Source of the DNA: a virus
Direction: 5' to 3' (one strand)
Virus record (IMG/VR): IMGVR_UViG_3300038825_000144
Coordinates: 1 to 30,157 of that record
Length of the DNA: 30,157 bases
The notes below the pieces were generated by a model. The model ran no database searches. It had not been told where the DNA came from and was given only the letters and a program-made list of their open reading frames with translations. Numbering within the stretch: position 1 is the first letter of the stretch; each line of letters begins with the position of its first letter. Below, one piece after another: positions 1-30,157 of the stretch. A program made the translations under genes and the position numbers.

Positions 1-725
1 CAATCTCAGCTATAGATAGTGATACTCAACTTACATTAAAGAATGATATAATGACAACAGGAGAGGACTACAGAATAGTAGGAACTCCAAACTATACTCC
101 ACAATATCTGCAATCTAATACTAAGATATATTTTAAACAAGGAACTGATATAGTATTTCCTGTATTTTCAGAACCAGAACCATTGATAGAATTTACAACA
201 GGAGGAGGAGCTAATGTGTATTGGGAACAAGTAGAAGACTTTTGGAATTTATATGATGTTAGTTGGGGAAGCACTTTAAATGATATACAAGTTAGTGATT
301 CAACAGACTCAACACAAAAGATAGTATATATTAGAGTAACTCCTACAGATACTTTAATAACAGGAGATTCAATTACTATAACAAGCTCAGTAGGTACTTC
401 ACAAGTAACAACACTTACACTTGAAGCAGTATGTGAACCTAAGTATCAAGAACTACAAGTTATATTCTACAATAAGTTTGGAGCATTACAGATAATGCCA
501 TTTTATAAAAAGTCAATAGATAGTATTAATACTAATTCTGATAGTTATAAAAGAAACTTAATGGAGTTTGCAACTGACCCTACTTATAACACAGAGAAAC
601 ATCAAATAAGACAGTTTCACGTTACAGGAAAAGAATCTATAACAATGAACACAGGCTTCATACAAGAGAGTTTTAACGAGGTTATAAAACAAATGATGCT
701 AAGTGAACAAGTATGGGTAGATAAT
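1..725. repeat. Left copy of divergent terminal repeat
   Basis: Bases 1-725 align without gaps to 29433-30157, the last 725 bases of the window. I count about 40 mismatches by eye. The first 77 bases are identical, mismatches cluster between 78 and 572, bases 573-724 are identical and the last base differs. That the match starts at base 1 and ends at the final base shows the window is one turn of a circular or redundant map of about 29,432 bases, not a sequence with an internal duplication. The two ends carry different alleles of the same tail gene. Confidence 0.9.
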
Positions 726-854
726 GGCACAGAGGTTCTCCCAATCACTTTAAACACTAAGAGTTTACAATTTAAGAAATCAGTAAATGACAAGCTCATA
801 AATTACACAGTAGACTTTGAGTATGCATTTAATAAAATAAATGACATTAGATAA
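1..854 (+). CDS. Tail structural protein, 3' part (5' end cut by window edge)
   Basis: The reading frame is open from the window edge (first full codon at base 3) to the TAA at 852-854. The ATG at 51 is internal, because the second copy of this gene at the right end runs in frame from an ATG at 28925 through the same codons. Joined across the ends, the full protein would be about 453 residues. The visible part has a beta-rich, Thr/Ser-rich segment (residues 70-130 counted from the ATG at 51) and a C-terminal part typical of Bacteroidota phage tail proteins. It lies between an HK97-gp10-like gene and a 691-aa tail protein, which suggests a distal-tail or tail-tip component. The next ATG overlaps the last base of its stop. 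The exact role is not known to me. Confidence 0.85.
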   Translation, partial: ISAIDSDTQLTLKNDIMTTGEDYRIVGTPNYTPQYLQSNTKIYFKQGTDIVFPVFSEPEPLIEFTTGGGANVYWEQVEDFWNLYDVSWGSTLNDIQVSDSTDSTQKIVYIRVTPTDTLITGDSITITSSVGTSQVTTLTLEAVCEPKYQELQVIFYNKFGALQIMPFYKKSIDSINTNSDSYKRNLMEFATDPTYNTEKHQIRQFHVTGKESITMNTGFIQESFNEVIKQMMLSEQVWVDNGTEVLPITLNTKSLQFKKSVNDKLINYTVDFEYAFNKINDIR

Positions 855-2929
855 TGCAGAATATTCAATTATATATTGAGGGAAATAGAATGGATATGTT
901 TAAGGATGAGTCAGTATCTCTAACTCAAACTATTCAGAATGTAAAAGACATAGCTAAAGTATTTACAAACTTTACTAAGACCTTCTCATTACCTGCTTCT
1001 AAAGGAAATAACAAAGTATTTGAACATTACTACAATTATGATATAGTAGATGGCTTTGATGCAAGAGTAAAAAAGAGTGCTACAATAGAACTTAACTATC
1101 TCCCTTTTGAAAAAGGTAAGATAAAGTTAGAAGGTGTAGATATGAAGAATAATAAGCCTTATGCTTATAGAATAACATTCTTTGGAAATACAGTAGACTT
1201 AAAAGATGTACTTGGAGACGATACACTACAAGCATTATCGTGGTTAGACAACTTTAAAAAAACTTATAGTTCATCAGGTATATTAACAGGATTAAATACA
1301 GGATATGACATAACAGTAGATGCTGTTTCATACACTAAAGCTATGATAGTTCCTTTAATAACACACACTACAAGATTATTTTATGATAGTACTAATCATT
1401 CTGTTGAATATCCAGACGCAGGTGGAGGTAATTTAGTTCCTGTTGGTTCAGGAGAAGGACATCATCACGGTGTATATTATGGAGAATTGAAATATGCTAT
1501 AAGATTACATTTAATTATAAAAGCAATAGAGGAACAATATTCTGAATTAGAATTTACAACAGATTTCTTTAATACAAGTAATGATGCTTATTATGGTTTA
1601 TATATGTGGCTTCATAGAAAGAAAGGAGATGTTAATGACCCTAATCAAGTTTTACAATATGAAGAATATGTAGACTTTGGCTTAGATTCGACTATGACAA
1701 ATGTTATAGCAGTAGGAGAAGAAATAACAGTAACAGGACATACATTAGGAGCTAAACTACCAACTACATTAACTATAAGACCTAATAGTGCTGAGACAAG
1801 TAGATTTGAAGTTGAAGTAACTAAAGATGGAGCAACATTTTCTACAGGAAGTGCTGAGAACTCAGACTTACAATTAAATATGAATTTATCTAACGGAACA
1901 TATAAAGTTCTATTAAAGGTAACTGAAGAATTTGTATTTGGAGAAACAGGGGTTGAAAATGCAGTTGATTGGTCGTTCACAGATTTATTAGCTGTTGAAA
2001 CACATACATTTGATGTAACTCAATTTACAGTTCCTGCAGAGTTTGAATTTTTACCTACTAAGCAAATACCAACAATGAAAGTAATAGACTTTCTAACAGG
2101 TGTTTTTAAGATGTTTAATTTGACAGCTTATGTACAAGACGATGGTAAGATAAAAGTTCAAAAATTAGATGACTTCTATGCATCAGGAACAAGTTATGAT
2201 ATAAGCGAATATATAGACATAGATTCAAGTCAAGTAAATATAGCTCTGCCATATAGAGAAATACAATTTGAATATAAAGGACTTGGAACTAAGTTAGCAT
2301 TACAACACGAGCAACTTAGCAATTCAGGAATAGGTTGGGGTTCACTTGAATACAATGCAAATAGTGGAGAAAATTTAGATGGAGGTATATATACAGTAGA
2401 AGCTCCATTTGAGCATATGAAGTTTGAAAGACTTAGAGATGGTAACTCAACAACAACTACTACAATTCAAGTAGGATGGTGTGTAGACGATAATGATGAT
2501 GCTTATATTGGAGAACCTATATTGTTTTATCCTATTTATCAATTAAATCAAGACGATATTAGATTCTTGTCTGGAGAAACAACAGGTCAACAAACTATTA
2601 ATGATTATTATATTCCAAGTAATAGTTATGCTTTATCTTCTGCTACAAGTGCAATAAACATAAACTTTAATGCAGAGTTAAATGAATGGACAAGTGATGG
2701 TACATTTACTGATACTTTATTTGATGATTATTACACTACTTACATAACAGATGTATTTGATGTTAAAAGAAGATTATCAAAATTTAAAGCATTCCTCCCA
2801 TTAAAGATATTAAGGAATTACACATTAGCAGACAGATTTATAGTAAACAACAGAAGCTATAAGATAAATAGTATAACAACTAATCTTGGAACAGGAGAAA
2901 GTGATATAGAATTATTAAACGAGGTATGA
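854..2929 (+). CDS. Large tail protein (distal tail/baseplate type)
   Basis: This 691-residue protein starts at an ATG that shares its A with the preceding stop. The N-terminal 130 residues (NRMDMFKDESVSL, then KVFTNFTKTFSLPASKGNNK, then LKDVLGDDTLQ) match a pattern I know from tail proteins of Bacteroidota siphoviruses encoded just before the tape measure. A Thr/Ser-rich beta segment with likely Ig-like character lies around residues 280-390, with another domain after it. The C-terminal part (around RFIVNNRSYKINSI, residues 655-670) is also typical of this protein type. There is no signal peptide or membrane segment. Position and size suggest a tail-tip or baseplate hub; a receptor-binding role is possible but cannot be shown here. 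Confidence 0.75.
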   Translation: MQNIQLYIEGNRMDMFKDESVSLTQTIQNVKDIAKVFTNFTKTFSLPASKGNNKVFEHYYNYDIVDGFDARVKKSATIELNYLPFEKGKIKLEGVDMKNNKPYAYRITFFGNTVDLKDVLGDDTLQALSWLDNFKKTYSSSGILTGLNTGYDITVDAVSYTKAMIVPLITHTTRLFYDSTNHSVEYPDAGGGNLVPVGSGEGHHHGVYYGELKYAIRLHLIIKAIEEQYSELEFTTDFFNTSNDAYYGLYMWLHRKKGDVNDPNQVLQYEEYVDFGLDSTMTNVIAVGEEITVTGHTLGAKLPTTLTIRPNSAETSRFEVEVTKDGATFSTGSAENSDLQLNMNLSNGTYKVLLKVTEEFVFGETGVENAVDWSFTDLLAVETHTFDVTQFTVPAEFEFLPTKQIPTMKVIDFLTGVFKMFNLTAYVQDDGKIKVQKLDDFYASGTSYDISEYIDIDSSQVNIALPYREIQFEYKGLGTKLALQHEQLSNSGIGWGSLEYNANSGENLDGGIYTVEAPFEHMKFERLRDGNSTTTTTIQVGWCVDDNDDAYIGEPILFYPIYQLNQDDIRFLSGETTGQQTINDYYIPSNSYALSSATSAININFNAELNEWTSDGTFTDTLFDDYYTTYITDVFDVKRRLSKFKAFLPLKILRNYTLADRFIVNNRSYKINSITTNLGTGESDIELLNEV

Positions 2930-3072
2930 TACAAAATATTTTAGAATTACTCCAAATAGTAAAAGGAGAAACAGAAAATATAAAGATAGCTCAAGGTAAG
3001 TATAAACTTCCTGAAACATTTAGTGAAACATTTAAACAAATAAAAACAGAAATAAGATGGCTCAAAAAGTAG
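2926..3072 (+). CDS. Small 48-aa protein between tail protein and tape measure
   Basis: An ATG overlaps the preceding stop in an ATGA junction. The frame stays open for 48 codons (MIQNILELLQIVKGETENIK...) to a TAG at 3070-3072, inside the first codons of the tape-measure gene. It fills what would otherwise be a 127-base gap in a tightly packed operon, and its codon choice matches its neighbours. The protein is short, charged and probably helical. I recognise no family. Its overlaps on both sides support translation by coupling. Confidence 0.65.
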   Translation: MIQNILELLQIVKGETENIKIAQGKYKLPETFSETFKQIKTEIRWLKK

Positions 3073-4661
3073 TAATAGACATTGATGTAAAAAGTGCAGA
3101 AGCTGAGAAGCAAATAGAAAATCTTAATAAAGACTTAAAGCAAACAGAAGAAGATTTAAGTGGCATAGAGGAAGCTGGTGATAAAATGACAGGTGGACTT
3201 ATTTCTGGATTTAAAGGAATGAGTAAGTCTGTTAAGAGTGCAATTACAGGACTTAAAACTTTAAGAGGTGCATTAATAGCTACAGGTATAGGAGCTTTTG
3301 CATTAGCTATAGTTTCAGTAACAACAGCTTTAACTAATTCAGAAGCAGGTCAGAACAGATTTGCTAAATGGCTAAATCAAATAACAGTAGTTATTGGGAA
3401 TGTAACAGATATTCTTGGAAACTTCGGTAATGCTATATTATCTTTTGTTACAGGTAATTTCGATGAAGCTGCAGATTCTATAGCTAAAGTAACTGAAGGT
3501 ATTAAGAACTTTGGAGAAGAAACTCGTAAAGAAATAGCTATAGCAGGAGAGTTGTCAGATATGAGAGCTAAAGCTGATAAAGCAGAAAGAGATTTACAAG
3601 TACAAAGAGCTAAAGCAGATAGAACAAGAGCAGACTTATTAGAGAAAGCAGTAAATAAAGAGAAGTTTACTGTAGAAGAAAGAATAGGTTTCTTAGAAGA
3701 AGCAGGTAGAATAGAAGAAGAAATAACAAACAAAGAAATAGCAGCAGCTCAACTTAGATTAGAAGCGAGACAATTAGAAAACTCATTATCAGAATCTACT
3801 AAAGAAGATTTAGATGAAGAAGCAAGATTAAAAGCAGAACTTATACAATTAGAGACTGCTAAACTTACAAAACAAAAAGAAGTTACTTCACAAACTATAG
3901 CATTGAAAGCAGAAGAAGCAGCAGCCTTAAAAGCTATAGAGGATGAACAAAGACGAGTAAAAGAAGAACAAGATAAAATAGATGAAGAAAAGAAAATAGC
4001 AAAAGACAAGAAAGATGCTGAAGCTAAAAAGAAAAAAGATGAAGAAGATGCACAAGCAGCTAAATTAAAAGAGGAAAGAGATGCAAGAGTATTAGCTATG
4101 GATATTGATATAGAGAATAGAAGAACTGCAGCTAAGAAAGCATCAGTTGATGCTGCTATATCACTATTTGGAGCTGAGACTGCTGCAGGTAAAGCTGCTC
4201 TTATAGCTAAACAAGTTATGGCTGCACAAGAAATGATACAAGAAGCAAGAAAGACTTTGACATTTTCAAGTTTAGTTGCTGCTCGTTCAAGTGCTGCAGT
4301 TGCAGAGGGTACTGCACAAACTGCTAAGATAGGTTTTCCACAAAACATACCAATGTTAATTGCTTATGCTTTACAAGCAGTTGGAATAGTACAATCTATT
4401 AGTCAAGCAGTAGGAAAAAGTAAATCAGTAGCATCTTCACTTGGAGCAGGTGGTGGAGGAGGTTCAATACAAACTCCACAAGTTCCAACAGGTTCAGCTC
4501 CACCTGCATTTAATGTAGTAGGTACTTCAGGAGCTAATCAATTAGCAGGTGCAATAGCAGGTCAACAACAACAACCAGTAAAAGCATTTGTAGTTAGTAA
4601 TGATGTAACAACTGCTCAAGAGTTAGATAGAAATATTGTAAGTGGAGCAACTATAGGATAA
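3057..4661 (+). CDS. Tail tape measure protein
   Basis: This 534-residue protein begins with a long charged coiled coil (residues 1-45), then a glycine/hydrophobic segment at about 60-92 (ALIATGIGAFALAIVSVTTAL), then a very long Lys/Glu/Ala coiled coil (about 165-355), more hydrophobic helices (about 370-460) and a Gly-rich tail with GAGGGGGS near 465. This is the usual build of a tape measure, which sets tail length and leaves the tail on DNA injection. At about 0.15 nm per residue it would specify a short tail of roughly 80 nm (inference from the general rule). The start at 3057 overlaps the small upstream gene by 16 bases. A large minus-strand frame within it is a shadow of its Ala/Glu/Lys codons. 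Confidence 0.9.
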   Translation: MAQKVVIDIDVKSAEAEKQIENLNKDLKQTEEDLSGIEEAGDKMTGGLISGFKGMSKSVKSAITGLKTLRGALIATGIGAFALAIVSVTTALTNSEAGQNRFAKWLNQITVVIGNVTDILGNFGNAILSFVTGNFDEAADSIAKVTEGIKNFGEETRKEIAIAGELSDMRAKADKAERDLQVQRAKADRTRADLLEKAVNKEKFTVEERIGFLEEAGRIEEEITNKEIAAAQLRLEARQLENSLSESTKEDLDEEARLKAELIQLETAKLTKQKEVTSQTIALKAEEAAALKAIEDEQRRVKEEQDKIDEEKKIAKDKKDAEAKKKKDEEDAQAAKLKEERDARVLAMDIDIENRRTAAKKASVDAAISLFGAETAAGKAALIAKQVMAAQEMIQEARKTLTFSSLVAARSSAAVAEGTAQTAKIGFPQNIPMLIAYALQAVGIVQSISQAVGKSKSVASSLGAGGGGGSIQTPQVPTGSAPPAFNVVGTSGANQLAGAIAGQQQQPVKAFVVSNDVTTAQELDRNIVSGATIG

Positions 4662-4665
4662 AATA

Positions 4666-4692
4666 CAAAATATTAATTTTTAAACGATATAT
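4666..4692 (+). promoter_or_regulatory. Putative late promoter, copy 1 (CAAAAT-N13-CGATATAT)
   Basis: CAAAAT at 4666-4671 and CGATATAT at 4685-4692 are separated by 13 bases; the ATG of the protease gene (4697) starts 12 bases after the C of CGATATAT. The same layout occurs four more times in the window with the same spacing. It lies in the short gap between tape measure and protease genes. Confidence 0.65.
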
Positions 4693-4696
4693 AAAT

Positions 4697-5887
4697 ATGA
4701 AAATAGTAGAACTTATTTTAGATGAAAATGAGGAGCTAAATGGGATTGAAGCAATAAGCATTGTAGAGAATCCTGCAATAGAAGAAGATTTCGTTGCATT
4801 AAAAAGTGATGAAATAAAATTAGCAGAAGTTAGCGAAGAAAAAAGAATCTTAATGGGAGCTTTATTAATCCCTAACAAACCTATATATAGAAGGAGTGGA
4901 GAGGATGAATATTATATATACTTCTCCAAAGATACGGTTTTAAAAGCATCCCAAATGTATTTAATGAAAGGCAACCAAAACAACTCGACATTAGAGCATC
5001 AATATTCTCTAAATGGATTGTCTTTAGTAGAGTCTTGGATAGTAGAAGATACTGTTCACGATAAATCAAGAAAGTACGATATGGAAGTTCCTGTAGGGAC
5101 TTGGATGGGTACTGTAAAAGTAAATAATGAAGATGTTTGGAACGACTATGTAAAAACAGGTAAGGTTAAAGGATTTTCTATAGAAGGCTACTTTGTAGAT
5201 AAAATGGAAAGACCTAAAGACGCTACTATAAACGACTTAGCAGAAATAGAGGAAGAAGAAGCTAAAGAGTTATTATCTACTATTAGAGGAATTATAAAAG
5301 GAGACAAAAGAACTAAGAGTGGAAAGAAGACGATAATGGAATCTTATACAGACTATCCTGATGCAGTTAAGAATAACGCTAAAAAAGGTTTAGAACTTAA
5401 CGAGAAAGTAAACAATAAATGTGCTACACAAGTTGGTAAGATTAGAGCTACTCAACTTGCACAAGGAAAACCAATAAGTAAAGAAACTATAAAGCGTATG
5501 TATTCTTATTTGTCAAGAGCAGAAGAATACTTTGACCCAAGTGATAATTCTAAATGTGGAACTATAAGTTTCTACTTATGGGGAGGATTAGCAGCAAAGA
5601 GATGGAGTGAATCTAAACTAAAAGAATTAGAGTTAGCTTCTATGAAGATAAATGATGATTATGCTATAATAGACGATAGATTAGCATACTCCACAAAAGA
5701 GAAAGCTATAGAAATGGCTAAGGACTTGGGATGTGAAAAATATCACGAACACGAATATGAAGGTAAGATATGGTATATGCCTTGTGAACAACACGAACTT
5801 AAAGCTCCTTGTCAAGCAGGATATGAGCAATATGGAATGAAAAGAAAGAATGGAAGATTAGTACCTAATTGTATACCAATTAAATAA
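4697..5887 (+). CDS. XkdF-like prohead protease with C-terminal extension
   Basis: Residues 45-170 look like the XkdF-type (Peptidase S78_2) capsid-maturation protease: GALLIPNKPIYRR, then TLEHQYS with a candidate catalytic His101, VESWIVED, VPVGTWMGTV, and KGFSIEGYF with candidate Ser161. Such proteases cleave scaffold and capsid N-termini in the procapsid. Gene order (protease, scaffold, capsid) fits. After an acidic helical linker (170-200) comes a second domain of about 100 residues (YPDAVKNNAKKGLELN, then TIKRMYSYLSRAEEY, then LWGGLAAKRW) also known from other Bacteroidota phage structural proteins, and then a Cys-containing C-terminus ending in GRLVPNCIPIK. The role of these extensions is unknown to me. 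The start is fixed by the ATG 12 bases after a CGATATAT element. Confidence 0.8.
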   Translation: MKIVELILDENEELNGIEAISIVENPAIEEDFVALKSDEIKLAEVSEEKRILMGALLIPNKPIYRRSGEDEYYIYFSKDTVLKASQMYLMKGNQNNSTLEHQYSLNGLSLVESWIVEDTVHDKSRKYDMEVPVGTWMGTVKVNNEDVWNDYVKTGKVKGFSIEGYFVDKMERPKDATINDLAEIEEEEAKELLSTIRGIIKGDKRTKSGKKTIMESYTDYPDAVKNNAKKGLELNEKVNNKCATQVGKIRATQLAQGKPISKETIKRMYSYLSRAEEYFDPSDNSKCGTISFYLWGGLAAKRWSESKLKELELASMKINDDYAIIDDRLAYSTKEKAIEMAKDLGCEKYHEHEYEGKIWYMPCEQHELKAPCQAGYEQYGMKRKNGRLVPNCIPIK

Positions 5888-5889
5888 AT

Positions 5890-6030
5890 ATGGAAGATAC
5901 TACTCACAATGTAAGTCCACAAGGAGGAAACAGAGCTTGTCTTTGTTGGGATAAAGAAACTTATAGTATTAAATGCTGTGATGGTTCTTTACACGCACAA
6001 GGTATAGGAAGCATAAATAGAAATTCTTAA
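5890..6030 (+). CDS. Small Cys-rich 46-aa protein
   Basis: A 46-codon frame runs from an ATG two bases after the protease stop to a TAA at 6028-6030. The protein has four Cys in a compact pattern (ACLCWD, then KCCDGSLHAQGIGSI). I recall similar CxC...CCDG...AQGIG mini-proteins in other Bacteroidota phages, but no function. It sits between protease and scaffold genes and just upstream of the second CGATATAT element. The cysteines could bind a metal; this is inference. Confidence 0.65.
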   Translation: MEDTTHNVSPQGGNRACLCWDKETYSIKCCDGSLHAQGIGSINRNS

Positions 6031-6035
6031 AAATG

Positions 6036-6062
6036 CAAAATAATTAACTAAATACGATATAT
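6036..6062 (+). promoter_or_regulatory. Putative late promoter, copy 2 (CAAAAT-N13-CGATATAT)
   Basis: CAAAAT at 6036-6041, 13 bases, CGATATAT at 6055-6062, and the scaffold ATG at 6067, again 12 bases after the C. It would drive scaffold and major capsid genes. Confidence 0.65.
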
Positions 6063-6066
6063 TAAT

Positions 6067-6696
6067 ATGAAACCTATGGAAATGTTAAATCAAATCAAAA
6101 GCGTCTTGGGTGTAGAATTATCTACTGAAGAAAAAGTAGAACTTGCTCAAGCTAAATTAGAAAATGGTACTGTTTTAGAAGCAGAATCATTCGAATCAGG
6201 AAAAGAAGTATTTATCTTAACTGATGACGAGAAAGTAGCTTTACCTATTGGAGAGTACGAAATGGAAGATGGTAAAATCTTAGTAATAGCAGAAGATGGT
6301 ATTATTTCAGAAATCAAAGAAGGTGGAGAAGAAGAAGTTGTGGAAGAAGAAGTAGAAGAAGTAGAACAAGTTGAAGAAGAATTAAAAGAAGAAGACAAAT
6401 ACGCAACTAAACAAGAACTTGCTGAAATCAAATCAATGGTAGAAGAAATCAAAGAATTGATGAAGGAAGGTAAAAAAGAGGAAATGCACAAGGAAGAAGA
6501 ATTGATGTCACAGAAATTGACTGAACTTGCTTGTCAAGAAGATGAAGCTCTAAAAGAAGAATTATCTAAACCAGCTTCTGAACCTATTAAGCATTCTCCT
6601 GAAGCAAAAGAAGAATTAAATAAAGTTGTTTACTCTCAAAAGAGAAACTTAACAACTAAAGATATAGTATATAATAAAATAGCAAATTTCAAATAA
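6067..6696 (+). CDS. Putative scaffolding protein
   Basis: This 209-residue protein is highly acidic, with a run of Glu/Val repeats around residues 89-110 and a long predicted coiled coil (110-160). The N-terminal 85 residues look like a small beta domain (LTDDEKVALPIGEYEMEDGK). It has no Cys-rich or membrane part. Immediately upstream of the major capsid gene, behind the protease gene, an acidic coiled-coil protein is most simply the internal scaffold that the protease removes. The C-terminal basic segment (YSQKRNLTTKDIVYNK) could contact the capsid protein. The function is inferred from context and composition. Confidence 0.75.
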   Translation: MKPMEMLNQIKSVLGVELSTEEKVELAQAKLENGTVLEAESFESGKEVFILTDDEKVALPIGEYEMEDGKILVIAEDGIISEIKEGGEEEVVEEEVEEVEQVEEELKEEDKYATKQELAEIKSMVEEIKELMKEGKKEEMHKEEELMSQKLTELACQEDEALKEELSKPASEPIKHSPEAKEELNKVVYSQKRNLTTKDIVYNKIANFK

Positions 6697-6717
6697 AAAT
6701 TAAATAAAAATTAAATT

Positions 6718-7668
6718 ATGGCAACTACAGTTTCAATTACAAGTACTTATGCAGGTGAGTTTTCAGGGAAGTATATTTCTGCTGCTCTTTTAAGTTCTCC
6801 TACATTAGAAAAAGGAAACATCGAAATTAAACCTAACGTTAAATTTAAAGATGTTATCAAAAAAGTAGCAACTGATTCAAACGTTATTAAAGACGCTTCT
6901 TGTGACTTTACTGACACAGCTACTGTTACTTTAACAGAAAGAATCTTACAACCAGAGCAATTCCAAGTAAACCTTGAGCTTTGTAAGCAAGACTTTATCT
7001 CAGATTGGGAAGCAATTTCTATGGGATACAGTTCTTTGAATGACCAATTACCTCCAAAGTTTTCTGATTTCTTAATCGGACACGTTGCAGGATTGGTAGC
7101 AGAAAAGAATGAGCAAAACATTTGGGGTGGTGTAAACGGAAACGCTGGTGAGTTTGATGGAATCACAGTATTAGCTGCTGCTGACGGAGACGTTAACGAT
7201 GCTGCTAACGGTGGTGAAACTGCTTTCAGTTCTTCTAACATTATTTCTTTATTAGAGAATGTTGTTGACGCTTTACCTTCTGCAGTTTACGGAAAAGAAG
7301 ATTTAAAAATCTACGTTCCTACAATCGCTTGGCAATCATACATCAGACAATTAGGAGGATATGCTGCTAATGGTGTTGGTGGAGCAGGTGTTGATAACAG
7401 AGGTGGTTTATGGTACAATCAAGGTAATGCACTTTCTTTCGATGGAATCGAAGTTGTATTAGCTCCAGGTATGCCAAGTAATCACATCGTAGCAGGACAA
7501 AAATCTAACATCTACTTTGGTACAGGTCTTTTATCTGACCACAACGAAGTTAAGTTATTAGATATGGCTGACTTAGATGGTTCTCAAAACGTAAGAGTAG
7601 TAATGAGATTCTCAGCAGGTGTACAATACGGTATAGGAAGTGACCTTGCTTTATTGACATTAGCTTAA
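6718..7668 (+). CDS. Major capsid protein
   Basis: This 316-residue protein has the layout of Bacteroidota phage major capsid proteins: an N-terminal arm, a long central segment (LELCKQDFISDWEAISMGYSS at about 90-110), a Gly/Ala-rich middle (GGYAANGVGGAGVD, around 220) and a conserved C-terminal beta part ending near VVMRFSAGVQYGIGSDLALL. The fold is likely HK97-type. It follows the scaffold gene and precedes a hairpin terminator. Its codons differ from its neighbours, with more AAC, TTC, GAC and GCT, as expected for the most highly expressed gene. Confidence 0.88.
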   Translation: MATTVSITSTYAGEFSGKYISAALLSSPTLEKGNIEIKPNVKFKDVIKKVATDSNVIKDASCDFTDTATVTLTERILQPEQFQVNLELCKQDFISDWEAISMGYSSLNDQLPPKFSDFLIGHVAGLVAEKNEQNIWGGVNGNAGEFDGITVLAAADGDVNDAANGGETAFSSSNIISLLENVVDALPSAVYGKEDLKIYVPTIAWQSYIRQLGGYAANGVGGAGVDNRGGLWYNQGNALSFDGIEVVLAPGMPSNHIVAGQKSNIYFGTGLLSDHNEVKLLDMADLDGSQNVRVVMRFSAGVQYGIGSDLALLTLA

Positions 7669-7685
7669 TAAATTGTTTAACATAG

Positions 7686-7722
7686 AAGGGTAGGTGGGGT
7701 ATATACCTACTTACCCTTTCTT
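7686..7722 (+). terminator. Hairpin terminator after major capsid gene
   Basis: AAGGGTA at 7686-7692 pairs with TACCCTT at 7712-7718, and an inner GGT/ACC can extend or rearrange the stem. The 3' side runs into TTTCTTAT, so the T tract is imperfect. It lies between the capsid and tail-tube genes and would lower readthrough from the strongly expressed capsid gene. Confidence 0.6.
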
Positions 7723-7739
7723 ATAAAAAATATAATAAT

Positions 7740-8282
7740 ATGGCTTGTACATTAACAACAGGAAGAAACATACCTTGTAAATCTTCAGTAGGTGGACTTA
7801 AAACAGTTTACTTTTCTGATTATGGTCTTACTGTTACTGATAATGCCACAGATGCAGAAAAAGTAGATATAGGAGGAACTCCTGACTTTTTCCAATACGA
7901 CCTTAAAGGTAGTTCATCTATGGAGACAGCAGTAAACAGCTCAAGAGAAAACGGTACTACTTTCTTTGAAACAACTTTAAATATTTCATTACAATTATTA
8001 GATAGTAAAACACAAGAAGAATTAAAAATTATAGCTTTAGGAAGACCACAAATCGTTGTAGAGGATTATAATGGAAACTTCTTCTTATTAGGTAGAGAAC
8101 ACGGATGTGAAGTATCTGGTGGTTCATTTACAACAGGTGCAGCTATGGGAGATGCAAGTTCATTCTCTTTAACGCTAACTGCTCAAGAAGTATCAGCTCC
8201 TGCATTCCTTGCAGATTCAACTGATGTGACTGATAATGTAAATGTAGCTAAGATTTCACCTGCTACTCCTAATAATGGATAA
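7740..8282 (+). CDS. Major tail tube protein (putative)
   Basis: This 180-residue protein starts MACTLTTGRNIPCKSSVGGL and contains YDLKGSSSMETAVNSSRENG, TTFFETTLNISLQLLD and VVEDYNGNFFLLGREHGCEV, a pattern I recognise from Bacteroidota phage proteins usually encoded next to the capsid gene. Beta-rich content, single-domain size and separate bracketing by two terminators suggest a protein made in high amounts, and the tail tube is the best fit. A head-decoration or neck role cannot be excluded. The start is the first ATG after the terminator, with no Shine-Dalgarno sequence. Confidence 0.7.
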   Translation: MACTLTTGRNIPCKSSVGGLKTVYFSDYGLTVTDNATDAEKVDIGGTPDFFQYDLKGSSSMETAVNSSRENGTTFFETTLNISLQLLDSKTQEELKIIALGRPQIVVEDYNGNFFLLGREHGCEVSGGSFTTGAAMGDASSFSLTLTAQEVSAPAFLADSTDVTDNVNVAKISPATPNNG

Positions 8283-8305
8283 TAAATCATTAAGTTAAAA
8301 AATTA

Positions 8306-8332
8306 AGGGGACTATATGTCCTCTTTTTTTTT
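8306..8332 (+). terminator. Intrinsic terminator after tail-tube gene
   Basis: AGGGGAC at 8306-8312 pairs with GTCCTCT at 8318-8324 (one G-T pair) around a TATAT loop, followed by a run of T to 8332. The third CGATATAT element begins only 11 bases downstream, so one unit ends and another starts here. Confidence 0.85.
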
Positions 8333-8342
8333 GCATTTAACA

Positions 8343-8369
8343 CAAAATATAGTTTTTTTTTCGATATAT
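8343..8369 (+). promoter_or_regulatory. Putative late promoter, copy 3 (CAAAAT-N13-CGATATAT)
   Basis: CAAAAT at 8343-8348, 13 bases (mostly T), CGATATAT at 8362-8369, and an ATG at 8374, 12 bases after the C. It directly follows an intrinsic terminator, which strengthens the case for a true promoter feeding the portal operon. Confidence 0.72.
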
Positions 8370-8373
8370 AAGT

Positions 8374-8748
8374 ATGAAGATATTAACTACAAGTAGCTCT
8401 CAACAAACTATTGATATTATTCCAAGACAATTTTTATCAAGCTATAAATTGATAGTAAAAGATGAAGCTGCAAATGAAGAAGTTTTTAACGATGAAGTAA
8501 CTGCAGCAAATTATGATGATTATAGACAGTTACAAGTAACATTTGACCCTGTTTTAAAAGAAGGTCGTTACTATACTATGGAAGTTAGAAATAGATTAGT
8601 AGAAACTATTATCTACTATAAAGACAAAATATTTTGCACAGACCAAACCATAAGTCAAACAAATAATGACTATTATTCTATTAATAATAATGAGTATACT
8701 TTTGATGAAACTTCTGGTTCTCACGATAACGATTACATAATAATATGA
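8374..8748 (+). CDS. Conserved phage structural-region protein, 124 aa
   Basis: The protein appears beta-rich (ITTSSSQQTIDI-like start, then SSYKLIVKDEAANEEV, then EGRYYTMEVRNR) and has a distinctive YKDKIFCTDQ near residue 88-97 followed by an Asn/Tyr-rich tail. I recognise this layout from genes just upstream of portal genes in Bacteroidota siphoviruses, but no function is established to my knowledge. It overlaps the portal start by ATGA, so the two are likely co-translated. A head-tail interface role is a guess from position. Confidence 0.65.
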   Translation: MKILTTSSSQQTIDIIPRQFLSSYKLIVKDEAANEEVFNDEVTAANYDDYRQLQVTFDPVLKEGRYYTMEVRNRLVETIIYYKDKIFCTDQTISQTNNDYYSINNNEYTFDETSGSHDNDYIII

Positions 8749-10496
8749 ACGATTTAAGAATAGTAAATTTAAGCACTTACACAAGTCCTAAAATAAAAGA
8801 GGTTAAAAACAGAGATTGGATTTCTTATGGAGAGGACAACAACTACTTTCAATATCTTATAGACAGATATAATGGAAGTCCAACTAACAACGCCATAATC
8901 AACGCTATATCTTCTATGATATATGGTAAAGGATTAGATGCTACTAATTCCAGTAAAAAGCCAGACCAATATGCACAAATGATTTCATTATTTGATAATG
9001 ATAGTGTAAGAAGATTAGCATACGACCTAAAACTTATGGGACAATGTGCAATACAAGTAATTTATTCTAAAGATAGAACTAAGATAGCTCAGATAGAGCA
9101 TATGCCTGTAGAAACACTTAGAGCAGAGAAGTGTAATGAGAAAGGAGATATAGAAGCATATTACTATTGGAAAGACTGGGAAAAGATTAGACCTTCTGAT
9201 AAACCTTTAAGAATACCAGCTTTTGGTAAAAGTAAAGAATCTATAGAAATACTATATGTAAAGCCATATCGTTCAGGATATTATTACTATAGTCCTGTAG
9301 ATTATCAAGGAGGTTTGCAATATGCAGAGCTTGAAGAAGAAGTATCTAACTTTCACTTAAACAACATCTTAAATGGTATGAGTCCATCAATGTTAATTAA
9401 CTTTAACAATGGTACTCCAAATGCAGAGGAAAGAAGACTTATAGAACAAAGAATATACAACAAATTTAGTGGGTCAAGTAATGCAGGTAAGTTCATATTA
9501 GCTTTTAATGACAATGCAGAAAGTGCTGCAAGTATAGAACCTGTACAATTAAGTGATGCACATAATCAGTATCAATTCTTGTCTGAAGAATCTACTAAAA
9601 AGATAATGGTAGCTCACAGGGTCGTTTCTCCAATGCTTTTAGGTATCAAAGACCAGTCAGGGTTAGGAAACAACGCAGACGAGCTTAAAACAGCCTCTAC
9701 GCTTATGGATAATACTGTTATCAGACCTTTCCAACATCTTTTAATAGATGCCTTTAATCAAATCTTAGCTTATAATGGTATCTCACTTAAATTATACTTT
9801 AAGACTTTACAACCTTTAGAATTTACAGAATTAGATAATGTAGAAGATGAAGAAACTAAAGAAGAAGAAACTGGAGTTAAGTTAAATAAAGATTTAACAG
9901 ATGAGGAATTTGATATTATTCTTGATGAACTTAGAGGAGAAACAATGTCTAATAGATGGGAAGAAGTAGATGCAAGAGAATATAAAGATGACAATGAGAG
10001 TGAAGAAGAATGGGCAAGTAGATTAATACAATCTAAGAAAGAAAACTTAGAAAAGAAAAGTATTGATTCTAAGAAATCAGGATTTAGCTACTTAGATAAG
10101 TCTTTATATAAAGTAAGATATAAGTACAATGAGAAATATTCTTCAGGTAAATCAAGACAATTCTGTAGAATTATGATGAACAGAAGTAGACGTAAAGTAG
10201 TTTATAGAATTGAAGATATTGACAAGGCAAGTAGAGCAGGAGTAAATAAATCTTTTGGTCATAAAGGACAATCTTATGATTTGTTTAAATACAAAGGAGG
10301 AGTTAATTGTGGTCATTATTGGAGTGAAGTATTGTATAGATTAAAATCTAAGACAATGAAAAAAGTAATACAAAACTATGATGAGGTAGATAATATTCCA
10401 AAATCATATTCACCAACTCCTGTAGGACATAAAGAGGCAAAGATAGCTCCAAAAGATATGCCTAATGACGGACATCACCCAAGTTATAATAAATAA
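8745..10496 (+). CDS. Portal protein with C-terminal extension
   Basis: Residues 1-370 carry a portal-type core known from Bacteroidota phages: NNAIINAISSMIYGKG, MPVETLRAEKCNEKGDIEAY, VDYQGGLQYAELEEE, LNNILNGMSPSMLINFNNG, and HRVVSPMLLGIKDQSGLGNN. The portal forms the dodecameric vertex for DNA entry. An acidic linker follows (about 375-440) and then a basic domain of about 140 residues (GFSYLDKSLYKVRYKY, then RQFCRIMMNRSRRKVVYRIE, then GGVNCGHYWSEVLYRLK) resembling the head-morphogenesis or minor-head proteins that are often separate genes. At 583 residues it is longer than a plain portal of this type. The fusion is seen in the frame; the role of the extension is inferred. Confidence 0.85.
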   Translation: MNDLRIVNLSTYTSPKIKEVKNRDWISYGEDNNYFQYLIDRYNGSPTNNAIINAISSMIYGKGLDATNSSKKPDQYAQMISLFDNDSVRRLAYDLKLMGQCAIQVIYSKDRTKIAQIEHMPVETLRAEKCNEKGDIEAYYYWKDWEKIRPSDKPLRIPAFGKSKESIEILYVKPYRSGYYYYSPVDYQGGLQYAELEEEVSNFHLNNILNGMSPSMLINFNNGTPNAEERRLIEQRIYNKFSGSSNAGKFILAFNDNAESAASIEPVQLSDAHNQYQFLSEESTKKIMVAHRVVSPMLLGIKDQSGLGNNADELKTASTLMDNTVIRPFQHLLIDAFNQILAYNGISLKLYFKTLQPLEFTELDNVEDEETKEEETGVKLNKDLTDEEFDIILDELRGETMSNRWEEVDAREYKDDNESEEEWASRLIQSKKENLEKKSIDSKKSGFSYLDKSLYKVRYKYNEKYSSGKSRQFCRIMMNRSRRKVVYRIEDIDKASRAGVNKSFGHKGQSYDLFKYKGGVNCGHYWSEVLYRLKSKTMKKVIQNYDEVDNIPKSYSPTPVGHKEAKIAPKDMPNDGHHPSYNK

Positions 10497-10499
10497 GAT

Positions 10500-11000
10500 A
10501 TGGCAACAGCATTATTCATAAAACCGATAGACATAAAAAGAAATACCATAATAGATGGTAATGTCGATGTAGATAAATTTATACAGTTTATCAAAATAGC
10601 TCAACAGATTCACGTTAGAAACTACTTGGGAAGTGATTTGTACAATAGAATTAGTGATGATATTATAGCAGATACTTTAACAGGAGATTATTTGAGTTTA
10701 GTAAACACTTACATTCAGCCTATGCTTATTCATTTTGCAATGGTAGATTATTTGCCATTTGCAGCTTACCAGGTAAAGAATGGAGGAGTATTTAAACACT
10801 CGTCTGAAAATAGTGAGACAGTATCTAAAAATGAAGTAGACTATTTAGTAAATAAAGAAAGAGAGTTTGCAGAATACTATACAAGAAGATTTATAGATTA
10901 TATGGCTAACAATCAAAACTTATTTCCTGAATATACAAGTAATAGTAACGAGGATATAAATCCTGATAAAGATGCGACATTTAACGGATGGGTATTATAA
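10500..11000 (+). CDS. Putative head-tail connector protein, 166 aa
   Basis: The protein starts MATALFIKPIDIKRNTIIDGNVD and has KFIQFIKIAQQIHVRNYLGSDLYNRI at about residues 22-48, a helical pattern typical of Bacteroidota phage proteins encoded after the portal. Size, helical content and place immediately 3' of the portal gene suggest a gp6-type head-completion or adaptor protein. The assignment comes from position and a remembered family pattern, not a catalytic motif. Confidence 0.65.
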   Translation: MATALFIKPIDIKRNTIIDGNVDVDKFIQFIKIAQQIHVRNYLGSDLYNRISDDIIADTLTGDYLSLVNTYIQPMLIHFAMVDYLPFAAYQVKNGGVFKHSSENSETVSKNEVDYLVNKEREFAEYYTRRFIDYMANNQNLFPEYTSNSNEDINPDKDATFNGWVL

Positions 11001-11104
11001 AGAAGATTTACAAACCTAAAGAGGTTAACGTAAAAAAATTATTAACTTATTTAAAAAGCAATAATGGCTACATTAACAAGCACGAAAATAAAAAATACTT
11101 ATGA
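10988..11104 (+). CDS. Possible small basic 38-aa protein
   Basis: A frame of 38 codons (MGIIKKIYKPKEVNVKKLL...) starts at an ATG inside the last codons of the connector gene and ends 41 bases inside the fibre gene. It would cover the otherwise empty 63-base gap. Against it, the 3' overlap is longer than is usual here and the composition is simple. It is a weak call. Confidence 0.4.
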   Translation: MGIIKKIYKPKEVNVKKLLTYLKSNNGYINKHENKKYL

Positions 11105-14100
11105 TGCATTATTAAAGTCAATAGACAATGATGCAATAGGAACAACAGCAAAACAGATTACAGACGGACTTGGAAACACTACTCCATTATACGTCTCAAC
11201 AACACAAGTAGGAATAGGTGTAACACCAGAAGCAGGATTAAATCTTCACGTCTTTGGAGACGCTAAAATAGGTAGCAATCTAACAGTAATTGGAAACTTA
11301 GTAGTTGAAGGAAGCACAACAACAGTAGGAACAGATACATTAACGGTCAAAGACCCTTTAATTGTACTGGCAAACAACAACACCTCTACAGACGCAGTTG
11401 ACATAGGTTTTTATGGCAAATACACGCCTTCAGGTACTACACTATACTCAGGACTGTTTAGAGAAGCTCTAACAGGCAAATATAGATTGTTTAAAGGATT
11501 AGAAGACGAACCTACTACAACAGTAAACACAAGTGGAACAGGATATGCTGTAGCTACGTTAGTTAGTGACTTAGAGGGTACTTTAACTGGTGTAATTGCA
11601 TCTACTACTACAGCAACTACTCAAAGTGCAAATGATAATTCAACAAAGGTAGCAACAACTGCTTATGTAGATAATCAAGTAGGATTATATGATACACTTA
11701 GCGAGGTATTAGCTAATGGTAATACTTCAGGAGCTAATGATATTATAATGGAAGATGGTCAGAAAATAAACTTTGGTACTGATTCTGACTTAGAAATGTA
11801 TCACGATGGTACAGATGGTTATATTGATAATATAAATGGAGAGTTAATCCTACAAAATAATAGTGACGATAAAAAGATAATATTCAAAAGTGATAATGGT
11901 ATTGGAGATATTACAGAATATTTTAGAATAGATGGTAATATCAATAGAAATGTTATAACAGTTACAACTCAATTAAATGATGATGTGCCATTAATATTTG
12001 GTGATGGTGCTGCAAGACCAAGTATAAAATACGATTCAACAGCTACTGATTTAATTGTTAGTACTAATGGTTCTACTGCATTAACTATAGATACCTCTCA
12101 AAATGCTACATTTTCAGGAACTATATCAGGAGTTTTAGCAGACGGAGTTACAGCAACTACTCAATCAGATGGAGATAATAGTACTAAAGTGGCTACTACT
12201 GCTTATGTAGATACTGCTATTGAAGGTCACGATACTTTAGCTGAGGTACTTGCAGGAGGTAACACTACAGGAGGAACTGATATAGCAGTAAGTGCTAACG
12301 ATGATATAACTTTTGCAGATAATAGCAAGATTATATTTGGTGATGGTGGAGATATAGAAATGTTTTTTAATGGAGGTACTTTTGTTATTGACGATACATC
12401 AGAAGTTCAACAAGGTATAGATATAGATACTAATATAGTAAGGTTTAGAGGTACAGATTTGTATATGGAAATTGGAAATGCTCAGCATACTTTTTGGACT
12501 ACTGGAACACAAAGACTTCAAATTAATTCTTCAGGTGTAACTATTGATGGAGATTTAACAGTAGACTTAAATACTTTGTTTGTAGATGCTTCAGCAAATT
12601 CTGTTGGTATAAATTTAACTAATCCTTCTGATTATACTGCTGATGAGTTAGTTATAAGCGTACCTGACGGAAGTGGAATGACTTTAGTTAGTGCAAGTAC
12701 AGACGCAGCTTATATAACATTTATGAGTTCAACAGGAGCTATTGCAACAAATGGTGGTTATGTTGGTTATAATCACGATACTGATACACTAACTAACTTT
12801 GCACAAAGTAAAGTTTCTGTAGCAATATTAGAAGCTGAAGTTGCATACTTTACAGATACAGCTTTTTATGTAGATAAATCTACAACTATTGATGATAATT
12901 TAACTGTTGATGGTACAACTACAATAAAAACTGATGGTACAACGCAATTAATATTAAATAGAGCAGATAGTTCAATATTTGCAAATAATACTATCGGAAC
13001 TATACAAGCGACTGCTGATGACCCAAGTGCAGGTCAAGTTGGTGGTCAAATACAATTTACAGGAGCAGATACTTGGAGTTCTAATTTTTATCCAACAAAT
13101 ATAATATTTAGTAATGATGATGCAGGTACTTTAACAGAAAGAATGCGTATTGATAGTTCAGGAAACGTAGGCATTGGAACTACATCGCCTGATTATCTCT
13201 TACATTTAGAAAAATCGGGAACTATAATGGCTCAATTAAAAGCTACTGACAGTAATCAAGCATATATGAAATTTGTAAATAGCACTACTGGTGATGGTGC
13301 GTTTACTGATGGGTTATTGTTTGGTTTAGATACAGATGAATCTGCTGTTCTTTGGAACTATGAAGCTACAGCATTAAGATTTGCTACAAGTGGTACAGAA
13401 AGAATGCGTATAGACAGTTCAGGAAACTTAGGAATTGGAGAAACAAGCCCAAGTACAAAAGTTGAAATAAAACAAACAAATAATGATATATACCAATTAA
13501 CACTTTATAATAACAATATTTCAACAACAAGTAAAGCAAGAATTGGTAACTGGAATGATGAGATTAAAATTTCATCTAACTATATGCAAAGCGGAGGTAC
13601 AAAAACTCAAGATAATACAGCAAAATCCTCTTGGGTTATGTCTATGGGGGCAGCTGGAGATGCGTTTGATATTTCAAGAAGCCCTGCTGCAAGTACAACG
13701 CTTTCAAGTTTAATGCGTATAGACAGTTCTGGAAACTCAACTTTTGCAGGAAATGTAGGAATAGGAGGAAATGCAAGTAGTACACATACTCTTGACTTAA
13801 ATAGTTCATCAAATTTAGCATTAAGATTTTATGATTCTACAACATTTAAAGCAGGTATGCAAGCTGTAGATACTGCGGGGCAGATGATTGCAACTTCAGC
13901 AGCAGGAGATTTTGCAATACGTTCTCAATCTAATATGTTATTTTCAACAGGTGGCAACACCGAAAGAATGCGTATCGATAGTTCTGGAAACGTAGGAATT
14001 GGAACTGATTCGCCTTCAAAAAAATTACACATTGCTGGAGATTCTGCAACTTCAGTTATAACATTACAAAGAACAAATACAAATACTACAGGTGCTTATG

Positions 14101-15653
14101 GTGCGCTACAATGGACAGCATCAGATGACCATTCTGTTGCTGCAATAGATGTAAGAGGGGATGGAGATAATGAAGGAGGAGAAATAACTTTTAGAACTAC
14201 AAGTGCAGCTTCTTCTAATGACCCATATGGTTTATCAGAAAGAATGCGTATAGACAGTTCAGGAAACGTAGGAATTGGAACGACTTCGCCTTATTCCACA
14301 CTTTCACTTGAACTTTCATCTGCAACAACAACAACTGGTATTTCAACACCAGCTGGTATTACTTTACAAAATACTAATACAACAGATGGAAATTATACAA
14401 GTATTCAAAATAGAGATGGTAATGGCGACCAAAATGCAGAAATAAAGTTTTTTAATGTATCTCACACAAATAATCAAGGTGCTATAGCTTTTACTACTCG
14501 TTCAAGCACAGGAGAATTTGCAGAAAAAATGCGTATAGACAGTTCTGGTGTTGTTTCAATCACTAACTCTAATAACGGAATTAATGCTTATGTTGAAAAC
14601 GATACACATAATGCAGTATTTCAAATAAAAGCATCTGCAACAGGGAAAAATTCAATTTTATGGTTTGGTGATTCAACTAATGACCAAATTGGTCAAATTG
14701 ATTATGACCACGCTAATAATTCAATGAGATTTTTAACGGCTGCAGGAGAAAGAATGCGTATAACATCTGGGGGGTTAAGCAAATTCAAATCACAATCAGG
14801 TTCTTATGGTTATGGCACAAGTTATAATTTTCACGAATTTAATAACGACTTTGGTAATCAACCAGTAGCTATGTTTTGGCAAGCATCTGGAAGTGGCTCA
14901 CATTATGGTATTAACGTACATAATAATGATGATGAAAACGATACTACTTCTCGTTTCTTTCTGGGACAAGGTGGAAGTACCGAAAGAATAAAAATATATT
15001 CAAATGGAAATATTGAAAACACTAACAATAGTTATGGTCAATTATCAGACATTAAGTTAAAAGAAAATGTAGTTAATGCAACTCCGAAATTAGATGACTT
15101 AATGAAAGTTCAAATCAAAAACTTTAATTATATAGGACAAGAACAAAAACAAATTGGTGTTATTGCTCAAGAGTTAGAACAAATATTTCCAAATTTAATA
15201 TATGAAACTCCAAAAACAAAACGTGAAGAAGTAAACAAAACGGATAATGAAGGTAATATAATTTATCAAACAGAACAAAGATTAATTAATGAAGCTGTTG
15301 AAGGACAAGAGGCTATTGAGTGGAATGATAAACCTACAATAGATAATACAAAAATTGAGATTCAAACTTGGTTAGATAATAATAATATAGAGTGGCAAAG
15401 TGCAGATACGAAACAAGAATTACTTGATAGAATACCTGAATATCAACAAGAAGCAGTTGAAGCAAAGGAAGCAATATATGAAACAATAGAAACAGATGAA
15501 CCTGTAAAAGAAAATGTAGAGTTAGCAACAGGAGAAGTTATAAAAGGAGTAAAATATTCTGTATTTGTTCCTATGTTAATTAAAGGAATGCAAGAACAAC
15601 AACAACTAATCAATGATTTAAAAAGTAGAATAGAAACACTTGAGAATAATTAA
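11064..15653 (+). CDS. Long tail fibre with repeats and S74 auto-chaperone
   Basis: This 1529-residue protein is the largest in the window. The N-terminal part carries the fibre-type shaft start (VFGDAKIGSNLTVIGNLVVE at about 70-95), followed by two TTQS..DNSTKVATTAYVD repeats, beta-rich segments, and seven MRI(D/T)S.G repeats, most continuing into NVGIGT.SP (residues 693-1235). The C-terminus (from about 1323) begins QLSDIKLKENV and has IGVIAQELEQIFP, the hallmark of the Peptidase_S74 intramolecular chaperone, which trimerises fibres and then cleaves itself off before the conserved Ser of the SD motif. Between this and the final KGVKYSVFVPMLIKGM plus coiled coil lies an insertion of about 110 residues containing a HeH/SAP-like segment. 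The likely job is host receptor binding. Confidence 0.9.
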   Translation: MATLTSTKIKNTYDALLKSIDNDAIGTTAKQITDGLGNTTPLYVSTTQVGIGVTPEAGLNLHVFGDAKIGSNLTVIGNLVVEGSTTTVGTDTLTVKDPLIVLANNNTSTDAVDIGFYGKYTPSGTTLYSGLFREALTGKYRLFKGLEDEPTTTVNTSGTGYAVATLVSDLEGTLTGVIASTTTATTQSANDNSTKVATTAYVDNQVGLYDTLSEVLANGNTSGANDIIMEDGQKINFGTDSDLEMYHDGTDGYIDNINGELILQNNSDDKKIIFKSDNGIGDITEYFRIDGNINRNVITVTTQLNDDVPLIFGDGAARPSIKYDSTATDLIVSTNGSTALTIDTSQNATFSGTISGVLADGVTATTQSDGDNSTKVATTAYVDTAIEGHDTLAEVLAGGNTTGGTDIAVSANDDITFADNSKIIFGDGGDIEMFFNGGTFVIDDTSEVQQGIDIDTNIVRFRGTDLYMEIGNAQHTFWTTGTQRLQINSSGVTIDGDLTVDLNTLFVDASANSVGINLTNPSDYTADELVISVPDGSGMTLVSASTDAAYITFMSSTGAIATNGGYVGYNHDTDTLTNFAQSKVSVAILEAEVAYFTDTAFYVDKSTTIDDNLTVDGTTTIKTDGTTQLILNRADSSIFANNTIGTIQATADDPSAGQVGGQIQFTGADTWSSNFYPTNIIFSNDDAGTLTERMRIDSSGNVGIGTTSPDYLLHLEKSGTIMAQLKATDSNQAYMKFVNSTTGDGAFTDGLLFGLDTDESAVLWNYEATALRFATSGTERMRIDSSGNLGIGETSPSTKVEIKQTNNDIYQLTLYNNNISTTSKARIGNWNDEIKISSNYMQSGGTKTQDNTAKSSWVMSMGAAGDAFDISRSPAASTTLSSLMRIDSSGNSTFAGNVGIGGNASSTHTLDLNSSSNLALRFYDSTTFKAGMQAVDTAGQMIATSAAGDFAIRSQSNMLFSTGGNTERMRIDSSGNVGIGTDSPSKKLHIAGDSATSVITLQRTNTNTTGAYGALQWTASDDHSVAAIDVRGDGDNEGGEITFRTTSAASSNDPYGLSERMRIDSSGNVGIGTTSPYSTLSLELSSATTTTGISTPAGITLQNTNTTDGNYTSIQNRDGNGDQNAEIKFFNVSHTNNQGAIAFTTRSSTGEFAEKMRIDSSGVVSITNSNNGINAYVENDTHNAVFQIKASATGKNSILWFGDSTNDQIGQIDYDHANNSMRFLTAAGERMRITSGGLSKFKSQSGSYGYGTSYNFHEFNNDFGNQPVAMFWQASGSGSHYGINVHNNDDENDTTSRFFLGQGGSTERIKIYSNGNIENTNNSYGQLSDIKLKENVVNATPKLDDLMKVQIKNFNYIGQEQKQIGVIAQELEQIFPNLIYETPKTKREEVNKTDNEGNIIYQTEQRLINEAVEGQEAIEWNDKPTIDNTKIEIQTWLDNNNIEWQSADTKQELLDRIPEYQQEAVEAKEAIYETIETDEPVKENVELATGEVIKGVKYSVFVPMLIKGMQEQQQLINDLKSRIETLENN
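11610..12270 (+). repeat. Two diverged repeats in the fibre N-terminal half
   Basis: The segments from about 11610-11730 and 12150-12270 encode the same pattern: ATTQS, then STKVATTAYVD, then DTL(S/A)EVLA.GNT. After each follows a related ...INFG/IIFGD..D(L/I)EM stretch. They look like an ancient duplication of a shaft unit of about 180 codons. Confidence 0.75.
13137..14776 (+). repeat. Seven MRIDSSG repeats in the fibre gene
   Basis: Copies of AATGCGTAT followed by GA(C/T)AGTTC(A/T)GG start near 13143, 13403, 13712, 13968, 14243, 14529 and 14753; the last is degenerate (MRITSGG). The core is nearly identical at DNA level although the DNA between copies is unrelated, and it uses the CGT arginine codon while most other Arg codons in the window are AGA. 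Spacing is about 220-310 bases. Confidence 0.85.
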
Positions 15654-15685
15654 TATATTTGTAATATAACTATAAATTTAATAAA

Positions 15686-15922
15686 ATGTCAAAAATTAGT
15701 AAAGAAGAATTAGAATCATTGTTAGAGTCAGAAAAGAAAGTTTCTGCTATTAAACACGACTTAGGTACATTAGATGAGCAAAAGCATAATCTATTACACG
15801 CTTTAGGTCAAGTTAGAGAAGAATCTAACAAAGTAAAGAAAGAACTTGAAGACAAGTATGGTAAAATCAATATCAACTTAAAAGACGGTTCTTACGAAGA
15901 AATAAAAGAAGATAAAGAATAA
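15686..15922 (+). CDS. Small coiled-coil protein, 78 aa
   Basis: The protein is charged and helical throughout (SKEELESLLESEKKVSAIKH, then LHALGQVREESNKVKKELED), with a short C-terminal beta/acidic tail. No membrane segment or motif is present. It lies between the fibre and the lysis genes, a place where similar small coiled-coil proteins occur in related phages. A TATATTTG sequence at 15654-15661 lies 25 bases upstream, but no TTG box is properly spaced from it. The function is unknown. Confidence 0.65.
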   Translation: MSKISKEELESLLESEKKVSAIKHDLGTLDEQKHNLLHALGQVREESNKVKKELEDKYGKININLKDGSYEEIKEDKE

Positions 15923-15926
15923 CGCT

Positions 15927-16067
15927 ATGGATTTTGCAGATATGAAGATATACCTTATAAACTCAATAGCTTTTGTAGTATCATTAACTGAGGTTGAGGT
16001 ATGGTTAAAAATTATACTTCTAATCTGCACAATAGTATATACTATTCAAAAAACTAAGAAACTATGA
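15927..16067 (+). CDS. Small membrane protein, 46 aa
   Basis: A 46-codon frame from ATG 15927 ends with an ATGA overlap onto the next gene. It has two hydrophobic stretches (IYLINSIAFVVSL and WLKIILLICTIVYTI), then a basic end (QKTKKL), so one or two membrane passes. It lies at the head of the lysis block, next to a membrane-anchored coiled coil, an endolysin and a holin. It could be a small holin-like or antiholin-like protein; this is inference. Confidence 0.65.
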   Translation: MDFADMKIYLINSIAFVVSLTEVEVWLKIILLICTIVYTIQKTKKL

Positions 16068-16345
16068 GCAAAGAATTAAGCGAAGACAGTAAATTTGAAA
16101 TTAGTATAAAGACACTTGTTGCTATAGGGGTAGGATTATCCACCCTTATAGGAATGTGGTTTGCCTTACAGGCAGATATAGAGGAGGCTAAGAAACTACC
16201 TGAACCAGAAATTAGTAGAACAGAGTACGATTTAAAAGATAAGCTCGTTAGAGAAACTATTATGAATACTGGTAAAAAGGTAGAAGAAAACTCAGAAGCG
16301 TTAAAGAAAATAGACGACAAGCTATTTGAAATAATAAGTAAATGA
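16064..16345 (+). CDS. Membrane-anchored coiled-coil protein, 93 aa (spanin-like candidate)
   Basis: One membrane segment at about residues 15-35 (IKTLVAIGVGLSTLIGMWFAL) is followed by a charged helical region (EEAKKLPEPEISRTEYDLKD, then NSEALKKIDDKLFEIISK). This is the build of an inner-membrane spanin or an accessory lysis protein, but similarity to a spanin family cannot be shown by eye. ATGA overlaps on both sides place it firmly in the lysis operon. The following gene encodes a protein with a signal peptide, so the pair could act together in the envelope. Confidence 0.65.
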   Translation: MSKELSEDSKFEISIKTLVAIGVGLSTLIGMWFALQADIEEAKKLPEPEISRTEYDLKDKLVRETIMNTGKKVEENSEALKKIDDKLFEIISK

Positions 16346-16680
16346 AAAATATATTATGTGCGATATGTGTATTGGTTGCGGGCTTTGTATATAGTCAAGA
16401 CGTAACAGTTCTGCAAATAAATGCAGAATGGAATAAAAAGAATAACTACGATTTAAGTGACATTACAGGAGCTATTGTAAAGTTTAGTTACTTAAAAGAC
16501 CAACCTAAAGAGGTTCAGAATAAAATTATGGCTGTGCCTGTAATTGTTATTATGGATGAATCTGGTAGAGTAAGAATGCAGTATGTAGCTGATATATCTC
16601 TGCAAATAAAAGCTACTCATTTAGAGATACAAAATACTATAGACAGATTAAAAAGAACAAGACGAGCAAGTACTAACTAA
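16342..16680 (+). CDS. Secreted thioredoxin-fold-like protein, 112 aa
   Basis: The N-terminus MKNILCAICVLVAGFVYSQ is a clear signal peptide, probably cut after YSQ; the Cys in it does not form a convincing lipobox. The rest (VTVLQINAEWNKKN, then AIVKFSYLKDQPKEVQNKI, then VPVIVIMDESGRV) follows the thioredoxin fold, including a Val-Pro that would be the cis-proline, but there is no CxxC active site. It may be a structural envelope protein rather than a redox enzyme. It lies between the spanin-like gene and the endolysin, with ATGA and TAATG junctions. A lysis role is inferred from position. Confidence 0.7.
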   Translation: MKNILCAICVLVAGFVYSQDVTVLQINAEWNKKNNYDLSDITGAIVKFSYLKDQPKEVQNKIMAVPVIVIMDESGRVRMQYVADISLQIKATHLEIQNTIDRLKRTRRASTN

Positions 16681-17150
16681 TGGATAGAATAAGTAAACAC
16701 ATATCGTATAAAGAAGCTACAAGAAGTGCTACAGCACTTAGATTAGGTATAGAGAATGTGCCTAATGAATATGAACTACAAAATATGGAGATGGTAGCTA
16801 AAAAAGTATTTGAACCATTAAGAGAAGCTGTTGATGCTCCTATTAAAATAAACTCATTTTTTAGATGTGAAGAACTTAATAAAGCTATTGGTGGAAGTAC
16901 TAAAAGCCAACACTGTCAAGGGAGAGCTATTGATATTGATGACGTTTATGGTAACGTTAGTAATGCTTTTATGTATTATTATATTAAAGATAACTTGGAT
17001 TTTGACCAACTTATTTGGGAGTTTGGCACAGACCATAACCCAGATTGGGTACACGTAAGCTATATAGACGGAGATTCAAACAGAAAGAGATGTCTAAAAG
17101 CTATAAGAGAGAATGGTAAAACTAAATATATAGATATAACAAATGAATAA
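16680..17150 (+). CDS. Endolysin, M15-type peptidase
   Basis: This 156-residue protein has the zinc-peptidase signature of the M15 (D-Ala-D-Ala carboxypeptidase or L-Ala-D-Glu endopeptidase) family: SQHCQGRAIDID at residues 76-87, giving zinc ligands His78 and Asp85, and DWVHVSY at 122-128, giving His125. INSFFRCEELNKAIGG (57-72) is the usual preceding loop. It would cut peptidoglycan cross-bridges or stems at the end of infection. It has no signal peptide, so it needs the holin encoded next door. Its start overlaps the previous stop (TAATG) and its end overlaps the holin start by 8 bases. Confidence 0.92.
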   Translation: MDRISKHISYKEATRSATALRLGIENVPNEYELQNMEMVAKKVFEPLREAVDAPIKINSFFRCEELNKAIGGSTKSQHCQGRAIDIDDVYGNVSNAFMYYYIKDNLDFDQLIWEFGTDHNPDWVHVSYIDGDSNRKRCLKAIRENGKTKYIDITNE

Positions 17151-17550
17151 AATATTAAGTAAATTATTTGGAGCTGCAGGAGGTAACATTGCAGAAAAGA
17201 TTTCAGGGATAATAGACAAGCATACTTTTAGTAAAGTAGAAAAAGCACAGTTCGAAAAAGAGATGGAGCAAATATTTGTAAAAGCAGAGCTTGATTTAGA
17301 GAAGGAAATAACATCTCGTCACGCAGCAGATATGAACTCTGACAGTTGGCTAAGTAAAAACATTAGACCTCTACTTACTATATTCTCATTAGTTCTTTAT
17401 ACTTTATTTGCTATTACAGATGGAAACATAGGAGAGTTTAACATTGCTAATCAGTATGTAGACTTATTAGGACAGATAGTTATTATGAGTTTAGGATTTT
17501 ACTTTACATCAAGAGGTATTGAAAAGACTGCTAAGATAATGAGAAAATAA
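17143..17550 (+). CDS. Holin, 3-TM type
   Basis: The 135-residue protein starts with an amphipathic and coiled-coil part (1-60), then the sequence RHAADMNSDSWLSKNIRPLL (about 60-79), which marks the family of three-TM phage holins, then hydrophobic helices (TIFSLVLYTLFAI and LLGQIVIMSLGFYF) and the basic end RGIEKTAKIMRK. It would form membrane lesions that release the endolysin. It follows the endolysin gene with a small overlap and abuts the next small gene at TAATG. Confidence 0.85.
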   Translation: MNKILSKLFGAAGGNIAEKISGIIDKHTFSKVEKAQFEKEMEQIFVKAELDLEKEITSRHAADMNSDSWLSKNIRPLLTIFSLVLYTLFAITDGNIGEFNIANQYVDLLGQIVIMSLGFYFTSRGIEKTAKIMRK

Positions 17551-17684
17551 TGGCTAAAGGAATTAAAATAAGCACGTATAAGAGCAAATCTAAGAAACGT
17601 AAGGGTATACACGCAAAAAGCAAAATGAGTGCCTTAAAAAGCTCTAAAAACTATTTTAAGAAATATAAAGGTCAGGGAAGATGA
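17550..17684 (+). CDS. Small very basic 44-aa protein
   Basis: The frame starts in a TAATG junction with the holin gene. The protein is rich in Lys, Arg and Ser (STYKSKSKKRKGIHAKSK, then KSSKNYFKKYKGQGR) and has almost no acidic residues. I recall similar KRKG.HAKSK...KGQGR mini-proteins near the lysis genes of Bacteroidota phages. It could bind DNA or RNA. No function is known to me. Confidence 0.75.
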   Translation: MAKGIKISTYKSKSKKRKGIHAKSKMSALKSSKNYFKKYKGQGR

Positions 17685-17737
17685 AAAGAATTTTAGATAT
17701 TTTTTATGAATATTGGATAAAACCTTATTGTCCATAA
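17681..17737 (+). CDS. Micro-ORF, 18 aa
   Basis: An ATGA overlap with the preceding basic-protein gene opens an 18-codon frame (MKRILDIFYEYWIKPYCP). It is amphipathic and aromatic. Coupling is the only support; it may equally be non-functional. Confidence 0.35.
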   Translation: MKRILDIFYEYWIKPYCP

Positions 17738-17756
17738 CTTTTTTTTTATATATTTG
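17728..17756 (+). promoter_or_regulatory. Host-type promoter (TTG-N18-TATATTTG)
   Basis: TTG at 17728-17730 and TATATTTG at 17749-17756 are 18 bases apart, close to the Bacteroidota housekeeping consensus TTTG-N19-TAnnTTTG. It lies between the lysis block and the DNA-metabolism block and points at the latter. Confidence 0.6.
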
Positions 17757-17758
17757 TG

Positions 17759-17887
17759 ATGCTTATAGCTAAACTTCAAGAGCCTAATAAAGTTGGATGC
17801 TTGTTGGAACAGGTATTACTTTCTTTCTTTTTTGTAGGTTTTTTCTTTCTTTTTCTTTTTACTCTTTTTCTTTTTCTTTCTTTTTAA
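17759..17887 (+). other. Pyrimidine-rich leader with possible 42-aa hydrophobic ORF
   Basis: Between the lysis and DNA-metabolism genes lies a stretch (17738-17911) with no clear gene. From about 17818 to 17885 the + strand is nearly all T and C in short CTTTTT-like units. A 42-codon frame from ATG 17759 (MLIAKLQEPNKVGCLLEQ, then Phe/Leu-rich) covers it, but any frame through such a tract gives Phe and Leu, and the ATG lies only 3 bases after the promoter box. A small membrane peptide, an RNA leader or a replication or attachment site are all possible; I cannot decide. Confidence 0.4.
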
Positions 17888-17898
17888 TTATAATTTCT

Positions 17899-17907
17899 TA
17901 TATTAGC
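17899..17907 (+). promoter_or_regulatory. TATATTAGC box (host-type -7 element)
   Basis: The same nonamer occurs at 22421-22429 and 26603-26611, each just before a gene. Here the ATG is at 17912. A TTG box at the right distance is missing (the region is T/C-rich), so this is the weakest of the three. Confidence 0.35.
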
Positions 17908-17911
17908 AAAT

Positions 17912-18139
17912 ATGATAACATATATGATTGACAAGATTCTAAATTATAAAACAGTAACAACTAAAGAGAAGATAGATAGACTCTTAGAAATAGATGCAAC
18001 TCAGTATTGCAATCTTGGATGCGACTCCACAAAAGCAGAGGTACAAGAAGCAAAGAAACAAAGCAGAGCTATCTATAGAGCCATTAAACAACTTGACCCT
18101 GCAACTGGTAAACTACTCTTAGAACATATGGATAGATGA
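17912..18139 (+). CDS. Conserved small protein, 75 aa, first gene of replication block
   Basis: The protein is mostly helical and charged (KILNYKTVTTKEKIDRLLEI, then TKAEVQEAKKQSRAIYRAIK). Two Cys near residue 33-37 (YCNLGC) are present without partners. If transcription starts just after the TATATTAGC box, the ATG at 17924, which removes four residues, is an equally good start. It ends in ATGA with the NinG-like gene, so it probably works with or is co-regulated with it. The function is unknown. Confidence 0.65.
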   Translation: MITYMIDKILNYKTVTTKEKIDRLLEIDATQYCNLGCDSTKAEVQEAKKQSRAIYRAIKQLDPATGKLLLEHMDR

Positions 18140-18543
18140 GAAAAGTATCTCGTAAAGGACTTGTAAAGAAGTTAGATACGGTATTCTCTATTTATATAAG
18201 ACTTCGCAAAGCGAATAAGCAAGGCATAGTAACCTGCTATACTTGTGGAAAGCAAGACCACTACAAAAAAATGCAGAACGGACATTTTATGTCAAGAAAA
18301 TCCTACTCTACAAGATGGGAAGAATTAAATTGTCAAGTCCAATGCTATAGCTGTAATGTGATGAGATATGGAGAACAATACAAGTATGGATTAGAACTCC
18401 AAAAAGAATATGGCAAAGATTTACCAGAACAACTACTTATACAATCAAAACAAATCGTAAAGTTCTCTAATATTGATTTAGAGGATATGATAAATAAATA
18501 CAAAGAGTTAGTAGATAAAAGGAAAAAAGAATTATCTTTGTAG
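18136..18543 (+). CDS. NinG-like zinc-binding recombination nuclease
   Basis: The 135-residue protein has CYTC (Cys34, Cys37), NGH (His50) and CYSCN (Cys70, Cys73), with ARG-rich RKSYSTRWEELNCQVQ between. This is the core of the lambda NinG/Rap-like family, an HNH-type fold that acts on branched DNA such as Holliday junctions. The conserved GHF/Y...N..aQC..CN order is intact. It starts in ATGA with the 75-aa gene and ends 42 bases before an intrinsic terminator. The role is resolving recombination intermediates during replication or packaging. Confidence 0.82.
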   Translation: MRKVSRKGLVKKLDTVFSIYIRLRKANKQGIVTCYTCGKQDHYKKMQNGHFMSRKSYSTRWEELNCQVQCYSCNVMRYGEQYKYGLELQKEYGKDLPEQLLIQSKQIVKFSNIDLEDMINKYKELVDKRKKELSL

Positions 18544-18584
18544 AATAAATCTGTAACTTGCAGGTCTTTATCATTTTGTTTCGG

Positions 18585-18614
18585 AAGGGGGAATTAATTT
18601 TCCTCCTTTTTTTT
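18585..18614 (+). terminator. Intrinsic terminator after NinG-like gene
   Basis: AAGGGGGAA at 18585-18593 pairs with TTCCTCCTT at 18600-18608 (one G-T pair) around a TTAATT loop, followed by T to 18614. It ends the short unit started at 17728-17907. Confidence 0.85.
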
Positions 18615-18665
18615 ATATGCACTTGTTTTATTAACAATTTTTAATTAACTTGCTAAAGTATTGCA

Positions 18666-18698
18666 ATGAAGCATTACACTAAAAACAATTTTATATGA
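18666..18698 (+). CDS. Possible 10-aa leader ORF
   Basis: The gap 18544-18694 holds the terminator above, then AT-rich DNA with a loose promoter-like pair (TTG at 18623-18625, TAACTTG at 18646-18652), then an ATG at 18666 opening a 10-codon frame (MKHYTKNNFI) that ends in ATGA on the next gene. The overlap would couple it to the downstream start. It is weak evidence only. Confidence 0.22.
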   Translation: MKHYTKNNFI

Positions 18699-18913
18699 CC
18701 CATAAAGAAGATTTATTAAGGCTTTACAAAACAGAAGCCACACACTTGCGACAACTTTATCACAGAGAAGTTGAAAAAAACACTAACTTAGAAGAAATTA
18801 TAAAATCTAAGGATAGTATTATAGAGCAGTTAGAACTTGAGCTTTATCAAAAAGAAGTTAAAAATGCACATTTAGAAGTAAATAATAACATAGTAGACGA
18901 ATATATAAGATGA
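18695..18913 (+). CDS. Small coiled-coil protein, 72 aa
   Basis: Almost the whole protein is a charged helix with heptad-like Leu spacing (LLRLYKTEATHLRQLYHREV, then KDSIIEQLELELYQKEVKN). No motif identifies a family. It is the first full gene after the terminator at 18585-18614 and overlaps the next by ATGA, so it leads the single-strand-binding and helicase operon. An oligomerisation or adaptor role would fit but is a guess. Confidence 0.6.
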   Translation: MTHKEDLLRLYKTEATHLRQLYHREVEKNTNLEEIIKSKDSIIEQLELELYQKEVKNAHLEVNNNIVDEYIR

Positions 18914-19281
18914 AAAGTAAAATTACACACATTGAACCAAAGGGAACTTGGTCAAACACATCAGGTACTTTTAACAAGTATCAAGTATCATTAGCAAATG
19001 GAAACTCTTACAGTTTTTTAGCTAAAGGAGAATTTAAAAAGAAAGTAGGAGAAGAAATGGAATATGAAGTAACTAATAAGGAATACAATACTGCAAAGAT
19101 AGTATATCCTAAACCTCAAAATTCTTACACTCCACAAAACAATTCTAAGCCTTTAGACACTCATAACAGTATATTAAGACAAGTAGCATTTAAAGGAGCT
19201 ATAGAACTTGCTTCTTCTGGTAAGATAAACATCCAGGAGATAGAAGAATTTACAAATACATTTAACAAACTATTAAAATAA
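18910..19281 (+). CDS. OB-fold-like, possible single-strand DNA-binding protein, 123 aa
   Basis: The N-terminal 65 residues show alternating strands (KITHIEPKGTWSNTSGTFNK, then QVSLANGNSYSFLAKGEF, then GEEMEYEVTNKEYNTAKIV) as in small OB folds. A Pro/Asn/Ser linker (68-85) follows and then a helical end (ILRQVAFKGAIELASSGKIN). Phage single-strand-binding-type proteins can have a similar fold, linker and interaction-tail plan. It stands directly before the DUF3127 gene in the replication operon. The assignment is by pattern and context only. Confidence 0.55.
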   Translation: MKSKITHIEPKGTWSNTSGTFNKYQVSLANGNSYSFLAKGEFKKKVGEEMEYEVTNKEYNTAKIVYPKPQNSYTPQNNSKPLDTHNSILRQVAFKGAIELASSGKINIQEIEEFTNTFNKLLK

Positions 19282-19286
19282 TAATT

Positions 19287-19622
19287 ATGGAAATTACTGG
19301 TAGAATTAAGAAAATTAATGACATAAAAACATTTGGAGCTAACAACTTTAGAATAAGAAGTATGTGGCTTGTAACTAATGATAAATACCCACAAACAATA
19401 TCTGTAGAGTTTACACAAGATAAAGTAAACCTATTAGACAATTATACAGAAGGTTCTTTTGTTAAGACATCTATAAACCTTAGAGGTAGAGAATGGGAGA
19501 ATCCTAAAACAAATGAAGTAAAAGTATTCAATACTATTGAAGGATGGAAGATAGAAGATGATGTAGAGCAAGTAACTACTGCAGCACAAAGTCCTGATAG
19601 AGATAACGACTTACCATTCTAA
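19287..19622 (+). CDS. DUF3127 protein, SSB-like
   Basis: The 111-residue protein matches the DUF3127 family, common in Bacteroidota and their phages: MEITGRIKKINDIKTFGAN, NDKYPQTISVEFTQDKVNLL, and KTSINLRGREWENPKTNEV. It ends in DRDNDLPF, an acidic tip like the protein-docking tail of bacterial SSB. An OB-fold single-strand-binding role in replication or recombination is the best inference. Neighbours are a second OB-like protein and the helicase. Its start ATG follows a clear A-rich gap, and its end overlaps the next ATG. Confidence 0.82.
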   Translation: MEITGRIKKINDIKTFGANNFRIRSMWLVTNDKYPQTISVEFTQDKVNLLDNYTEGSFVKTSINLRGREWENPKTNEVKVFNTIEGWKIEDDVEQVTTAAQSPDRDNDLPF

Positions 19623-19921
19623 TGACTGCAGAAGAAAGAAAAAAGACCCCTGTCTTTTCAGGGGTTTTAAATTATTTTCCTGATGCTATTTTAGAAGTTG
19701 CAAAAGTTTCTTATATTGGTAATCAACAACACAATCCAAACAAACCATTACATTGGGACAGAAGTAAGTCTGGAGATGAATTAGATGCTTTATGTAGACA
19801 TCTTACAGAAGCTGGTAAGATTGATAGTGATGGTATGAGACATTCAGCTAAGGTAGCTTGGAGAGCTTTAGCTAACTTGCAAAAAGAAATAGAAAAAGAC
19901 AACAACAAAAAGAAAAATTAA
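19622..19921 (+). CDS. dNTP-hydrolase-like domain protein (DUF5664 type)
   Basis: The 99-residue protein contains SGVLNYFPDAILEVAKVSYI, then HWDRSKSGDELDALCRHLTE and a helical end with RHSAKVAWRALANLQ. This follows the small all-alpha domain annotated as the N-terminal part of phage dATP/dGTP diphosphohydrolase (DUF5664). Such enzymes can adjust nucleotide pools or degrade dNTPs during infection. Here only the compact domain is present, so catalytic activity is uncertain. It overlaps the DUF3127 gene by one base and sits just before the helicase. Confidence 0.75.
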   Translation: MTAEERKKTPVFSGVLNYFPDAILEVAKVSYIGNQQHNPNKPLHWDRSKSGDELDALCRHLTEAGKIDSDGMRHSAKVAWRALANLQKEIEKDNNKKKN

Positions 19922-19922
19922 A

Positions 19923-20837
19923 ATGCTTATAAACTTTGATGACCAGATAAATAAACTTCACGACATTCGTTCTGGCAAAATCAAAGAAGGTTTAGGATTA
20001 GGATTTCCAGAAATAGACGAATTTTTTAGGTTTAAACAGGGGAATTTTTTGGTTTGCTTAGGTCACGCAAATGTGGGAAAGACTACTGTGATTCTTTATC
20101 TAATGTTATTGTATTCAATAAAGCATAATATTAGATGGCTTATATTTTCAAGTGAGAATGAAGCTCATAGTATTATTAGAAAACTTATAGAGTTCTTAGC
20201 AGCTAAACCAATTAATAAAATAACAGACGAGGAGTTTAATAAGCATAAGCAATTTGTATTTAATCAGTTCAAGATTATAGATGCCAATGAATTACATACT
20301 TATAAGACTTTATTAGAACTTGCTACAAGCATTAAAAAGGCTTGGAACTATCAAGGATTTCTTATAGACCCTTATAATTCTTTAATGAAAGATAGGGATA
20401 TGCTAAAAGGTATTAATTCTCACGATTACGATTATGAAGCAACTTCTGAGATACGAATATTCTGTAAAACACATAATGTAGCAATATGGCTTAATACACA
20501 CGCAGCTACAGAAGCATTAAGAAAGAAGCACGGAACATCTGATGAATATGCAGGACATCCTATTCCTCCTATGGCAAGTGATGTAGAAGGAGGAGGTAAG
20601 TTTGTAAATAGAAGTGATGAATTTATCTGCATACATAGATACACTCAACACCCAACAGATTGGATGTATAACCATATACATATTAGAAAAGTAAAAGACA
20701 TAGATACTGGAGGAAGACCAACACCAATAGATGAACCTATAAAACTAAAATCAATACTTAATAATGTAGGATTTCAATTAAATGGAAATCACATAATAAC
20801 TCCAGCTTTAACCAAACAAATTAATTTACCATTTTGA
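19923..20837 (+). CDS. DnaB/RecA-type replicative helicase ATPase domain
   Basis: The 304-residue protein has a Walker A loop GHANVGKTT (47-55), a motif-1a-like SSENE (77-81), a Walker B QGFLIDPYNS (145-154) and a likely sensor segment WLNTHAA, as in the C-terminal motor domain of DnaB and gp4-type helicases. No N-terminal DnaB domain or primase is present; the first 30 residues go straight into the motor. It could load on the host replisome or act as a stand-alone motor. It ends in a TTGA overlap with the sigma-like gene, so both are probably co-translated. Confidence 0.85.
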   Translation: MLINFDDQINKLHDIRSGKIKEGLGLGFPEIDEFFRFKQGNFLVCLGHANVGKTTVILYLMLLYSIKHNIRWLIFSSENEAHSIIRKLIEFLAAKPINKITDEEFNKHKQFVFNQFKIIDANELHTYKTLLELATSIKKAWNYQGFLIDPYNSLMKDRDMLKGINSHDYDYEATSEIRIFCKTHNVAIWLNTHAATEALRKKHGTSDEYAGHPIPPMASDVEGGGKFVNRSDEFICIHRYTQHPTDWMYNHIHIRKVKDIDTGGRPTPIDEPIKLKSILNNVGFQLNGNHIITPALTKQINLPF

Positions 20838-21313
20838 AAACACCAGTAGAATTAGCATATGATAAACATAACCAATGGGTAGAGATAGTACAAACCTTTG
20901 GTGGATTAAATAATGAGGAGTGTGAGGATTTGGTACAAACTATGTATATTCTGCTAATAAAGAATACTCAAAAAGGTATTGACTATATGTACAATGATGA
21001 GATAAACTATTATTATGTTTTTAAAATACTCAGAGGATTATATGTAGATTTGATTAGAAAGAAAAGTAAAGTAAAACTGATTAGTTTAGAAAACATAGAA
21101 CCTGTTACAGAAATAGACCACAACAATTATGACGAGGTTTATAATAAGCTCCAGGAGATTTTAAAAGATATGTACTGGTACGATAAAAAAGTATTTGAGA
21201 TAATAGAAGATGGCACTAACATAAGTGAGCTATCAAGAAAAAGTAAGATAAGTTATTACAGCTTATACAATACATATAAGAAAGTAAAACAGAAACTAAA
21301 AGATAATTTATGA
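20834..21313 (+). CDS. Sigma-factor-like protein, 159 aa, TTG start
   Basis: The N-terminal part (LNNEECEDLVQTMYILLIKN at about 25-44, then VFKILRGLYVDLIRKKSKVK) follows sigma-70 region 2, with the basic segment after the helix that normally meets the promoter -10. After a linker, residues 105-159 (DKKVFEIIEDGTNISELSRK, then YYSLYNTYKKVKQKLK) follow the region 4 helix-turn-helix. Two-domain size matches small ECF-type sigma factors. The start is TTG, overlapping the helicase stop (TTGA); no ATG fits this junction. I propose it as the reader of the CGATATAT elements, which is inference. It could instead be a sigma-like HTH regulator. Confidence 0.68.
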   Translation: MKTPVELAYDKHNQWVEIVQTFGGLNNEECEDLVQTMYILLIKNTQKGIDYMYNDEINYYYVFKILRGLYVDLIRKKSKVKLISLENIEPVTEIDHNNYDEVYNKLQEILKDMYWYDKKVFEIIEDGTNISELSRKSKISYYSLYNTYKKVKQKLKDNL

Positions 21314-21627
21314 ATAAACAGATTGCAAATGAATTAAAAGATTTTGCTAAAGATATTGCTGAAAGATTTTCAATAAAAGAAAGAGAAGGTAATTTCAATA
21401 ATGAAACTTTTAATGTTGATGAAGTGATACCAACATCAGACCATACTGCAATAATTAACTTTAAAAAAAATTCAGGAAAAATTGGAGTAGCTTTTTGTTA
21501 TTACATACCAAGAGGTTATTCAAAAGGATGGAAATATTTTTTTCCTACCGACTCACATCTTAATGGATTTCAAGCATTCATATATTATAAACTTGAAGCA
21601 GAAAGAAAAAACTATAAATATAATTAA
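21310..21627 (+). CDS. Unknown protein, 105 aa
   Basis: The ATG overlaps the sigma-like stop. The protein begins with a helix (KQIANELKDFAKDIAERFSI) and continues as alternating strands (HTAIINFKKNSGKIGVAFCY, YYIPRGYSKGWKYFFP), a compact alpha/beta domain. No motif I know is visible. Being coupled to the sigma-like gene, it might modulate it, but nothing in the sequence proves this. Confidence 0.55.
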   Translation: MNKQIANELKDFAKDIAERFSIKEREGNFNNETFNVDEVIPTSDHTAIINFKKNSGKIGVAFCYYIPRGYSKGWKYFFPTDSHLNGFQAFIYYKLEAERKNYKYN

Positions 21628-21628
21628 T

Positions 21629-21790
21629 ATGAAAATAGGAAACTTAATAGAATTAATTACAACATACACAGGAATAAAATACTTAGTAGATACTTACCAT
21701 AGTTTAAGAGGAACTAAATGTAACTGTGATAAAAGAAAAGATGCTTTGAATAAATTTAAAATAGATAGAAATGGAATCAGTAAAGTTTAA
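21629..21790 (+). CDS. Small Cys-containing protein, 53 aa
   Basis: Starting at ATG 21629, directly after the previous gene, the protein is MKIGNLIELITTYTGIKYLV and then TKCNCDKRKDALNKFKI. The CNC..RKDALNKF segment is a pattern I associate with small Bacteroidota phage proteins. A longer frame back to 21563 would need a TTG inside the preceding gene and is less likely. The function is unknown; a metal-binding site is possible but only two Cys are present. Confidence 0.6.
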   Translation: MKIGNLIELITTYTGIKYLVDTYHSLRGTKCNCDKRKDALNKFKIDRNGISKV

Positions 21791-21989
21791 TAAAGAGGAA
21801 TACGATAAATGGACAGAGTTTAAAGCTGCTAATGGTAAAAGCATAAATAGACCAGAGCAAGAACTTATTGCAAGGTTGCATTCTAAATACTACAAGCACA
21901 GTTATTATCTTCCCTGCACTTGTACTCCGAAAACATATATAGCGTGGATAAAACAACTAAATGATATTTACGCTAATGGGTCTGAGTAA
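21771..21989 (+). CDS. Conserved small protein, 72 aa
   Basis: The protein starts inside the end of the previous gene. It has KWTEFKAANGKSINRPEQEL, then ARLHSKYYKHSYYLPCTCTP and ends in YIAWIKQLNDIY. The LHSKYYKH..YLPCTC block with paired Cys is a pattern I associate with small phage proteins from Bacteroidota. It is in the recombination and replication stretch next to a nuclease-like gene. No function is known to me. Confidence 0.62.
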   Translation: MESVKFNKEEYDKWTEFKAANGKSINRPEQELIARLHSKYYKHSYYLPCTCTPKTYIAWIKQLNDIYANGSE

Positions 21990-22395
21990 GATACATCTAT
22001 ACGAACAAGCAGTAGTTCAGATACTCAATATGGATAATTGGGATTTAAAATGGGCTGGTAATGGCTTTGAGCATTACGATGCTATAGGTAAGACTCCTAA
22101 AGGTCACGACTGTGTAATAGAAATGAAGTTCAGAAATAAATACTATAAAGAAAAGATGTTAGAGGTTTATAAGTATGAGCAACTAATAAGTATGGATTCT
22201 GAAATAGTAAAGCTCTACTTTGTATCTGACCCTAAAGGAAACTATTTGTATTGGCTAAACTATTTAGATATGCCAGAACCTGTAGAGATGTATTGTCCTG
22301 ATACTACAATGTGGACTAAGAAACGATTACTAAAACCTGTATATCTTCTAACAGAACAACAAGCAAGTATTGTAAATAGAGAATCATATAATTAA
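21976..22395 (+). CDS. Putative PD-(D/E)XK nuclease-like protein
   Basis: From ATG 21976 (preferred over 21961 because it gives the shorter overlap with the previous gene) the protein has 139 residues. WAGNGFEHYDAIGKTPKGHD followed by VIEMKFRNKYY gives D...ExK, the catalytic pattern of the PD-(D/E)XK nuclease fold; KMLEVYKYEQL then resembles the next helix of resolvase-type members. Neighbours in recombination support this. The substrate is unknown. It could also be a structure-only member of the fold. Confidence 0.55.
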   Translation: MGLSKIHLYEQAVVQILNMDNWDLKWAGNGFEHYDAIGKTPKGHDCVIEMKFRNKYYKEKMLEVYKYEQLISMDSEIVKLYFVSDPKGNYLYWLNYLDMPEPVEMYCPDTTMWTKKRLLKPVYLLTEQQASIVNRESYN

Positions 22396-22398
22396 ATT

Positions 22399-22429
22399 TT
22401 GTTAATAACTTTAAAAGAGTTATATTAGC
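22399..22429 (+). promoter_or_regulatory. Host-type promoter (TTG-N19-TATATTAGC)
   Basis: TTG at 22399-22401 (within TTTTG) and TATATTAGC at 22421-22429 are exactly 19 bases apart, matching the Bacteroidota -33/-7 pattern except for A in place of the third T. The next ATG is at 22454. It lies in one of the few real gaps of the replication block. Confidence 0.65.
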
Positions 22430-22453
22430 CAGTATAACTTTAAAAACAAAATT

Positions 22454-22672
22454 ATGAACCATAACCATAATGCTTTTGAAAATCAAATATTCAATCATTT
22501 TAGAGAAAAAGTAAAAGAAATAAATGCTGCAATAGAATTATTAGTTGAGCATAATTATAAAATTATTGATTTAGAAAATCAAATTATAGATAAGAATAAT
22601 ATACAGAATATAGAAAAGAGATTTAGTTTTGATTATAAAAGAACACCTAAAAAAAGTTATGAAAAAACATAG
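22454..22672 (+). CDS. Unknown small protein, 72 aa
   Basis: The protein is helical and charged (ENQIFNHFREKVKEINAAIE, then YKIIDLENQIIDKNNIQN) with a basic C-terminus (KRTPKKSYEKT). It is the first gene after the host-type promoter at 22399-22429. No family is recognised. The next gene starts inside its last codons. Confidence 0.55.
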   Translation: MNHNHNAFENQIFNHFREKVKEINAAIELLVEHNYKIIDLENQIIDKNNIQNIEKRFSFDYKRTPKKSYEKT

Positions 22673-22790
22673 ACAATATAGAAGCAATCAAGGAAGAAGT
22701 CCAAGAAAAGAAGAACAAATAATGAATGTTCTAAGAGTAGCATTTCTTGCATTAGGAATAACAATATTAACCTGTGTAATACTTAACTAA
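22659..22790 (+). CDS. Small single-TM protein, 43 aa
   Basis: The frame from ATG 22659 overlaps the previous gene by 14 bases and ends in TAATG with the next. A basic N-terminus (KKHRQYRSNQGRSPRK) precedes one hydrophobic helix (VAFLALGITILTCVIL). Both overlaps and the positive-inside pattern support a real small membrane protein facing the cytoplasm. The role is unknown; superinfection or host-modifying functions are only possibilities. Confidence 0.6.
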   Translation: MKKHRQYRSNQGRSPRKEEQIMNVLRVAFLALGITILTCVILN

Positions 22791-23053
22791 TGACTTTACT
22801 GCAGAATCAGATTTATGAAGCTAACTTTAATTACATAGGTCAAGCTCTTATCAAAGCATACGATACTAAGAAAGATAATAATCAATCCACTAAAGAATTA
22901 GGCAACTTAATTAAGTGCGTAAATGAAATGCATATGTTTGTTATGGGTCTTAGAAACGAAGTACAAATATTAGACTATAAAATAAAGTTAGCAGAAGCAG
23001 ATAAACTAAGAGCAATAGAGAGAGCAAGAAAATCAGAAAAACTTATAAAATGA
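22790..23053 (+). CDS. Coiled-coil protein, 87 aa, before exonuclease
   Basis: The protein is helical throughout (LLQNQIYEANFNYIGQALIK, then MGLRNEVQILDYKIKLAEAD), with a basic end (RAIERARKSEKLIK). It starts in TAATG and ends in ATGA with the exonuclease gene. No motif is recognised. Its place directly before a RecE/YqaJ-like nuclease suggests a recombination accessory role, not proven. Confidence 0.58.
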   Translation: MTLLQNQIYEANFNYIGQALIKAYDTKKDNNQSTKELGNLIKCVNEMHMFVMGLRNEVQILDYKIKLAEADKLRAIERARKSEKLIK

Positions 23054-23817
23054 TACAACTATTAGACGGAAAGAAATATGACCACAAAGAACTATTATCT
23101 AAAATGGATGACGATTCTTTTTATTACGGAGAACTAAACAAATTAGCATTAAGCAGTTCTTCACTTAAATTACTATTATCAAGTCCTAAGACTTATAAGC
23201 ACGTTACTCAGTATGGTAATCCTGAAACACAACCATTAAGAGATGGGTGGTTATTTCATACAGCTATATTAGAACCTCACGTTTTCAATGCACAGATATT
23301 TGTTGATGTAGCAAGTAAGAATACAAAAGCATTTAAGTTAGCTAAGGAAGAACACGGTAGAGTATTCACAATGTCAGAAAAGAATAAAGCTGAGAAACTT
23401 GCAGACGCATTCTTTAGAAATCACCACGCACTTAAACTTATAACAGACTGTGAGTTTGAAGTTCCTGCAATAGGAAATGTATGTGGCTTTCCATTTAGAG
23501 GTAAAGCAGATGTTCTTGGAAAAGATAGAATAGTAGATTTAAAAACTACAACAGACATAAAAGGTTTTCCTTATGCTGCAAAGAAATATGGATATGATGT
23601 TCAATGTTATTTGTATTGTTCTCTCTTTAATGTGGGATATGAGCAATTCAAATTCTTAGTAATGGACAAAGGAAGTTTAGATATAGGTATATGGGACTGT
23701 TCAGAAGAATTTTACTTAGAAGGTAAAAGAAAAGTAGAGAAGGCTGTAGACATCTTTGAAACTTTCTTTATTCACGGTGCAGCTTTAGATGATTATGTAT
23801 TGACAGGAACATTATGA
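23050..23817 (+). CDS. RecE/YqaJ-like PD-(D/E)XK exonuclease
   Basis: The 255-residue protein has the DUF3799/PDDEXK_1 layout: SSSSLKLLLSSPKTYKH (35-51), DGWLFHTAILEP (65-76, His70), then FRGKADVL (149-156, Asp154) and RIVDLKTTTD (160-169, Asp163 and Lys165) and a glutamine helix YDVQCYLY. It is a likely 5'-3' double-strand exonuclease that makes 3' single strands for annealing. A recombinase of RecT/Erf type is not seen next to it, though the small OB-fold proteins could serve. It ends in ATGA with the methyltransferase gene. Confidence 0.85.
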   Translation: MIQLLDGKKYDHKELLSKMDDDSFYYGELNKLALSSSSLKLLLSSPKTYKHVTQYGNPETQPLRDGWLFHTAILEPHVFNAQIFVDVASKNTKAFKLAKEEHGRVFTMSEKNKAEKLADAFFRNHHALKLITDCEFEVPAIGNVCGFPFRGKADVLGKDRIVDLKTTTDIKGFPYAAKKYGYDVQCYLYCSLFNVGYEQFKFLVMDKGSLDIGIWDCSEEFYLEGKRKVEKAVDIFETFFIHGAALDDYVLTGTL

Positions 23818-24548
23818 TATACAATCAAGATTGTTTAGAAGCTATGAAAGAAATACCTGATTATAGTATAGATGCTATTATAACAGACCCTCCTTATGGA
23901 ACAACTGCTTGTAAATGGGATACTGTAATACCTCTTGATTTAATGTGGAAACAACTTAATAGAATTATTAAAACTAATGGTGCTATAGTTTTATTTGGTT
24001 GTGAGCCTTTTAGTTCTGCTTTAAGAATTAGTAATATAAAAAATTATAAATATGATTGGATTTGGAAAAAAGATAGACCAAGTGGTTTTTTAAACGCAAA
24101 AAAACAACCCTTAAGAAATATAGAAAATATATCTGTATTTTATAAAAAACAAGTAATATATAATCCTGTAATGTATATTGGTAAAAAATCTCATTCAATA
24201 GGTAAAGCAATAAATAATAAAAAACAAAGGAAAAATAATTTATATGGAGATTTTAAAGGTATGAATAGAAAGGGTAATTTAAAATATCCAAGACAAATTT
24301 TAGAATATTCAAGACCACATCCACCTATACACCCAACACAAAAACCTGTTGCTTTAATGGAGTATTTAATTAAGACATACACCAACGAAAATCAAACTGT
24401 ATTAGATTTTACTATGGGAAGTGGAACTACTGCTATTGCCTGTATTAATACTAACAGAAAATTTATAGGAATTGAAAATAATAAAGAATACTTTGAAGCT
24501 GCTAAGAAACGAATAGAACAACATAAACAACAAATAAGAATGTTTTGA
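23814..24548 (+). CDS. Orphan DNA methyltransferase (DPPY, beta-type order)
   Basis: The 244-residue protein has DAIITDPPYG near the N-terminus (Asp25-Tyr28, catalytic motif IV), and the cofactor-binding LDFTMGSGTT near residue 200, with HPPIHPTQKPVALMEYLI in between. Motif IV before motif I is the beta-class order of N6-adenine and N4-cytosine methyltransferases; DPPY is commonest in adenine enzymes. No restriction endonuclease is adjacent, so it is an orphan, likely protecting phage DNA from host restriction. The target site cannot be read from sequence. Confidence 0.9.
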   Translation: MIYNQDCLEAMKEIPDYSIDAIITDPPYGTTACKWDTVIPLDLMWKQLNRIIKTNGAIVLFGCEPFSSALRISNIKNYKYDWIWKKDRPSGFLNAKKQPLRNIENISVFYKKQVIYNPVMYIGKKSHSIGKAINNKKQRKNNLYGDFKGMNRKGNLKYPRQILEYSRPHPPIHPTQKPVALMEYLIKTYTNENQTVLDFTMGSGTTAIACINTNRKFIGIENNKEYFEAAKKRIEQHKQQIRMF

Positions 24549-24670
24549 AAGAACTAATAAAAGACATAGACATTATAATAGATGCTATACATATGGGAGA
24601 TACAGAGAATGCCATAGATATGCTTCAGGAGATACAAAGAGAATTAAAAATTAAATTATTATTATTATGA
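24545..24670 (+). CDS. Small 41-aa protein with TTG start
   Basis: A frame opens at TTG 24545, overlapping the methyltransferase stop (TTGA), and closes at a TGA overlapping the next ATG (ATGA). It encodes MKELIKDIDIIIDAIHMGDT..., a helical peptide ending in Leu-rich codons. It exactly fills the gap and uses the same junction style as the sigma-like gene. The function is unknown. Confidence 0.6.
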   Translation: MKELIKDIDIIIDAIHMGDTENAIDMLQEIQRELKIKLLLL

Positions 24671-25089
24671 AAAAGAGAGCTTACGATATAGCAAGACAAA
24701 TAAGTAACCTTGCAGAATTAAATGTATTTGAGAATACAAGAAAAAGAGAATATGTAGAAGCAAGAGGTTTAGTTGCTTTAGTGCTTTATAAATATCTAAA
24801 CATATCACTAACAAATATAGCAAGGTTCTTCCAAGACAATGGAAAGAGTATGCACCACGCAAATGTATTGCATTTGATTAGAAGTTACGATACTTACAAG
24901 TTCTACAACAAGAACCTGGACAAGTGGTTAGATATGGTTATAAATGAAATTGATGATGTGGGAAATGAAAACAAAAGAACTCTCATTAAACATCGTATTA
25001 AGTATCTTACCAATAACGACATAGACGAATTAGCACTCTATACAGAGGATATGTATAATAAAGTTCTACAAAAAGAAGAAAGTATTTAA
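24667..25089 (+). CDS. DnaA domain IV-like DNA-binding protein
   Basis: In this 140-residue protein, YVEARGLVALVLYKYLNISL (about 29-48) followed by TNIARFFQDNGKSMHHANVLHLI follows the HTH and signature helix of the DnaA C-terminal domain, where an A..R..a.yL...l..Sl..Ia..F...H.tVlha pattern binds DnaA boxes. No ATPase part exists. It could help start phage replication at its own origin, or be a packaging or regulatory DNA-binding protein, as it lies directly before the terminase genes. A CGATATAT element starts at its stop codon. Confidence 0.6.
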   Translation: MKKRAYDIARQISNLAELNVFENTRKREYVEARGLVALVLYKYLNISLTNIARFFQDNGKSMHHANVLHLIRSYDTYKFYNKNLDKWLDMVINEIDDVGNENKRTLIKHRIKYLTNNDIDELALYTEDMYNKVLQKEESI

Positions 25090-25114
25090 AAATTAATTTT
25101 ATTTTACGATATAT
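25089..25114 (+). promoter_or_regulatory. Putative late promoter, copy 4 (AAAAT-N13-CGATATAT)
   Basis: AAAAT at 25089-25093, 13 bases, CGATATAT at 25107-25114. At the position of the ATG in the other copies stands ATA (25119), so this copy alone has a leader of about 30 bases to the terminase small-subunit ATG at 25151. Confidence 0.6.
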
Positions 25115-25150
25115 AGATATACAAGATTGATTAATCAATTTTTTTCAATT

Positions 25151-25393
25151 ATGGACAAAAGAAAAAATAATGGAGGAGCAAGACCTAATTCAGGTAGAAA
25201 ACCTAAGCAAGAAGAAGTACAATTAATAGAGAAACTAACTCCCTTAGAACCTTTAGCATTTGAAGCTCTTAAAGATGGATTAGAGAAAAAAGACTTTAAG
25301 TTTGTTCAACTATACTATAATTACTTTGCAGGTAAACCAAAAGAAACAAAGGATATAACTATAAACGAAGATGTACCTTTATTCATTGATTAA
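25151..25393 (+). CDS. Terminase small subunit (putative)
   Basis: From ATG 25151 the 80-residue protein starts MDKRKNNGGARPNSGRKPKQ, a basic N-terminus common in Bacteroidota phage small terminase candidates, then a helical pair (LTPLEPLAFEALKDGLEKKD, KFVQLYYNYFAGKPKE). It is short for the family and the DNA-binding HTH is not obvious. It overlaps the large-subunit start by one base, which is the main support. A TTG at 25127 would add eight residues in frame; the ATG is preferred. Confidence 0.72.
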   Translation: MDKRKNNGGARPNSGRKPKQEEVQLIEKLTPLEPLAFEALKDGLEKKDFKFVQLYYNYFAGKPKETKDITINEDVPLFID

Positions 25394-26562
25394 TGTTTAC
25401 TAAAACAGAAGCAGTAAAAAAACTAAGACTATTAGGTAAAAGAATAAGAATAGTAAGAGGAGGTTCTTCTGCAGGTAAGACCATAGCTATTCTAATGATA
25501 CTTATAGACTATGCTATTAAAAATAAGAACAAAGAAATTAGTGTAGTAGCTGAATCAGTCCCACACTTGCGTAGAGGAGCTTTAAAGGACTTTCTTAATA
25601 TACTTAAAGCAACCAATAGGTACGATGAGAGAAAGTTCAACAAATCAACTCTAAAGTACCAATTCAGTACAGGTTCTTATATAGAGTTCTTCTCCACAGA
25701 CCAACCTGATAAATTAAGAGGAGCAAGAAGAACAGACTTGTTTATTAATGAGTGTAATAACATTCCTTCTTTTGAAGTGTATCAACAACTTGCAGTTAGA
25801 ACATCAGGAACGGTGTGGTTAGACTACAATCCAAGTAACATCTTTTGGGTAGATAAAGAACTAATAGGACAAGAAGATACTGACTTCCTCACATTAACAT
25901 ATAAAGACAATGACAGCTTACCATCTTCAATAGTAAAAGAAATAGAGAAAGCTAAAGATAAAGCTAAGACCTCAACCTATTGGGCTAATTGGTGGAAAGT
26001 ATATGGACTTGGTGAGATAGGTAGTTTAGAGGGAGTATGTATTCCTGATTGGAAGTATATTGATAATATTCCTTATGAAGCAAGGTTGCTTTGTGGAGGA
26101 TTAGACTTTGGATATTCAATAGACCCAAGTACGATTATCTTATTATACAAATGGAACAATGCTTACATATATGATGAGATACTATACCAAAAAGGAATGC
26201 TCAATAGAGACATAAGTAGATTCTTAAAAGATAATAACATTACTACTCACATTTGGGCTGATAGTGCAGAACCAAAGAGCATAAATGAAATCAGAGCGTA
26301 TGGACATAAAATATCAGGAGTAACTAAAGGGAGAGATTCAGTAGTCTATGGCATCAATCTAATAAACCAAAATGAAATCTATGTAACCTCCAGGTCAAAG
26401 AATCTAATCAAAGAACTACAAGGATATATATGGTCTAAAGATAAAGAAGGTAATAACATACAGAAACCTACAGGGTCTCATCCTGACTGTATTGATGCTT
26501 GTAGATATGCACTTATGATGCAACTTGAAAATCCTAACAGAGGTAGATATACTATTCAATAA
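25393..26562 (+). CDS. Terminase large subunit
   Basis: The 389-residue protein has an ATPase half with Walker A GGSSAGKT (23-30) and Walker B DLFINE (115-120) and a nuclease half with GGLDFGYSIDP (Asp238), IWADSAEPKSI (Asp290) and HPDCIDACRYAL (Asp365 and Asp368), the RNase H-like metal site. These follow PBSX/Terminase_3-type large subunits, which drive DNA into proheads and cut concatemers. The length is near normal and all key residues are present. The packaging type (pac or cos) cannot be told from sequence alone, but the circular-map evidence fits headful or terminal redundancy. Confidence 0.95.
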   Translation: MFTKTEAVKKLRLLGKRIRIVRGGSSAGKTIAILMILIDYAIKNKNKEISVVAESVPHLRRGALKDFLNILKATNRYDERKFNKSTLKYQFSTGSYIEFFSTDQPDKLRGARRTDLFINECNNIPSFEVYQQLAVRTSGTVWLDYNPSNIFWVDKELIGQEDTDFLTLTYKDNDSLPSSIVKEIEKAKDKAKTSTYWANWWKVYGLGEIGSLEGVCIPDWKYIDNIPYEARLLCGGLDFGYSIDPSTIILLYKWNNAYIYDEILYQKGMLNRDISRFLKDNNITTHIWADSAEPKSINEIRAYGHKISGVTKGRDSVVYGINLINQNEIYVTSRSKNLIKELQGYIWSKDKEGNNIQKPTGSHPDCIDACRYALMMQLENPNRGRYTIQ

Positions 26563-26577
26563 AATATTTATTAAAAA

Positions 26578-26611
26578 TTGTTAATTATATTAAAAAGAAT
26601 TGTATATTAGC
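26578..26611 (+). promoter_or_regulatory. Host-type promoter (TTG-N22-TATATTAGC)
   Basis: TTG at 26578-26580 and TATATTAGC at 26603-26611. The start of the element (TTGTTAAT) and its end (TATATTAGC) match the promoter at 22399-22429, but the spacer is three bases longer (22). It lies after the terminase gene and before a cluster of tiny genes. Confidence 0.5.
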
Positions 26612-26614
26612 ATT

Positions 26615-26782
26615 ATGAAACAAAACGATATGAAAAATTTACCTAATCAACAAACATTCAATACTTGGAGTAATGATGAGCTTTTTAATTATTACTATAA
26701 TTTATTAAATGAACCAAATAATGTTAATAATGCTATTTCTAAAATAGTTAGAAAAGTTTTAAATACAAGAAACTACAAATAA
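26615..26782 (+). CDS. Small 55-aa protein
   Basis: The ATG at 26615 lies four bases after the TATATTAGC box; a second ATG at 26630 is equally possible if a leader is needed. The TTG at 26600 lies within the promoter box and is not a start. The protein is Asn-rich and helical (NTWSNDELFNYYYNLLNEPN, then ISKIVRKVLNTRNYK). No family is recognised. It is the first of four tiny genes between the terminase and tail blocks. Confidence 0.55.
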   Translation: MKQNDMKNLPNQQTFNTWSNDELFNYYYNLLNEPNNVNNAISKIVRKVLNTRNYK

Positions 26783-26783
26783 A

Positions 26784-26897
26784 ATGAAACAATCTGAGAA
26801 ACAATTAATAAACACATTACTAAAGCTCCACAAGAAAGGAGAACTCTCTGCTAAAACTTGTGCAGATACAATTTTTAGAATAATTAAGAATCAATGA
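26784..26897 (+). CDS. Small 37-aa protein
   Basis: A frame of 37 codons (MKQSEKQLINTLLKLHKKGE...) begins one base after the previous stop and ends in ATGA with the next. It is basic and helical with LSAKTCADTIFRII at its end. Regular junctions support translation; function is unknown. Confidence 0.5.
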   Translation: MKQSEKQLINTLLKLHKKGELSAKTCADTIFRIIKNQ

Positions 26898-27001
26898 AAG
26901 ATATATACTATCAGAAACAATTACAGAGACTCTTAGATATGCCTAAAGAAAAAAGAAAGCAATTAATAATAGACTTAACTAAATCACTACTAAAGAAATA
27001 A
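26894..27001 (+). CDS. Small 35-aa protein
   Basis: A frame of 35 codons (MKDIYYQKQLQRLLDMPKEK...) opens in ATGA with the previous gene and closes with TAA two bases before the next ATG. It is basic and helical. No family is recognised. Confidence 0.5.
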   Translation: MKDIYYQKQLQRLLDMPKEKRKQLIIDLTKSLLKK

Positions 27002-27003
27002 TT

Positions 27004-27108
27004 ATGTATAAGAAATTCCTAAAAGAAGACCCAAACAACTGGAAATGGCTAATAGCTATCCACGTTTTTTTATTTACAATATGTTTAATCTTAATGATTG
27101 ATTTATAA
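27004..27108 (+). CDS. Small single-TM protein, 34 aa
   Basis: A frame of 34 codons has a charged N-terminus (MYKKFLKEDPNNWKW) and one membrane helix (LIAIHVFLFTICLILMI). Placed last in the tiny-gene cluster, before a terminator. The build suggests a small inner-membrane protein; the role is unknown. Confidence 0.52.
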   Translation: MYKKFLKEDPNNWKWLIAIHVFLFTICLILMIDL

Positions 27109-27110
27109 TA

Positions 27111-27118
27111 TATTTTTG
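27111..27118 (+). promoter_or_regulatory. TATTTTTG box of weak promoter
   Basis: TATTTTTG fits TAnnTTTG, and the following TGATG also follows the box at 17749-17756. No TTG at 18-20 bases upstream is seen, so this is weak. If active it would give a transcript of only about 50 bases, ended by the hairpin at 27142-27170. Confidence 0.3.
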
Positions 27119-27141
27119 TGATGTTTGTTTTGTTTGGAAAG

Positions 27142-27170
27142 GGGTAGCAGAGATGTTACCCTTTTTTTTT
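27142..27170 (+). terminator. Intrinsic terminator before tail operon
   Basis: GGGTAGCA at 27142-27149 pairs fully (one G-T) with TGTTACCC at 27154-27161 around a GAGA loop, followed by nine T to 27170. It separates the tiny-gene cluster from the tail operon, which begins with its own CGATATAT element 12 bases later. Confidence 0.9.
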
Positions 27171-27182
27171 GTGTATATGTCA

Positions 27183-27208
27183 AAAATGCTTTAGAAATTT
27201 CGATATAT
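27183..27208 (+). promoter_or_regulatory. Putative late promoter, copy 5 (AAAAT-N13-CGATATAT)
   Basis: AAAAT at 27183-27187 (within CAAAAAT), 13 bases, CGATATAT at 27201-27208, ATG at 27213, again 12 bases after the C. It directly follows a strong terminator, so the tail operon needs a promoter here. Confidence 0.72.
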
Positions 27209-27212
27209 ATAT

Positions 27213-27863
27213 ATGAAAGTAGAAATAAACGTGCCTAACGATTTAAAAGAAATCCAACTGCACCAATATCAGAAATTCCTAAAACTCCAAGAAAAGAGCG
27301 TAGATGAGAAGTTCTTAGCTTCTAAGATGATAGAGATATTCTGTGGTTTAAAGCTCACAGATGCACTTAAAATGAAAGTATCAGATGTCTATGCTATTAC
27401 AGGAATACTTGGAGATATGTTTAATCAGAAACCTAAGCTGGTTAAGAAGTTCAAAATGAATGGAGTTGAATATGGCTTCATACCAGACTTAGACCAAATG
27501 AGCTTAGGAGAATACATTGACCTGGATAGTTATTTAGGAGATTGGGAGAATATACATAGAGCAATGAATGTTCTGTATAGACCTATTAAACATAAATACG
27601 CAGAAAAATATAACATACAAGATTACAGTATAGACCATCCAGAGAAGATGCAGAATATGCCAATGGATGCAGTATTAAGTTCTGTGCTTTTTTTTTATCA
27701 TTTAGGAATCGACTTGTCGAAAGCTATGATGAATTATTTGGAGGACAAACAGGAAACGAATTTAGTGCAATATCTCAATTCGGAAGCAAATGGGGATGGT
27801 ATCAATCAATTTACGGACTCGCTCAAGGAGATATTAGACGATTTGAAGATATCACTAAGTTAA
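27213..27863 (+). CDS. Tail assembly chaperone, zero-frame product (gpG-like)
   Basis: The zero frame encodes 216 residues. The first 160 (VEINVPNDLKEIQLHQYQKF, then SKMIEIFCGLKLTDALKMKV, then GEYIDLDSYLGDWENIHRAM, then VLYRPIKHKYAEKYN) follow the N-terminal domain of Bacteroidota phage tail assembly chaperones, which hold the tape measure during tail building. After the T9 run at 27688-27696 the zero frame uses codons rare elsewhere here (TCG, ACG, GGG), as expected if it is not the main coding frame. It is the first gene after copy 5 of the late element. Confidence 0.75.
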   Translation: MKVEINVPNDLKEIQLHQYQKFLKLQEKSVDEKFLASKMIEIFCGLKLTDALKMKVSDVYAITGILGDMFNQKPKLVKKFKMNGVEYGFIPDLDQMSLGEYIDLDSYLGDWENIHRAMNVLYRPIKHKYAEKYNIQDYSIDHPEKMQNMPMDAVLSSVLFFYHLGIDLSKAMMNYLEDKQETNLVQYLNSEANGDGINQFTDSLKEILDDLKISLS

Positions 27864-27949
27864 AGATGCACGAGTGTTTTATGATGTTATCATTTATGAA
27901 AGACAAAGCTGAAGCAGAAGCTAAACAATTAAAAAGTAGAATAAAATGA
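27213..27949 (+). CDS. Tail assembly chaperone, -1 frameshift product (gpGT-like)
   Basis: If ribosomes slip back one base on T TTT TTT (27689-27695), translation continues from 27695 for 84 more codons to a TGA at 27947-27949, giving about 245 residues. The -1 extension is a convincing protein: NRLVESYDELFGGQTGNEFS, then FGSKWGWYQSIYGLAQGDIR, then DITKLKMHECFMMLSF. Codon use matches the other genes, and its stop overlaps the next ATG (ATGA), the normal junction in this genome. This parallels lambda G/GT. Alternatively one T is missing from the assembled run; T10 would make a single continuous frame. Confidence 0.72.
27689..27695 (+). promoter_or_regulatory. Slippery site T TTT TTT for -1 frameshift
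   Basis: The T9 run holds an ideal X XXY YYZ heptamer in the zero frame (codons TTT at 27690 and 27693). Both tRNAs can re-pair fully after a -1 slip. I did not detect a clear pseudoknot by eye downstream. Confidence 0.7.
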
Positions 27950-28419
27950 GCCAACAAGGAATAAGAGGTTTTTATCAATTAACAGAAACAATTAAAACGC
28001 AATTATTGTCAGATGCAAATGTCAATATTGTAACTACAGGAGATATTACAGAAATAGATTTGTCTAAGCAAACTATATTTCCTCTTTGCCATATAATGGT
28101 TAATAGTGTTATTACACAAGAACAAGTATTAGCATTTAATATAACTGTAATGGCTATGGATATAGTAGATGTAGACAAAGAAGCAACTACAGATTTATTT
28201 AGAGGTAATGATAATCAACACGATGTACTAAACACTCAATTAGCAGTTCTTAATAAACTTGTAATGGTTCTTAGAAAAGGAGACTTATATACAACTAAAT
28301 ACCAATTAGACGGAGACCCTACTTGTGAACCTTTCTTTGATAGATTTGAGAATCAATTAGCAGGATGGGCTTGTACTATGGACATACTTATTGAAAACGA
28401 TATAACAATATGCAGTTAA
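27946..28419 (+). CDS. Tail terminator/neck protein (putative), 157 aa
   Basis: The protein follows the chaperone via ATGA. It has an alternating alpha/beta pattern (VVTTGDITEIDLSKQTIFPL-like core, at about 25-45, then HIMVNSVITQEQVLAFNITV) and TNLFRGNDNQHDVLNTQL-like and LDGDPTCEPFFDRFENQLAG segments. Small alpha/beta proteins in this position usually cap the tail tube or complete the neck. I know the pattern from Bacteroidota phages but not a proven function. The end overlaps the next gene by 10 bases. Confidence 0.6.
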   Translation: MSQQGIRGFYQLTETIKTQLLSDANVNIVTTGDITEIDLSKQTIFPLCHIMVNSVITQEQVLAFNITVMAMDIVDVDKEATTDLFRGNDNQHDVLNTQLAVLNKLVMVLRKGDLYTTKYQLDGDPTCEPFFDRFENQLAGWACTMDILIENDITICS

Positions 28420-28928
28420 AAGAAACTAAGGACATATTAAACAAATTTGCAAAGTATGTGATACAACAATCTCGTACTAATCTAACTAAAGGCAAAAAGA
28501 ATAGTTCTAAATCTCTTTACAATAGTTTAGATTTTAGATATAAGCCTGTAAGAGATGGTATAGGTATTCAGTTTCTAATGGATGAGTATGGTATCTATCA
28601 AGATAAAGGAGTTAGAGGAGCTAATGCTTATTATGCAGATAGAGCTACCTCACAAAGTCCTTATAGTTTTAAAATGTCTTCTAAGATACCTCCAGTTAAA
28701 ACTTTAGCTGATTGGGCTAAAAAAAGAAACATAAGATTAAGAGATGAAAAGGGTAGATTTTCAAAAGGTAATTATAATACAATAGGTTTTCTTATAGCAA
28801 GAAGTATTAAAGATAAAGGTATAAGAGCAAGTTTGTTTTTTACAAAGCCATTTGAAAGAGCATATAAAGATTTACCAAAAGATATAGTTAAAGGATTTAT
28901 AAACGATATAGAAATAACAATAGAATGA
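28410..28928 (+). CDS. HK97-gp10-like tail completion protein, 172 aa
   Basis: The protein has a helical N-terminus (LNKFAKYVIQQSRTNL), then YGIYQDKGVRGANAYYADRA, SPYSFKMSSKIPPVKTLADW, GFLIARSIKDKGIRASLFF and TKPFERAYKDLPKDIVKGFI. The sequence IYQDKGVRG, a PP.. then LADWA segment and ARSI...GI follows HK97 gp10-type head-tail connector or tail completion proteins. It lies next to the neck protein gene and before the tail-tip genes. Confidence 0.72.
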   Translation: MQLKETKDILNKFAKYVIQQSRTNLTKGKKNSSKSLYNSLDFRYKPVRDGIGIQFLMDEYGIYQDKGVRGANAYYADRATSQSPYSFKMSSKIPPVKTLADWAKKRNIRLRDEKGRFSKGNYNTIGFLIARSIKDKGIRASLFFTKPFERAYKDLPKDIVKGFINDIEITIE

Positions 28929-30157
28929 GTACAATAATAAATGCAAGAAGTCCATATTATATAAAAGTAGAACCTGCTTCAGGAACGCTTAGTTCAGCTT
29001 CAATGGAGCTGTTTATATATTCAGGAACTTTTACAACAGACAAACCTGGAACAGCACAGTATACTATAAGCAAAGATATTATAGGAACTAACAACTATGT
29101 GATATACGAAATCACAGAATTAATTAGAGATTATCTAAATACAGAGTATGCAAGTTTTGCTACAGATGGAGTATGGGTTGAAGCAGATATCACATTAACT
29201 AAAACAGTAGGAAGTGAAACTCAAAACTTAGATTACCTTTCTTTTGATGGTTATGGATATTTCGAGGATGGAGTAAATCCAAGAACTTTAATAGACCCAG
29301 TAAACACTTTAGTAGATTCAACAACTACAGGTACGACTACAGCTTATAAACTAATAGATAGTACACAAACATTCTTAACAAGTGTAGCAATAGGAGATAC
29401 AGTATACAACGATACAGATACAACAGAAACAACAATCTCAGCTATAGATAGTGATACTCAACTTACATTAAAGAATGATATAATGACAACAGGAGAGGAC
29501 TACAGAATAATAGGAACTCCTAACTATACTCCTCAATATCTGCAATCAAATACTAAGATATATTTTAAACAAGGTACTGATATAGTATTTCCTGTATTTG
29601 CAGAAGTAGAACCATTGATAGAATTTACAAGTGGAGGAGGAGCTGATGTGTATTGGGAACAAGTAGAGGATTTTTGGAATTTATATGATGTTAGTTGGGG
29701 TAATGTTCTAAATGACATTCAAGTAAATGACTCTACAGACTCAACACAAAAGATAGTCTATATTAGAGTGACTCCTACAGATACATTAATAACAGGAGAT
29801 ACAATTACTATAACAAGCTCAGTAGGTACTTCACAAGTAACAACACTTACGCTTGAAGCAGTATGTGAACCTAAGTATCAGGAACTACAAGTTATATTTT
29901 ATAATAAGTTTGGAGCATTACAGATAATGCCATTTTATAAAAAGTCAATAGATAGCATAAACACCAATTCAGATAGTTATAAAAGAAACTTAATGGAGTT
30001 TGCTACTGACCCTACTTATAACACAGAGAAACATCAAATAAGACAGTTTCACGTTACAGGAAAAGAATCTATAACAATGAACACAGGCTTCATACAAGAG
30101 AGTTTTAACGAGGTTATAAAACAAATGATGCTAAGTGAACAAGTATGGGTAGATAAC
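28925..30157 (+). CDS. Tail structural protein, 5' part (3' end cut by window edge)
   Basis: An ATG overlapping the previous stop (ATGA) opens a frame that remains open to the window edge, 411 codons. Residues 1-120 form a beta-rich domain (ARSPYYIKVEPASGTLSSAS-like), and residues 140-180 contain KLIDSTQTFLTSVAIGDTVY and TETTISAIDSDTQLTLK, a repeat-like unit common in phage structural proteins. The last 242 residues correspond to the gene at the left edge, with nine replacements counted from its ATG at 51. Function as for the left copy. Confidence 0.85.
   Translation, partial: MSTIINARSPYYIKVEPASGTLSSASMELFIYSGTFTTDKPGTAQYTISKDIIGTNNYVIYEITELIRDYLNTEYASFATDGVWVEADITLTKTVGSETQNLDYLSFDGYGYFEDGVNPRTLIDPVNTLVDSTTTGTTTAYKLIDSTQTFLTSVAIGDTVYNDTDTTETTISAIDSDTQLTLKNDIMTTGEDYRIIGTPNYTPQYLQSNTKIYFKQGTDIVFPVFAEVEPLIEFTSGGGADVYWEQVEDFWNLYDVSWGNVLNDIQVNDSTDSTQKIVYIRVTPTDTLITGDTITITSSVGTSQVTTLTLEAVCEPKYQELQVIFYNKFGALQIMPFYKKSIDSINTNSDSYKRNLMEFATDPTYNTEKHQIRQFHVTGKESITMNTGFIQESFNEVIKQMMLSEQVWVDN
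29433..30157. repeat. Right copy of divergent terminal repeat
   Basis: This is the match to bases 1-725, with about 40 mismatches and no gaps. Most substitutions are silent; nine change the protein. It closes the genome map. Confidence 0.9.

Follow-up and report, generated by a model that had tools for sequence, protein, structure and literature searches.

The window, which is the whole 30,157-nucleotide stretch of viral DNA analysed here, carries an open reading frame for a small sigma-like protein in its replication block (Table 1). The TTG start codon of this frame overlaps the stop codon of the helicase gene before it. Five copies of a bipartite sequence element lie elsewhere in the window, and the genes 3' of them are late by position and family (protease, scaffold, the genes before the portal and terminase genes, and the gene at 27213). 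Two other proteins of the replication block are recognizable by sequence. Positions 19287-19622 encode a DUF3127 protein (E 2e-22), whose DUF3127 counterpart in the Nonlabens phage P12024S carries the annotation 'single-strand DNA binding protein', and positions 19622-19921 encode a protein like the N-terminal part of a dATP/dGTP diphosphohydrolase (E 3e-11).

Table 1. The sigma-factor gene, the adjoining helicase gene and the predicted late promoters of the window.
Feature	Positions	Strand	Description
DnaB-like/primase-helicase gene	19923..20837	+	Directly 5' of the sigma gene, overlapping it; replication-block marker
Sigma-factor ORF	20834..21313	+	159 aa, TTG start; sigma2, linker and sigma4
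Late promoter 1	4666..4697	+	CAAAAT 4666-4671, N13, CGATATAT 4685-4692; predicted +1 at A of ATG 4697; prohead protease-like gene
Late promoter 2	6036..6067	+	CAAAAT, N13, CGATATAT 6055-6062; predicted +1 at ATG 6067; scaffold-like gene, then capsid gene 6718
Late promoter 3	8343..8374	+	CAAAAT, N13, CGATATAT 8362-8369; predicted +1 at ATG 8374; gene before portal
Late promoter 4	25089..25119	+	AAAAT 25089-25093, N13, CGATATAT 25107-25114; predicted +1 at A25119; gene before large terminase
Late promoter 5	27183..27213	+	AAAAT, N13, CGATATAT 27201-27208; predicted +1 at ATG 27213; late gene of unknown function

Taken alone, the sequence in the window is weak evidence for a sigma factor. Pfam Sigma70_r2 matches the protein at E 0.026 (14.7 bits; cut-off 24), PHROG_1740, 'RNA polymerase sigma factor', at E 0.0015, and the NCBIfam model TIGR02937 (sigma70-ECF) matches residues 28-159 at E 4.5e-7 (29.6 bits; cut-off 42.9). 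A sequence search of solved structures returned only weak matches to Mtb SigE (E 0.014), and tblastn against cultured phages returned nothing relevant. It is the family that makes the identity firm. One scan of viral contigs yielded 228 relatives, and a profile recovers at least 536. TIGR02937 matches at E <= 0.01 in 41 of the 46 aligned members, with a best value of 1.2e-11, and the region 2.2-type residues D32, Q35 and Y38 are invariant or nearly so across the family. At the sensitivity used, no relative was found in cellular genomes or as a prophage copy among 84,980 species, each represented by one genome. Because the sequence is divergent, the protein is classed by its fold and not by a curated score.

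The fold was predicted with AlphaFold from 46 sequences (pLDDT 87.3). The model contains two helical domains, formed by helices at residues 4-79 and 99-158, which correspond to sigma2 (about residues 4-81) and sigma4 (about 99-159, with the recognition helix at about 139-150). A low-confidence or disordered linker at about residues 80-98 joins them. Sigma factors were the top matches in both structure comparisons, and the leading Foldseek matches were ECF sigma factors. Residues 1-81 superpose at 2.5 A on Bartonella RpoE (76 residues); residues 97-159 do so at 1.6 A on region 4 of E. coli sigmaE in complex with -35 DNA (63 residues). The rmsd over the whole chain is high, as expected if the linker leaves both domains free. 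The architecture is that of the ECF class (group 4), with only sigma2 and sigma4, a linker between them and a length of 159 aa in a class of roughly 160-200 aa. Judged by its predicted fold, the product of this frame is a two-domain ECF-type sigma factor. The earlier note had described a sigma-like protein of ECF size with regions 2 and 4 and had suggested a structural comparison with those regions; the two-domain model, the superpositions and the breadth of the TIGR02937 matches confirm that description on both counts.

The element before the late genes is equally distinct. CGATATAT occurs five times on the plus strand, where 0.58 occurrences are expected for both strands together. The longer pattern AAAA-N14-CGATATAT-N3-TAT begins at 4667, 6037, 8344, 25089 and 27183, always on the plus strand and never on the minus strand, and the whole pattern was absent from 200 dinucleotide-preserving shuffles. 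All five sites have the form AAAAT-N13-CGATATAT, which also occurs in relatives and matches an ECF-style bipartite promoter with fixed spacing and a CG-containing -10. No site lies between 8.4 and 25.1 kb, and the sites precede structural and packaging genes, not early genes. When enriched upstream 8-mers were sought with no motif supplied, CGATATAT came out on top for the window and for most of its near relatives, CGTTATAT ranked first in many members of a second group, and CGTTAATA was among the top words in phage P12024S. Across the 41 contigs compared, 126 element sites fall on the coding strand and one on the opposite strand. A chance motif is ruled out by the shuffles, the strand bias and a reversed-pattern control. 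The late element CAAAAT...CGATATAT that the earlier note had pointed out is thus real.

The position of the element relative to the genes suggests where transcription starts. At four of the five sites in the window, the following gene has its ATG exactly 12 bases downstream of the C of CGATATAT, and in the window and its relatives the -10 stands exactly 12 bases before the ATG at most sites. The T11-A12 step that follows the element is invariant both at late-gene sites and at 13 terminase-type sites. The latter have TA, not TG, after this step, and in the window about 32 further bases precede the gene start. In the clade with CGTTATAT, the boxes keep their spacing but the ATG lies at varying distances, from about 10 to about 16. 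The invariance of T11-A12, together with the drifting ATG distance, favours a promoter over a translation signal; the invariance at 12 bases places the predicted start at the A of the AUG, which would make most late mRNAs leaderless. In phiEco32, the motif of the phage sigma factor, tAATGTATAtA, lies 6-8 nt upstream of the start (PMC4281155), and by likeness to this spacing a start at or beside the AUG is plausible. The late messages thus probably begin at the AUG itself. Leaderless mRNAs make up 5.5% of the mapped mRNAs of Flavobacterium psychrophilum (PMC9723704), and about 3.7% of 5' UTRs in Bacteroides thetaiotaomicron are shorter than 10 nt (PMC7366714). Leaderless late mRNAs, if true, would be unusual next to these figures.

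Late promoter 4 has no ATG at its predicted +1. A predicted leader of 32 nt separates it from the ATG at 25151, which is probably the start of the pre-terminase gene, not the TTG at 25127. This predicted leader (25119-25150) contains a perfect palindrome, ATTGATTAATCAAT (25126-25139), and a T run. Sequences related to the palindrome recur at the pre-terminase place in several other sigma lineages, and ATTGATTAATCAAT may serve as an operator, belong to a packaging site or form a hairpin.

Many of the contigs compared are fragments. All 31 contigs selected by their sigma gene hold the element (up to 2 mismatches) in 1-6 copies on one strand only, and a reversed control pattern was found in none of them. 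Among 29 contigs selected by the motif, 21 are without a sigma match, and these were considered as relatives with the motif but without the gene. Those related to the window are fragments that are also without the helicase gene. Those unrelated to it (G035/L092, G048/L143, L086, L171 and L183) have one match each, as expected by chance in a large collection. The sigma gene is present in every motif contig that holds the replication-block helicase. Contigs with the sigma gene but without CG.TATAT (G086, G076, G098, G087, G084, G064, G083, G078, G072 and P12024S) were likewise set aside as counter-examples, since they have their own variants at orthologous late-gene starts. The earlier note had paired the sigma protein with the late element and had proposed that gene and motif be compared for joint presence or absence. 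That comparison turned up no related helicase-holding motif contig without the sigma gene, and the pairing is supported both by this co-occurrence and by the covariation of the -10 described below.

The extent of two contigs deserves a remark. The ends of the window, 1-725 and 29433-30157, share 725 bp with 685 identical positions (94.5%), so the repeat is not exact; the contig probably covers a single genome unit (about 29.4 kb) whose ends come from two strains, or else contains a near-duplicated gene start. The contig G011 (L214, L215; 38,506 bp) has its capsid and portal genes twice, about 33 kb apart, and seems to be longer than one genome unit. It also mixes promoters of the CGTTATAT and CGCTATAT types, with two of CGCTATAT.

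At orthologous late genes, the first bases of the -10 differ with the sigma lineage, being CGA, CGT/CGC, CTA or TTA, and the -10 is CGTTAATA in P12024S. Contigs carry either CGATATAT or CGTTATAT (one also CGCTATAT), and the CGA and CGT classes are never mixed. Other variants occupy the same register. For example, TTATATAT is found at 5, 4 and 2 coding-strand sites in G086, G076 and G098, respectively, and CTATATAT at 3 in G087, with none on the opposite strand in any of the four. In P12024S, CGTTAATA forms part of CAAA-N-CGTTA...ATG sites before genes, 6 on the coding strand and 0 on the opposite strand. The most distant contigs (G084, G064 and G083/G078/G072) have different boxes at the same gene starts, which are weaker and were partly read by eye.

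Among the 31 contigs with both genes, the sigma tree accounts for promoter class with 7 changes, the fewest that 8 classes allow; the capsid tree needs 10, and shuffled labels about 16. The capsid data reject a single CGATATAT clade (p-AU 0.0003). Individual genomes illustrate the same pattern. G011 and G014 have capsids 86-88% identical to that of the window, sigma proteins only 52-53% identical and CGT/CGC promoters; in G050, G091 and G096, by contrast, CGA promoters go with capsids of 62% identity. The tree counts and the rejection by the capsid data indicate that the promoter of the capsid operon goes with the sigma protein and not with the capsid gene that follows the promoter. The sigma protein and the promoter sequence have thus changed together across lineages, and this covariation suggests that the sigma protein reads AAAAT-N13-CGATATAT. 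The capsid gene was the sole contrast gene in this comparison, and covariation alone does not single out the sigma gene because other genes of the replication block are inherited with it.

Conservation within the two domains points to candidate residues for promoter reading. The recognition helix of sigma4 (139-150) is 75-100% identical to that of the window where the -35 is AAAAT and 25-50% identical in lineages with another -35. For helix 59-79 of sigma2, identity is 76-95% among members of the CGA clade and 48-67% for the CGT clade. Residues 68 (G versus S/T) and 74 (I/L/V versus K) are among those that separate the two clades; they are candidates only, because the separation rests on one tree change. 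We lean, if only slightly, towards a broader reading in which the phages form a natural series of matched sigma-promoter pairs. The first three -10 bases (CGA, CGT, CGC, CTA or TTA) would be determined by a small number of sigma2 residues, 68 and 74 being examples, and sigma4 would keep the A-rich -35. The promoters would also be joined directly to the AUG, making almost every late mRNA leaderless in hosts with few such mRNAs.

As a whole explanation of these observations, a phage ECF-type sigma factor that redirects the host core RNA polymerase to about five late promoters is very likely. The protein would be made early from the replication block and bind the host core enzyme. It would guide the enzyme to about five promoters of the phage, each built as (C)AAAAT-N13-CGATATAT, with sigma4 reading the -35 and sigma2 reading the -10. 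The late genes for the head and for packaging, and probably those for the tail, would be transcribed from these promoters. The most likely start of transcription is the A of the start codon, 12 bases beyond the first base of CGATATAT; the pre-terminase promoter would give a leader of about 32 nt. The position of the genes suggests the early-to-late timing. The host-type promoters that the earlier note had placed in the replication block were not established: E. coli-type matches are below the level of shuffled sequence, and Bacteroidetes-type matches are no rarer on the other strand. A Bacteroidetes-type match, TTG-N18-TATATTTG, heads the replication block at 17728-17756, and such matches are no more frequent than chance. 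No anti-sigma gene was found among the small window proteins scanned.

Other readings of the element place its recognition elsewhere. Another co-inherited phage regulator could read it together with a host sigma factor, in which case the frame would still encode a sigma factor. One such regulator is a DnaA-like helix-turn-helix protein of 140 aa (24667-25089), which is encoded just before the terminase promoter, matches Bac_DnaA_C at E 2e-5 and has homologues in many relatives. However, BLAST detects no DnaA-like homologue in G011 or G019, which both have the element; moreover, the element has the two boxes and the spacing of a sigma promoter, and the -10 class matches the sigma tree exactly. 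Recognition by such a regulator is accordingly very unlikely, and the DnaA-like protein is in its own right a possible replication or regulatory protein. The element might instead be served by a host sigma factor, with the phage sigma put to another use such as reprogramming host genes. Flavobacteria do possess ECF sigma factors of their own, but it is the phage sigma, and not the adjacent capsid gene, that the -10 follows as it changes, and the element comes with the sigma gene in all contigs that could be tested, which makes a host-sigma promoter highly improbable.

A further reading treats CGATATAT-N3-TATG as a signal for the initiation of translation and not as a promoter. The exact 12-base distance to the ATG at most sites would fit such a signal, as would the absence of Shine-Dalgarno sequences in flavobacteria (PMC9723704). 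Several features argue against it. An AAAAT box stands at fixed spacing upstream of CGATATAT. The pre-terminase element keeps AAAAT, CGATATAT and TA but has ATA, with the ATG farther downstream, and in the CGTTATAT clade it is the box spacing, not the distance to the ATG, that stays constant. In addition, terminator-like hairpins lie just 5' of late promoter 3 (8305-8325) and late promoter 5 (27136-27167). A translation signal is therefore extremely unlikely, and promoters read by the phage sigma factor remain the preferred explanation.

The only cultured relatives found are the Nonlabens phages P12024S and P12024L, with capsids 29% and portals 37% identical to those of the window; P12024S was reached through these capsid and portal comparisons. 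A flavobacterial host is suggested for the window phage. The P12024S protein gp33 (YP_006560373), annotated 'containing Sigma-70 region 2', is a sigma homologue with 27% identity. As in the window, its gene lies between replication and terminase genes and the genome has CAAA-type sites ahead of ATG codons, whereas the -10 itself differs. No promoter role for gp33 was described in the papers searched. Likewise, no paper on this promoter system was found in the open literature, a search whose coverage left out most subscription journals.

Phage sigma factors that recruit the host core polymerase to late or middle promoters include T4 gp55 and SPO1 gp28. T4 gp55 acts with the sliding clamp and gp33, and its promoters are not known to have a -35 element. 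Set beside these two proteins by description only, the window protein is likewise a phage sigma that would use the host core. A closer parallel is found in phiEco32 (gp36), SU10 and 7-11, in which an ECF-type phage sigma drives middle and late genes from a few conserved promoters (PMC4281155, PMC4331800). That group differs in having an inhibitor of the host sigma70 polymerase and middle promoters, and SU10, a close relative of phiEco32, has a genome of 77 kb, whereas the window phage combines a 159-aa sigma with a genome of about 30 kb and a bipartite element fused to the start codon. Late promoters of phiKZ are also marked by TATG at the start site (PMC5312081), but they are read by a phage multisubunit RNA polymerase and not by a sigma factor with the host core. 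Cellular ECF sigma factors (sigmaE, SigH, SigL, RpoE and those of flavobacteria) share the sigma2-linker-sigma4 fold at about 10-20% identity in structural alignments. The CG core of the -10 is shared with the flavobacterial CGT box (PMC9723704); the A-rich -35 of the window, in contrast, is unlike that of cellular ECF sigma factors. Phage ECF sigma factors with their own promoters are already known; the present case stands apart by its size, by its host group, by a bipartite element that is fused to the start codon and by variants that match across lineages.

Most likely, the tiny sigma factor of a small marine phage family redirects the host RNA polymerase to the phage's own late promoters. 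For a common and little-studied group of marine phages, this would amount to a transcription switch operated by a single protein of 159 aa. The matched variants of sigma factor and promoter would also be a ready resource for studying -10 recognition by ECF sigma factors.
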